Shown in pieces: positions 1 to 52,974 of a stretch of 52,974 nucleotides of DNA (positions within the stretch are counted from its first letter, which is position 1; every line of letters begins with the position of its first letter). Under the pieces are notes generated by a model. That model saw only the letters and a program-made list of their open reading frames with translations. It was not told where the DNA came from and searched no databases. This stretch comes from Acidobacteriota bacterium (lineage in GTDB: Bacteria; Acidobacteriota; Terriglobia; Bryobacterales; Bryobacteraceae), in contig VFZU01000029.1 in the NCBI GenBank assembly GCA_016870995.1, positions 1-52,974 on the forward strand, read 5' to 3'. Position numbers and translations under genes: made by a program.

Positions 1-146
1 AAAGGATCTTTCAAGGAAGGAGAGATCAATTAAGAAGAAGCGGTGGAGTATGATCAGCGTATGGCGGTTTGCTGAGGCGTGCGGTTTTTTGAAAAACAGG
101 GTGTGACGTGGCAGGCTGTCCCCTTCTTTGTCCCCTTCTTCCCGGG
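1..146. other. Intergenic segment left of the IS element
   Basis: No credible gene is visible here. The one structured item is a perfect 12-bp tandem duplication at 117-140 (unit tgtccccttctt, which reads aagaaggggaca on the other strand). GGGGACA-containing short repeats of this kind are also found right of the rhodopsin cassette at 4683-4730. The left edge is cut by the window, so the neighbouring gene is unknown. Confidence 0.5.
117..140. repeat. Two 12-bp tandem repeats (GGGGACA type)
   Basis: Positions 117-128 and 129-140 are identical copies of tgtccccttctt. The core ggggaca on the minus strand recalls the units of the array at 4683-4730 on the far side of the rhodopsin cassette. Similar short arrays often sit next to REP-associated transposase relics; that link is inference here. 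Confidence 0.6.
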
Positions 147-1517
147 TACGCTCCGACCACATAGGTGACAAAACGTGCTAACCACATCGGGAACACTTTT
201 AGGGCAAGCTTCAAGAGCGATGCCCTGGAAAGAGACCGTAGCAATGGAAGAACGATTTCGATTGATCGAGCGCTGGAAGGAGAGCGAAGAGAGCATCTCC
301 GATCTTGCGAAGCGGTTTGGAGTGAGCCGCAAGACAGTATACAAGTGGCTCGAGCGCTATGAACAGGGTGGCATTGAAGACTTGGCGGATCGCTCAAGGA
401 GGCCACTGGTACAAGCTGGGCGGACGCCGGGAGAGTTGGAGCAATGGATCGTGAATTTGCGCCAAACGCATCCAACGTGGGGGCCGAAGAAGCTGAAGCG
501 ATTCCTGGAAAGGCACCAACCGGAGCTTGCCTGGCCGGCTGAGAGCACCGTGGCGCTGATTCTGGATCGCAATGGGCTGACAACGAAGAAGAAGAGGCGC
601 CGCAGAGCCACGCCATCGCAGCAGCCTTTGGCGCAGGCCAAGGAGCCAAACGACATCTGGTCGATTGACTTCAAAGGGTGGTTTTGTTGCGGGGATGGCA
701 CTCGATGCGATCCGCTCACGGTGAGCGACGCTGCGTCGAGATTTCTGTTGTGCTGCCATGCGATGGAGAGAACCACCACGCCATTTGTGATGGCCAAGTT
801 AAGCAAGGTGTTTCGGGAGTATGGCATACCCGCCCGGATGCGAAGCGACAATGGAACGCCATTCGCTTCCACCGGATTCGGTGGTCTAAGCAAGCTGAGT
901 GTATGGTGGATCCGGCTCGGTATCCTGCCTGAGCGCCTTGAACCAGGAGAGCCCCAACAGAATGGCCGCCACGAGCGGATGCATCGCACGATGAAGCAAG
1001 AAACGGCCAACCCGGCGGCTGAGGATAGACAGAAACAACAGAAGCGCTTTGACGAGTTCAAGAGGGTTTACAACTTCGAGCGCCCCCACGAGGCATTGAG
1101 CGGAGATTGTCCGGCCGACCACTACACGGCATCGTTGAAGCCATTTCCAGAGAGGCTATTGGAGCTTGAGCATCCCAGTGGCTTTGAGATGCGCAAGGCC
1201 GATGAAAGCGGCAAGTTTCGTTGGAAACAGGCGCGGTGCAGGCTCGGAGAGGCACTGGCGCATGAGGTGGTTGGAATAGAAGCAGTCGACGATGGAATGC
1301 AGAGAATCTGGTTCGGTCCCGTCTGGCTCGGGCTGCTCGATGAACGCAAGGGCTACCGGCAGGCCGCGACGAAGGAAACGAGCAGTTGGCCGCCTCTGCA
1401 GTCGCCCTTCGGGCTCCCTCCGAGGCGGCCAACTGCTAAAAAGGAAGGGGAAGACAAATCTGAGAATGTGTAACCCATGTGCTTAGAAACTTTTGTTACC
1501 CATGTGCCGGAGTGTTC
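147..1517 (+). mobile_element. IS481-family insertion sequence with inverted ends
   Basis: The element is bounded by imperfect inverted repeats. The left block 158-187 and the right block 1477-1506 match as reverse complements at about 24 of 30 positions. The match continues outward through CTCCG (left 151-155, right complement 1507-1512) with a one-base offset. Each 30-base block begins and ends with CACAT or its complement, so each end carries an internal duplication. A single transposase gene fills the interior. The exact tips and any target duplication could not be fixed. The right end lies about 125 bp before the rhodopsin start codon. Confidence 0.75.
220..1473 (+). CDS. IS481-family DDE transposase
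   Basis: This protein catalyses cut-and-paste or copy transposition of the surrounding element. From the ATG at 220 it has about 417 residues. An N-terminal helix-turn-helix (SDLAKRFGVSRKTVYKWLERY) is followed by a basic linker (KKKRRRR) and an RNase H-like integrase core. The first acidic residue lies in IWSIDFKG, the second in RSDNGTPF and the glutamate in HERMHR, giving a complete DDE triad. The C-terminal part carries the usual IS481 RPHEAL motif. The frame is open 45 bases further upstream to a TTG at 175, but the ATG fits the HTH start better. The gene is full length with no lesion, so the element may still be active. Confidence 0.9.
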   Translation: MPWKETVAMEERFRLIERWKESEESISDLAKRFGVSRKTVYKWLERYEQGGIEDLADRSRRPLVQAGRTPGELEQWIVNLRQTHPTWGPKKLKRFLERHQPELAWPAESTVALILDRNGLTTKKKRRRRATPSQQPLAQAKEPNDIWSIDFKGWFCCGDGTRCDPLTVSDAASRFLLCCHAMERTTTPFVMAKLSKVFREYGIPARMRSDNGTPFASTGFGGLSKLSVWWIRLGILPERLEPGEPQQNGRHERMHRTMKQETANPAAEDRQKQQKRFDEFKRVYNFERPHEALSGDCPADHYTASLKPFPERLLELEHPSGFEMRKADESGKFRWKQARCRLGEALAHEVVGIEAVDDGMQRIWFGPVWLGLLDERKGYRQAATKETSSWPPLQSPFGLPPRRPTAKKEGEDKSENV

Positions 1518-1631
1518 ACACATGCCACACATCCCCAGGCTGTCCACATCCCCATCCCGAAATTTTGACGAAGTCTAGAAAAAATTGCATCTGGGTTTAC
1601 CAGAGACCATCTATGCTACTGCAAAGTCCTT

Positions 1632-1637
1632 AGGAGG
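1632..1637 (+). promoter_or_regulatory. Shine-Dalgarno site fixing the rhodopsin start
   Basis: A perfect AGGAGG lies 4 bases before the ATG at 1642. It selects this ATG over an upstream in-frame start at 1585, which would add 19 residues that do not resemble an opsin N-terminus. Confidence 0.75.
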
Positions 1638-1641
1638 TTGT

Positions 1642-2439
1642 ATGTTACAATCCGTCTCTCTCTCTCAATACGACTTGGTGTACAACGCCTTTTCGTTCAC
1701 TATTGCGGTGATGGGAGCAGCTACTGCATTTTTGTTTTTGAATCGCAGCCAGGTTGCTCCAGTCTACCGCACGGCAATTTCAATTTCCGGCTTGGTAACG
1801 TTCATCGCGATGTATCATTACATCCGCATCGCGGCGTCCTGGACCGAATCGTTCATAGTCAAAAGTGGTCAGGTCACGCCCAGTGGTGTATTGTTCAATG
1901 ATGCTTACCGTTACGTTGACTGGCTCCTTACCGTACCGCTGCTCTTGATTGAGCTGATTTTGGTCATGAAGTTGTCCCGATCAGAAACAGTCGCCAAGGC
2001 CACCAAACTCGGTACACTTGCGGCCTTGATGGTCATCATGGGCTACCCGGGAGAAATCTCGACCGATAGTGGCACCCGTTGGCTTTGGTGGTCTTTGTCT
2101 ATGATTCCCTTCCTGGTAATCGTGTATGACCTCTTCTTCGGCTTGAAGAATTCCATTGATTCTCAGCCGGAATCCGCACGCGGGCTGGTCAGCTCCGCTC
2201 GCTACGTGACGGTTGTGTCGTGGTTGTTCTACCCGATTGTGTTCACGCTGCCGATGCTCGGCTTCGCGGGCGGCGAGGCGACAACCGCCGTGCAGGTTGG
2301 CTACACGATCGCTGACATCGTCTCCAAAGCAGGCTTCGGCATATTGATCTACATGATTGCTGTACGTAAATCAGAATCAGAAGCGGAACACGCTCAGTCA
2401 GATGTGGTCGGATTATCACCCAAGCCAACTGCCGTCTAA
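1642..2439 (+). CDS. Light-driven proton pump, xanthorhodopsin-like
   Basis: This 265-residue, seven-helix type 1 rhodopsin binds retinal and should export protons across the inner membrane in light. Helix C holds RYVDWLLTVPLLLIE: R90, proton acceptor D93, T97 and donor E104 (a DTE pump motif). The residue at the proteorhodopsin tuning position, L101, predicts green absorption. H59 in helix B is placed to pair with D93, as in xanthorhodopsin. Helix G has D225 and the Schiff-base lysine K229 (ADIVSK). Helix E reads RWLWWSLS; W150 aligns with bacteriorhodopsin W138, where antenna-binding xanthorhodopsins have glycine, so a carotenoid antenna is unlikely. It is the first gene of a cassette with crtY and blh. 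Third codon positions look less G/C-rich than in flanking genes, which with the adjacent IS suggests transfer. An anion or sodium pump is excluded by the motif. Confidence 0.93.
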   Translation: MLQSVSLSQYDLVYNAFSFTIAVMGAATAFLFLNRSQVAPVYRTAISISGLVTFIAMYHYIRIAASWTESFIVKSGQVTPSGVLFNDAYRYVDWLLTVPLLLIELILVMKLSRSETVAKATKLGTLAALMVIMGYPGEISTDSGTRWLWWSLSMIPFLVIVYDLFFGLKNSIDSQPESARGLVSSARYVTVVSWLFYPIVFTLPMLGFAGGEATTAVQVGYTIADIVSKAGFGILIYMIAVRKSESEAEHAQSDVVGLSPKPTAV

Positions 2440-2454
2440 CAGGCGATTTGTTGA

Positions 2455-2482
2455 GAGCCGGCGTGTGGTTTACGACCGGCTC
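2455..2482 (+). terminator. Hairpin between rhodopsin and crtY (attenuator-like)
   Basis: GAGCCGG (2455-2461) pairs with CCGGCTC (2476-2482), and the stem is extended inward by CGT/ACG with one bulged base, leaving a loop of about 7. Only a short, mixed CTCCGTTT follows, so it is a poor intrinsic terminator. It could partly stop transcription or protect the 3' end of the rhodopsin message, keeping opsin mRNA above that of the biosynthetic enzymes. Function is inferred from structure and position only. Confidence 0.45.
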
Positions 2483-2508
2483 CTCCGTTTAAGCATGGAA
2501 AGGACCCC

Positions 2509-3705
2509 ATGAGCAACGATTATGACCTTGTCATCATCGGTGGCGGCTGTGCTGGCTTAAGTTTGGCTAGTCGGATAAGCGAACTTGGCAACTCCTCACC
2601 ACGAACGCTAGTCCTCGACAGCCGTTCCAACTACTCCAATGACCGGACTTGGTGCTTCTGGAATTTACCTTCCTCCCAAGCATCCCATTTAGCGCGGTAT
2701 CAATGGTCGAAGTTCCGTGTCGCCACTGAACACCAAGAGATCATCGTCAACTGCTCGGATTATGCCTATTGCGCGGTACCGGGCGATGATTTTTATCGGC
2801 ACTCATTGACCACCATCGGGAAGAACCCACAATTAACGATTCAGAGCGGCTGCCCGGTGTTAGGCTCCGTTCAGCGGGCGGGTGATAGGTGGGAGATTGA
2901 AACGCCGGAAACGATCTTTACAGCCAACAATGTCGTGGATACCCGCCCGGTAAAGGCCCCGCAAGTTGGCGGCGCAATACTGTGGCAGACCTTTATCGGG
3001 GCCGAAATCGAAGTCGATGCTGAGTTGTTTGCAGCCGGACAAGTGACTCTTATGGATTTTGAGCAAAGTCCGCTCGGTCGAATTGTGTTCACCTATGTTC
3101 TGCCATTTACCGCTAACCGCGCCCTAGTGGAGGTGACTGAGTTTTCGCCCACTCTTCTGCAGCCATCTCAGCTCCAAGACTTCCTGACGCTGGCAATTAA
3201 AGATATTACCCAGGGAGGCGAATACCGCTGTTTGCGCAACGAGTCCGGTGTTTTGCCTATGGGCCAGACCCCATTACCGCAATCACTTTCTCCCGGCCAT
3301 GCCGTTGGCTCGTCCTTCGTTAGGGCAGGGGTGGCCCATGGCGGGGCACGCCCTTGCACGGGCTATGCTTTCCAGCGCATACAGTGCTGGGCCACCCAAT
3401 GCGCAGTATCTCTTGTAGAGAAAGGCTACCCCGTCGCGCACCGCAAAGATGGTTATGCAATTGCTTTTCTCGATCACTTGTTCTTGCGCGTCTTGAAAGA
3501 CGAACCAAATCTCGGCCCAAATCTGTTCACTCAGCTATTCGGCTCCGCGCCTACTCCGTCGGTGCTGCGTTTTTTGGGAGATTGCGCCACGCCCGCCGAT
3601 ATTTTGCAGGTCATCAGTGCTCTCCCGCCCAGTCCTTTTATAAGGGCGCTGTTAGACCTTTGTCGAAGGCCTGGAGTCGCTTGGCGGGAATTACTCGCGT
3701 CATGA
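2509..3705 (+). CDS. crtY: Lycopene beta-cyclase
   Basis: The enzyme cyclises both ends of lycopene to give beta-carotene, the precursor of retinal. The 398-residue protein opens with a dinucleotide-binding fold (IIGGGCAGLSLA, residues 9-20), followed by the CrtY signature DRTWCFW at 45-51. Near the C-terminal third it has the ARPCTGYAFQRIQ stretch that matches the family's conserved R-x-TTGY block. Length is typical of CrtY. A GGAAAGGA ribosome site lies just before the ATG. Its stop codon overlaps the start of blh (ATGA), so the two are translationally coupled. Cyclase and dioxygenase next to a rhodopsin form the standard retinal module. Genes for lycopene synthesis itself are absent here, so lycopene must come from elsewhere in the genome. 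Confidence 0.92.
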   Translation: MSNDYDLVIIGGGCAGLSLASRISELGNSSPRTLVLDSRSNYSNDRTWCFWNLPSSQASHLARYQWSKFRVATEHQEIIVNCSDYAYCAVPGDDFYRHSLTTIGKNPQLTIQSGCPVLGSVQRAGDRWEIETPETIFTANNVVDTRPVKAPQVGGAILWQTFIGAEIEVDAELFAAGQVTLMDFEQSPLGRIVFTYVLPFTANRALVEVTEFSPTLLQPSQLQDFLTLAIKDITQGGEYRCLRNESGVLPMGQTPLPQSLSPGHAVGSSFVRAGVAHGGARPCTGYAFQRIQCWATQCAVSLVEKGYPVAHRKDGYAIAFLDHLFLRVLKDEPNLGPNLFTQLFGSAPTPSVLRFLGDCATPADILQVISALPPSPFIRALLDLCRRPGVAWRELLAS

Positions 3706-4682
3706 ATTTGTTGCGATTGCAGAGTTTTTCCTTCATCTCCATCGCTGCGGCAGCTTGCACGTATCATATGAGTTTTGGCCTTCCCCAGGGACAGACTAGC
3801 CTACTCGTTCTGATCCTGTGTATTGTCTTTCTGGGTATTCCCCACGGTGCCCTCGATACTCTTTATGGCGGCCAGCTCTTTGGGATTCACCGCCCCAGTA
3901 GGTGGCTGTTGTTCACTGCAGCCTACCTTCTTCCCGTGGGCTTCGTCTTGCTTTTGTGGCCGTTTTGGTCGCCATTCTTGCTAGCGCTGTTCTTGGTTGT
4001 CTCCACGTTGCATTTCTCTGGGGATCCGCAACCCAATTGTCCGCTTTGGTTGCGGATTCTCTATGGCGGCGTGCCCATCGTCTTTCCCACTCTGTTCCAT
4101 AGCGGTGAAGTGAAATTTCTGTTCACTTCACTCGTTGCGGAAGCCACTGCGACGGGCTTTGTGAATGTACTCAATTTCATGGTCTTGCCTTGGTTGGTTG
4201 CGTTTGCTTTTGGGGCCGTATGGTACGTGAGGCATCAGCGGCGCGCAGCGATAGAAATGATAGCGGCAGCAGCGCTTTGCTGTGTTGCCCCGCCCTTATT
4301 TGCCTTCACGGTGTTCTTTTGCTTCATGCACAGTGCTCGGCACATCCTTCGTAGTCTGGCGGCGGGTGAAGTGTCCCTTCCAGTCCTCCAGCAGAATGCC
4401 AAGAGGGCGTTGGTCGCCGCTGCAGCACCCATGTTTGGAACGCTGTTGATTTTAGGTTTCTACTGGCAAAATGTGGAAAGTGTAGCGCTTGAGCCGCGTC
4501 TCCTCCAAACCGTATTCGTTGCTCTTCCTGCCTTGACATTCCCGCATGTACTGCTTGTCGACTGCTTTTACCGCTGGGCGGGAAGGCCCCGGCTGGATAC
4601 CAGAAGCGAGCACCGGGGGAATCTGGTGGAATCGAATGCGACCGCACAACCCGGTGGCAATGCTAATGCCTACGAAATGTAG
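3702..4682 (+). CDS. blh: Brp/Blh-family beta-carotene 15,15'-dioxygenase
   Basis: This integral-membrane, iron-dependent enzyme cleaves beta-carotene into two retinal molecules for the opsin. The 326-residue protein has many hydrophobic helices and the family histidines: GIPHGALD (H48, D52), TLHFSG (H104), FMHSARH (H210, H214) and TFPHVLLVD (H282). The ATG at 3702 overlaps the crtY stop by 4 bases; the frame is open much further upstream, but that part lies inside crtY. The C-terminal 35 residues after the last helix are hydrophilic and not family-like. The stop codon directly abuts a 16-bp tandem array whose units begin gaaatg, and the gene's own last bases are gaaatgtag, so the repeat insertion may have set the present 3' end. 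Confidence 0.9.
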   Translation: MNLLRLQSFSFISIAAAACTYHMSFGLPQGQTSLLVLILCIVFLGIPHGALDTLYGGQLFGIHRPSRWLLFTAAYLLPVGFVLLLWPFWSPFLLALFLVVSTLHFSGDPQPNCPLWLRILYGGVPIVFPTLFHSGEVKFLFTSLVAEATATGFVNVLNFMVLPWLVAFAFGAVWYVRHQRRAAIEMIAAAALCCVAPPLFAFTVFFCFMHSARHILRSLAAGEVSLPVLQQNAKRALVAAAAPMFGTLLILGFYWQNVESVALEPRLLQTVFVALPALTFPHVLLVDCFYRWAGRPRLDTRSEHRGNLVESNATAQPGGNANAYEM

Positions 4683-4730
4683 GAAATGGGGACAGACTGA
4701 AATGGGGCCAGACTGAAATGGGGACAGACT
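4683..4730. repeat. Three 16-bp tandem repeats next to the blh stop
   Basis: Units lie at 4683-4698, 4699-4714 and 4715-4730. Units 1 and 3 are identical (gaaatggggacagact) and unit 2 differs at one base (a to c). The sequence after the last unit, gacccgtccc, can pair with GGGAC inside the unit (GGGAC...GTCCC), giving a REP-like partial palindrome. The array starts at the base after the blh stop and is followed 60 bases later by a REP-associated transposase remnant. Confidence 0.85.
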
Positions 4731-4790
4731 GACCCGTCCCAATGCAAAATCCGTGGAGGAATCTACCGAAAGCCGCACTGTGACAATGAA

Positions 4791-4970
4791 ATGCAAGACA
4801 AGCTCGCATCATTTATCCCGGCGTTGCGCACCACGTGACGCAATGCGGAACCAACCGGCAGAAGGTGTTTTACTCGCAGCGCGACCGTAAAGTTTATCTG
4901 GATTTGCTGAGGCACAACTCCGAATTATCGGGAGTGCGCATACTGGCTGACTGCTTGATGCTTGACCTTC
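4791..4970 (+). pseudogene. Remnant of REP-associated Y1 transposase (RAYT)
   Basis: Read from CGC at 4804, the frame gives RIIYPGVAHHVTQCG...NRQKVFYS and then RKVYLDLLRHNSELSGVRILADCLM, which matches the N-terminus of IS200-like Y1 (TnpA_REP) transposases. Two lesions are visible. One base is missing just after the ATG at 4791, because ATG-CA-AGA-CAA-GCT would read MPRQA with one added base. The similarity ends at CLM (about 4960), where PNHVH with the HUH metal histidines should follow. The catalytic motif and everything downstream are lost, so the gene is dead. Confidence 0.7.
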
Positions 4971-4971
4971 C

Positions 4972-5310
4972 CCGCGTGCTCTGCACACTCCAAAATCCGA
5001 AGTGCGGACGAAGAGAAGTAGAAAGAGTCTGAAGGCGGCGAAGTACATCTTGCCTTGCCCTTAATTCCGCGTACACTACTTTCTCGTTTTTCCTAGTTGA
5101 TTTAGCGACCATTCGATCTGTGCTGATGCGACTTCGAGGCGTCGAGTCAGTTTGAACGCCAAGGGTGCAGTAGGGGTGCATCGCGGGGGGTAGCGAATTT
5201 GGCCTAGCCTTGTGTTGATTGGGGCTTGGGCATAGCGAATTCGCTGATTGTTGCGGGGCGCTCCGAGAGAGTCGGCGGGGGATTTCTCGTCAACCCTTTG
5301 CTCCTGCCGG
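4972..5310. other. Intergenic stretch without a gene
   Basis: This region separates the mobile remnant from the 3' end of the TonB-dependent receptor. Short open frames exist on both strands, but none has a ribosome site or a family-like sequence. No hairpin or repeat stands out. Confidence 0.5.
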
Positions 5311-7140
5311 TCAGAAGACGAAGCGGAGGCCCATTTGCATGATGCGGGGGCCGGAGGTGGTGTCGATCTGGCCGGGGCGGACGGCTCCGATGTTGGAGCG
5401 CGGGTTGCCCAGGTTGGCGTGGTTGAAGGCATTGAACATCTCCCAACGGTATTGGAGTTCTTGGCGCTCAGTGAATCTGAAACCCTTGAAAAGCGCGAAG
5501 TCAAGATTGTAGCTGCCGGGGCCGATTAGGACATTTCGTCCGAAGTTTCCAAAGGTTCCTAAGGCCGGGATGGCGAAGGCGGCGGCGTCGAAATACGCAG
5601 CCATCTGTTCGTCGCGGGAGCGGCCCGAGGCCAGGTAAGGATTGCCAACCAGGTTGGCGCGTTGCGTGCCGGTGCCAGTTAGAGCACGATCACTGCCGGA
5701 GACCACGTTGACGGGAGTGCCCGTTTGAGAAGTGAAGATGCCGTTGGTTTGCCAGCCGCCGAGGATCCACTTGGCGATGCCGGTCTTGGGGCCGGGAAGG
5801 TCCCAGAGGAAGCTGGCGACGAAGCGCTGGCGGACATCGAAGTCCGAGAGCGCTTTGTCGGCGCCGATGTCGAAGGGGTTCTGGCCGTTGAAGCCGTCGA
5901 CTTCAAGAGAAGACATATCGAGGGAGCGACCGTAGGTGTAGCTGGCGAGGATGGTGTAGCCCTTGGAGAAGCGCTTGTTGAGAGTGAGTTGGAGCGAGTT
6001 GTAACTGGAGTTGATGATGCTCTGGTAATTGGTGATGCTTTGGAAGGCCGGGGCGTAGATGCGACGGGCGTTGATGTTGGCTGTGGTGGCGCCGGGGCCG
6101 AATCGTGCCGGGTTCTCTTCGACTCTCATCGGGAGCTTCGTGCCCTTGGATCCGATGTAGGCGGCGGTGACGGTGAATTCGGAGGCCAATTCCCGCTGGA
6201 CGTTGACGTTCCACTGCTGCAGGTAAGCGGTGGCGAGGTTCGGATCGATGGAAAGGCCGACAGTGACCGGCAGCAGGAAGCGGTAGGCGGCGCGTTCGGC
6301 CTGGGTGGCGGGCGGTGCGTAGGGGAAGGGATTCTGTTGGCCTCGGTAGGGATCTGACAGGCTGAAGGGCTGGTTGATGGTGGTTTGGAATGAAAAGGGT
6401 GGTGAGTTGACGAAGTGGCTGAGCTGGTGGAATCGCGGAGAGTCAAAGAAGATGCCGTAGCCCAGGCGGACACTGGTTTTGGTGGAGCCACCGGGACGCC
6501 AGGCCAGGCCGGCGCGCGGGGCGAGGTTGTTCCAATCGGTTCGCGTGCCGCCGCGCTGGACGCCGGCGTCGCCGACATAGAGCAGACCGGTGGGTCCGGT
6601 GGGGTAGACGGTGGATTTCTGGCCGGGCCGGAAAACGGTGAGTTCGTCGTTCTTGGCGTAGAAGGGGAGGTAGGGTTCCCAGCGCAGGCCGAGGCTGAAG
6701 TTCAGGTTGCTCGTTAGTTTGATGTCGTCCTGGACGAAGAGTGAGGGGGAACAGTTCGCGTTTTGGTTGATGCGTAGGGAGCCTTGCATGAAGTTGAAGG
6801 GACGGCCGAGGAGGAAGTCGGCGAATGGTTCGTTGGCGAAGCGGCCGTCGAAGTTGAATTGGGGGTCGATGCCGTTGCCGGTGACGCGGTCGGAGTAACT
6901 GTAGCGGATTTCGCCGCCGAATTTTAGCTGGTGGCGGCCACGGATCCAGGAGAGGTTGTAAGTTCCCTGGTAGGTTCGCCGGTCGATGGTGACGAGGTTG
7001 TCCTGGTTGAGGTTCCAGTAGCCGGTGCCCTGGCCGCGGTAATGGGGGACGAGAGTGAGGCCGCTCGATTCCGGCGCGCCGCGGCCGACGTTGATGCCGA
7101 GGTCCTTGTAAGAGACGCCCTCGCCCGAGCCGACCGGGAG
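5311..7140 (-). pseudogene. TonB-dependent receptor, C-terminal barrel part (after frameshift)
   Basis: This is the downstream part of the gene whose 5' part is at 7141-8498. The frame is open through about 610 codons. It starts with a segment running YKDLGINVG and HQLKFGGEIRYS, then FANEPFADFLLGRP and SLFVQDDIKLTSNLNFSLGLRWEPYLPF, all typical of the outer-membrane beta-barrel of Oar-like TonB-dependent receptors of acidobacteria. The protein ends MQMGLRFVF, with the C-terminal phenylalanine used for barrel insertion by the BAM complex. Restoring one base near 7140 would join both parts into one protein of about 1060 residues, a normal family length. The substrate is unknown; such receptors import oligosaccharides or other large nutrients. 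Confidence 0.85.
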
Positions 7141-8498
7141 CGGGCGATTTTGGTCTGGTTGCCGGTGAACTGGCCCACGGCGAGGAGTGACGGCGAAAGC
7201 GTCCAGGTGTGCTGGCCTTGGATGTTCCAGTTGTCGAAGGCATTCTGGGCGCGGAGGACGGGGAGGCCGGCGGTGTTGTTGGCCGCGCTGGCGCTTTGGA
7301 AGACGCGGCCGGAGATGCGCTGCGATGGCTTGAGAACGTGATCGACGCGAGCGATGATCTGGTCGGCGTTTTCGTTGGCGGGACGGTTCCAGACGTAGCG
7401 GTTTCCTGAGGAGTTGGGCAGCGGGACCTGGAGCTTGTCAAGGAAAGCGAGGGCGGCGGGATCGATCCGCGAGGCGGGAATGGTGGCATTGGGAAAGGGC
7501 GCGTTGTTGGCGTTGGGGTCGGTGGGTCTACGGGCGAGGGCGGAGAAGTCGCCGGCGCGCTGGGCGGGCGTGGCGGTCACCAGACCGGAGAAGGTGGCGG
7601 CCTGGCGCTCGCGGAGGCCTTCGTAGGAGGCGAAGAAGAACGTGCGGTTTTTGACGATGGGTCCGCCGATGGAGCCGCCGAATTGGTTGCGGCGGAGCTT
7701 GCCTTTTTGCAGGCCGAAGAAGGCGCGCGAGTCGAGGGCGTCGTTGCGGAGGAACTCATAGGCCGAGCCGTGGAATTCGTTGGTGCGGGATTTGGTTGTG
7801 GCGTTGATGATGGCGCCGGAGTTGCGCCCGAACTCGGCGGAGAAGTTATTGGTTTGGATGCTGAACTCTTCGAGGGCGTCGGGATTGGGAATGAGCGAGG
7901 CGGTGTTGAGTTGGGGGTCGTTGTTATCGCCGCCGTCGAGTAAGTAGTTGTTGGCGGTGCCGCGCGCGCCGTTGACGGAGATGCCTTCGTTCTGGCCGAG
8001 GCCATTGTTGCCGCCTGAGGAGACTGCGCCCGGGACGAGGCGCACGAGTTGCAGGGCGTTGCGGCCGTTGAGCGGGAGCTCGGTGATGCGGCGCTCGTCG
8101 ACGGTCTCCTTGATGGTTGCGCCTACGGTTTCGACCACCGAGACAGAGCCGCCGACGGTGATCGCTTCGCTGAGTTGGCCGAGTTCGAGCTTCGCTTCGA
8201 CCTGGCGTGTGGCCTCGGCGTCGAGGCGGAACGAAGGGGACTTGAAGGGGCGGAAGCCGTCGCGGGTGACTTCGACCTGGTAGTCGCCAATGGGGAGGCG
8301 AGGCAGGATGAAGCGGCCGTTGTCGTCGGAGGTGGCAGTGAAGACCAGGCCTGTCAGGTGGTTGACGCCTCTGACGGAAGCGCCTGCGACGGCGGCACCG
8401 GAGGAGTCATACACAGCGCCGTTGATCTGGCCGGTGGATTGGGCGAGGAGTGAGGCGGCGGCGAGCGCCAACAGCAGAAGGTGTTTCATTGTTTGCAT
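7141..8498 (-). pseudogene. TonB-dependent receptor, N-terminal plug part (before frameshift)
   Basis: The reading frame encodes a signal peptide (MKHLLLLALAAASLLAQ, from M4), a carboxypeptidase-regulatory-like beta-sandwich of about 80 residues (GQINGAVYDSSGAAVAGA... NGRFILPRLPIGDYQVEV), and the TonB plug with ELPLNGRNALQLVRLVPG, ISVNGARG and NNYLLDGGDNND. The first barrel strands follow. Sense is lost after QFTGNQTKIAR near 7141, where the frame turns Ser/Arg/Thr-rich while the correct continuation is in another frame (LPVGSGEGVSYKDLG). One base is missing there. Either an assembly error or a recent mutation would explain it. A start at M1 (8498) or M4 (8489) is possible. Upstream lie the cyanophycinase-like and matrixin genes on the same strand. 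Confidence 0.85.
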
Positions 8499-8597
8499 TC
8501 CCGATGCTGGGGGGTGTGCCGGAGTCTATCAGAGTTCTCTTGCCGAGGGCGGCCAGTGTGATGCGGACCGAGCGTATGTTGAGATGACCGAGCAGTC

Positions 8598-9491
8598 TTA
8601 GGGAATCTGGATTGCTCCGTTCTCGATGTTGAGAGTGGAGCGTTTGGCGTCGGTGGAGGTCCAGGAGCGGAGGTTGAAGGTCTGGCCGGGGGCGATGGTT
8701 TGGACTTCGATGCCATTGAGGGTGACGGGCTTGGTGGAGGCTGGCTTGCGGGTGGGCTTAAGGAACCAGACGAGGTTGCGGCCGACGACGCGGGAGGTGC
8801 CGTTTGGTTCGACTAGCAAGGCTGTGGCTTCGTCGATGCCGATGCCTTTCGTCTTCTTGAGGCGGCTGAGCCAGGAAGCGAGGCGGCCGATGCGCTTGCG
8901 GGGAGTGAAGTGACTGTCGGTGATGATGCCGCGCAGCGGCTTGATGCGGAGGAAGCCGGTGCCGAGGGTGGCCTTTTCGTGGAAGGCATCGGCGAGGGCT
9001 TGATCACTGGTGATGGTGTCGTGCTCGGCGGAGAAGTAGTGTTCGCCAAGAACGGCGAGCCCAGCGCTGGTGCCGCCGATGGGGACACCGGCGTCGATGC
9101 GTTGTTGCAGCGCCTTTGAGAGTGGAGTGTCCTTCCAGAGGCGGATGTAATTCCACTGGTCGCCGCCGCCGAGGAAGATCGCTTCGGCCTTGAGGACTTT
9201 GTCGACGATGTCCGGATCGGAGGATTGTTCTCGTTGCTTGAGAATCAGCGTGGCAACGGAATTGACCTTGCCGAGCTTTTGAACGAAGGGGTTGTAGGCG
9301 GGTGTGCCAGAGGCGCGGAGGACGAGGAAGTCTCCGCCGTTCGATTTGGCGATCAGCCACTCAAAGGCTTTTTCCACGTCCTTGCCGCCGCCCATTAGAA
9401 GATAGCCGGGTTGGGGTTTGGTGATGATGTCCTGTGGATTGCCATCGCGAGTGTATTGCGCGAGTGTGAGCAGGAGAACCGGGAGCAGCAT
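8598..9491 (-). CDS. Cyanophycinase-like peptidase (family S51), exported
   Basis: Family S51 serine peptidases cleave aspartyl dipeptides or cyanophycin. The 297-residue protein has a short hydrophobic N-terminus, so it is probably exported. The nucleophile elbow is GGTSAGLAVL (S142). GGGDQW at 108-113 corresponds to the family's GG(N/D)Q substrate-side motif, and TDSHFTPRKRIGRL carries the conserved D-x-H-F-x2-R-x-R-x2-RL block. No cyanophycin synthetase is nearby, so the substrate may be a peptide obtained outside the cell. It lies 42 bp downstream of the matrixin gene and 99 bp upstream of the TonB-dependent receptor on the same strand, so a joint role in peptide use is plausible but unproven. 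Confidence 0.85.
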   Translation of the reverse strand: MLLPVLLLTLAQYTRDGNPQDIITKPQPGYLLMGGGKDVEKAFEWLIAKSNGGDFLVLRASGTPAYNPFVQKLGKVNSVATLILKQREQSSDPDIVDKVLKAEAIFLGGGDQWNYIRLWKDTPLSKALQQRIDAGVPIGGTSAGLAVLGEHYFSAEHDTITSDQALADAFHEKATLGTGFLRIKPLRGIITDSHFTPRKRIGRLASWLSRLKKTKGIGIDEATALLVEPNGTSRVVGRNLVWFLKPTRKPASTKPVTLNGIEVQTIAPGQTFNLRSWTSTDAKRSTLNIENGAIQIP

Positions 9492-9533
9492 GGACTACCA
9501 TTGTTCGCCGAAACCGGGCCTGACGGCAAGCGG

Positions 9534-12101
9534 CTAGCGGCTGCGGACTGGCAGGGTGAGCGGGGAGGATTGGCGGCTGTTGACCGCTACCGTAAATGGC
9601 TGGTTGCCTTCGGGGAGAGCACGTGGAAGCACGATGATCGCCTGGAAGAGATTCGCAGAGAGGCGGTCTACGCGAAGGGTGTAGAGGGACGTTTCGCCAA
9701 GTGAGAAGGTGACTTCGTTGGCGCGCGGTGAGGAGTCGATCAGTTGTGAGGGGTCGGTGAAGGTGACTGCGATGGTATCGCCGGAGAACATGGGCCGATT
9801 GCTGTCGATCACGAACTGATCGGAGCCTTCGATGCGCTGGATGGTGGGATTGGCAGCAGAAACCAGCACCAAAAGCGAATTGAATGTTTCCCCGTCTGCG
9901 GTCAATTTCAAGTGAACCCAACCCGAGGAGAGATTGGCGGGAACGCTGAGCGTTAGCCTGCCGTTGCCCGAGGTGAGAACCGACGCCGGGAGATCATTGA
10001 GGGTCGCGGTGACGCGTGTGCCGGAGGTCAATCCAGGAATGGCGACCACGGCGTTGGAGCCGGGCATCACCATCGGAGAGCCGGACTCGGTGGTCCAACG
10101 AGAATCGGGTTGAAGAATGGGTTTGGAGAATGCGGCGGTGGTCTGTTGGACCGAGAGCGCATTGCGGATTTGAATGTGGTTGAGGCCCGACTGGAGAGTG
10201 GCGATCAGGCTTTCGGAGGGAGCCTGCGGGCTCACCACAACACTTGCCAGCAGACGGCTGGGGGAGAGAACCGAAAGCGTTCTGACTTGAACATCGCTTG
10301 AGCCGAAGCCAAGGGTGACACGGCCATTCTGGAAGCGGGCGCCGGGCGCGTTGACTTCAATCACAGTCTCGGACCCAGCAATGAGGGTCGAGGGCGAAAG
10401 GGTGAACGAGTTTGCTTCCGAATCGGTGTAACGCAACTGTGCGGGGGCGTCTGGACGGAGGAACAAAGAGCTCTGGCCGTCAGAGCCGAGCAGGACGATT
10501 CTTGCGACGTGACCCGTGGGCGCGGGAGGGGCACCGACTACGATTGTGCCGGCAGATTCATCGATGGAGCGCGCGGGAGCTTCTTCGCCGTCGATGAGTA
10601 CGCGAGTTCTGGAGGTGATGCTGCTGCCGGTGATTTGCGCGAGGCGTGTACCGTCGGCGGCTGGGGCAATCCAGTTGACGTTGGTGACTTCTGGCGCGCG
10701 GCGGGTTGCTACCTGGATGGCTGAGGGGAGGATGTAGGATTCTGTGCCATTGTCGAGAACCATGTGGCGTTCGCCTTCGCTGAGGAAGCCCGAGAGGAAG
10801 AGATCGAAAATGATGAACTGGTTTGAGAAGCCGCGAACGTTGTTGATGGCCGGGGAGCCGCCAAGGATCGTGGAGCGCAGACCCGGGATTGGTTTCGAAT
10901 CGGTGGTGACGAAGCCGAAGCCGCTGGCGATGAAGCCGGGGTTCAGGACCTGAGGGGTGATGAAGGCGGGGCGGACGTAATTGCCTGTATTTGTGACAGG
11001 GTTGGTGAAGTAGCTGTAGGTGGTGGGGTAGAAGAGGGTTGGCGCCGAGGTGCGGCTATTCACCGAGAAGTTGATGTCACTCAAGGGCTGTGCTGCCAAG
11101 ACGTTGATGGTTTGCGCTGCCTGGGGATCACGAGTGCCAGGGAAGAATTGAAGATCGAAGCGATTGTTGGCCGGGATGGTATTGTTCTCGGGGTCTCGCG
11201 GGAGGATGATGTCGCCCGGGGTGGCCTGGCCGCGAATCGGCGGCGGGATGGGGTGGACGTAGATCTGATAGGGGCCGGGAGGAACACCCTGGATGCGGTA
11301 AGTGCCGTCGGGATTGGAAAGCGTGCTGACGGCGGTGCCGTTGAGCGACAAGGCCACTACGCTCGCCATGTTGACGCCGGTGCCGTTTTGAGTGATCCGT
11401 CCCGAGACGGAGCCAAAGAGGTTTTCGAAATTCTTCGAGGGGTAGAGGATCGAGATCGCGGCGATGTCGTCGGCGGCGAGGGGCTTGGACCGGGTGGTGG
11501 CGCGGGTCAACTGCGTTGACATGGCCGAAGAAGTGAAGGTGTGCTGGAGGCCCAAAGCGTGGCCGAATTCGTGGACCGCGTTCAGGAAGAATGCTTCTGA
11601 AAAGCTGGGATAAGCGACGCCGTCGATGTTGCGAAGATCCTTACGGAAGACGACCAGAGAGCGGAGGATCGGGGTGAAGGGGGCCTGGGAGTTGAGGTCT
11701 GTATCGGCTTTGACGGTGGGGCCGGCGTAGGAGATCACTCCGGGAGGGACATCTTCGGAAAAGATCACATCGATGCCGGGTGTGGATTGGGGGCCGGTTG
11801 CCGCGGCGGCATAGCCGCCGAAGGTGAGGCGCAATTCGCTGGTGGCGACGTTCGACCAGGTGCGGGCCGCCATGAGGACCTGGCTCATCAAGGCATTCGA
11901 GTTGTCACCCGGGGCTAACTGCTGCTGACCGTCGGAAACGATGAAGAAGGGGACGGTGCGATTGACGAGGGCGTTGAGGTCGAAGCGCTCGTAGATGGGG
12001 GTCTGAAAGCCGAACCGAGAGGAGTAGCGGACGAAGTGATAGCTGGCTGCGGCGGATGCAGCGAGCATTACGACCAGGGCGGCGAGACGGGTGAATCTCA
12101 T
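9534..12101 (-). CDS. Secreted matrixin-like zinc metalloprotease with Ig-like repeats
   Basis: This 855-residue protein has a signal peptide (residues 1-20) and a metzincin domain. The zinc site HEFGHALGLQH spans 177-187 (H177, E178, H181, H187), with a candidate Met-turn at M194 (SSAMST). A carboxypeptidase-regulatory-like domain follows (residues about 235-290, GSVSGRITQNGTG... DGTYRIQGVPPGPYQI). The rest is beta-rich, with segments resembling IPT/TIG or bacterial Ig-like repeats (ITGSSITSRTRVLIDGEEAP and PGLTSGTRVTATLNDLPAS). It probably acts outside the cell on protein substrates. Its ATG overlaps the stop of the upstream small exported protein, so the two are translationally coupled. 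The hunt for a propeptide cysteine switch found none. Confidence 0.85.
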   Translation of the reverse strand: MRFTRLAALVVMLAASAAASYHFVRYSSRFGFQTPIYERFDLNALVNRTVPFFIVSDGQQQLAPGDNSNALMSQVLMAARTWSNVATSELRLTFGGYAAAATGPQSTPGIDVIFSEDVPPGVISYAGPTVKADTDLNSQAPFTPILRSLVVFRKDLRNIDGVAYPSFSEAFFLNAVHEFGHALGLQHTFTSSAMSTQLTRATTRSKPLAADDIAAISILYPSKNFENLFGSVSGRITQNGTGVNMASVVALSLNGTAVSTLSNPDGTYRIQGVPPGPYQIYVHPIPPPIRGQATPGDIILPRDPENNTIPANNRFDLQFFPGTRDPQAAQTINVLAAQPLSDINFSVNSRTSAPTLFYPTTYSYFTNPVTNTGNYVRPAFITPQVLNPGFIASGFGFVTTDSKPIPGLRSTILGGSPAINNVRGFSNQFIIFDLFLSGFLSEGERHMVLDNGTESYILPSAIQVATRRAPEVTNVNWIAPAADGTRLAQITGSSITSRTRVLIDGEEAPARSIDESAGTIVVGAPPAPTGHVARIVLLGSDGQSSLFLRPDAPAQLRYTDSEANSFTLSPSTLIAGSETVIEVNAPGARFQNGRVTLGFGSSDVQVRTLSVLSPSRLLASVVVSPQAPSESLIATLQSGLNHIQIRNALSVQQTTAAFSKPILQPDSRWTTESGSPMVMPGSNAVVAIPGLTSGTRVTATLNDLPASVLTSGNGRLTLSVPANLSSGWVHLKLTADGETFNSLLVLVSAANPTIQRIEGSDQFVIDSNRPMFSGDTIAVTFTDPSQLIDSSPRANEVTFSLGETSLYTLRVDRLSANLFQAIIVLPRALPEGNQPFTVAVNSRQSSPLTLPVRSR

Positions 12102-12643
12102 TGACGCGTCCCCCGTGCGGTGCGCTTGCGCAGAGTGGCCAGGGGCATGGACAGGCCCGTGTCTTCCACAGGTTGGCCAGATGCGTTCACCATCTGTTCG
12201 TTGGACTTGTTGCGGACGATGATGAGGTTGCCCTTGTCATCTTTGGCAATGTTCATCAAGCCCTGGCTAAGGCCCATGATCTGCTTGAGCCCGCTCTTAC
12301 CCTGCCAGAGGAAGAAAACGTATTCGGTGTTGCGGGTTAGGGTAGGGGATCCTTCAAAGGATTGGCGGAAGCCAGCGGCAGTGCCCCCCGGAATGGCCAC
12401 CTGGACTTTGGCGCCCGGTGAGCCCTTGAACGCTTCGGTGACGTTGACTTCGCAAACGGTCCAGATGACCGGAGGGCGATAGGTTTGATTGCAGTAGGCG
12501 ACCGTGCCGCGAAGAATCTCGGTGGAATCGTTGATCAAACGTTCTTCCGAAAGTTGTTCGAGGGTTGCGGCGCACGACACTCCCGGCATCAAGCTGGCAA
12601 GCAGCAGGAGGCCGAGGGGGAGGATTGCGCTACGGCGAGGCAT
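12098..12643 (-). CDS. Small exported protein coupled to the matrixin gene
   Basis: The frame extends to 12916, but the first sensible start is the ATG at 12643, giving 181 residues with a clear signal peptide (MPRRSAILPLGLLLLASLMPGVSCAA). The mature part begins with TLEQLSEERLINDSTEILRGTV, has two cysteines (AYCNQ and TVCEV) that could form a disulfide, and contains a beta-rich middle part (NVTEAFKGSPGAKVQVAIPGG). I do not recognise a named family. The stop codon overlaps the ATG of the downstream metalloprotease (12099-12101), which argues for a shared function such as an inhibitor, chaperone or co-secreted partner. That role is inference. The C-terminus is basic (RKRTARGTRQ). Confidence 0.75.
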   Translation of the reverse strand: MPRRSAILPLGLLLLASLMPGVSCAATLEQLSEERLINDSTEILRGTVAYCNQTYRPPVIWTVCEVNVTEAFKGSPGAKVQVAIPGGTAAGFRQSFEGSPTLTRNTEYVFFLWQGKSGLKQIMGLSQGLMNIAKDDKGNLIIVRNKSNEQMVNASGQPVEDTGLSMPLATLRKRTARGTRQ

Positions 12644-12793
12644 AGTATCTATGGCATGTTTGGAAGCAAGTATTCTTCCGAAGTACTGCATTGATTCTAA
12701 AGCATTTGCGGAGATCAGGCAAGGTGTTTGTGTGGCCTTGGGACACAGTTTGACCCACCCGGATGTCTCAACGTGGAGGTATTGTGAGAAGTG

Positions 12794-14359
12794 ATGCCGC
12801 GCGTTTTTGGTGTACTTGTTGTGCTGACCGGGATGGTTTGGGGGCAGTCCGGGCCGGACCGGCTGGGGCGGACGACGCCGAAATCGAGCTTTCTTGGCTA
12901 CTTGAAAAGTGCCCATGAGGGGAACTTCTCAAAGGCGGCGAGATATCTGCAATTTCCTGCGGAAGTTCCTGAAAAGGATAGAGTTGAGCTGGCGCGGCAA
13001 CTGCAGTTTGTGCTCGACCGGGATTTTGTTGGGAACTTCGACAGCATCAGTTCCAAGCCCGAGGGCAGTTCTGAGGAAGGCTTGGCGGCGGACCGGGAAA
13101 GCATTGGCGCGGTGATTGGAGGCGATCAATCGAGCCCGATCCTGATGGTGCGGGTGAGCGAAGGGGGCCAGCAGGTGTGGCTGTTGAGCCACGAAATGGT
13201 GCAGATGGTGCCGCATTTGTTTTCTGAATTCGGTTTTCCGGAGTTGGAGAAGCGATTGCCGAGGTGGACGATCGACATGCATTTCTGGTCGATGCCGATT
13301 TGGGTGCTGGCGTCGATTGCGGCTGCGATTCCGTTGGCGTTCGGAATCGCACTTGGGCTGATTTGGGTTGGTACCCGGTTTTTGCCGGCGCGTTGGGAGG
13401 TGTCGCCAAGGCCAAACCTGCCGGCTGTGCTGTTTGTGACGCTGATTCTGCACTCGATCGCGGCCCAGCTTTTGGGGCTGCCATTGCTTTATCGAGTCTG
13501 GTACGCGCGAGTTCTGCGCGTGCTGTGGTTGCTGGTGATTGTCTGGGTTATTTTCAGCTTGATTGGATTTGTGGATCGAAGGATCCGCGAGTATTTGGAG
13601 CGAAACCAACTGACATCGACGCAATCGCTATTGCAGTTGGGCAGGCGGTTGCTGCAGTTGCTGGTTTTGTTGGGGGCGGTGTTGATTGGGTTGCGCGGCT
13701 TTGGCTACGACATCACGGCGGCGCTGGCAGGACTTGGGATCGGCGGTATTGCGATTGCGTTTGCGGCGCAGAAGACGCTGGAGAACGTGTTTGGGGGATT
13801 GACGCTGCTGAGCGAAGAGAGCATTCGTGTGGGGGACAGTTGCAAGTTTGATCAGACCATCGCGACGGTGGAAGATATCGGACTGCGGGCGACGCGTTTC
13901 CGGACGGTGCAACGCAGTGTGATGTTCATCCCGAATGGGCAGTTGGCGACGATGACGATTGAGAATCTTGGATTGCGCGACCAGATTCTTTTTAAGCATG
14001 TGATCGGCGTGAAGTATGGGATGGAGCCTTCGGAGATGACAGCGTTGCTTGAGGAGTTGAGGTTGTTGCTGGCAAAAGATGCGCGTGTTGCCGTGGAAGG
14101 CCAACGCGCGCAGTTTCTCAAGTTTGGCACCTACTCGCTCGATATTGAGCTGTTCGCTTATGTGCTTACGAACGACTATGCTGAGTTTCTGCGGATTCAG
14201 GAAGAGCTGTTGCTCGGGGTGATGATGATCGTCAGGAAGCACGACTCGGAGTTTGCGTTCCCGTCGCAGACGCTGTATGTGGAGAAAGGGCGGTTGCGTC
14301 TTGATGAGGCTGGGCTTGAGCCCGAAGTTTCACCTGGGCCAGGAGCAGGCGCCGAATGA
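12794..14359 (+). CDS. MscS-family mechanosensitive channel with exported N-domain
   Basis: The protein of about 521 residues should release solutes on hypo-osmotic shock. It opens with a signal peptide (MPRVFGVLVVLTGMVWGQ) and a soluble periplasmic domain of about 130 residues rich in charged residues. At least four membrane helices follow between residues about 165 and 310. The last is the pore helix of MscS (GYDITAALAGLGIGGIAIAFAAQKTLENVFGG). The beta domain follows (IRVGDSCKF... GLRATRFRTVQRSVMFIPNGQL), then the C-terminal alpha/beta domain ending FPSQTLYVEKG. A GTG directly precedes the ATG at 12794 and could also serve as start. TGGAGG lies about 15 bases upstream. The last 128 bases overlap the 3' end of the opposing SRPBCC-like gene. 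Confidence 0.9.
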   Translation: MPRVFGVLVVLTGMVWGQSGPDRLGRTTPKSSFLGYLKSAHEGNFSKAARYLQFPAEVPEKDRVELARQLQFVLDRDFVGNFDSISSKPEGSSEEGLAADRESIGAVIGGDQSSPILMVRVSEGGQQVWLLSHEMVQMVPHLFSEFGFPELEKRLPRWTIDMHFWSMPIWVLASIAAAIPLAFGIALGLIWVGTRFLPARWEVSPRPNLPAVLFVTLILHSIAAQLLGLPLLYRVWYARVLRVLWLLVIVWVIFSLIGFVDRRIREYLERNQLTSTQSLLQLGRRLLQLLVLLGAVLIGLRGFGYDITAALAGLGIGGIAIAFAAQKTLENVFGGLTLLSEESIRVGDSCKFDQTIATVEDIGLRATRFRTVQRSVMFIPNGQLATMTIENLGLRDQILFKHVIGVKYGMEPSEMTALLEELRLLLAKDARVAVEGQRAQFLKFGTYSLDIELFAYVLTNDYAEFLRIQEELLLGVMMIVRKHDSEFAFPSQTLYVEKGRLRLDEAGLEPEVSPGPGAGAE

Positions 14360-14984
14360 TGGCCATGCCGGGTGAGAAAACGGCCCAATAGTTACGAAAG
14401 CGCCGTTTCGAATCTGGGCACGTGGCGACGGCGCGGGTTTCAGTGACCACGATCGAGGTTTCGGCGGAGAGTGGATGCGCCGCGATGCTGAACGCGATTT
14501 TCACGTAGCCAGGTTTGTCGAAGGCGAGGAACCGATCGGGGTCGATGGGCTCGAAGACCGGGTTGGGGTCCCATGGGCGGGTGGCGGCTCCCATGACGAT
14601 GGTGCGCCCCGGGATGATCGCAAGTGTGCCCCAGCCCATGTTGGACATGCGGGTGAACAGTGGGGTTGGCTCGATGGGTTGAGATGGACTCGCGCCCAGC
14701 AACCATTCGCGGGTTCGAAAGATGGCGCGGTTGAGCGGTGAGGCTTCGAGGTCCGCCATTTGAATTGAGTTCCAGCAATCGTCAGCGGTGGCCTCGATGT
14801 GCGTGGAGTGATTGGTAGCCACATCGCTTTGCGGCATGAAGATGTCGAGCAGTGGATTGTCGCGGAGCAGGCGCGGATGGCCAAAGCGAAGCCAGGAGAA
14901 TGCGAAGTAAGATGCGCATCCGGCCAAGGCAAGCGCGGATGCCGCGAGGAGATATCTGGAGCGTTCTGATCTGGGTGAGTGCAT
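14232..14984 (-). CDS. SRPBCC-like membrane-anchored protein
   Basis: The 250-residue protein has one N-terminal membrane helix (YLLAASALALAGCASYFAF), then a domain of about 150 residues whose end (FSIAAHPLSAETSIVVTETRAVATCPDSKRRFRNYWAVFSPGMAIIRR) resembles START/SRPBCC-type lipid or small-ligand-binding proteins. The last 40 residues (after LLLAQVKL) are low-complexity and lie antisense to the mscS 3' end, so the natural stop may have been lost. Upstream is a flavodoxin-like gene on the same strand whose frame runs over this one. The function is unknown. Confidence 0.6.
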   Translation of the reverse strand: MHSPRSERSRYLLAASALALAGCASYFAFSWLRFGHPRLLRDNPLLDIFMPQSDVATNHSTHIEATADDCWNSIQMADLEASPLNRAIFRTREWLLGASPSQPIEPTPLFTRMSNMGWGTLAIIPGRTIVMGAATRPWDPNPVFEPIDPDRFLAFDKPGYVKIAFSIAAHPLSAETSIVVTETRAVATCPDSKRRFRNYWAVFSPGMAIIRRLLLAQVKLRAQAQPHQDATALSPHTASATGTQTPSRAS

Positions 14985-15622
14985 AAGTGTTGGGGGAATG
15001 AACTCATGGGTGCGGGATTTAACCCAGCCGTGGATTCGATCTTGGCGGTGTGAGAGAGTCGCGCTGCAGTGTCGCGGCCGAACTGTCTGGCGAGATCGAG
15101 TGCAACACCGAGATTTGGTTCAGAGAGGCGAGACTTGTCGTTCGGGCGCAACAGCCAGAAGGAGCGAACAGCGATGAGGGTGCCGCCGGTATCGCGTAAA
15201 GATTGCTCCAGAATTTCCTTGGCCCGATCGGTGGCTCCGGAGCCACCAATCAAGCCGATCAGAACATTCGATTTGAGGTGCGCCCGCCGCAAGTACCAGA
15301 GAGTGGGTAAATCGAGAGTCCAATAATAAGGGTTTGAGACTACGGCAACTCGTCTGTAGGCATGAAATGCGTTCGGGGTGCCGGGCGACATAGTGGCGCG
15401 ATCAACTTGAACCCCGCCCTGATGCAACCCTTCCGCCAGCGCCAGCGAAAGATCGTCGCTGAAGCGGGTATCTCGACTGGGATGGTAAAGAATCAGCGCT
15501 TTGGGGCCAGAGGCATTTTTGATCTCTTCAATCACGAATGCGCTGGGAAACTCAACCAGAATCGTTACCGAAGTAACAGCGATCGCCAGTATCCAAAGCG
15601 CCAGTTTGATTCTTTTGCGCAC
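14501..15622 (-). CDS. Flavodoxin-like membrane-anchored protein, 3' end unclear
   Basis: Only the first 200 or so residues look real. They comprise an N-terminal membrane helix (KLALWILAIAVTSVTILVEF) and a flavodoxin-like fold: KALILYHPSRDTRFSDDLSLALAEGL at the phosphate-binding loop position, RVAVVSNPYYWTLDLPTLWYLRRA, and LIGLIGGSGATDRAKEILEQSL. After ARQFGRDTAARLSHTAKIESTAG the frame stays open to 14501 but runs Pro/Ser/Thr-rich over the downstream gene in a different frame. In the +1 frame a TGA occurs at 15004-15006, so a one-base slip would end the protein at about 205 residues. The start is GTG. FMN-dependent electron transfer is possible. Confidence 0.6.
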   Translation of the reverse strand: MRKRIKLALWILAIAVTSVTILVEFPSAFVIEEIKNASGPKALILYHPSRDTRFSDDLSLALAEGLHQGGVQVDRATMSPGTPNAFHAYRRVAVVSNPYYWTLDLPTLWYLRRAHLKSNVLIGLIGGSGATDRAKEILEQSLRDTGGTLIAVRSFWLLRPNDKSRLSEPNLGVALDLARQFGRDTAARLSHTAKIESTAGLNPAPMSSFPQHLCTHPDQNAPDISSRHPRLPWPDAHLTSHSPGFALAIRACSATIHCSTSSCRKAMWLPITPRTSRPPLTIAGTQFKWRTSKPHRSTAPSFEPANGCWARVHLNPSSQPHCSPACPTWAGAHLRSSRGAPSSWEPPPAHGTPTRSSSPSTPIGSSPSTNLAT

Positions 15623-15686
15623 GATGGTTTGTCCGCCTTGCCATTATCGTGAGCAAGCAAATGGCCAAACCATTCATTGGAGAGAG

Positions 15687-18008
15687 CTATTTGAGGTTCT
15701 TCTCAAAGAGCTTGAATATGCGCCGGTATTCGTCGGTCCAACTGGCGGGTTCGACAAAGCCGTGGTCTTCGACTGGGTAGCTGGCTAGCTCCCAATTGTC
15801 TTTGCCCAATTCAATAAGGCGTTGGGCGAGGCGGACACTGTCCTGATAGTGGACGTTGATATCGACCATGCCGTGGCAGATCAACAAAGCGCTTTTGAGG
15901 CCTTGGGCGTGATAAATCGGGCTCGACTTGCGGTAAGCTTCAGGGTCTTTCTGCGGCTCGTTGAGGATGTTGGATGTGTAGCCGTGATTGTAATGAGCCC
16001 AATCAGTGACCGGGCGCAGGGCGGCACCAGCGGCGAAGGTGTCGGGGCTGGTGAAGAGCGCCATTAGCGTGATGAAGCCGCCATAGCTGCCGCCGTAGAT
16101 GCCGATCTTTTTCGGGTTGACGCTATGAGCGGTGGCGAGCCATTTGGCGGCGTCGAGGTGGTCTTCGAGATCCTTGCCGCCCATGAAGCGGTAGATGCCG
16201 GTGCGCCAGTCGCGGCCGTAACCGGAACTGGCGCGGTAATCGATATCGAGAACCGTGTAGCCGGCGGCGGTGAGAATGTGATGGAACATGTATTCGCGGA
16301 AGTAGTTTGTCCACCACTTGTGCACGTTTTGTAAGTAGCCGGCTCCGTGAACAAATACGACGGCTGGGCCGCCCTTGCGGGCGTTGGCGGGCTTGAGGAG
16401 ATTTCCAGGGATCTTCTTGCCGTCGCGTGCGGGGATTTCGACGAGCGTGGGTTCGGTCCACTTGCGGGCGAGGAATTCGGGCGAAGGCGAGGTAGTGACC
16501 TGGAGCAACTTCGCGCCAGACTTACGTTCGCCGATGTAGACTTCGTCGGGCTTCGTCGTGAAGCTGTAGATGTCGGCGAGCCAGTTTTCGTCTGGCGACA
16601 GCGTGACGTTGTGTTCGCCCGGTGCGGTGGTGACCTTGGCCTTGGTGCCCGCGGCATGATCGAAAGCGTAGAGATGACGCTCGTAGGGGCTGCCTTCGCT
16701 GGTAGTGAGGTAGAACAGTTTCTTGTCGCGGGAGAGTTCGACGTTGGTGACTTCGTAATTGCCAGAGGTGAGAGCTTTCGCTTCGCCAGCAGCAAAAGGC
16801 TGCAAGTAGAGGTGCGAGAAGCCGGTGACTTCGCTTTGGTAATAAACGTTGTCGCCGAGGAAGCCGAGGCGGAAGATGCCGGGGCCGCCGATCCAGGCGT
16901 CGTCGTGATCGTGCGTCAGAATGCGTGCTTTGCCGGTTGCTGGGTCGAGCGCCATGCGCCAGAGATCTTTGTTATCGCTGGATCGGAGCAGGAAGGCTAC
17001 CTTGTTGTTGTCGTCACTGAGAACAAGATTGAACACCGAAACTGGTTTTGGCTTTTCGCCGAGAGGTAAATCGACGGGCTTGGTTTCGCCGGTTTTTGTG
17101 TTGATCACCATGAGCCGCGAACGGCCTTGTACATCGCCGACGTTGTTACGAGCCGGGAGATCTTCTGTGTAGGCGGCTTCAGTGATGTAGTTGGGGACAA
17201 TCGTGTTTTTGGAGCCTTCCGGCTGATCGGCCATGACGGCGATGATGAAGTTGCGATCCCCAGTGAGGCGTAGGTTGGTCGGGATGGTGCGCGGTTGCAG
17301 GTAGAAGGGTTTGCGTGGATTTTCGCGCAGGCGGCGGGCGCGGTTTTCTTCGCGTAGAGCAGCGCGCTGCTTCACAATGGCGAGAAGTTCTTTTTCTTCC
17401 TGCTTGAGGAATTCCTGCGAAGTGAGTTCTTTCTTCGGGTCTTTCGTCGGTTCTTCTTCTTCGGGCGAGGGCCTGCCAGTGCGGATGTCGGTGAGCTGCT
17501 CGATGGAGCCGTCTTCGAGAGAGTGAACAAAGAGATTGTTTGATCGTTGGTAGGCAATCGCTTTGCCTCCAGGCAGAAACCTTGGCTGGATCTCGATGTC
17601 GCTTGTGGCGGTGAGGCGTTTGGCTTTGTCGGTAGAGAAATCGTAGAGCCAGAGGTCGCCCGCTTGGGTGTAGACGCAGCGCTTGAAGGAATCGTCATAG
17701 TTGCAGGAGACGGGCGGCGCGAGGCGCAATTCCTGCTCGGTGAGCTTGGCGAGGTTGGTGCCGTCGCGATTGACGACGTAGGTGTCAAAGGGGGCTGCGA
17801 TGGGATCTGTGTAGCGCTTCCACTGGAAGTAGACTCGCTGACTATCGCCGGACCATCGCAGGCTGGAGGGCGTGTAGCCGGAGAAGCGCGGGCCCTGCAT
17901 GATCATTTCAAGGGTAAGTTTTGCTGGGGGTTGTTGCTTTTGTTGAGCCGGGACCGGGATGACAATCGCGAAAACCAGAGCGAGCGAGACCAGGGAACGA
18001 AATTCCAT
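15687..18008 (-). CDS. Prolyl oligopeptidase-family (S9) peptidase, exported
   Basis: This serine peptidase of the DPP-IV type cuts peptides after proline or related residues. With the ATG at 18008 it has 773 residues and a signal peptide (MEFRSLVSLALVFAIVIPVPAQQ). A start at 18038 is in frame but less likely. The N-terminal beta-propeller (LRWSGDSQRVYFQW... and several blade motifs) covers about 500 residues, followed by the alpha/beta-hydrolase domain: GGSYGG with nucleophile about S641, GMVDINV with D716 and EDHGF with H749. The catalytic triad is complete. It is divergent from alaC with about 52 bp between start codons. It probably degrades peptides in the periplasm. Confidence 0.92.
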   Translation of the reverse strand: MEFRSLVSLALVFAIVIPVPAQQKQQPPAKLTLEMIMQGPRFSGYTPSSLRWSGDSQRVYFQWKRYTDPIAAPFDTYVVNRDGTNLAKLTEQELRLAPPVSCNYDDSFKRCVYTQAGDLWLYDFSTDKAKRLTATSDIEIQPRFLPGGKAIAYQRSNNLFVHSLEDGSIEQLTDIRTGRPSPEEEEPTKDPKKELTSQEFLKQEEKELLAIVKQRAALREENRARRLRENPRKPFYLQPRTIPTNLRLTGDRNFIIAVMADQPEGSKNTIVPNYITEAAYTEDLPARNNVGDVQGRSRLMVINTKTGETKPVDLPLGEKPKPVSVFNLVLSDDNNKVAFLLRSSDNKDLWRMALDPATGKARILTHDHDDAWIGGPGIFRLGFLGDNVYYQSEVTGFSHLYLQPFAAGEAKALTSGNYEVTNVELSRDKKLFYLTTSEGSPYERHLYAFDHAAGTKAKVTTAPGEHNVTLSPDENWLADIYSFTTKPDEVYIGERKSGAKLLQVTTSPSPEFLARKWTEPTLVEIPARDGKKIPGNLLKPANARKGGPAVVFVHGAGYLQNVHKWWTNYFREYMFHHILTAAGYTVLDIDYRASSGYGRDWRTGIYRFMGGKDLEDHLDAAKWLATAHSVNPKKIGIYGGSYGGFITLMALFTSPDTFAAGAALRPVTDWAHYNHGYTSNILNEPQKDPEAYRKSSPIYHAQGLKSALLICHGMVDINVHYQDSVRLAQRLIELGKDNWELASYPVEDHGFVEPASWTDEYRRIFKLFEKNLK

Positions 18009-18060
18009 AAACACTGATATCGTAGCAACGCGCGGCACGGTCGATTCTACAATAGAAAGA

Positions 18061-19245
18061 ATGTCTTTATCGAACGAAGAGTTTTACCGCATCGCCAAGT
18101 TGCCCCCTTATGTATTTGCCGTCGTCAATGAAATGAAGGCAAAGCTGAGGGCAGCACAGCAAGATGTGGTGGACTTCGGCATGGGCAACCCTGACGGGCC
18201 CACGCCCCGCGTCATTGTAAACAAGCTGGTGGAGGCGGCCCGGAATCCGCGCAATCACCGTTACAGCGTTTCCAAGGGAATTCCTCAATTGCGGCTGGCG
18301 ATTACGGAACGCTACAAGCGCAAGTGGGGAGTGGATCTAAATCCCGACAAGGAAGCGATCGCCACGATCGGTGCCAAAGAAGGGCTGGCGCATCTGATGT
18401 TCGCCGTCATTGGGCCCGGGGATGTTGTGGCGCTGCCGAACCCCTGCTACCCAATTCATCAATATGGCGTGATTATGGCCGAGGGAACGCCTTGCATTCT
18501 GCCGTTGAACAGCCCGGACGAGTTCTTGAACCGTCTTGAGTATGTCTACAAGACGGCGATTCAGAAGCCGAAGGCTGTGCTGGTGAGCTTTCCTCACAAT
18601 CCGACAACGCACACGGTGGAACTCGATTTCTTCAAGCCGGTGCTGGATATGGCGGCCAAGCATGGGTCGATGGTGATTCATGATTTCGCTTATGCCGATT
18701 TGGGTTTTGATGGATGGACGCCGCCTTCGATCCTGCAGATTCCCGGGGCGAAAGAGCATGCGGTTGAGATTTTCTCGATGACGAAGAGCTACAACATGGC
18801 GGGCTGGCGCGTTGGGTTTGTGCTGGGAAATCCGAAGATGGTGGCCGCTCTTGGCCGCATCAAGAGCTATCTTGACTATGGGAATTTTCAGCCTGTGCAG
18901 ATCGCCTCGATCATCGCGCTGCGCGAATGTGAAGAGGAAACGCACAAGATCTGCAACCTGTATCAGAAGCGGCGTGATCTGCTGGTGCAAGGGTTAAACA
19001 AAGCCGGCTGGCCGGTGGAGAAGCCTAGGGGCAGTATGTTCCTTTGGGCGCCGATTCCAGAGAAGTTCCGGGCGATGGGTTCGCTTGAGTTCTCGAAGTT
19101 GTTGCTGGAGAAAGCACTGGTAGCAGTGGCTCCCGGCATTGGATTCGGCGAGTTGGGCGAGGGGCATGTGCGCTTTGCCTTTATCGAAAACAATCATCGG
19201 ACGCGGCAGGCGATTGCAGGGATCAAACAGCTACTAAGCGCGTGA
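18061..19245 (+). CDS. alaC: Alanine/glutamate-pyruvate aminotransferase
   Basis: This PLP enzyme interconverts alanine and 2-oxoglutarate with pyruvate and glutamate. The 394-residue protein matches E. coli AlaC closely along its length: LPPYVFAVVNEMKAKLR, VDFGMGNPDGPTP, IGAKEGLAHLM, FPHNPT and MAGWRVGF. The Schiff-base lysine is K242 in SMTKSYN. LL-diaminopimelate aminotransferase is a related subgroup and cannot be fully excluded. The frame is open to 17959, but the ATG at 18061 gives the family N-terminus. Its stop overlaps the GTG start of the next gene (GTGA), so the two are co-translated. Confidence 0.9.
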   Translation: MSLSNEEFYRIAKLPPYVFAVVNEMKAKLRAAQQDVVDFGMGNPDGPTPRVIVNKLVEAARNPRNHRYSVSKGIPQLRLAITERYKRKWGVDLNPDKEAIATIGAKEGLAHLMFAVIGPGDVVALPNPCYPIHQYGVIMAEGTPCILPLNSPDEFLNRLEYVYKTAIQKPKAVLVSFPHNPTTHTVELDFFKPVLDMAAKHGSMVIHDFAYADLGFDGWTPPSILQIPGAKEHAVEIFSMTKSYNMAGWRVGFVLGNPKMVAALGRIKSYLDYGNFQPVQIASIIALRECEEETHKICNLYQKRRDLLVQGLNKAGWPVEKPRGSMFLWAPIPEKFRAMGSLEFSKLLLEKALVAVAPGIGFGELGEGHVRFAFIENNHRTRQAIAGIKQLLSA

Positions 19246-20192
19246 AGCTGCCTGAACCAGTTGCGCTCGAGGAAGTAGATCTCGACCAGATCGAGGGGCT
19301 GTTGAACGAGGAAACCGAGCGGTACCTGGAATGGTACCGCTGGGATTTCACGGCCACGGCGCGGCTGGTGAGGCAGTTGGTCGCAACGCATAGCCTTGGC
19401 GGTGTTGCGTTGGTCGACCAGGGCCGAGCCGTTGGATATTCCTACTTTGTGGTGGAAGAGCATAAGGCACTGATTGGGGATGCGTATGTCTGCGATGCCC
19501 ATGCGTCACCGGAGGCGGAACGGTTATTGATGGCATCAACCGTGGAAGCCGTACGGCGCTATCCGCTGGCGCGAAGGCTCGAAAGCCAGCCGATGATGTT
19601 GCGATATGCCTACTCGCATCCGCGTGCGGATCGTTACGAACGACAATTCCTTGAACTGGACTTAAAGCAGACCCGTTGGCCGGAGGAGTTCCGGGCCCCG
19701 GAGGGATATCGGATTGAGGGTTGGAACTGGCGGCTTGAGGAAGAAGTGGCGCAGTTGTTGTATCGGTCTTATCGAGGGCATTTGGATGCTGAGATCAACG
19801 ATCAGTACCGGATGCCTGGAAAAGCGCGCGTTTATCTTTCGAACATGATCCGATACCCGGCATGCGGTGGCTTCAGTGGTGAGGCTTCGTTTCTGGTGAG
19901 CGACAAGAGGGATGGGCGACTGGTGGGAGCTGTGCTGGCGACCATGTCGGATTTCAAAGAAGGCAAAGTTGGGCATGTCTCGCAACTCTGTGTCGAGCCC
20001 GGGGCGCGGAAGGCGGGCCTTGGGCGATTTCTAATGCTGGCGGCGCTGTCGAAGTTCTGCGAGTGTTCTTGTGAATACGCGACGCTGACTGTGACGTCTT
20101 CGAATTCAGGTGCGGCGAGGTTGTATCAGTCGCTTGGTTTTGTTGAGAGAAGCCGCTTGGCGGCGTATGTTTGGCCTACCTGGCCGTTCTAA
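19242..20192 (+). CDS. GNAT-family N-acetyltransferase, two-domain
   Basis: The 316-residue protein has a C-terminal GNAT domain with the acetyl-CoA loop VSQLCVEPGARKAGLGRFLM and SNSGAARLYQSLGF. The N-terminal 150 residues look like a degenerate second GNAT half (RAVGYSYFVVEEHKALIGDAYV). The GTG start overlaps the alaC stop by 4 bases, indicating an operon and translational coupling. The substrate is unknown. An amino-acid or peptide amine is possible given the partner gene, but this is inference. It converges on the lipoprotein gene, and the ends overlap by 4 bases. Confidence 0.8.
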   Translation: MKLPEPVALEEVDLDQIEGLLNEETERYLEWYRWDFTATARLVRQLVATHSLGGVALVDQGRAVGYSYFVVEEHKALIGDAYVCDAHASPEAERLLMASTVEAVRRYPLARRLESQPMMLRYAYSHPRADRYERQFLELDLKQTRWPEEFRAPEGYRIEGWNWRLEEEVAQLLYRSYRGHLDAEINDQYRMPGKARVYLSNMIRYPACGGFSGEASFLVSDKRDGRLVGAVLATMSDFKEGKVGHVSQLCVEPGARKAGLGRFLMLAALSKFCECSCEYATLTVTSSNSGAARLYQSLGFVERSRLAAYVWPTWPF

Positions 20193-20590
20193 TTTGGGAA
20201 GGCGGCAGCCCTGGCCAGAGCCATGCGTAGGGCGAGGCGGTCCATTGGGATCAGGTTGTTGCGGACGCGGAGTTTGGAATCTGTGGATGGTGTGAGATGT
20301 TTGGGGTCCCAGAACTGCTTTGTCTTTTTGCCCGGGAATTGCGCGAGATGAGTGGGTTGAGGTGGATCTGTAGTGCGCCAGACAATGTGCAGGATCAGGG
20401 GTGTGCGACGGTATTCGTCGAAGATGGGAACCAACAATTCGTTTGGCGCAGAAAGGTTGTCCATCGAATAGACAATTTCAGCTGAGAGTGGTTGATCGAG
20501 GATCTTCAGGCCGTCCTGCTCCATGGGAGTTGAGCCGGGGCCCGTCGAGCAGGATACGAGTAAAACCAGGAAACAGAGAACGTACTTCAC
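20189..20590 (-). CDS. Small lipoprotein, function unknown
   Basis: This 133-residue protein has a lipoprotein signal (MKYVLCFLVLLVSC) with lipidation at C14. The mature part contains PLILHIVWRTTDPPQ and a C-terminal RNNLIPMDRLALRMALARAAAF. I do not recognise a family. The start is GTG at 20590 and overlaps the stop of the upstream TPR gene (GTGA), so it is the last gene of the hemQ-TPR-lipoprotein operon. Confidence 0.65.
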   Translation of the reverse strand: MKYVLCFLVLLVSCSTGPGSTPMEQDGLKILDQPLSAEIVYSMDNLSAPNELLVPIFDEYRRTPLILHIVWRTTDPPQPTHLAQFPGKKTKQFWDPKHLTPSTDSKLRVRNNLIPMDRLALRMALARAAAFPN

Positions 20591-21507
20591 GCCCTCAGTT
20601 TCGCCTCGAACTCTTTACGGTAGGCTTCGAGCCTTGCTGGCTTAAGGAAGCGGTATCTTTCGTGGCTTAACTCGGCAAACTCGCGGCGGGCTTCCTCTTT
20701 GCGCTTGGCTGCCAGCAGAAGACTGCTGGTCTCTTTGCGGTAGAGGTGGTTGGTGGGAAACTCCTTTACCAATGAGCGCATGATTTCTACAGCACGTTCC
20801 GGATGTTCTTCGCGGCTCTCTACGAGAGTGAGCAGAACCTGAGCTTCGAGTTTGGCTCTCTGGCCATACTGCGCTACGGTTCTCAGGCCGTTGATTCCCT
20901 TTTCTTTTTCGCCAGTGAAACCGACCAGAAAGCCGAGAGCCCGCAAATAGATGGGCAGGCTGCCGATGATGTACTCATGAAAGCTCGGCACGAGCATTGC
21001 GTCCACGAAGTTCTTGTCCAGCTCGAGTGCTCTGGTATGGAGCTTGCGGGCTTCACCGCCGGTTGAGAGTGCGGCGCGCCATTCCTTGTCAATGAGCAGA
21101 GCGAAATTGGCGCGGTGGGTCTGGCTGACTCCGAGCGCATAAAGAGCGTCGGCGCATTCTCCCCGAGTGTGCGCGGCAGCTTCGGCCTGTTGAAGCACTT
21201 TGTGAAAGCGATCGCGATCGGTTTTAGAAAAGGCAACCTTGGGGCGGTGCAAATAATCAGCGACGCTCAATGCGACGCCGCCATCGAGTGCGTCGCCAGC
21301 GAATAGCGCGCGATACAGAATTGCGTAGGCCAGGTTGTTGTAATGGTCCGGTTCGCCAGGTTGGTTCGCGATGTCCTTTTCAAGAAGAGGAATCGCGCCG
21401 TCGAAATCGAGATTGTAGAGTTTCCGGAACGCTTCTGAGTGACGCCAGTCCTGCGCTTGGGCTGTGGCCCAGGCCGCAGTGGTGGCTAAGAACGCACGAC
21501 GCCGCAT
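20587..21507 (-). CDS. TPR-like exported protein
   Basis: From the ATG at 21507 the protein has 306 residues. It starts with a twin-arginine-like signal (MRRRAFLATTAAWATAQAQ). The rest is helical with TPR-like repeats (FRKLYNLDFDGAIPLLEKDIANQPGEPDHYNNLAYA... and ALYALGVSQTHRANFALL, then ARKLHTRALELDKNFVDAM and ERAVEIMRSLVKEFPTNHLYRKE). It probably scaffolds an envelope complex. It overlaps the 3' end of hemQ by 22 bases and the lipoprotein start by 4. An in-frame start at 21543 would lie further inside hemQ and lacks a signal-like start. Confidence 0.75.
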   Translation of the reverse strand: MRRRAFLATTAAWATAQAQDWRHSEAFRKLYNLDFDGAIPLLEKDIANQPGEPDHYNNLAYAILYRALFAGDALDGGVALSVADYLHRPKVAFSKTDRDRFHKVLQQAEAAAHTRGECADALYALGVSQTHRANFALLIDKEWRAALSTGGEARKLHTRALELDKNFVDAMLVPSFHEYIIGSLPIYLRALGFLVGFTGEKEKGINGLRTVAQYGQRAKLEAQVLLTLVESREEHPERAVEIMRSLVKEFPTNHLYRKETSSLLLAAKRKEEARREFAELSHERYRFLKPARLEAYRKEFEAKLRA

Positions 21508-22310
21508 ACATGTAGGAGTGATGAGAGGCGTTCCTGGTTGCAACGAATTCCTAAATAAAATGGGCCGAACTGGGCGTAGATGGCGCTGACGGGGTCAAAG
21601 CGCATCTCGTAAATCAGTTTTTTGAAGACCAAAGCATCTTCTGAAAAGAGATCGACGCCCCATTCCCAATCGTCGAAGCCGATTGAACCGGAGATGATTT
21701 GTTTGACTTCGCCGGCGTAGCGACGGCCGACCATGCCGTGCTCGTGCATGAGCGCGGCACGCTCTTCGAGGGGAAGTGTGTACCAGTTCTTGTCTTCGCC
21801 GCGGCGCCGATCCATCGGATAAAAGCAGCAATATTTTACGGGTGGAATTTCAGGGTGCAGGCGCGAGGCCATGGCGGTCCGCTGCCGATCCAGGGTAGCG
21901 TTGATGGCTTCCTTCCAGGGTTCGCTGTGAGGGGCAACGCCATCATTGAGAAGGCCCGAATAGACTTTACCGGTGCTCTCATAAAGGCCGAGCTCGACGA
22001 CGCTGACGTAAGAGGTTGTGGGTTCGCAATACTTCCAGATGCGGAGTTTGCGGATATGCCATTCCGTTTCAGAGAGTGCTTCAAAATCCTTGCGGAAGTG
22101 GACGAGCATGAAATCTGCCTTGTGGCCGTACATGCTGAATAAACCTGTCGAGTTGCCCATGCCTTCGAGGGTGGTTGAGAATTCCTCGAGAATTTCGCGG
22201 CGCGTCGATTCGTTGAGATCGCGCCAGGAACACCAGGTAATGCGGAACATCTGATGGAGCAGCGCGGCGCCTTCAACGGTGAGAGGCATCTGCGGAAGTG
22301 GCAAACTCAT
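21486..22310 (-). CDS. hemQ: Coproheme decarboxylase (chlorite-dismutase family)
   Basis: HemQ converts coproheme to protoheme b in the coproporphyrin-dependent pathway using peroxide. The 274-residue protein shows the family features: FYPMDRRR with the catalytic tyrosine Y164, NWYTLPLEERAALMHEHG with proximal haem ligand H191 (HG-x2-GRRYAG), and the C-terminal GFDDWEWGVDLFSEDALVFKKLIYEMRFD-type strand. True chlorite dismutases have an arginine in a different sequence context, and no chlorate genes are nearby, so HemQ is favoured. The start codon lies only 9 bases from the divergent EamA gene. The gene heads an operon with the TPR protein and lipoprotein. Confidence 0.9.
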   Translation of the reverse strand: MSLPLPQMPLTVEGAALLHQMFRITWCSWRDLNESTRREILEEFSTTLEGMGNSTGLFSMYGHKADFMLVHFRKDFEALSETEWHIRKLRIWKYCEPTTSYVSVVELGLYESTGKVYSGLLNDGVAPHSEPWKEAINATLDRQRTAMASRLHPEIPPVKYCCFYPMDRRRGEDKNWYTLPLEERAALMHEHGMVGRRYAGEVKQIISGSIGFDDWEWGVDLFSEDALVFKKLIYEMRFDPVSAIYAQFGPFYLGIRCNQERLSSLLHVCGVVRS

Positions 22311-22319
22311 ATGTAGACT

Positions 22320-23213
22320 ATGGTAACGCCTAGGGGTATCTGGCTTGGTTCCTTATTCGCTGCCCTGGGTGCTCTGGGGTTTGCGGCAAAGGCCATCCTG
22401 ATCAAGATCGCCTATCAAACCGCACCGATTGATTCCACAACAATTCTGGCTTTGCGCGTTTTATTCTCCGTGCCTGCATTTTTGTTGATGGCATGGCAGG
22501 GGAACCGCGAAAATGCTGCACTGTCGACGCGGGATTGGGTAGTGCTGGTGTGGCTTGGCATGAACGGCTACTACATTGCGAGCTTTTTTGATTTTTGGGG
22601 ATTGCAATATGTCACTGCGGCGCTGGAGCGTTTGATCTTGTTCACGTACCCGGGGATTGTGCTGGTGCTGAACGCGTTGTTTTTTAAGCGTTCGATTCAG
22701 AAGCACGAGTATGGGGCGCTGGTGTTGTCCTGGTTAGGGATTGGAATGGTGTTCTACAACGACCTGCGGTTGAGCGACCAGCCGGGAGCGGTGTGGAAGG
22801 GTGCGGGGCTGGTGTTCTTTTCTTCGATTACCTATGCGATTTACCTGGTTGGTTCGGGGCGGGTGATTGGCCGCATTGGGACGGTGCGTCTGACGGGCAT
22901 TGTAGTGAGCGTCGCTTCGGGTTGCATCACGGCGCACTTTCTGTTGACGCACCCTGTGCGTGATCTGGTGCAGCCGGCGAAGATCTACTGGATCGCAGGG
23001 GTGCTGGCTGTGTTCTCGACGATCCTGCCGATTTACTTCACCTCGGAGGCGATCAAGCGGATCGGGGCGAACCGGACTTCAATTGTCGCCTCGATCGGGC
23101 CTGTGTTTACCATCTGGCTGGGGTACCTCACCCTGGGCGAGGCAGTGACCTGGACACAGTTGGGCGGGACAGCGCTGGTGCTGTCTGGCGTGCTGTTGGT
23201 TTCGAGCCGTTAA
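22320..23213 (+). CDS. EamA/DMT-family transporter
   Basis: The 297-residue membrane protein has about ten hydrophobic helices arranged as two EamA repeats (first from residue 8, second from about 155 onward, with GSLFAALGALGFAAKAI and SSITYAIYLVGSGRVIG at matching positions). Members export amino acids, metabolites or drugs; the substrate here is unknown. It converges with the UspA gene, the ends overlapping by 4 bases. It starts 9 bases from the hemQ start, so there is almost no room for a leader or ribosome site and its message may be leaderless. Confidence 0.88.
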   Translation: MVTPRGIWLGSLFAALGALGFAAKAILIKIAYQTAPIDSTTILALRVLFSVPAFLLMAWQGNRENAALSTRDWVVLVWLGMNGYYIASFFDFWGLQYVTAALERLILFTYPGIVLVLNALFFKRSIQKHEYGALVLSWLGIGMVFYNDLRLSDQPGAVWKGAGLVFFSSITYAIYLVGSGRVIGRIGTVRLTGIVVSVASGCITAHFLLTHPVRDLVQPAKIYWIAGVLAVFSTILPIYFTSEAIKRIGANRTSIVASIGPVFTIWLGYLTLGEAVTWTQLGGTALVLSGVLLVSSR

Positions 23214-24061
23214 ACGCTGAGAACGGGGACGCCGCTCTCGCGCACGATGGAATAAGAATAAGAACGCATCACCGCGAGCCCGTGCGAGGTGGAACGGGCG
23301 ATCACCACAAGATCGGTATGAGTGGACTTCACAAGGGAGGCGATTGTCTTGCCGGGGTCGCCCGTTTCAATCAACGTCTCAACATCCAAACCCTTGGTGA
23401 GTTCTGCGACTCGTTCTTTGACGGCGGATTCAAAATGGAGTTCGTGAGCTTTCTCAAGGTTGAAGCCAACGTGGGCGTTGAGGCCGCTCATCGCGTGCAG
23501 GATGACGAGTTTTGCGCCGAGCCGATCGGCGAGGGCTTTCGCTTCTGAAATCACTTTTGCCGAGCCATCGCTGAGGTCAATTGCCGCGGCAATTTTGTTG
23601 AAGTGGATCTGTTCGAGCTTGGGATCTTCCATATGGGCGCCGGTGAGCACGGCGCATTCGGCGTCGTGGAGCACCTTGGCGGTGACGCTGCCGAGCAGGA
23701 ATCTGCGGAAAGGACCGTAGCCGTGGGTGGGGAGGACGATGAGGTCGACTTCCCTTTCACTGGCGTATTCGATGATGCGTTCGTTTGGAAATCCTTCGAG
23801 CAGGACGCGCGCGACGTTCATGCCTGCCAGTTCGGCATTGCAGGTGGAGTTGAGGCGGTCTTGCGCCAACTTGCGGCGGGTATCCATCAGCTCCTGAAGG
23901 ATCGGGCCGCCCGCTTCAAGAACCGCAGCTTCGTAATCCGGTGGCGGAACTACGTGGAGAAGAATGGTTTCAAAGGGTGTCTTCGCATGGAGCTGCTTCA
24001 CATAGTGAGCTGCGGCGGCATCACGTGGGGAAAAGTCAACCGGCATCAGTACGCGTTTCAT
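23210..24061 (-). CDS. Tandem universal stress protein (UspA x2)
   Basis: With the ATG at 24061 the protein has 283 residues and two Usp domains (from MKRVLMPVDFSP and from about residue 150, KIAAAIDLSDGS). The first domain keeps the nucleotide-binding signature (HGYGPFRRFLLGSVT, i.e. G-2x-G-9x-G-S). The second has a degenerate version (SHGLAVMRSYSYSIVRES). It probably senses ATP or AMP and helps under energy or redox stress. An in-frame upstream start at 24208 would overlap the divergent TldD-like gene by more than 120 bases and is unlikely. It is divergent from that gene with 20 bases between start codons. Confidence 0.88.
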   Translation of the reverse strand: MKRVLMPVDFSPRDAAAAHYVKQLHAKTPFETILLHVVPPPDYEAAVLEAGGPILQELMDTRRKLAQDRLNSTCNAELAGMNVARVLLEGFPNERIIEYASEREVDLIVLPTHGYGPFRRFLLGSVTAKVLHDAECAVLTGAHMEDPKLEQIHFNKIAAAIDLSDGSAKVISEAKALADRLGAKLVILHAMSGLNAHVGFNLEKAHELHFESAVKERVAELTKGLDVETLIETGDPGKTIASLVKSTHTDLVVIARSTSHGLAVMRSYSYSIVRESGVPVLSV

Positions 24062-24081
24062 CACACTCAAGATATCAGGCG

Positions 24082-25779
24082 ATGAGTTATGCTCAGGGTG
24101 TGTTTCCTCGGATTTTGATGGTCCTCCCCCTGGTTGCTTTTTCCCTTGCGGCTCAACCCAAATCGATACAGATTCTGGACGAAGAACTAAACCGGAATTA
24201 TTCTGCATTGAAGAAGGCCGACCCGGCCCCCTATTTTCTTGCCTATCAGATGATCGAGCAAGAAGCGAGTGCTGTGACTGCGACGCTGGGAACCCTGCAG
24301 AGCTCCACCACCGGCAAGAGCCGAAGTTTGGAAGTTTCTGTCCGTGTGGGTGAACCCAAACTCGATAACTACCGGCAGATTCGGGGAGATCGTCCGCAAT
24401 TCAGTGCGGCGATTTCGATGCCACTAGAGGATGAACCGAATGCGATACGGCGCCGGCTGTGGCTTGAAACGGACCGTGTTTTCCGGTCGGCTGCCCAACG
24501 GCTGATCAACATCAAGACAAACCAGCAGGTGAAGCTCGAAGGCGACGACAAGTCTGGAGACTTTTCTTCGGCGCCACCGGTGGTGAAGTTTGAAACTGTA
24601 GCACCGCTCAAGTTTGACAAGCGGATTTGGGAAGAGCGAGCGCGCAAATGGAGCGCCTATTTCGCGAACAAGCCCGAGGTGCTTTCCAGCAATGTAATCG
24701 TGGTGGGACAGCGCGAAGTCAAAACGCTGGTGAATACGGAAGGCACCAAGCTGCATCACGGACGGCTCTACGCCAGGATTCTGATCAGCGCGAGAGGCAA
24801 GGCCGGCGACGGGATGAACCTGACGGCGAGTGAGACCTTTGAAGCCGAAGACATGAGCCGACTGCCCGACGAAAAAACGGTACAAGCGGCCGTCGAGAAG
24901 GTCTACCAGAAGTTGGCTGCGCTATTGAAGTCGCCGCTGGCTGAGCCTTACACAGGGCCAGCGATTTTGTCAGGCAAGGCGGCTGGCGTGTTCTTTCATG
25001 AAATCTTCGGGCATCGGATCGAGGGTCATCGCCAGAAGGACGAGAGCGAAGGCCAGACGTTCACCAAGATGGTGGGGCAGAAAATTCTGCCTGACTTCCT
25101 GAGCGTCAAGATGGATCCGACGCTGCATCGGCTTGCGAACACGGATTTGTATGGTTGGTATGGTTTCGACGATGAGGGCGTCGAAGCAAGGCCTGTGAGC
25201 GTGGTGAAGGCTGGCGTGCTTGAAAACTTCCTGCTGTCGCGTTCTCCCATTAATGGCTTTCCGGTTTCGAACGGACATGGGCGAAAGCAGGCGGGGGCTG
25301 AAGTGGTAGCCAGGCAGTCGAACCTGGTTGTCGAGAGTTCGAAGAGCGTGACGAATGCGGAGTTGCGCAAAGCATTGATCGAAGAAGTAAAGAAGCAGAA
25401 CAAGCCCTATGGGTTGTACTTCGAAGAAGTGACCAGCGGCTTTACGATCACAAGCCGCCGCGGGTTGCAGGCGTTTAGCGTCGCGCCGGTGATGGTTTAC
25501 AAAGTATTCGCGGATGGACGTCCTGATCAGTTGGTGAGGGGCTCAGACATTGTAGGGACGCCGCTGACGAGTTTCTCGAAGATTGCATTAACCTCCAACG
25601 AAACGACGGTTTTTAATGGGTATTGCGGAGCAGAGTCTGGGCAGGTGCCGGTGTCGGCGGCTTCGCCCGCCTTACTTGTCAGCGAGATCGAGATTTCATT
25701 GCGTGAGCGGTCGCAAGAACGCCCGCCGTATCTTGAGCGACCACCCGGGCCGACGATTTCGGCTGGAGGTTTGAAGTAA
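24082..25779 (+). CDS. Exported TldD-like metallopeptidase
   Basis: The protein has 565 residues from the ATG at 24082. It carries a signal peptide (about 30 residues ending FSLAAQ), which cytosolic TldD proteins lack. The metallopeptidase motif HEIFGH (H306, E307, H311) is intact, followed by RIEGHRQKDESEG. The C-terminal domain has the family glycine-rich motifs (DEGVEARPVSVVKAGVLENFL and NGHGRKQ). TldD works with TldE (PmbA) to degrade unfolded or linear peptides. Its stop TAA shares one base with the start of the TldE-like gene. The frame is open to 23941, but that part overlaps the UspA gene. Exported location is inferred from the signal. Confidence 0.88.
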   Translation: MSYAQGVFPRILMVLPLVAFSLAAQPKSIQILDEELNRNYSALKKADPAPYFLAYQMIEQEASAVTATLGTLQSSTTGKSRSLEVSVRVGEPKLDNYRQIRGDRPQFSAAISMPLEDEPNAIRRRLWLETDRVFRSAAQRLINIKTNQQVKLEGDDKSGDFSSAPPVVKFETVAPLKFDKRIWEERARKWSAYFANKPEVLSSNVIVVGQREVKTLVNTEGTKLHHGRLYARILISARGKAGDGMNLTASETFEAEDMSRLPDEKTVQAAVEKVYQKLAALLKSPLAEPYTGPAILSGKAAGVFFHEIFGHRIEGHRQKDESEGQTFTKMVGQKILPDFLSVKMDPTLHRLANTDLYGWYGFDDEGVEARPVSVVKAGVLENFLLSRSPINGFPVSNGHGRKQAGAEVVARQSNLVVESSKSVTNAELRKALIEEVKKQNKPYGLYFEEVTSGFTITSRRGLQAFSVAPVMVYKVFADGRPDQLVRGSDIVGTPLTSFSKIALTSNETTVFNGYCGAESGQVPVSAASPALLVSEIEISLRERSQERPPYLERPPGPTISAGGLK

Positions 25780-27524
25780 TGCGCCGTCGTGATTTTGCAT
25801 TTCTGATTCCCGGCGCTGCAATGGCGCAGCGCTCGCCGGTTGCTGCTGGACAGGATCCGATTCTGAAGGCCATGCAGGATGAGATGGCTCGAGCCAAGCC
25901 GCTAGGCGTTGTGGGCGGACAGCCGATTTACTATCTGGAGTGCGCTCTCGATGATGCACAGTCGTTTCGTGCGACGGCAAGTCTCGGCGCATTGTTCAGT
26001 TCTAACACCAGCGCTTTCCGCGTACCAAGAGTGGGAATGAGGATTGGCGAGAAGAAATTCGACAACTCGAACTACATGTTTTCGGAAGTCTTCATGGGGA
26101 CGCGATTTGATCCGGATCAATTTCCGCTGGACAATAATCCGACCGCGATGCGGCAAGTTTACTGGCTGGCGATTGACCGGGCGTATAAAACGGCGCTCGA
26201 AGCCATCGGCCGCAAGCGCGCGGCTTTGCGCAACATCACACAAGCTGAGGAATTACCCGATTTCTCTGATGCTCCCCCTGTGAAGCTGATCGCGCCCGTT
26301 CCGGCCTGGAGTGTTGATGAGGATGCCTGGAAGAGCCGCATCACGCGGCTGTCGAAGGTGTTTGCCGTTTACCCGGAAATTTATACTTCCTCTGTTGATT
26401 TTGAGTCTTCGCGGGATGTCTATTACTTCGCGAATACAGAAGGCTCAGAACTTCGATACACCGAGTTGCTTGCCTTTGTTCGGGTTCGCGCCAATGGACA
26501 GGCTCCCGATGGAATGCGGGTGCGAGACCATGCGATGTTCTTCGCCTCAGATGTCTCGAAGCTTCCTGGTGAAGCCGCAATGGAAGCTGAGATCCGCAAG
26601 TGCGCCGAGACCCTCAAGGCGCTCTCAAAGGCACCGGTAGGCGATAGCTATTCCGGTCCTGTGCTGTTTGAGGCAGAGGCTTCCGCTCAATTGTTCTCGG
26701 ATCTGATCGGCAGCCAGGCGAGCTTGTTCCGCAAGCCTGTGGCTGAACCGGGACGTCAGATGAATATTCCGACGGGCGAGTTTGAAGGGCGCTTGAACTC
26801 GAGAGTGTTGCCCTCGGGCTTCACTGTTGTCGACGACCCGACGCAAAAAGAATACAAAGGCCGGCCGCTGATGGGGCATTACCCAGTGGATCTCGAAGGC
26901 GTGACGCCCACTCCCGTGGTGCTGGTAGAGAAGGGGACGTTTAAGAACTACCTTTCGACGCGAGTGCCCACGCGGGAAACCAAGACTTCGAATGGACATG
27001 CGCGACTGCCTGGTTCTTTTGGCGGCTATGTTTCTTTCTCGAGCAATCTGTTTGTGAAGTCTGAAGAATCGATGCCCGCGGCCGGGATGAAGAAGAAGCT
27101 GATTGAGATGATTCAACAGCGCAACAAGCCATATGGTTTGTTGGTGCGCAAGCTGGACTTTCCTTCGACTGCTGCCTTCGACGAGTTGCGGAGCATGATG
27201 GCGGGTTTGAGCTCACGTCCCGCACCGATGCCGTTGCAGGTGTATCGTGTGTATCCGGATGGCCGCGAAGAACTGGTACGTGGCCTGCGGTTCCGCGGTT
27301 TGAACGTGCGCGCGCTGAAGGATATTCTTGCGGTGGGAGACGACGAAGCGCAGTTCGACTACATGGCAAATGGCGCACCTTTCTCGATCGTGGGAGGCGG
27401 CAATTATGTGTTCGGTTGCACCACCGTGGCACCGAGCATTCTGTTTGAAGATCTGGAACTGGAGCGGCCGCAGATGGAATTGCCGAAACTGCCTGTAGTG
27501 CCGCCGCCTCCGATGACCGCGTGA
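25779..27524 (+). CDS. Exported TldE/PmbA-like partner without metal site
   Basis: This 581-residue protein is homologous to the upstream TldD-like gene over its length (shared stretches such as ANTEGSELRYTELLAFVRVRANGQAPDGM, and EEVTSGFT-type C-terminal motifs in the partner). At the position of HEIFGH it reads AEASAQLFSDLIGSQ, so the metal-binding histidines are gone and the protein is probably the non-catalytic subunit. The N-terminus is twin-arginine-like (MRRRDFAFLIPGAAMAQ). The start overlaps the TldD stop by one base. Its stop overlaps the GTG start of the lptFG fusion (GTGA). The pair resembles TldD/TldE heterodimers but in exported form. Confidence 0.85.
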   Translation: MRRRDFAFLIPGAAMAQRSPVAAGQDPILKAMQDEMARAKPLGVVGGQPIYYLECALDDAQSFRATASLGALFSSNTSAFRVPRVGMRIGEKKFDNSNYMFSEVFMGTRFDPDQFPLDNNPTAMRQVYWLAIDRAYKTALEAIGRKRAALRNITQAEELPDFSDAPPVKLIAPVPAWSVDEDAWKSRITRLSKVFAVYPEIYTSSVDFESSRDVYYFANTEGSELRYTELLAFVRVRANGQAPDGMRVRDHAMFFASDVSKLPGEAAMEAEIRKCAETLKALSKAPVGDSYSGPVLFEAEASAQLFSDLIGSQASLFRKPVAEPGRQMNIPTGEFEGRLNSRVLPSGFTVVDDPTQKEYKGRPLMGHYPVDLEGVTPTPVVLVEKGTFKNYLSTRVPTRETKTSNGHARLPGSFGGYVSFSSNLFVKSEESMPAAGMKKKLIEMIQQRNKPYGLLVRKLDFPSTAAFDELRSMMAGLSSRPAPMPLQVYRVYPDGREELVRGLRFRGLNVRALKDILAVGDDEAQFDYMANGAPFSIVGGGNYVFGCTTVAPSILFEDLELERPQMELPKLPVVPPPPMTA

Positions 27525-29899
27525 GGATTCTCTTCCGAGCCATCTTTCGGGAAGTTGCCTCAAGCGCTCTACTGGGCGTTCTGCTGTTTACCTTTGTACT
27601 GTTTCTGCAGCGACTGGGAAGCGGCAAGCTATTTGAGCTCGTGCTGCGCAATTCCACGGATTGGCAGACGGCCGTCTACCTGTTCTTCCTGATTGTTCCG
27701 CCAACTTCGCCGTTCACCATTCCTGTAGGCGTGTTGGTGGGCGTCCTGATCGGGTTGAGCCGGATGTCGGGCGACAACGAGATCACTGCACTGAGGGCGA
27801 CAGGTTCGCCGGCGCGGCGTGTTGTGGGTCCGGTGCTGTCGTTTGGTTTGATCGGGTTTCTGCTGACCGCGGCTTCGACGACCTGGCTGACGCCGTGGAG
27901 CTTGCGTCAATCCACCAAGCTCATGAACAAAGCGCTGGCGGCTCAGGTGACTGCTGAAATCCGTCCAAGGGTGTTTGAAGAGGGCTTCCCCAATACGGTG
28001 CTTTATGTTGGAGACGTGATCGCCGGGCCGACAGTGAAATGGCGCAAGATCTTTATGGCGGATTTGCGTGCCGGTGACCAGCGAAATACGGGTGCGCGCG
28101 AGCGCGGTGACGAACCGAGAATCCTGCTGGGAGAAGAAGCGCTTGCAGTTTCTGACATCAAGAACAACCGCATCCAGTTGGCCATGAAGAATGGCAGTAG
28201 CTACGAGATCGGTAAGAACCCTTCGCAGGATGCCACATCGTTTTCGCCGAAAAGCGATATGGGTTTGCAGGCCAAGGAGCCAAACGAATACCGCCGCTCG
28301 AACAATTTTCTTGAGATGGATACGGTGCCGTTGTGGCGATTTATCCAGGGCAAGCCGCGCAAAGAGACTATGGATGCCAGGCTTGAATTGCATCAGAGGA
28401 TTGCGCTGCCATTTGCCTGTTTGTTGCTCGCCCTGGTAGGCGTGCCACTGGGTGTATCCAGGCGTAAAGGCGGCAAGAGCGCAGCGTTTGTTGTGACCGT
28501 GCTGCTCGCCTTTCTCTACTACATGACGATGATCAGCCTGCAGCAGATGGCGCGGCGTGGCGGACTGCCCGTGGAACTCGCTGCCTGGGGGCCGAACTTG
28601 ATTTTCGTGCTGCTTTCTACGATTCTGCTTGCGAGGCTTGAGCGGCCTGGAGACCATGACGTGGTTGGCGCCATTCAAAACCGGATTGATCGGTTGTGGT
28701 TGAAATGGCGCGGTGGGAAACAGCAGATGCTGCACCGCTCTGCGGCACAGGCGTTTGAGAGCGGGTTCTACAAGGTGGTGCGTGTGCCGGGCGTGAGCCT
28801 GATGAGCATGATCATGGACCTGTATGTTCTGCGGACGTTTATCTTTTACTTCGTTCTGTTGCTGGTGAGCTTTGTGATGATGACCGAGGTGTTCACGTTT
28901 TTTGAACTCCTGGGAGACATCATCCGCAACAACATTGAGTCGGCGAAGACGACAACTTATCTGTTGTTCCTTTCGCCACAGTTGATCTATCAGACCGCGC
29001 CGGTGAGCGTGCTGGTGGGTGTGTTGGTTACGTTTGGCATTCTGAGCAAGTCCAATGAAGTGACGGCGTTCAAAGCTTGTGGCGTCAGTATGCACCGGCT
29101 TTCGCTTTCGATTCTGGTGGCGAGTCTGTTTCTGAGCGCCAGCTTGTTTGCGTTTGATTATTACTACGTGCCAGAGGCGAACCGCAAGCAGGATGCCTTG
29201 CGGAGCGAGATCAAAGGGAATCCACCGCAGACCTATGTGCGCCCGGATCGCAAGTTTATCTTTGGCGAGGGTTGCCGGGTTTTCTATTACAAATTCCTCG
29301 ACCCGATGACGAAGGTGATGGTTGGGCCGCGGGTGTATGAGCTCGATTGCGATTCGTTTCAGATGAAGCGGATGATCGCCGCCGAGCGGGCGCGATGGGA
29401 ACCAAGTTTGAAGCGATGGGTATTTCAATCCGGATACCAGCGTGACTATCAGGGCGTCCATGTGGCCGACTACAAACCGTTTCTGGATTCCACGGCTACG
29501 TTCTCTGAGTTGACTGAAACGCCTGACTACTTCCTGCAAGAGTTGATCCAGGACAAGCAGATGAACTTCCACCAGTTGTGGGATTACATCCAGACCTTGC
29601 AGCAATCGGGGCTCGATACGACGAGGCTGCAGGTGCAGTATCACAAGAAGTTTGCTGTGCCGCTATTCGCGTTCATCATGGCGTTGCTGAGCGTGCCGTT
29701 TGCATTCATGACTGGGAATCGCGGCGCGATGGCGGGTGTGGGTGTGAGCCTCGGCATTGCCATCGCCTATTGGACCGTCTCGACGGTATTCGAGCAGGTC
29801 GGAAATGTGGGGCAATTGCCGCCTGCACTGGCCGCCTGGAGCCCGGATGCGCTTTTTTCTGTCATTGGGGCCTGGCTTTTGGCTAGACTGCGTACTTAG
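27521..29899 (+). CDS. lptFG: Fused LptF-LptG lipopolysaccharide export permease
   Basis: LptF and LptG are the two permease subunits of the LptB2FGC ABC transporter that pulls LPS from the inner membrane. The usual genes encode about 360 residues each; here one 792-residue chain contains two complete copies. Copy 1 runs from FREVASSALLGVLLFTFVLFLQRLG, with the periplasmic beta-jellyroll (about residues 150-270) and C-terminal helices ending near 385. Copy 2 begins about residue 435 (MDLYVLRTFIFYFVLLLVSFVMMTEVF) and ends with TGNRGAMAGVGVSLGIAIAYW. Both have the IPVGVLVG or PVSVLVG turn and GDNEITALRATG or KSNEVTAFKACG coupling motif. The GTG start overlaps the tldE-like stop. LptB is not nearby. 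Confidence 0.92.
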   Translation: MRILFRAIFREVASSALLGVLLFTFVLFLQRLGSGKLFELVLRNSTDWQTAVYLFFLIVPPTSPFTIPVGVLVGVLIGLSRMSGDNEITALRATGSPARRVVGPVLSFGLIGFLLTAASTTWLTPWSLRQSTKLMNKALAAQVTAEIRPRVFEEGFPNTVLYVGDVIAGPTVKWRKIFMADLRAGDQRNTGARERGDEPRILLGEEALAVSDIKNNRIQLAMKNGSSYEIGKNPSQDATSFSPKSDMGLQAKEPNEYRRSNNFLEMDTVPLWRFIQGKPRKETMDARLELHQRIALPFACLLLALVGVPLGVSRRKGGKSAAFVVTVLLAFLYYMTMISLQQMARRGGLPVELAAWGPNLIFVLLSTILLARLERPGDHDVVGAIQNRIDRLWLKWRGGKQQMLHRSAAQAFESGFYKVVRVPGVSLMSMIMDLYVLRTFIFYFVLLLVSFVMMTEVFTFFELLGDIIRNNIESAKTTTYLLFLSPQLIYQTAPVSVLVGVLVTFGILSKSNEVTAFKACGVSMHRLSLSILVASLFLSASLFAFDYYYVPEANRKQDALRSEIKGNPPQTYVRPDRKFIFGEGCRVFYYKFLDPMTKVMVGPRVYELDCDSFQMKRMIAAERARWEPSLKRWVFQSGYQRDYQGVHVADYKPFLDSTATFSELTETPDYFLQELIQDKQMNFHQLWDYIQTLQQSGLDTTRLQVQYHKKFAVPLFAFIMALLSVPFAFMTGNRGAMAGVGVSLGIAIAYWTVSTVFEQVGNVGQLPPALAAWSPDALFSVIGAWLLARLRT

Positions 29900-29908
29900 A
29901 CCTTTTTC

Positions 29909-30661
29909 ATGGCTTCCGCCCCTAAACCCACCATCCTCTGTGTCTCTGGCCTGATCGGCAGTGGCAAAACCAGCGTTTGCCGCGAGTTGTCAGCGCGCAC
30001 GCAATGGCGAGTTGTTTCCGCCGGTACGATTCTCCGGCGCATGGCCGAAGAGCGCGGCTTGTCCGTGATCCAGTTGAATGAGATCGCCAAGACCGATGCT
30101 TCGATCGATAAGCTGATCGACGATCATTTGATTGCACTCGGGAACTCTGATGAGCCGCTAATCGTGGACTCGCGGCTTGCCTGGCACTTTATTCCGAACT
30201 CCTACAAGATCCATCTTGTGGTGGATACCGCGATCGCAGGTGATCGCGTGTTTCGGGCCCAGCGCAGTGATGAGACGTATTCGACACCTGAGGCCGCCTA
30301 CAGTGCCAACAATCAGCGCCAGACGATTGAGAATGAGCGATTCAAGCAGTACTACGGAATCGATTGCGAAGACTGGCGGAATTACGATCTCGTCCTTGAT
30401 TCGAGCACGCTGATGCCTGCAGCTCTGGCTGAGAAAATGCACGAGGCCTTGACGGGGCCTGCGCCGAAAGGCTCTTGCTGGTTGTCGCCTCAGCGTTGTC
30501 AGGCTTTGTCTTGTGCAGCCGAGGCGGGAGAGTTGAAGTTTGCCGTTGAGGCGGGCCAGATCCTGGCTGTTGAGGGCGTGGCGCAACTACGACAGGCCGC
30601 GGATGCGCCGCTGGTTGCAGGCCAGCTGTTGAGCTATGAAGGGCTAGCGCTAGTCCTGTAG
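29909..30661 (+). CDS. Cytidylate-kinase-like P-loop protein with C-terminal extension
   Basis: The 250-residue protein starts with a Walker A motif GLIGSGKT (14-21) in an AAA/NMP-kinase fold. The ILRRMAEERG and LIVDSRLAWHF segments fit (d)CMP-kinase or dephospho-CoA-kinase-like enzymes of the archaeal type. The substrate was not identified. The last 70 residues after residue 180 (WLSPQRCQALSCAAEAGELKFAVEAGQILAVEGVAQLRQA) do not fit such kinases and may be a separate binding domain. It follows lptFG with 9 bases between and overlaps the convergent DHDPS-family gene by 12 bases. Confidence 0.7.
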   Translation: MASAPKPTILCVSGLIGSGKTSVCRELSARTQWRVVSAGTILRRMAEERGLSVIQLNEIAKTDASIDKLIDDHLIALGNSDEPLIVDSRLAWHFIPNSYKIHLVVDTAIAGDRVFRAQRSDETYSTPEAAYSANNQRQTIENERFKQYYGIDCEDWRNYDLVLDSSTLMPAALAEKMHEALTGPAPKGSCWLSPQRCQALSCAAEAGELKFAVEAGQILAVEGVAQLRQAADAPLVAGQLLSYEGLALVL

Positions 30662-31618
30662 CTGGGGATAGGCAGCGAGAACCCGATCCATCTCAGCGAG
30701 TTGACCGGGCCCGAGAGATTCATTCGGATCGAGGCACCAGATGCCGTCGAGCAAGCCTTGTCGGCGTAGCACTTCGTGGATTCCAGCGATGCAGCCGTGG
30801 AAATGATTAGCGACATCGAAGATTGCGGCATTAGCGTCAGTGAGCTGCGCATTCAAAGTGAGCATTTCGCTGGGGACCTTCGACTTGAGTTGCTTGATCT
30901 GCTCGAGGATTTCTACGGCCCGTCGCGTCCAGACGGCCCACTGCCCCAGCAGGCCACCCACCATGCGGACCGGTGTGCCGTTGAAGTCATAAGTTGTGAG
31001 CAGGTCATTGATGATGTTGTCATCGTTGCCTGTGTAGAGGGCGATCTCGCCGGCCCGTCCCGAGGATGCGACAGCGCGCATGACGTCGATGGTCTGGTAG
31101 CGGTGGAAGGGCGCGATCTTGATTGCCACGACATTTTCGATCTCCACAAAGCGAGACCAGAAGTTGTGAGAGAGGATGCGGCCTCCCACGGCGGGTTGCA
31201 GGTAGAAGCCGACAACGGGAATCAACTTCGCAATCGTGCGAGCGTGCTCAAGTATGGCCTCTTCGGTGTCATCGCGAAACGCCGCAAGACTCAATAGCCC
31301 TGCGTCGTAGCCAAGTGCTTGAGCGAGGGTTGCGTCGAGAATCGCTTGTTGTGTTTTACCGCAGACCCCAGCGATGGCGATGCCGCCTGTGGGGCGCCAC
31401 TCCTCGATGGCCATACGAAGCACAGGCTCGAGCAAAGCATGCTCGCGAATGGCGAATTGGGTAGTGTGAACGGCGACAGCAATGCCGCCCGCGCCGGAAC
31501 GCGCGTAGTATTGCGTGAGGCCGCGCTGTCGCGATTCGTCCAGCTTGCGGTTTCGGTCGAGGGCGAGCGGGTGCGCGGGGATGACGTGTCCTTCGAGCAG
31601 GCGTTGGCGGAGAGTCAT
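30650..31618 (-). CDS. DHDPS/NAL-family aldolase-like protein
   Basis: The protein of 322 residues is a TIM-barrel class I aldolase. Y139 (VGFYLQP) and K167 (AIKIAP) are spaced by 28 residues, as are Tyr133 and Lys161 in E. coli DapA, so a Schiff-base mechanism on pyruvate or a related keto acid is likely. The true substrate is unknown; lysine biosynthesis DapA proteins are usually about 290 residues and differ in the N-terminus (EGHVIPAHPLALD here). The start codon is one base from the upstream epimerase stop, so the two are co-transcribed. Confidence 0.8.
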   Translation of the reverse strand: MTLRQRLLEGHVIPAHPLALDRNRKLDESRQRGLTQYYARSGAGGIAVAVHTTQFAIREHALLEPVLRMAIEEWRPTGGIAIAGVCGKTQQAILDATLAQALGYDAGLLSLAAFRDDTEEAILEHARTIAKLIPVVGFYLQPAVGGRILSHNFWSRFVEIENVVAIKIAPFHRYQTIDVMRAVASSGRAGEIALYTGNDDNIINDLLTTYDFNGTPVRMVGGLLGQWAVWTRRAVEILEQIKQLKSKVPSEMLTLNAQLTDANAAIFDVANHFHGCIAGIHEVLRRQGLLDGIWCLDPNESLGPGQLAEMDRVLAAYPQLQD

Positions 31619-32643
31619 TAGAATTTTCCATCCCAGGCTTCAAAGTGGGTGGGCTTGTTGAGGTTGCGCCGGCCGGAGGCGATCCAGTTTGCTGTCCAAT
31701 CGAGGGACTGGTGCCAGTGGATCTGAGGAGGCCCAAACAAGTCGTGGGCTTTACTGCCGTTGTTGAGCAATGCGGTCTTCGCCTCGACGCCGGTAAACTG
31801 CACGGGCCGCTTGAATCGCTCTGCGAACCTATTTGCGATTTCGCGAACCGAAACGATATCAGGCCCGGCGATATTTAAGACACTTGCGGGGCTCGAGGCC
31901 AGCGCAAGCGATTGGAGTACATAGGAATTTGCGTCGCCCTGCCAAATGAAATTCACGGCTGGCATGGTGAGATCCACGGGTTCGTTGTGCCAAACCTTCA
32001 GCCCGATGTCTGTGAGAATTCCGTAGCGGGGTTCGAGTGCGTAGTTGAGGCGCAAATTGATCACCTTTGTGCCGAGAGAGCTTGCGCCGTATTCGAACAT
32101 TCGCTCGCGGCCCAGGATGGATTGCGCGTATTCGCCAACCGGGCCGGGCGGTGTGAGCTCATCGGCACCCCTTGAATCGACGGGCATCAACGGATAAATG
32201 TTGCCGCTGGAAAGGGCCGCGATTCGAGATGAGCGAAAGCGCTCGACGACTCGCGCCGGCAGCAAGACATTCATCGCCCAAGTGAGGGCGGCATTGTCTG
32301 TTGAGCCGAACTTGCGACCCGCGAGGTAGATGACATTTGCGGCATCAGGGAGGCCGCTGAGTTGTTCGGAATTCAGGAGTTCTGCGGAGAGTATGGATAT
32401 GCCCACTGCTTCGAGGATGGCGCGGCTACGTTGATCGGAGAATCGCGAAACGGCAAAGACGCGCTGGGTCGAGCCTGCGACATCAATCGCGCGTTTCAGT
32501 CGTAGGGCCAAAGTTGGGCCCATCTTGCCGCCCGCACCGAGCAAGATAAAATCGCCAGGGTTTCGCAGGGTGGCGCTAACATCTTGTGGGTTTGGACGCG
32601 AAAGAAATTCTTCGAGGTCCTCTTCAGACGAGAAGCCTTGCAT
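31618..32643 (-). CDS. NAD-dependent epimerase/dehydratase-family protein
   Basis: The start ATG at 32643 is favoured over a TTG at 32685, giving 341 residues. The protein has a Rossmann fold with ILLGAGGKMGPTLALRLKR (dinucleotide loop GAGGKMG). The segments SSGNIYP and GEYAQSILGRERMFEY correspond to the catalytic Ser/Thr and YxxxK-like region of the extended SDR family, although Lys appears as R (YAQSILGRE), so the catalysis may differ. A UDP-sugar or related substrate is possible. It is followed with one shared base by the DHDPS-family gene and preceded by the GNAT gene. Confidence 0.75.
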   Translation of the reverse strand: MQGFSSEEDLEEFLSRPNPQDVSATLRNPGDFILLGAGGKMGPTLALRLKRAIDVAGSTQRVFAVSRFSDQRSRAILEAVGISILSAELLNSEQLSGLPDAANVIYLAGRKFGSTDNAALTWAMNVLLPARVVERFRSSRIAALSSGNIYPLMPVDSRGADELTPPGPVGEYAQSILGRERMFEYGASSLGTKVINLRLNYALEPRYGILTDIGLKVWHNEPVDLTMPAVNFIWQGDANSYVLQSLALASSPASVLNIAGPDIVSVREIANRFAERFKRPVQFTGVEAKTALLNNGSKAHDLFGPPQIHWHQSLDWTANWIASGRRNLNKPTHFEAWDGKF

Positions 32644-32662
32644 CCATACAGGGTATCGAAGC

Positions 32663-33430
32663 TCACCCGAACTCGAAGCCCGCAATGCCGAGAGTTTCGT
32701 AGCCGGGAGGGGCCATGGGTGGGCCCAAGGTCATGCGCACCAGCATCCTGGAAACTATAAACCCGTGGCGGGTTGCAAGGCTTTGGGCATAGGGATGATG
32801 GGGAAAAAGATCCCAGAGAAGCGAGCCTTGCCGTGGGACTCGATCAAGAAGTTCGACAGCAGCGGATTCCCGGGAGGCGGTAAAGGGGCCAAGATAAGTG
32901 GCTGTGCGCCCCGGGCGAAGAAAGAGCTTCGCCGAACTTACGGAAAGCATGGTGGCTTCACTAGCGAGAGATTCCAGCAGCGGCGTGTCCTGGCGCTTCC
33001 ATCCGTCGCCCCGGAAGGGCATCATCTTTGAGCCCGCGCGGGCCCAACGTTGAATGGGGCACAACTGACGGAAGCCAAGGGATCTGTACAGAGGGGCACC
33101 CATGTTTGTAGCGTCGAGGCCGATCTGTCGGATTCCCTGTGCGGAAAGCAGGTCGAGCAGGTGGCCCACCAGTTGACGCGCGAGGCCCTTGCCGCGGTGT
33201 TCTGGAAGGGTGAGCACCATACCGATCCAGGCGACTTCGGGTTCCCGCAGAAAGGCCGTGGCGGTAGCCGCCAGTTCGCCATCGACCTCAAGGCCGAAGC
33301 AAAGGCCAGGACTCAAGGCGATAATTCGGGACCAATCGGCTTCCAATTGGTTCCAGCCGGCGGCAGTACTGAGACGTAACATCGCATTTAGTGGAAACAG
33401 ATGCAACTCGCGTGGTGTCAAAATCGTCAC
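32663..33430 (-). CDS. GNAT-family N-acetyltransferase
   Basis: The GNAT domain has the acetyl-CoA loop VLTLPEHRGKGLARQLVGHLL and a LYRSLGFRQL tail. A GTG start at 33430 gives the usual beta1 strand (TILTPRELHLFPL); an ATG at 33382 or a TTG at 33448 is also possible. A second half of about 110 residues (TPLLESLASEATMLSVSS... and LGPFTASRESAAVELLDR) follows and resembles the extra C-terminal acetyltransferase-like domain of some family members. The acyl acceptor is unknown. The gene leads a minus-strand operon with the epimerase-like and DHDPS-like genes. Its start is 9 bases from the divergent DUF4139 gene. Confidence 0.75.
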   Translation of the reverse strand: MTILTPRELHLFPLNAMLRLSTAAGWNQLEADWSRIIALSPGLCFGLEVDGELAATATAFLREPEVAWIGMVLTLPEHRGKGLARQLVGHLLDLLSAQGIRQIGLDATNMGAPLYRSLGFRQLCPIQRWARAGSKMMPFRGDGWKRQDTPLLESLASEATMLSVSSAKLFLRPGRTATYLGPFTASRESAAVELLDRVPRQGSLLWDLFPHHPYAQSLATRHGFIVSRMLVRMTLGPPMAPPGYETLGIAGFEFG

Positions 33431-33439
33431 GAGAGTATT

Positions 33440-35479
33440 ATGCGTCAATTTGTTGGACTACTTTGTGTGGCCTCGATGTTGGAGGGTGCCGAGCTGCCGG
33501 TAAAGAAGGTAATTCTTTACAAGCATGGAATCGGATACTTCGAGCGCAGCGGCGAAATTCCGGCCGGGGAATCGGCACGGCTCGACTTTAAGGCGGACGA
33601 GATGAACGACGTCCTGAAGTCCTTGACGGTTCAGGATAAGACTGGCAATTCGGTGTCGGGAGTTCGCTATGACTCAAGTCTGCCGCTGAACGCAAAGCTG
33701 GCTGAGTTCCCTTTCAAGTTGGGCGAGCGGTCGCCGCTGACCGATTTTCTGGATCAGTTGAAGGGGGCCAGGATCGAACTGAAGCTGGGGCAGGGAACTG
33801 TGGCTGGGCAGATCGTGGGAGCGCGGTTAATGGCAGGTAGAGAGCGTGCGCAAACTTCGACCGAGATGATTAGCGTGTTGACGGCGGGTGGCGATATTGT
33901 GAGCCATGACCTTGGGGCGGTGAGTTCCATGCGGCTGAGCGATCCGGAGCTTCAGTTGCAGTTGAGCGAGTATTTGCGGAGTTTGAATGCGAGCCGGAGC
34001 CGGGAGCAGAAGAGCGTGTATGTAGATTCGTCGAAAGATGCGGCGCGGAAGTTGAGCGTGGCGTACACGATCCCGATGCCGGTGTGGAAATCGAGCTACC
34101 GGCTGGTACTGGATGCCGGGGCGGCGAAGAAGCCGCTGCTTGAGGGATGGGCGATTATTGACAACACGACCAGTGAAGATTGGACTCGGGTGGATTTGAG
34201 TGTGATCTCAGGACGGCCGGTGAGCTTCATCTCGAAGCTGTATGAGCCGCGGTTCGTGCAGCGCGAGGTGGCAGAGTTGGCTGAAGAAAGAAGTCTTGCG
34301 CCGAAGGTCTACGGTTCTGGAGTCGGTAGCGGAAAGGCAGGCGGAGTCGGTGCCGGAACGGGAGGCGGACTCTATGCTGGTTCCCTGTCAGCTCCCCCAC
34401 CTGGCCGCCGAGAATCTGAGGCGGATCGATTTAAGATGGCCCCAATGGCTGGCTATGCTGAGAGTCCAGCGATGGCGACTATGGAATCTAGCGTTTCTGT
34501 GAATACTGCGACCCGCGAAGCAGGCGAATTGTTTGAGTACCGATTTGGTCAACCTGTGACCGTGAAGCGGAACGAATCGGCCATGCTGCCGTTCGTGCAA
34601 CAAGAAATCGCTGCACGCAAGTTGTTGATTTATACCGAGGACTCAAGCAATCCGAACCCTTTGAACTCTGCTGAGTTAACGAACACGACAGGGAAGACAC
34701 TTGATGGCGGCCCACTCAGTGTCTCCGATAGCGGTGTATACGCTGGCGAAGCGCTCATGAATACCTTCAAGCCTGGCGACAAGCGATTGTTAAGTTACGC
34801 CAGTGATCTTGGCACTCGCGTGATTGAGGACGCCAATGAGGCGCCGATCGTGCTACGCACCGTGAAGGCGACTGGCGGCATGACCACTTCAAACTTAAGT
34901 GTCGAAGTGACGAAGACATACAAAATTTCCAATGTGGATAGGAAGCTCAAGAATCTCATGATTGAGCACGCGATCCGATACGACAACAAGCTGACGAGCT
35001 TAAAGCCAAGTGAACAGACGGCAACTCATTACCGATTCGAAGTCAAGTTGACGGGCGAAGCTGAGCAGAGTTTCGTCGTGAAGGAGGAACGGACCATTTC
35101 TCAACAGCAACATCTCTCGAACACGAGTGAGGAGCAGATTGCTTTGTGGGTAGCTTCAAACCGGCTGAGTGCTGAAGCCAAGCAGGTGTTGAACGCGATT
35201 GCGGGACTGCGGCGCCAGATCGCGGAATCGAACAACACGATCAAGACGCTGAATCAGCAAGTGACCGAGGCGACGGCTGACCAGGAAAGGGTACGCAGGA
35301 ACCTGTCGAGCTTGAACTCTGTCTCTGGGCAGCAGGAAAGGGTGCAAAAGTACGCGAGCGACCTTGCCAACCTCGATGGCCGAGTAGTTAGCCTCCGCGA
35401 CCAGATCGCAGCGGAAACCCGGAAGCGGGACGGGCTGAACCAACAGTTGAGCCAGCGAATAGATTCTGCAAGTTTTTGA
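33440..35479 (+). CDS. DUF4139-domain exported protein with coiled-coil C-terminus
   Basis: This 679-residue protein has a short signal peptide (MRQFVGLLCVASMLEGAE). The N-terminal half has the DUF4139-family arrangement: LPVKKVILYKHGIGYFERSG, then ADEMNDVLKSLTVQDKTG, and the central YTIPMPVWKSSYRLVLDAG ... GWAIIDNTTSEDWTRVDLSVISGRPVSF. A Gly/Ala-rich linker lies near residue 300 (GSGVGSGKAGGVGAG). The C-terminal 120 residues form a coiled coil (RRQIAESNNTIKTLNQQVTEATADQERVRRN). The function of the family is unknown. The upstream frame extends to 33401, but the ATG at 33440 gives the signal peptide. Confidence 0.8.
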   Translation: MRQFVGLLCVASMLEGAELPVKKVILYKHGIGYFERSGEIPAGESARLDFKADEMNDVLKSLTVQDKTGNSVSGVRYDSSLPLNAKLAEFPFKLGERSPLTDFLDQLKGARIELKLGQGTVAGQIVGARLMAGRERAQTSTEMISVLTAGGDIVSHDLGAVSSMRLSDPELQLQLSEYLRSLNASRSREQKSVYVDSSKDAARKLSVAYTIPMPVWKSSYRLVLDAGAAKKPLLEGWAIIDNTTSEDWTRVDLSVISGRPVSFISKLYEPRFVQREVAELAEERSLAPKVYGSGVGSGKAGGVGAGTGGGLYAGSLSAPPPGRRESEADRFKMAPMAGYAESPAMATMESSVSVNTATREAGELFEYRFGQPVTVKRNESAMLPFVQQEIAARKLLIYTEDSSNPNPLNSAELTNTTGKTLDGGPLSVSDSGVYAGEALMNTFKPGDKRLLSYASDLGTRVIEDANEAPIVLRTVKATGGMTTSNLSVEVTKTYKISNVDRKLKNLMIEHAIRYDNKLTSLKPSEQTATHYRFEVKLTGEAEQSFVVKEERTISQQQHLSNTSEEQIALWVASNRLSAEAKQVLNAIAGLRRQIAESNNTIKTLNQQVTEATADQERVRRNLSSLNSVSGQQERVQKYASDLANLDGRVVSLRDQIAAETRKRDGLNQQLSQRIDSASF

Positions 35480-35511
35480 AAAAAATCTCCCTCTCTTGCG
35501 CATTAGCAATT

Positions 35512-35518
35512 GAGGAGG
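35512..35518 (+). promoter_or_regulatory. Shine-Dalgarno site choosing a TTG start
   Basis: GAGGAGG lies 8 bases before the TTG at 35527. It supports this TTG, which gives a proper signal peptide, over the TTG at 35476, which overlaps the upstream gene. Confidence 0.65.
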
Positions 35519-35526
35519 ATTTTTTA

Positions 35527-36240
35527 TTGAACAAGTTATTTTTGACCTGCGCCCTTGGGGCCGCCGTGATGCTGGGACAGCCCAGTAGCGAAGTGCAGTT
35601 TAGTGACTGTACGGAATTTATTGGAGCGGGCTTTATTCCGCCGGCGCAGGCCGCGCCTTTTGTGCCGAGCACGTTTTAGCTGGCCAACTATGGAAGCTCT
35701 GCTTTGCTGGTGACTCGCGCCGCAGAATGCAAGAGCGTCACCGTGGATAACGGCAGGCCCGAGGCGGCACGGCTGTCTCAAATTGGAGTCAACATTGTTT
35801 CTCCTGACGGGACAGGCGATATCAACAACTACACTGTTGTTTATGTCACCGACAATCGTCGCCTGGCCCAGCGCCTGGAGCGCGTCGGATTGCCGGTAAA
35901 GCTGGATGAAGATCTGGCCTATGAAGTAAATTCTGGAAATCTGTTTATCGACGTTTCGCCCTCCGAGGGGCCTGCCTTTCACTTCAACGGCGCTGTTGCG
36001 GAGCCTCCCCCTGGTGGAGTTCCGTTTCTCGCCAACTGGTGGTTCGAAAACAATCGGGGCCGAATGAAGATGGCAACCCAAATTCCGACGATCAATTTCG
36101 GCGCTGCATCGGTGACGATCTTTAGCCGTAAGGATTCCCCTGTCGGTAAGTTGATCAATGGGAACTCATTTTCGAATTTCTCCTTTTTCAATGTTCGCGG
36201 CCGGTTTGCAACTGCGCGCATGGATGTCACGCTGCGCTAG
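35527..36240 (+). pseudogene. Exported protein of unknown function with in-frame amber codon
   Basis: A TTG start behind GAGGAGG gives a signal peptide (MNKLFLTCALGAAVMLG). The reading frame runs EVQFSDCTEFIGAGFIPPAQAAPFVPSTF and then meets TAG at 35677-35679. The same frame continues uninterrupted after the stop to 36240 (LANYGSSALLVTRAAECKSVTV... to TLR), for a total of about 237 codons, with protein-like composition on both sides of the stop. A single nonsense mutation is the simplest reading; translational readthrough or a sequencing error are alternatives. No family was recognised. It lies directly downstream of the DUF4139 gene on the same strand. Confidence 0.65.
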
Positions 36241-36253
36241 TTAAACTGGTAGT

Positions 36254-37381
36254 TTGATTGCGGAACCACATCTGGCACTGGACTGGCGGGGAGAAATACC
36301 GCCCGTCTCCAGCGAACCAGCCGTGTTCCTCATCCACCTGAAGCAAGGCGCACCCTATCTGGCTCGTACGACGATGCCAAAGCGGCGCCTGATGCGGCTG
36401 CTGGCTCCCAGGCCTGGAAGCCGGCTACTCGATCTCAGTGCGCTCGCAGAGCGGATCGAGATTTGGTACACACCCACACGTCTGGAACAGGCACTCACTT
36501 TTTATTCGCTGGCCCGACTGCACTTTGGTGAAAGCTACAAAAAAGTGGTGCGCCTACCCGCGTCGCCCTACCTCAAGGTCCTGCTAAATAATCCTTTCCC
36601 GCGCACTTTGGTGACATCCCGGCTGAGTGGCAGAGAAAGTCTGTTTTTCGGACCGTTTCGGAATCGTGCCGAGGCGGAAAGGTGGCAAAGCGAAACGCTC
36701 GACTTCTTTCAAATCCGGCGATGCGAAGAAGAACTCGCCCCACACCCGGATCACCCTGGCTGCATTTACGGAGAAATGAACCAGTGTTTGCGTCCATGCC
36801 AGGCAATTGTGGGAGTGACCGAATATGCGACCGAGGTCTCCCGGCTGACGAGCTTTCTTGAAAGTCATGGAGTCACGCTGCAGGATGCGATCGGCCATGC
36901 TCGCGACCGGGCCAGCGAGAACCTTGAATTTGAAGAAGCCGCTCGGCAGCACAAGCGATTTGAGAGGGTTGAGGCCTTGCTGCGGGTCGCCAGTGAAATC
37001 ACAACTGATATTCGTCATGCCAATGGGGTGAGCGCCGTCAAAGCTGGGACCGGCGTGGCGCTGTATTTCATGCTCGACGGGCTTTGGGCGGCGCCCGTGC
37101 TTCTGGACATGCAGATGCAAGCGGGAGAATCGATGGATCGGCGGCTTCGCCAGATCGTGGAAGGGTTGCCTGTCGCGCGGCCGACGCTGAAGGAGCGGGA
37201 AGAGCACATCGCATTGCTGGCGCGGTGGTATTTCTCGAGTTCTCGCGATAGCGAGTGGCTGCCGTTTGCCAAGAAAGAAGAAATTCCCTACCGAAAATTG
37301 GTGCGGATGATTTCGCGCGCTATGAATCCGGCCCCGGCTCATGCGACGATGATCGTTAATGAAAATCAAGATCCCGCTTAG
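36254..37381 (+). CDS. UvrC-related protein lacking nuclease centres
   Basis: The 375-residue protein resembles the N-terminal two thirds of UvrC. The GIY-YIG-like module is degenerate: PGVY and YVGKA of UvrC appear as AVFLI and YLART, so the catalytic tyrosine is missing. Four cysteines (C157, C170, C178, C182) match the UvrC cluster that binds iron-sulfur. A UVR motif (residues about 215-245, EFEEAARQHKRFERVEALL) could bind UvrB. The RNase H-like endonuclease domain of UvrC (about 250 residues) is absent. A regulatory or structural role in repair is possible. The start is TTG. The 3' end overlaps the gamma-glutamyltransferase start by 23 bases. Confidence 0.8.
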   Translation: MIAEPHLALDWRGEIPPVSSEPAVFLIHLKQGAPYLARTTMPKRRLMRLLAPRPGSRLLDLSALAERIEIWYTPTRLEQALTFYSLARLHFGESYKKVVRLPASPYLKVLLNNPFPRTLVTSRLSGRESLFFGPFRNRAEAERWQSETLDFFQIRRCEEELAPHPDHPGCIYGEMNQCLRPCQAIVGVTEYATEVSRLTSFLESHGVTLQDAIGHARDRASENLEFEEAARQHKRFERVEALLRVASEITTDIRHANGVSAVKAGTGVALYFMLDGLWAAPVLLDMQMQAGESMDRRLRQIVEGLPVARPTLKEREEHIALLARWYFSSSRDSEWLPFAKKEEIPYRKLVRMISRAMNPAPAHATMIVNENQDPA

Positions 37382-39050
37382 TATCTTGCTCTCGTCGGTG
37401 CTGGTGGCTCAGGAGGTCTCTCAATCGGGACTCCGATTGGAAGCCGATCGTGCGATGGTGTCGCAACCGGAGAGATCGCCCAAGGCAATTGTCACGACTT
37501 GCAACGAGTTCGCCACCGCTGCTGGCATCGAAGTGCTCAAGAAGGGCGGAAATGCGGTCGACGCTGCGGTTGCGGTTGCGTTTGCGTTGGCGGTGGTACA
37601 CCCGGAAGCCGGCAATCTGGGCGGGGGCGGATATCTATTGGTGCGGATGGCGGACGGGCGAGCTTCACTGATCGATTATGGTGCCCGCGCTCCGATGGCT
37701 TCCAAGCAGGGTGTTTTTGCCAATCCCCGCGAGGCGGCGACGGGTTACAAGAGTATGCCGGTTCCAGGAACCCCGGACGGGATGGCCCTGGCACACAAGA
37801 TGTTCGGCAAGCTGCCCTGGAAGACCGTGCTTGAGCCTTCGCGTCGACTCGCCAAAGAGGGATTCGCAGCTTCGCAGCGCATGGAGCTGATTCTGAAGCT
37901 GCAGGTGCCGGTGATGAAGCCGTTCGCCGATTCGGCAAAGATCTTCCTGCATGGGTCGGATCAGCCCTTGAAGCAGGGCGAATTGGTGCGCCAGCCAGAT
38001 CTGGCGGCAACCATTGCCCGGATGCAGAAGTTGGGTGGCCGCGAGTTTTACGAGGGTGAGACGGCCCGGCGCATGGTCGCCGACATCCAGGCAAACCAGG
38101 GGCTCATCACGATTGACGATCTTAAGGACTACAAGGCCATTGCCCGCCAGCCGCTCGAGACCACCTATCGCGGCTATCCGATCCTGACCAGCGCCCCGAG
38201 TTCCAGCGGCGGCATGGTGATCATCGAGATGCTGAACATGATCGAGAACTTCCCGATGCCGATTGGCATGGAAGGCAGTGCGGCTCATCGGCATATTCAT
38301 GTGGAAGCAATGAAGCGGGCCTTTAGGGATCGATTGCTCTACGCCGGAGACCCGGGCTACCGGGAGATTCCGGTGGCCAAGCTGACCAGCAAAGAGTATG
38401 CCAAGGAACTCGCTGCGGGAATTTCTCCTCAAAAGGCGACGCCTTCAGCCGATCTGGGCAAGTTGCCCGCCGACGTGGAGGCGCTTGTTGGTGAGAGTGC
38501 AGATACCACTCACTTCAGCATCATCGACCCGGAGGGCAACATCATCACGAACACCTACACCTTGAGCGGATTTTATGGAAGCCAGGTGGTTGTGAAGGGT
38601 ACGGGTGTCTTGATGGGCAATATTTATGGCGCGTTTTCGAATCAGGGGAAGCGTGTGTTGCCAGCGGGACAACGGCCAGCAAGTACGATGACGCCTACCG
38701 TGGTGCTCACAAAAGAACGTAAGCCCTGGTTTGCGCTTGGCAGCCCCGGCGGAGCAACGATCCCGAATACGCTGGTGGAAGTCATCACCAACATCATTGA
38801 CTTCAAGATGAGCCTGCGCGACGCCATCGAGTACCCGCGGATCCACCATCAATACCTACCAGACCGCATTGAGGCTGAGCCGGGCGCGATTGCCTTCGAA
38901 GTCGCCGAGAAGCTCAAGGGCTATGGCCAGATTCTCAGCAATCGCTATCGCAGCCAGGGAGATGTGCATGCGGTGATGCTCGAAGAAAAAACCGGCTGGC
39001 GGCTCGGCTGGAGCGACGGCCGCCGCGGCGGGAAAGTAATGAGTTACTAG
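37359..39050 (+). CDS. ggt: Gamma-glutamyltransferase, exported
   Basis: GGT cleaves the gamma-glutamyl bond of glutathione and related peptides in the periplasm. The 563-residue precursor has a short signal (MKIKIPLSILLSSVLVAQ). Typical family features include GGNAVDAAVAVAFALAVVHPEAGNLGGGGYLLV, the autoprocessing site just before the catalytic threonine T383 (DTTHFSIID), PASTMTPTVV, and SPGGATIPNTLVEVI. The processed large subunit is about 382 residues and the small one about 180. The start overlaps the 3' end of the UvrC-like gene. The 3' end overlaps the converging DUF669-like gene by a few bases. Confidence 0.92.
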   Translation: MKIKIPLSILLSSVLVAQEVSQSGLRLEADRAMVSQPERSPKAIVTTCNEFATAAGIEVLKKGGNAVDAAVAVAFALAVVHPEAGNLGGGGYLLVRMADGRASLIDYGARAPMASKQGVFANPREAATGYKSMPVPGTPDGMALAHKMFGKLPWKTVLEPSRRLAKEGFAASQRMELILKLQVPVMKPFADSAKIFLHGSDQPLKQGELVRQPDLAATIARMQKLGGREFYEGETARRMVADIQANQGLITIDDLKDYKAIARQPLETTYRGYPILTSAPSSSGGMVIIEMLNMIENFPMPIGMEGSAAHRHIHVEAMKRAFRDRLLYAGDPGYREIPVAKLTSKEYAKELAAGISPQKATPSADLGKLPADVEALVGESADTTHFSIIDPEGNIITNTYTLSGFYGSQVVVKGTGVLMGNIYGAFSNQGKRVLPAGQRPASTMTPTVVLTKERKPWFALGSPGGATIPNTLVEVITNIIDFKMSLRDAIEYPRIHHQYLPDRIEAEPGAIAFEVAEKLKGYGQILSNRYRSQGDVHAVMLEEKTGWRLGWSDGRRGGKVMSY

Positions 39051-39511
39051 AAAGGCAAGTCGTCGTCTTCTTCCTGTTGGTTGGCATTGCCGACCGGGCC
39101 ATTGAAGAAGATGGTGGTGTCTTCACCTTTCGTCTTGCGAGTGACTTCGAGCTCTACGCCGATCAGGTCGTGGAGATGATACTTGAGGTCTGAGAACTTC
39201 TCCAGTTCAAGCCCGCAAAGTCTGAGCTCATCCAGCACCCAATCTCTGGTCTTTTCGGTGATTCCTCGCCGCTTCCACATCAATTGATGAACGTAGTTGG
39301 GCCCGAGCACGCGCATGGTGTATTTCAGGACCGGATTCCCAGAATTGGGCGATTTGTAGAGTTCGGCGTCTTCGATGCGGACTTCATACTTGCCATCCGG
39401 CAGTTCACTATACTGTGTGCGATTCTGCTTGGGCGTGTTTTCGGTTGGAATCGGCTGATCGAAGCGGCTCAGGTCGATGTCCAGGTCGTTGGCGTGAAAT
39501 GCGGTGTTCAT
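39047..39511 (-). CDS. DUF669-like protein with SSB-type acidic tail
   Basis: The 154-residue protein has the sequence LPDGKYEVRIEDAELYKSPNSGNPVLKYTMRVLG, a beta-rich segment found in phage DUF669 proteins that bind DNA during replication or recombination. It ends in EEDDDLPF, the acidic tip used by single-stranded DNA-binding proteins to recruit repair and replication partners. A role in single-strand DNA handling is therefore likely, but the family assignment is from memory of patterns and not a search. No other phage gene is nearby. An AGGAG lies about 13 bases before the ATG. Confidence 0.7.
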   Translation of the reverse strand: MNTAFHANDLDIDLSRFDQPIPTENTPKQNRTQYSELPDGKYEVRIEDAELYKSPNSGNPVLKYTMRVLGPNYVHQLMWKRRGITEKTRDWVLDELRLCGLELEKFSDLKYHLHDLIGVELEVTRKTKGEDTTIFFNGPVGNANQQEEDDDLPF

Positions 39512-39549
39512 GAGGAAGCTCTGTCTCCTGAAAAGAGATAGAGCAATCC

Positions 39550-40959
39550 CTATGCCAAATCGTTGGATAGCCCTTTGCCGCTCAATTCGGCTGTTTTCAC
39601 GAAGCCGTCCTTAATTTGGAACATGCCGGGGTACTTCTTTTCCCACCCTTTGTTCGCAATTGGAACATACTGCCTGGCGTTCGCCTCGATGGCGGCCACG
39701 CCGGGGATGTGGGCGGCAAGCCCGGCGGAATGGATCAGGCTCGAGCCGGGGCAGGTGAGATCCTGCACGCAAAGGAACATCTTGTACTTCTGCGCTACGG
39801 CCGCCATGAGGAGTGCTTGCGACTGGCCTTTGCAGGCCTTTAGGGCGGCACCGGAATAACCCATTTCGCGCGCCAGCATCAGGCTTTCTTTTTCTGTCAG
39901 CGACTCGTCGATCACAACGGGCTTCAGCTTGGCGGCTTCGTGCATGACGTTCGCCCGGTCGGCTTTGAGGTCCCGCTTGGTGGGCTGCTCGATGTACTGG
40001 ATGCGGCGGTGGGCCTCGGGGCTGCGCGACTTGACTGTGTTGAGTACTTCCATCAGATAGCCGACGCTTGGGCACTTCTCGTTGAAGTCGAGGGAATAAA
40101 CCCAATCCTTGCGGTTGATGGTCGGCATCGCTGCGAGGCAACACGATTCCACCCGCAGGACTCGATCGATATCCCACTTCGAATCCTCGCCATTCAGTTT
40201 GATCTTGATATTGCGCAGGCCGTTGTAGCGGATCCACTCTGGCAACGTCTCCGGCAAGCCGTCTCCAATCTTCTTGGTAATGTCACTTTCGAGAATCGGG
40301 TCAACAGCGCCTACCAGGTGGTAAAGCGGCATCACTGGCTTCGGCTTCGGCAGGACGTACTTACTCAAGTACTCACCCTTAAACTCTGGCCCAATGTAGT
40401 GGCTCAGATCCTTGCGCATGCAATCGGGCCCATAGGTCTGGTAGGTGCTGCGATTGAGCAGGCGGCCGTAGGCATCATGAATTGCCGCGTCGAAAGGGCT
40501 GGCAACCACCAGCGTGCACAGCTTGGGGATCGGTTCCTTGAGGACGATTTTGTCGGCTGCCTTGAGATAGTGATCTTCGAGTGCAACGTTGATATCGACA
40601 GGGTGACCGGTAACTTGCGACTCGTTAGTGATTCTCTCGATGTCGCTCGCCAGGCGCCGCATTGCACTCAGAGTTTCGTCGTAGTTGAGCACTTTCGAGG
40701 GGAAGCTCCAGACGTTGCCCATCGACATCGCGCTTGATCCGCGCTGCGATTTGCCCAAGCCGTCTTCGATGATCGTGTTGACGTTCAGCATCGTGACGCG
40801 GTCGACGATGTTGCCGCCGAACTTGATCGGGGTGCGGTACTTGAAGTCCTCGTAGCTGGCCCGAATTTCTTTCACTTTCACTTCGATAGTCTTGGCGCTC
40901 GAGTGAATCGCAAACAGGAAGGGGGAGCCCAGCAGGGCGCGGCGGCTGATCGATTTCAT
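39550..40959 (-). CDS. Enolase-superfamily protein, exported (Tat-like)
   Basis: The protein has 469 residues and a twin-arginine-like signal (MKSISRRALLGSPFLFAIHSSA). The barrel domain shows the mandelate racemase/muconate lactonizing pattern: a lysine pair (IKIKLNG), metal ligands in YSLDFNE, QYIEQP and VIDES, and a C-terminal LKACKGQSQ. It is longer than the usual 360-400 residues. The substrate is not evident; an acid-sugar dehydratase or racemase are the options. An exported member is unusual, as most of these enzymes are cytosolic. It ends 38 bases from the DUF669-like start on the same strand. Confidence 0.8.
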   Translation of the reverse strand: MKSISRRALLGSPFLFAIHSSAKTIEVKVKEIRASYEDFKYRTPIKFGGNIVDRVTMLNVNTIIEDGLGKSQRGSSAMSMGNVWSFPSKVLNYDETLSAMRRLASDIERITNESQVTGHPVDINVALEDHYLKAADKIVLKEPIPKLCTLVVASPFDAAIHDAYGRLLNRSTYQTYGPDCMRKDLSHYIGPEFKGEYLSKYVLPKPKPVMPLYHLVGAVDPILESDITKKIGDGLPETLPEWIRYNGLRNIKIKLNGEDSKWDIDRVLRVESCCLAAMPTINRKDWVYSLDFNEKCPSVGYLMEVLNTVKSRSPEAHRRIQYIEQPTKRDLKADRANVMHEAAKLKPVVIDESLTEKESLMLAREMGYSGAALKACKGQSQALLMAAVAQKYKMFLCVQDLTCPGSSLIHSAGLAAHIPGVAAIEANARQYVPIANKGWEKKYPGMFQIKDGFVKTAELSGKGLSNDLA

Positions 40960-41026
40960 GACTCCCCTATTTTATGGGAACTTCGATTCGATGCAGGGTG
41001 TCTGATCGGGCAGGAGGTTCAATACT

Positions 41027-41758
41027 ATGTTCGAATCGGCTTTGATTGAGAATCGCCGCCAGCAAGGGGCTTTGAGTTTTTCAGGTTCGCTTGCGGTCCA
41101 ATGCACCGTGGTGTGTAGTGTCGCGCTGATCAGCCTTTGGGCACCCATCACAATGCCTGAGCCCCCGGAGATGCTGGTTTCGATTCCCGTGCCACGTTTT
41201 CGCAATGTGGTGCAAGTGCATGCGACGAGCGTCGAACGGATGACGAGTGCGCCCGTGGAGCGACGCAGATTTCAGTATGTTCCTCCGACTGCGAGTTCTT
41301 TGCAGAATGCGTCGCAAGCGGAAGCGATGGTGGAAGGCTTGCCCAATATCGCAAGCGATGCGAGTTCACTGGGCGGTGTAACAGGGGTGCCGTTTGTTCC
41401 GAATGCGATCCCGGCTCCACCACCTCCGCCGGCACCTCCCAAGCCCAAGCCGGCAGCTGAACCCCCAGCGCGACTCCAGGTGGGTGGTGATGTACTTGCT
41501 TCGAAGATACTGCACCGCGTAAACCCGGTGTATCCAGAGCTTGCACGCCGGGCCAGAATTCAAGGCGTGGTACAACTCCACGGGATCATCACGAAGGAAG
41601 GTCGTATCGCTCAATTGAGAGTCATCGGCGGGCATCCGCTGTTGGTGAAGGCGGCGCTCGACGCGGTGGGGCAGTGGCTCTTTAGTCCCACTCTTCTCAA
41701 TCAGCAGCCTGTCGAAGTGGAAGCACCGATCGAAGTGCGCTTTACCTTGGCGCAATAG
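41027..41758 (+). CDS. tonB: TonB-like energy transducer
   Basis: The protein couples the proton motive force to TonB-dependent receptors. It has 243 residues: a cytoplasmic segment of about 20, one membrane helix (SLAVQCTVVCSVALISLWAP), a periplasmic Pro/Ala-rich spacer (PAPPPPPAPPKPKP), and a C-terminal TonB domain (HRVNPVYPELARRARIQGVVQLHGIITKEGRIAQLRVIGGHPLLVKAALDAV). CAGGAGG lies 9 bases before the ATG. No exbB or exbD is seen. It converges with the DedA-like gene, the 3' ends overlapping by 17 bases. Confidence 0.88.
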   Translation: MFESALIENRRQQGALSFSGSLAVQCTVVCSVALISLWAPITMPEPPEMLVSIPVPRFRNVVQVHATSVERMTSAPVERRRFQYVPPTASSLQNASQAEAMVEGLPNIASDASSLGGVTGVPFVPNAIPAPPPPPAPPKPKPAAEPPARLQVGGDVLASKILHRVNPVYPELARRARIQGVVQLHGIITKEGRIAQLRVIGGHPLLVKAALDAVGQWLFSPTLLNQQPVEVEAPIEVRFTLAQ

Positions 41759-42335
41759 CTTGCTGACGATTCTGGTTTGCAAAGACGGCCAGCAAGTAAA
41801 GCAGCAACGCCAAGCCTCCCAGGCCCAGAGCGAAATGCAACGTGTGTTGCTTGATCCACTGGAAGGCGTTTTCGCCCATTTGCTGGCCAAGCCAGGCGAG
41901 GAAGAAGTATCTCGGGATCCGGGCCAGAAGGATTGTAATCGCGAAGTGACTTGGCTTGATGCCCAGCACACCAGCGCAAGCGACAAATGCCTTCATGGGC
42001 ATTGGGATGACTGAGATGCAGGGCACAAATACAGTTACAAGCCCGTAGCGGGAGAACCAGTCGCGGAACCTCAAACCTCTAGGGCCCCCGGCCACTCTGT
42101 CGAGATACTTCTGGCCACCGCGGCGCGCGATCGAAAAGAGAATCATCGAACCGATCAAAGAACCAAGGGTGGCAAGTCCGGCGCAGAGATAGCCTGTGTT
42201 CGGTGCCTGGTTGGCGACCACCACAAGTAAGGTGTCCACGCCACCAGGTAGTGGGATGCCGGTGGAATCAAGTAAGGCCAGGAGGAAAACGCCCAACGGA
42301 CCAAGGGCTGCAAGTTTGGCGAAGAAGGCTTTCAT
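41742..42335 (-). CDS. DedA/YqaA-type membrane protein (VTT domain)
   Basis: The 197-residue protein has several hydrophobic helices and the VTT-domain pattern (GPLGVFLLALLDSTGIPLPGGVDTLLVV, ATLGSLIGSMILFSIARRGG, YGLVTVFVPCISVIPMPMKAFVACAGVLGI). DedA proteins act as lipid-carrier flippases or scramblases. It starts 3 bases downstream of ligA and is probably co-transcribed. Its 3' end overlaps tonB by 17 bases. Confidence 0.85.
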   Translation of the reverse strand: MKAFFAKLAALGPLGVFLLALLDSTGIPLPGGVDTLLVVVANQAPNTGYLCAGLATLGSLIGSMILFSIARRGGQKYLDRVAGGPRGLRFRDWFSRYGLVTVFVPCISVIPMPMKAFVACAGVLGIKPSHFAITILLARIPRYFFLAWLGQQMGENAFQWIKQHTLHFALGLGGLALLLYLLAVFANQNRQQAIAPR

Positions 42336-42338
42336 GCG

Positions 42339-44348
<2,010 letters not shown>

Positions 44349-44371
44349 CTATAAGTTTAGCGGTCTCTTCT

Positions 44372-45268
44372 TTGACTCACTACTTAATCTACAATCCGGT
44401 CGCTGGAAAATTGCAGCGAAATCCGGAATTGATTCCAAAAGTTCTTGAAACATTGAGAGCGAATCATGTTTCGGTGCAGCCCTTGCCCACGACCGGGCCA
44501 GACAGTGCACGAGAACTTGCCAGAGAGTGTGTTCGAAAGGGTGCAACCACGGTTTTTGTGGCTGGCGGAGATGGCACCATCAACGAGGTAGTGAACGCTT
44601 TGGCTGGTTCGCAGACTGCTTTGGGAGTATTGCCTGGCGGGACGGCGAATTGCCTCGCGGTGGAACTCGGCATCGGGACTGATTTATTGGCCGCTGCCCG
44701 GAAAACTGTGAACTGGTTCCCGCAACGAATCGCGCTAGGCCTATGCCAGCCGAACGCGGCTTCCCCTCGATATTTTACGGTTATGGCAGGTGCTGGGTTT
44801 GATGCCCAGATTGTTCGTGAAGTGGATTCAAAGTTGAAGCGCAAGCTAGGCAAGGTCGCTTATTGGGTGGCTGGGTTTTCGTCTTCCCTTCGCGTGTTGC
44901 CAGAGTTGTACGCAAAGACTGAGTACGGCGAGGCAAAGGTGAGCTTCGCCTTGGCCAGCCGGGTTCGCAATTATGGCGGAGACCTTGAAATCGCCAAGTC
45001 CATCCGACTCGAAGTGCCAAAGTTTGAAACGGTGTTTTTTGAAGGCCGATTCGCCATCCGATACTTGAAGTACCTGGCAGGCGTTCTCACCAATCATCAT
45101 CGCGGGATGAGTGGAGTTCATGTTCACCATGTCGACAAGCTTGAGCTGAGGGCAGCCAACGGCCAGCCCATTTACCTTCAATTGGATGGTGAAGAGTGCG
45201 GGCAATTGCCTGCCAAGCTTGAAATCGTTCCTTCGGCTTTAACCATTCTTGTTCCGGCTGCAAGCTGA
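44372..45268 (+). CDS. Diacylglycerol-kinase-family lipid kinase
   Basis: The 298-residue protein is of the DagK/YegS type, which phosphorylates diacylglycerol or related lipids in membrane turnover. It shows the catalytic GGDGTINEV motif (residues about 67-75), VLPGGTANCLA and an LDGEE-type C-terminal motif. The TTG start at 44372 (MTHYLIYNPVAGK) gives the characteristic family N-terminus. The bases between it and ligA hold no clear ribosome site. It is followed 3 bases later by the YdjM-type gene. Confidence 0.88.
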   Translation: MTHYLIYNPVAGKLQRNPELIPKVLETLRANHVSVQPLPTTGPDSARELARECVRKGATTVFVAGGDGTINEVVNALAGSQTALGVLPGGTANCLAVELGIGTDLLAAARKTVNWFPQRIALGLCQPNAASPRYFTVMAGAGFDAQIVREVDSKLKRKLGKVAYWVAGFSSSLRVLPELYAKTEYGEAKVSFALASRVRNYGGDLEIAKSIRLEVPKFETVFFEGRFAIRYLKYLAGVLTNHHRGMSGVHVHHVDKLELRAANGQPIYLQLDGEECGQLPAKLEIVPSALTILVPAAS

Positions 45269-45271
45269 GTT

Positions 45272-46264
45272 ATGGATCCCGTTACTCACACAGCCATTGG
45301 ATTCGCTATCGGACAGGCCGGTGCAAAGCGGTTAACTCCCAATTGGGCTTGGGTGATGTTCTTTGCGGCTAGTGCCCCAGATCTAGATGGTTTGATTTTT
45401 CTGCCAGGGGATGTTGGCATCCTCGATTGGCACCGACACTTTACCCATGCGCTCTTTTTCGCGCCCGTCCTGGCCGCCGCCGTGTTGGTTGGCGTGAAGT
45501 ATGTGTTGCGCCGGGAAATCGCAATCCGGGGCGCTTTTCTCCTGGCATTGATGGGCGTGATCGCGCACGATCTGGTGGACTTGTTGACCTATCGGGGCTC
45601 ACGCCTGCTACTTCCGTTTTCAGATCAACCTTACGCCTTAGGGATCGAGTCGTTTTTCGATCCGATTCTGTACGGCATCCTTGCCTTGAGCTTTGTCATT
45701 CCATTCCTCTCTAATCTCGTCAACGGTGAGATTGGAGCACGGAAAGCCTCCGGCGCAATCACTGCTTCCTTAATGCTGTTGGTGATGTTGGCCTGGTTTG
45801 GTGCGCGCTGGACATTCAAAGAGCAGGCAATCGCGGAAATGGCGTCGCGAGTTTACGTTGGCGAGGCACCCCGACAACTAGATGTGTTTCCCTCATTTCA
45901 CCCTTTAAAGTTTCTCGGGCTGGTGCGAGGGAGCAACTTTCACAAGATTCTCGATGTGAATTTGGTTGATTACTTTGATCCCGAGGGCGGCCAGCTTTTG
46001 CATGATCAGGTGCCGAGCGTGGAGGCGGGTAAAGCATTGAGGCTCGCCTCGGCTACGCCAACTGCCCAGACATTTCTGGCTTGGGTCCGGTGGCCACGAC
46101 CCCAGGTGATTCGCCTCGATGGTGATACCCGTTGGGTAGTCACAATCGAAGAGCTGGCGATCGAGAAACACAAGACCCGTCCCCGGGTCATGATCCGCCT
46201 CGATGAACGATACGCGATACAGTCGGAGGTTTATGAGCGTGCGAAAAGTTCAACTGGCTTTTGA
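45272..46264 (+). CDS. YdjM-type membrane-bound metal-dependent hydrolase
   Basis: The 330-residue protein has the DUF457/YdjM pattern: DPVTHTAIG at the N-terminus, SAPDLDGLIFLP, WHRHFTHALFFAP, IAHDLVDLLTYRG and several membrane helices. Histidines and aspartates in those motifs probably bind metal. The C-terminal 120 residues are soluble. The biochemical substrate is unknown. Related proteins were named for LexA-regulated membrane function. Its 3' end overlaps the likely aldehyde dehydrogenase start by about 32 bases. Confidence 0.8.
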   Translation: MDPVTHTAIGFAIGQAGAKRLTPNWAWVMFFAASAPDLDGLIFLPGDVGILDWHRHFTHALFFAPVLAAAVLVGVKYVLRREIAIRGAFLLALMGVIAHDLVDLLTYRGSRLLLPFSDQPYALGIESFFDPILYGILALSFVIPFLSNLVNGEIGARKASGAITASLMLLVMLAWFGARWTFKEQAIAEMASRVYVGEAPRQLDVFPSFHPLKFLGLVRGSNFHKILDVNLVDYFDPEGGQLLHDQVPSVEAGKALRLASATPTAQTFLAWVRWPRPQVIRLDGDTRWVVTIEELAIEKHKTRPRVMIRLDERYAIQSEVYERAKSSTGF

Positions 46265-47612
46265 CGGAGTCGTAGTCGCGGAAGTGCCTGAAACTCCGCT
46301 GGCCGAACTACCCGCAATCCTGAAGAGTGCCGGTAAGGCTTCGCTCGAGATGGCGGAGATGAGTCGCGATCAAAGGGCATCGATTTTATTTCGAGCCAGC
46401 GCAAAGTTCACCGAACAAAGAAACGAGCTTGCGCGCACGATCACGCTCGAAAGTGGGAAGCCGATTCGCGAGGCGCGGGCTGAAGTGGATCGTGCTGCCG
46501 CAACGCTCTTTTGTAGCGGCGAGGAGGCGCACCGTCTTGCAGGTGAAGAGATTCCGATGGATGCATCGGCGGCAGGCAGGGGCCGCGTCGCACAAACCAT
46601 GCGTCAGCCACTCGGCATCATCGCCGCAATCACACCCTTCAATTTCCCTCTCAATTTGGCCATGCATAAAGTCGGGCCATCGATCGCCGCCGGCAACGCG
46701 ACTTTGCTCAAACCGGCATCTGCAACGCCACTGTCTGCAATGCATGCCGCAAGTATTTTGATCAGCTGTGGCTTGCCAGCGGATGCTCTGCAAGTGCTTA
46801 TCGGATCCGGATCCGAGCTCGGGCAAGCTCTGGTGGAAGCCCCGCCGATTCGCATGATTTCTTTCACGGGCAGTGCCGAAATTGGGATGGGCATCTCAGC
46901 CCGAGCTGGCATGAAGAAAATCAGTCTTGAGCTAGGCAATAACAGCGCTGTCATTGTTCTGGACGACGTAGACCTCGACGCAGCTGCCGCGGCTTGTGTG
47001 CCGGGAGCCTATTCGAATTCAGGGCAGACATGCATCAGTGTGCAGCGCATTTATGTCGCCTCCGGAGTGCATGCTGCCTTCACCGAACGATTTGTGGATC
47101 TCACACGAAAGCTCAAGATTGCGCATCCGCTGGAAGAAGATTGTGATGTTTCCTGCCTGATCAGTGAGCAGGAAGCAATTCGAGTACAGTCCTGGATTGG
47201 AGAAGCCGTGCGTGAGGGCGCGACTTTGTTGAGCGGCGGTGGCCGCAATCTGGCAACTTTGCAACCCACGGTAATGGCTCAAGTTCCGCTCACCAGCAAG
47301 CTACACAAAGACGAAGTGTTTGGACCCGTCGTGGGAATCAATGCCGTATCGAATCTGGATGAGGCGATCGCTTTGGTGAACGACTCCCGCTTCGGTTTGC
47401 AAGCTGGGGTTTTCACTTACGATTTGCGTTCGGCCTGGCGCTGTGCGCGCAACATCAAAGCTGGCGGCGTGATGATTAACGATGTTTCGAACTTCCGCGT
47501 TGACCAGATGCCCTATGGCGGGACAAAGGAAAGTGGCCTTGGCAAAGAAGGTCCCCGTTATGCTGTTGAGCAGATGACAGAACTAAAGCTGGTGAGCTGG
47601 CGGTTGGCCTGA
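46233..47612 (+). CDS. Aldehyde dehydrogenase
   Basis: This NAD(P)-dependent enzyme oxidises an aldehyde to an acid. From the ATG at 46233 it has 459 residues; GGAGG just upstream supports that start over the ATG at 46203. The cofactor motif TPFNFPLNLAMHKVGPSIAAGN is followed by SFTGSAEIG, the general base E233 (LELGN) and the nucleophile C267 (SGQTC). The E-C spacing of 34 matches the ALDH family. The family subgroup could not be assigned; succinate-semialdehyde-type enzymes and glyceraldehyde-type enzymes are possible. nadD starts 3 bases after the stop. Confidence 0.9.
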   Translation: MSVRKVQLAFDGVVVAEVPETPLAELPAILKSAGKASLEMAEMSRDQRASILFRASAKFTEQRNELARTITLESGKPIREARAEVDRAAATLFCSGEEAHRLAGEEIPMDASAAGRGRVAQTMRQPLGIIAAITPFNFPLNLAMHKVGPSIAAGNATLLKPASATPLSAMHAASILISCGLPADALQVLIGSGSELGQALVEAPPIRMISFTGSAEIGMGISARAGMKKISLELGNNSAVIVLDDVDLDAAAAACVPGAYSNSGQTCISVQRIYVASGVHAAFTERFVDLTRKLKIAHPLEEDCDVSCLISEQEAIRVQSWIGEAVREGATLLSGGGRNLATLQPTVMAQVPLTSKLHKDEVFGPVVGINAVSNLDEAIALVNDSRFGLQAGVFTYDLRSAWRCARNIKAGGVMINDVSNFRVDQMPYGGTKESGLGKEGPRYAVEQMTELKLVSWRLA

Positions 47613-47615
47613 CCC

Positions 47616-48203
47616 ATGCGTCTCGGTCTTTATGGGGGCACTTTTGATCCCATACACAATGCTCATCTGGGCGTCGCGCTAGCCGCCAGCGAAGCTTTTC
47701 ACCTGGATCGCATGTTGTTGATCCCAAATCGGCTTCCTCCGCACAAGCAGTCGGTCACGGGAGCGAGTTTTGCTCAACGGCTTCGTATGGTCGAGTTGGC
47801 TTGCCAGCCTCATCCACAACTTGCCGCTTGCGGGATTGAAAACAGAGAAGGCAAAAGTTACACCATCCAAACCCTGGAGCAGCTACGTATTGAATACGGT
47901 GGCTCAACTCTATTCTCCTTTCTCATTGGTGCGGATGCGTTTGCTGAAGTTCTTACCTGGTATCGGGTTGAGGAGGTGTTCGCAATGACAGAATTCATTG
48001 TGGCGGCCCGTCCCGGCTTCGAATACTCAATCCCAAAGGGTGCCCGCGTGCATGCACTCGACACTTTGGCATTCCGCGAGAGCTCCTCAGAGATTCGCGC
48101 AATGCTAGCGGCTGGCTTCAATCCAGATGGCTTGCCTGAAGCGGTTCGGAGTTATATTGATGAACAGGGCTTATACCGCACGGTAAAGGTGGAGCGCGCT
48201 TGA
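47616..48203 (+). CDS. nadD: Nicotinate-nucleotide adenylyltransferase
   Basis: NadD makes deamido-NAD from nicotinate mononucleotide and ATP in NAD synthesis. The 195-residue protein has the nucleotidyltransferase signature GGTFDPIHNAHL near its N-terminus, then IPNRLPPHK and the C-terminal RESSSEIRAML (SxxxR-like). Length is normal. It follows the aldehyde dehydrogenase by 3 bases. Its stop overlaps the likely TTG start of the ECF sigma factor. Confidence 0.92.
   Translation: MRLGLYGGTFDPIHNAHLGVALAASEAFHLDRMLLIPNRLPPHKQSVTGASFAQRLRMVELACQPHPQLAACGIENREGKSYTIQTLEQLRIEYGGSTLFSFLIGADAFAEVLTWYRVEEVFAMTEFIVAARPGFEYSIPKGARVHALDTLAFRESSSEIRAMLAAGFNPDGLPEAVRSYIDEQGLYRTVKVERA
48187..48194 (+). promoter_or_regulatory. 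Shine-Dalgarno site supporting the sigma-factor TTG start
   Basis: AGGTGGAG lies 5 bases before the TTG at 48200. The alternative ATG at 48221 has no comparable site. The overlap with the nadD stop (TTGA) would allow translational coupling. Confidence 0.5.
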
Positions 48204-48784
48204 TCTGGCACATCCTGATAATGTTCGCGGCTGTACTCACGGGTAGCGACTCGGAGCTAATCGAGCGCCTGCGCCGCCGCGACCCGGACGCCATGTCCGA
48301 CCTATACGATCGATACGGACGGGTCGTATATTCCGTGATCCTGCGCATTGTGCGAAATGCAGCCGTGGCCGAGGAGTTGTCGCAGGAGGCTTTTCTGCGA
48401 GCATGGAATCGGGCTGAGGGTTTCGATGCGGATCGCGGGCGCATTGCACCCTGGCTACTAACGATTGCGAGAAATCGAGCGATTGACTACCTTCGATCCA
48501 CCGCAGGACAGCAACAAGCAAATACTTTCGAACTGGTTTCATCCGAACGCGTTACTTTGTTCGTTCAAACAGAAGACAGAATGCTCGAACAAGAACAAGC
48601 CCACAGGATCCGTGCAGCCTTCTCGAAGCTGAACGAGAACCAGCGGCAAGTGCTTGAACTTGCCTACTTTGAAGGGCTCTCCCAGTCTGAAATGGCCGAG
48701 AAGCTTGGCCAGCCGCTCGGCACTGTAAAGACTTGGGTCCGTACTGCCCTAACCACCCTGAGGGAGAGCTTCCATGTCGCCTAA
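48200..48784 (+). CDS. ECF-subfamily RNA polymerase sigma factor
   Basis: The 194-residue sigma factor has region 2 (DPDAMSDLYDRYGRVVYSVILRIV, then AEELSQEAFLRAWNRA) and region 4 (LNENQRQVLELAYFEGLSQSEMAEKLGQPLGTVKTWVRTAL). No 1 or 3 region is present. It most resembles the SigK-like ECF group because it is followed by an RskA-type anti-sigma gene whose start overlaps its 3' end by 11 bases. Start TTG at 48200 or ATG at 48221. It probably responds to redox or envelope stress through the anti-sigma factor. Confidence 0.9.
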   Translation: MIWHILIMFAAVLTGSDSELIERLRRRDPDAMSDLYDRYGRVVYSVILRIVRNAAVAEELSQEAFLRAWNRAEGFDADRGRIAPWLLTIARNRAIDYLRSTAGQQQANTFELVSSERVTLFVQTEDRMLEQEQAHRIRAAFSKLNENQRQVLELAYFEGLSQSEMAEKLGQPLGTVKTWVRTALTTLRESFHVA

Positions 48785-49538
48785 CAACCTCGACCCTCAA
48801 GATCAGGATTTGCTGTATGAGTTGTTTGCTCTCGGGCTGCTTGAGCCGGAGCAGATGGCCGAAGTCCGCGCCCGCCTGGAGGCTGGCGACGCAGAAGCCA
48901 TCGAAGGGCTGCGCCACGCTACTGTGCTGACCAGCTCACTTGCTTATGTCGCACCCGAGTCCAAGCCATCCTCGAAGTTGCGGCGACGCTTGATGTTGGC
49001 TGCTGGTGCACCGGAACGGGGTTTCGGTTGGGCCTGGATCGGTGGCCTCGCCGCCACCTGTGCAGCGCTGCTCGTCATCACCTTCAATATGCGAGAGGAT
49101 GTTGGAAATCGTGAAGCGCAGATTGCCCAATTGCAATCGAGACTGGTCGCTAGTGAAGCACTGGTCGCGCAGGCGCGAGATCTTTATGATTTTCTGCGTC
49201 AACCCTCCACGATCACCGTGAAGTTCGGAGATAACCAGCCTGCGCCTCCCAAAGGACAGGTCTTCTTAAATCGGGATCGCGGAGTATTGCTGTTTGCAGG
49301 AAACTTGCCCGCCATGCCGGCAGGCAAAATTTTCGAAATGTGGTTTGTGCCTAAGGGCGGTGGAGCTCCCATCCCAGCCGGTTTGTTCCGTGCCCAGGAC
49401 GGGCAAGGCGTCCACTTCCAGCGCGGCGCAATCGACCCGGCGAGTATTGCCGCAATCGCTGTGACTTTGGAGCCTGAAGCGGGTTCCACCTCGCCGACTC
49501 TGCCAATTCTTTTTGCAGCTCCCGTGGGCGCTGAATAA
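48774..49538 (+). CDS. RskA-type anti-sigma factor
   Basis: The protein of 254 residues should bind the upstream ECF sigma factor. It has a short cytoplasmic N-domain (DPQDQDLLYELFALGLLEPEQMAEVRARLE), one membrane helix (FGWAWIGGLAATCAALLVITF), a short coiled coil (REAQIAQLQSRLVASEALVAQ) and a periplasmic RskA domain (GQVFLNRDRGVLLFAGNLPAMPAGKIFEMWFVPKGGGAPIPAGLF). The zinc-binding HxxxCxxC motif of ZAS-type anti-sigmas is absent. It starts inside the sigma-factor gene, typical of this pair. Confidence 0.88.
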   Translation: MSPNNLDPQDQDLLYELFALGLLEPEQMAEVRARLEAGDAEAIEGLRHATVLTSSLAYVAPESKPSSKLRRRLMLAAGAPERGFGWAWIGGLAATCAALLVITFNMREDVGNREAQIAQLQSRLVASEALVAQARDLYDFLRQPSTITVKFGDNQPAPPKGQVFLNRDRGVLLFAGNLPAMPAGKIFEMWFVPKGGGAPIPAGLFRAQDGQGVHFQRGAIDPASIAAIAVTLEPEAGSTSPTLPILFAAPVGAE

Positions 49539-49589
49539 TTTGCAAAACAGACGGTTTGCGAACCCTCTTGCAGTAAACTGACTGGATTG

Positions 49590-50332
49590 ATGCGAGATTC
49601 TCGACTGAACCAGCTTGGATTGCTGGTAATGTTGCTCGTCGGCTGTCTCGAGGCGCAGCAGTATCGATTTCAAAACTGTCGTCAGGATAATGGCTTGGGC
49701 AATTTCGTTATCACCGCCCTCAACCAGACGAAGGATCACTTTCTTTGGGCCGGTACTCAGAATGGGCTTTATCGCTACGATGGTGCCCAATTTCTGCGCT
49801 TTGGCGTTGCTGAGGGTTTGCCCAGCGCATACATCGTGAGCATGAGCCAGAGCGCCGACGGCACGTTCTGGGTTCACAGCCATCGTGGCGTTTCAAGGTA
49901 TCAGGCAGGGCGCTTTTTCAGCGAACTCGTTTTCGACCAAGCCTCGGACTCTGCTGGCATGGGGATTGCCGTCAACTCCAGTGGAGTTGTGTTTGTCGCC
50001 TCGCGAGGAGGCATTCATATCGGACATAAATCGGGGAAGGACAGTGCTTATCAATTCAAGTTGCACGCCTTCCCGGCAGGACTGAAACCGAAAACTGTCT
50101 GCCAAATTGGCACGGATGGTGAGGGTCGAGCCTGGTTCGGTTGTGGCGACGGTCTTTGCAGTTTGCGCGCCGATGGAAACTATGAGTTCCATCGAGAAGA
50201 TCTGGGCTTGAGTTCAGATAAATGGAATGGGTTCGGATTCGATACTTCGGGCAATGCCTGGCTGCACTCGAACCAGTCGCTGATGCGCAGGAGAAGTGGT
50301 GCGCAGCGATTTGAAGCAATTTCAACTCCCCC
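49590..50332 (+). pseudogene. Hybrid sensor kinase, part 1: signal peptide and first propeller
   Basis: The first of three reading-frame segments of one gene. It has a signal peptide (SRLNQLGLLVMLLVGCLEAQ), then regulator-propeller blades (TKDHFLWAGTQNGLYRYDG, SADGTFWVHSHRGVSRYQ, TDGEGRAWFGCGDGLCSL, DTSGNAWLHSNQSL). The correct frame ends in a C5 run at 50328-50332. There the next segment continues in another frame (SAHLALLFPQPNGEIFF), which requires one more C. A TTG precedes the ATG at 49590. The gene lies 52 bases from the anti-sigma gene. Confidence 0.85.
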
Positions 50333-51092
50333 AAGTCTGCCCATCTGGCGCTGCTTTTTCCACAGCCTAATGGAGAGATCTTCTTCCCTTCAAGCGATGG
50401 CTTATGGCGCGGCGCAACCTCCGGTGCAGTCTCTCTGATTGCGGAAAAACGAAATGGCTTGAGCAGTGAGGTCGTCTCAGAGGTTCTTAAAGATCATGAG
50501 GGCAATCTTTGGCTCGGTTTTCTCGGGGAAGGATTGGCCCGTTGGCAAGGCTACCGAAAGTGGGAGGGATGGACTCAAGAGGAAGGTCTGAATAGCAACG
50601 CGGTTTGGACATTATTGCGGGATGGCCAGAAAACGCTCTGGGCAGGTACAGACGGTGGAGTTAACTTCATGCCGCAGGGTGCGCGCCGTTGGGAATCCCC
50701 ACTCGGAAAGTCGAATCAGTCAATCGGACGCGTGATGTCTTTTGCCCAGGAGAATCCACAAATCATTTGGGCTGCTTCGCAAACAAAAGGTCTGATTCGG
50801 ATTGACACGCGAGATCGCTCACTGCAGATTGTAGGCTTCCCGGCGAACGCTGGTGTCAAATACCTGCACGGGATTCTGATTGATTCCAAGCGGCGCCTCT
50901 GGCTTGGAACTTCAATGGGGCTCTTTGAGGCCAGCGTCGATCAACCGCTACGATGGAATCCCGTCGAGTCAGCAAAACAGGAAGAGCCGGAGTCGATCTA
51001 CACAATTTCAGAAGATTCTAGTGGCCGCATTTGGGCCGCTGGAGATGCCGGAATTCTCGTCAAGGAGCCACAGCGGTGGTCTCGCATTCAGA

Positions 51093-51097
<5 letters not shown>
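50330..51097 (+). pseudogene. Hybrid sensor kinase, part 2: second propeller half
   Basis: The middle segment of the split kinase. It is open through about 250 codons and continues with propeller blades: DGLWRGATSG, NGLSSEVVSEVLKDHEGNLWLGFLGEGLARW, NAVWTLLRDGQKTLWAGTDGGVNFM, and YTISEDSSGRIWAAGDAGILV. Sense is lost in an A6 run at 51092-51097. With five A the frame reads KKIGLLNNSIWLARELSK, which fits the next segment. Confidence 0.85.
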
Positions 51098-52855
<1,758 letters not shown>

Positions 52856-52974
52856 CTCCGCGATTTTGATGGACAGCTCCCTGGGACATTTCATAGAGAA
52901 AATGTTCGAAAGGAGATGTTCGATGTCGAGAGAAAACAAACACGATTCCGGGGCTGCGGAAGGAGCCCGGAGGG
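52856..52974 (+). mobile_element. Probable mobile-element end interrupting the kinase
   Basis: After 52855 the receiver-domain sequence stops. The following bases contain a good Shine-Dalgarno site (AAAGGAGATG, 52909-52918) and a new ATG at 52923 (MSRENKHDSGAAEGARR), which could be the N-terminus of a transposase-like protein cut by the window end. The inverted repeat itself could not be recognised, so the call is based on loss of homology plus a new start. Confidence 0.4.

Follow-up and report, generated by a model that had tools for sequence, protein, structure and literature searches.

Rhodopsin photosystems are passed from lineage to lineage, in many cases as nearly complete clusters. The relatives of the locus described here include rho-(crtE)-crtI-crtB-crtY-blh clusters from Verrucomicrobiota, Pseudomonadota, and Acidobacteriaceae MAGs (e.g., L067, L079, and L084; L denotes cluster records of relatives outside the family, G genomes, and C contigs of the host genome). 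We analyzed a window of 52,974 nucleotides from a 99% complete Bryobacter genome (Bryobacteraceae; G000), which holds at positions 1642 to 4682 a cassette of three genes, all on the forward strand and all with open frames, coding for a rhodopsin, a CrtY lycopene cyclase, and a Blh dioxygenase. It shares with the full clusters the pump family, the position of crtY 5' of blh, and the common direction. However, no crtE-crtI-crtB lies between rho and crtY, and these genes come instead from a resident operon whose CrtB belongs to a distinct lineage. Searches of the open-licence literature found no paper pairing Bryobacter with rhodopsin, and among the papers listed by wider searches, no title or abstract start names Bryobacteraceae. 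The strings acidobacteri-, xanthorhodopsin, and fenestr- do not occur in PMC9601134, and no xanthorhodopsin-family rhodopsin was found in the accessible portions of PMC2889829 and PMC5459899.

A preliminary description of the locus had proposed a complete set for converting lycopene to retinal together with a pump, and the matches to PF01036, PF05834, and TIGR03753 in open frames bear this out. The second gene (2509 to 3705, forward strand, 398 aa) codes for a CrtY-type lycopene cyclase that matches PF05834 (Lycopene_cycl; E = 2.5e-43, 149 bits against a cut-off of 23.4) and carries an FAD-binding GGGCAG motif; the FAD-binding glycines G11 and G13 are conserved, and E208 is kept in all 36 aligned rows. 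It also matches TIGR01790 and TIGR01789, both under their cut-offs, and a PDB sequence search gave just two weak matches, both dimethylglycine dehydrogenases. Its predicted product is beta-carotene, with two beta rings. The crtY stop overlaps by 4 bp with the ATG of the third gene (3702 to 4682, forward strand, 326 aa), a Blh/Brp beta-carotene 15,15'-dioxygenase (TIGR03753, E = 1.7e-42, 145.8 bits against a cut-off of 95.25; PF15461, E = 6e-39), for which no relative was found in the PDB by sequence at an E of 1 or less. Its histidines H48, H104, H210, H214, and H282 are invariant in 32 of 32 rows, and we take the first four to be metal ligands. The genes missing from the cassette had been expected elsewhere in the genome, and indeed crtE, crtI, and crtB are found together on contig C41, at about 12277 to 15492 (PF00348, TIGR02734, and PF00494). 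Against NCBIfam, TIGR02734 alone passed (CrtI, 624 bits), while the CrtE and CrtB models matched under cut-off; hence, the products of these two are predictions, as is lycopene as the product of the operon. By these assignments, the predicted retinal pathway is complete across the genome, with crtE, crtI, and crtB on C41 and crtY and blh in the cassette.

Among 237 Bryobacteraceae genomes, the pump was found in 13, crtY (at least 100 bits) in 13 (12 pump genomes plus G090), and Blh above its cut-off in 11 (10 pump genomes plus G090, whose cassette is interrupted by a contig end). In G026, rho meets ambiguous bases ahead of helix G, while that of G047, at a contig end, lacks its N-terminal half, the crtY of G093 is split over two frames, and the Blh of G154 is matched in two pieces. 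A crtB of at least 230 bits is present in 51 of the 237 genomes, being found in 12 of the 13 pump genomes against 39 of the other 224 (Fisher p = 3.5e-8, not corrected for kinship); G083, a pump genome 92% complete, has none at 230 bits. The new observation here is that rho and crtY are adjacent in Bryobacteraceae (11 of the 11 genomes with readable layout), whereas in most relatives outside the family (31 of 45) rho is followed by crtI, nearly always with crtB. Compact clusters are also found in Gemmatimonadaceae, Chloroflexi, and Rhodovibrio records. The search for a resident CrtI in compact-cluster hosts outside the family covered L069 and L077, leaving out Rhodovibrio L076, and in each of the two a CrtI scoring over cut-off lies on a different contig. 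Full-cluster hosts G240, G244, G245, and G247 also hold further CrtI-family genes over cut-off. Rhodobacter possesses its own carotenoid pathway. According to the accessible part of PMC9231093, Rhodobacter calidifons retains a full cluster. Considering also the further CrtI genes of the four full-cluster hosts, we conclude that trimming need not follow from having a resident pathway, so that a strict two-way rule between resident pathway and compact cluster is rejected.

On the left, positions 1 to 44 are the end of a multi-copy repeat, presumably IS3-like (88 to 89% identical to 19 places among the matches listed, all near contig ends), at which the contig breaks. An IS481-family element follows (148 to 1515, forward strand; transposase at 175 to 1473; NF033577, 240.9 bits against a cut-off of 224), with imperfect inverted repeats at 148 to 199 and 1465 to 1515; its end lies 126 bp 5' of the rhodopsin start, and the search of the host genome yielded no second copy. 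A Shine-Dalgarno-like AGGAGG (1632 to 1637, forward strand) stands 4 bases 5' of the rhodopsin ATG, and the count of promoter-like sites at the locus is not above chance expectation. Immediately 3' of the blh stop lies a 16-bp tandem repeat, GAAATGGGGACAGACT, in 3.1 copies (4683 to 4732), with no more copies in that part of the genome covered by the loci searched. The preliminary description was right about the IS481 element and the tandem repeat, but its "dead RAYT" is unconfirmed, since the candidate truncated RAYT-like fragment (4802 to 5032, forward strand), which may resemble a RAYT N terminus over 4802 to 5029, finds no support from Pfam or PDB sequences. Beyond it, in the flank and outside the cassette, is a TonB-dependent receptor-like gene frameshifted into two ORFs (5311 to 8498, reverse strand; PF25183 in both halves). 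A composite transposon is rejected for want of matching IS copies on both sides. A plasmid or phage vehicle is rejected as well, the plasmid matches being two Polymorphobacter records at 58.6% identity and the phage matches none. With the IS481 element in single copy, the part in the acquisition formerly ascribed to mobile elements was not borne out. An empty site was sought by following the 855-aa right-flank gene through eight Bryobacter genomes, and also its neighbor of about 1000 aa, which the host genome carries on C6, some 23 kb away from the end of that contig. Of the other seven Bryobacter genomes, four (G046, G047, G048, and G050) are readable for at least 7 kb past the shared right-flank gene, a stretch that lacks the cassette and varies between genomes; the readable stretch is under 2 kb in G052 and less in G049 and G051. 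The left flank of the window stops at the contig break, and the right-flank region varies too much for any one place in it to be called an empty site.

The rhodopsin (1642 to 2439, forward strand, 265 aa; PF01036, E = 6.5e-42) is a predicted xanthorhodopsin-family proton pump, and its nearest solved chain in a PDB sequence search is the xanthorhodopsin of Salinibacter ruber (3ddl, E = 1.5e-72). The H, R, D, T, E, D, and K positions are conserved with 3ddl and Kin4B8, members of the same family by sequence from different hosts. By alignment, the pump residues are H59, R90, D93, T97, L101, E104, W150, D225, and K229, with the DTE motif intact, so that the residue set of proton pumps is in place: the helix C Asp/Thr/Glu, the His by the counterion, and the helix G Asp and Schiff-base Lys. 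Light-driven outward proton transport, probably with green light, is the predicted function. The closeness to 3ddl might point to a carotenoid antenna as in Salinibacter, but the antenna-site glycine (Gly156 in Salinibacter and Gly153 in Kin4B8, according to the accessible part of PMC13093654) is replaced by Trp150 in the window pump and by Trp in 12 of 12 Bryobacteraceae rows; hence, an antenna seems extremely improbable. By these residues, the predicted pump belongs to the xanthorhodopsin family but does not class as an antenna xanthorhodopsin. Nor does a light sensor or an inactive protein seem at all probable. The pump role is deduced from sequence, and CrtY and Blh evolve fast (pN/pS 0.39 to 0.51, less constrained than rho), but the protein keeps the full complement of counterion, donor, and Schiff-base residues seen in proton pumps, no transducer was recognized by eye among the neighboring ORFs, and rho is under constraint (pN/pS 0.15 to 0.17).

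The pump tree (58 rows, with AU tests on constrained groupings) was compared with GTDB group codes and crtB itself as the species reference. The window pump groups with G111, from another genus, and with G083 and G093, from a third (support 100/98), while G050 and G047, of the same genus as the window, group with G154 and two Acidobacteriaceae; the CrtY tree recovers the same family groups except for the long-branched G047 row. In the resident crtB tree, by contrast, the five Bryobacter rows fall into a single clade (SH-aLRT 99), and the 29 Bryobacteraceae rows are separate from 21 rho-cluster rows (99). This discordance suggests that the cassette came by gene transfer, not descent, supporting the lateral acquisition proposed earlier. 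Presence in the Bryobacteraceae ancestor followed by loss from most lineages would fit the patchy distribution of the pump, and loss does happen, as a broken rho remnant in G048 indicates (residues about 72 to 177 gone, no crtY at 100 bits and no Blh match in G048, and a left neighbor without a match in the host genome). Such vertical inheritance is nonetheless improbable, as the AU test rejects single clades of the three Bryobacter pump rows (p = 9e-5), of the window plus G050 alone, and of the 12 Bryobacteraceae pump rows (p = 8e-5), genus g22 holds two cassette groups (G083/G093 versus G094/G101), crtB clusters by genus, and, leaving aside widespread TonB receptors, no cassette flanks are shared among relatives except in G094/G101. 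The absence of common flanks, the nearby IS481 element, and the repeat end at the contig break would also fit recent delivery as a transposon by flanking mobile elements (IS481 or RAYT-type), but the single IS481 copy, the unsupported RAYT fragment, and the saturated synonymous divergence of rho (pS 0.75 to 0.79 versus three near relatives) make this highly unlikely; with the divergence saturated, the recency first proposed for the acquisition is not supported. A more serious possibility, albeit still doubtful, is that the short layout came first, with crtI-crtB inserted later elsewhere and no trimming. The tree calls for at least five changes of layout and favors neither direction for them, and compact clusters extend beyond the family; however, 28 of the 42 scored rows have the full layout, these rows coming from several phyla and including deeper branches (for instance, L099 to L106), and the 21 rho-cluster crtB genes form one group.

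Codon usage sets the cassette genes apart from the resident crt genes, as their fit ranks in the 12th, 2nd, and 4th percentiles (rho, crtY, and blh) among 279 reference ORFs, against the 56th, 89th, and 82nd for crtE, crtI, and crtB. The GC3 contrast with the flanks claimed at the outset holds in part: the right-hand neighbors are higher (0.78 to 0.81, against 0.64, 0.58, and 0.60 for rho, crtY, and blh), but the window ORFs of at least 200 aa span 0.55 to 0.81, so the contrast is partly local, and the GC3 of rho by itself is ordinary (26th percentile).

Considering all this, we propose, with a probability of about 0.8, that 1642 to 4682 is a xanthorhodopsin-family photosystem module, fed by the resident crtE-crtI-crtB and acquired horizontally in short form by a lycopene-making host. 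The operon on C41 would make lycopene, which CrtY would cyclize to beta-carotene and Blh would cleave to retinal; retinal would attach to K229, and the pump would export protons with light, probably green, energizing the membrane. The module would have been gained without crtE-crtI-crtB by a host already making lycopene, and the host's own crtE, crtI, and crtB may be what allowed the short form to be tolerated. That Bryobacteraceae bear a host-complementing module, with two or three independent rho-crtY-blh arrivals, each bringing just the steps missing from the host carotenoid pathway, is a tentative extension to which we give somewhat less than even odds. If true, one three-gene transfer could make a lycopene-making heterotroph light-assisted. 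What moves here would be only the pump together with the two enzymes that act after lycopene, whereas crtB, which acts upstream, follows the host genus; this suggests a testable rule as to the hosts for which three genes are enough to gain light-driven energy; Bryobacteraceae would join the candidate photoheterotrophs.

Other described systems, as presented in the accessible parts of their sources, resemble this one only partially. The Acidiparvus (Holophagaceae) rhodopsins (PMC11561045) are also from Acidobacteriota and have the DTE motif and the green-type Leu, but they are termed proteorhodopsins, their crt genes are reported absent, and they are judged not recently transferred. The cluster of Vibrio campbellii (PMC3380642) is likewise a set of genes for rhodopsin and retinal that a heterotroph acquired horizontally, with transposases on its flanks; however, it comprises a proteorhodopsin with the full crtE-I-B-Y-blh set. 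In the blh-proteorhodopsin pair of Dokdonia MED134 and Gillisia limnaea (PMC3587595), as in the window, part of the retinal pathway stands by the pump and the rest lies elsewhere in the genome, but there blh alone adjoins the pump, whereas in Bryobacter both crtY and blh do.

The cassette and its resident upstream genes lie apart in this 5.72-Mb Bryobacter genome (215 contigs, 98.99% complete, 0.46% contaminated), and a split pathway is well supported. The window is the entire contig C29, starting at a contig break, and profile matches on its forward strand confirmed the gene positions in the preliminary description: rhodopsin at 1642-2439 (PF01036, E=6.5e-42), lycopene cyclase (CrtY) at 2509-3705 (PF05834, E=2.5e-43) and a Blh-type beta-carotene dioxygenase at 3702-4682 (TIGR03753, E=1.7e-42). 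AGGAGG lies four bases upstream of the rhodopsin ATG (1642), and the crtY stop and blh ATG overlap. A search for crtE, crtB and crtI, which that description expected elsewhere, found all three consecutive on contig C41 (about 12277-15492), matching PF00348 (crtE, 116 bits), TIGR02734 (crtI, 624 bits, cut-off 238) and PF00494 (crtB, 266 bits) and followed by a molybdopterin oxidoreductase and then a possible acyltransferase. For CrtB and CrtE from C41, every NCBIfam model stayed below its cut-off. The CrtB is read as a putative phytoene synthase from position and distance, because it adjoins crtI and is distant from the two other SQS_PSY genes of the genome, which are on contig C104 near squalene-hopene cyclase (one is HpnC over cut-off).

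The rhodopsin gene (rho) adjoins crtY in all 11 Bryobacteraceae genomes where this is readable; outside that count stand G111 (split by contig ends), G090 (no rho end) and G048 (a remnant). The rho frame of G026 is incomplete, reaching ambiguous bases before helix G, as is that of G047, at a contig end and without its N-terminal half, and the frame of G024 contains an ambiguous codon. Seven of the 52 named rhodopsin loci are Bryobacteraceae contigs already counted as genomes, and the other 45 were scored. In 26 of them, all outside the family and including two Acidobacteriaceae MAGs (L081 and L084), crtI and crtB stand between rho and crtY; in four, crtI-crtB follows rho and crtY was not found, and one breaks off within crtI. 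The compact layout occurs in three (L069, Gemmatimonadaceae; L076, Rhodovibrio; L077, Chloroflexi), and in 11 the queries used matched no crtI, crtB or crtY. On the tree, layout was scored for 42 rows (14 compact and 28 full, with 16 left out) and changed at least five times. In L069 and L077, the compact hosts outside the family that were searched, crtI exceeded the cut-off on another contig, told apart from the cluster contig by its length and by the absence of shared sequence. The reverse rule, by which a resident crtI would imply a compact cluster, fails, since four full-cluster hosts have additional CrtI-family genes.

PF01036 is present in 13 of the 237 family genomes and in 8 of 396 evenly drawn Acidobacteriota genomes, the window's included. 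Weak PF05834 matches are widespread (E<=0.001 in 181 genomes, of which 128 exceed the low Pfam cut-off). With the best seven candidates per genome scored, strong matches (at least 103 bits; the next is 43 bits) fall at 14 places in 13 genomes, namely 12 of the 13 pump genomes (G048 excepted) and G090, whose crtY-blh pair starts at a contig end without a rho end. PF15461 matches 14 genomes, and the 11 over cut-off are 10 pump genomes and G090; the pump genomes lacking it are G048, the remnant, plus G050 and G083, in both of which the contig breaks off within crtY. With the threshold set at 230 bits, inside a gap in the scores (232.6 to 215.3 bits; matches below it include hopanoid enzymes), 51 genomes encode a crtB-type protein, comprising all pump genomes but G083 (12 of 13) and 39 of the 224 others (Fisher p=3.5e-8, not corrected for kinship).

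Several relatives carry damaged or second sets. Beside the family type, G024 (MAG contamination 6%) has a second compact rho-crtY-blh set (L021:3967-6899, minus strand), whose rhodopsin is ~30% identical to the window's over 122 residues and has D-T-S as its helix C residues (FIDWSVTTPLLLLSL). The rho of G048 is a broken, decaying remnant (L030:6538-6968) missing ~105 middle residues, next to a gene that we take for a membrane pyrophosphatase, and crtY of G093 (L019:4926-6130) lies in two overlapping frames, through a frameshift or an assembly error.

A lateral origin of the cassette is well supported. Besides the window, the 58 rows of the pump tree comprise 11 further rows from the family, 41 named loci and five solved chains; the tree omits seven duplicate family contigs, the G048 remnant, the second G024 rhodopsin, and L086, L096, L104 and L111, with frames unusable or too short. 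The window clusters with G111, G083 and G093, from two other genera (100/98); G050 and G047, of the window's own genus, form a five-row group with G154 and two Acidobacteriaceae (93/91), and the remaining five family rows in a 12-row group with Pseudomonadota and one Gemmatimonadaceae (92/89). AU tests rejected a single Bryobacter clade (p=9e-5), a single Bryobacteraceae clade (p=8e-5) and also the window with G050 alone (the G047 row is short, 128 aa). A quick CrtY tree recovered the same family groups, bar the long-branched G047 row, and shifted the non-family rows L068 and L070. In a quick tree of resident CrtB, five Bryobacter genomes stand together, and 29 family rows, drawn from the 51 crtB genomes, separate from 21 rho-cluster rows (SH-aLRT 99 for each, without bootstrap; L056 and L104 dropped for want of a row); the CrtB nearest to that of the window's genome is from G048 (78%). 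The pump tree contradicts vertical inheritance. Arrival time and vehicle are not well supported, and neither is the word "recent" used at first for the acquisition; synonymous sites of the cassette genes are saturated or close to it against relatives.

Composition supports a foreign origin. Against 279 ORFs of at least 200 aa from twenty 20-kb stretches (called by length, some false), rho, crtY and blh rank at the 26th, 4th and 6th percentiles in GC3 and the 12th, 2nd and 4th in codon fit. The contrast with the flanks noted earlier looks bigger than it is because the neighbours are extreme, the adjoining receptor halves and peptidase being at the 97th-99th GC3 percentile. To the right follow tandem repeats and what may be a RAYT fragment, then a TonB-dependent receptor-like gene split by a frameshift (5311-8498, minus strand; pseudogene or assembly error), a peptidase of the S51 type and a gene of 855 aa whose orthologs occur in 8/8 Bryobacter genomes. 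Past that ortholog, G046, G047, G048 and G050 are readable for at least 7 kb, with no cassette in that stretch; G052 is readable for less than 2 kb, and G049 and G051 for still less. Among the cassettes of the family, only G094 and G101 have flanking genes in common; other sharing is limited to TonB receptors, which form an abundant family and are 25-36% identical here, and to a weak G101-G154 match (37%). Left of the IS481 element, an 81-base repeat (47-127) recurs on contig C9 at 52099-52179 and 53216-53297, 1.1 kb apart (96% and 90%). Many contig ends of the assembly carry a multi-copy element whose terminus is constant (TGACCTGACGCCC...), at window 1-44 and at 19 listed places close to contig ends; its transposase start looks IS3-like.

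The cassette proteins look functional from their residues. The closest-structure comparison gave xanthorhodopsin 3ddl (E=1.5e-72), and in that alignment the pump retains H59, R90, D93, T97, E104, D225 and K229, with L101 at the position where, as PMC11561045 describes, leucine marks green absorption in proteorhodopsins. Blh keeps H48, H104, H210, H214 and H282 in 32/32 aligned rows, and CrtY its FAD glycines, with E208 in 36/36. The pN/pS of rho against three relatives (0.15-0.17) indicates constraint, weaker in crtY and blh (0.39-0.51). A glycine opens the carotenoid site (Gly156 in Salinibacter, Gly153 in Kin4B8), and many rhodopsins have tryptophan there, as PMC13093654 describes. The aligned residue in the window's pump is Trp150; of the 58 rows, 44 have tryptophan at this position, every one of the 12 Bryobacteraceae rows included, and glycine is the residue of the five solved members and of nine further rows. 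By sequence, then, the pump belongs to the xanthorhodopsin family yet probably has no carotenoid antenna.

Partial gene sets adjoining a rhodopsin have precedent: in Dokdonia MED134, as described in PMC3587595, blh stands beside proteorhodopsin. Full sets are reported as common in Verrucomicrobiota (PMC10284914), and one in Vibrio campbellii (PMC3380642). Of what is new here, the most useful is that the short form occurs in hosts with upstream genes of their own.
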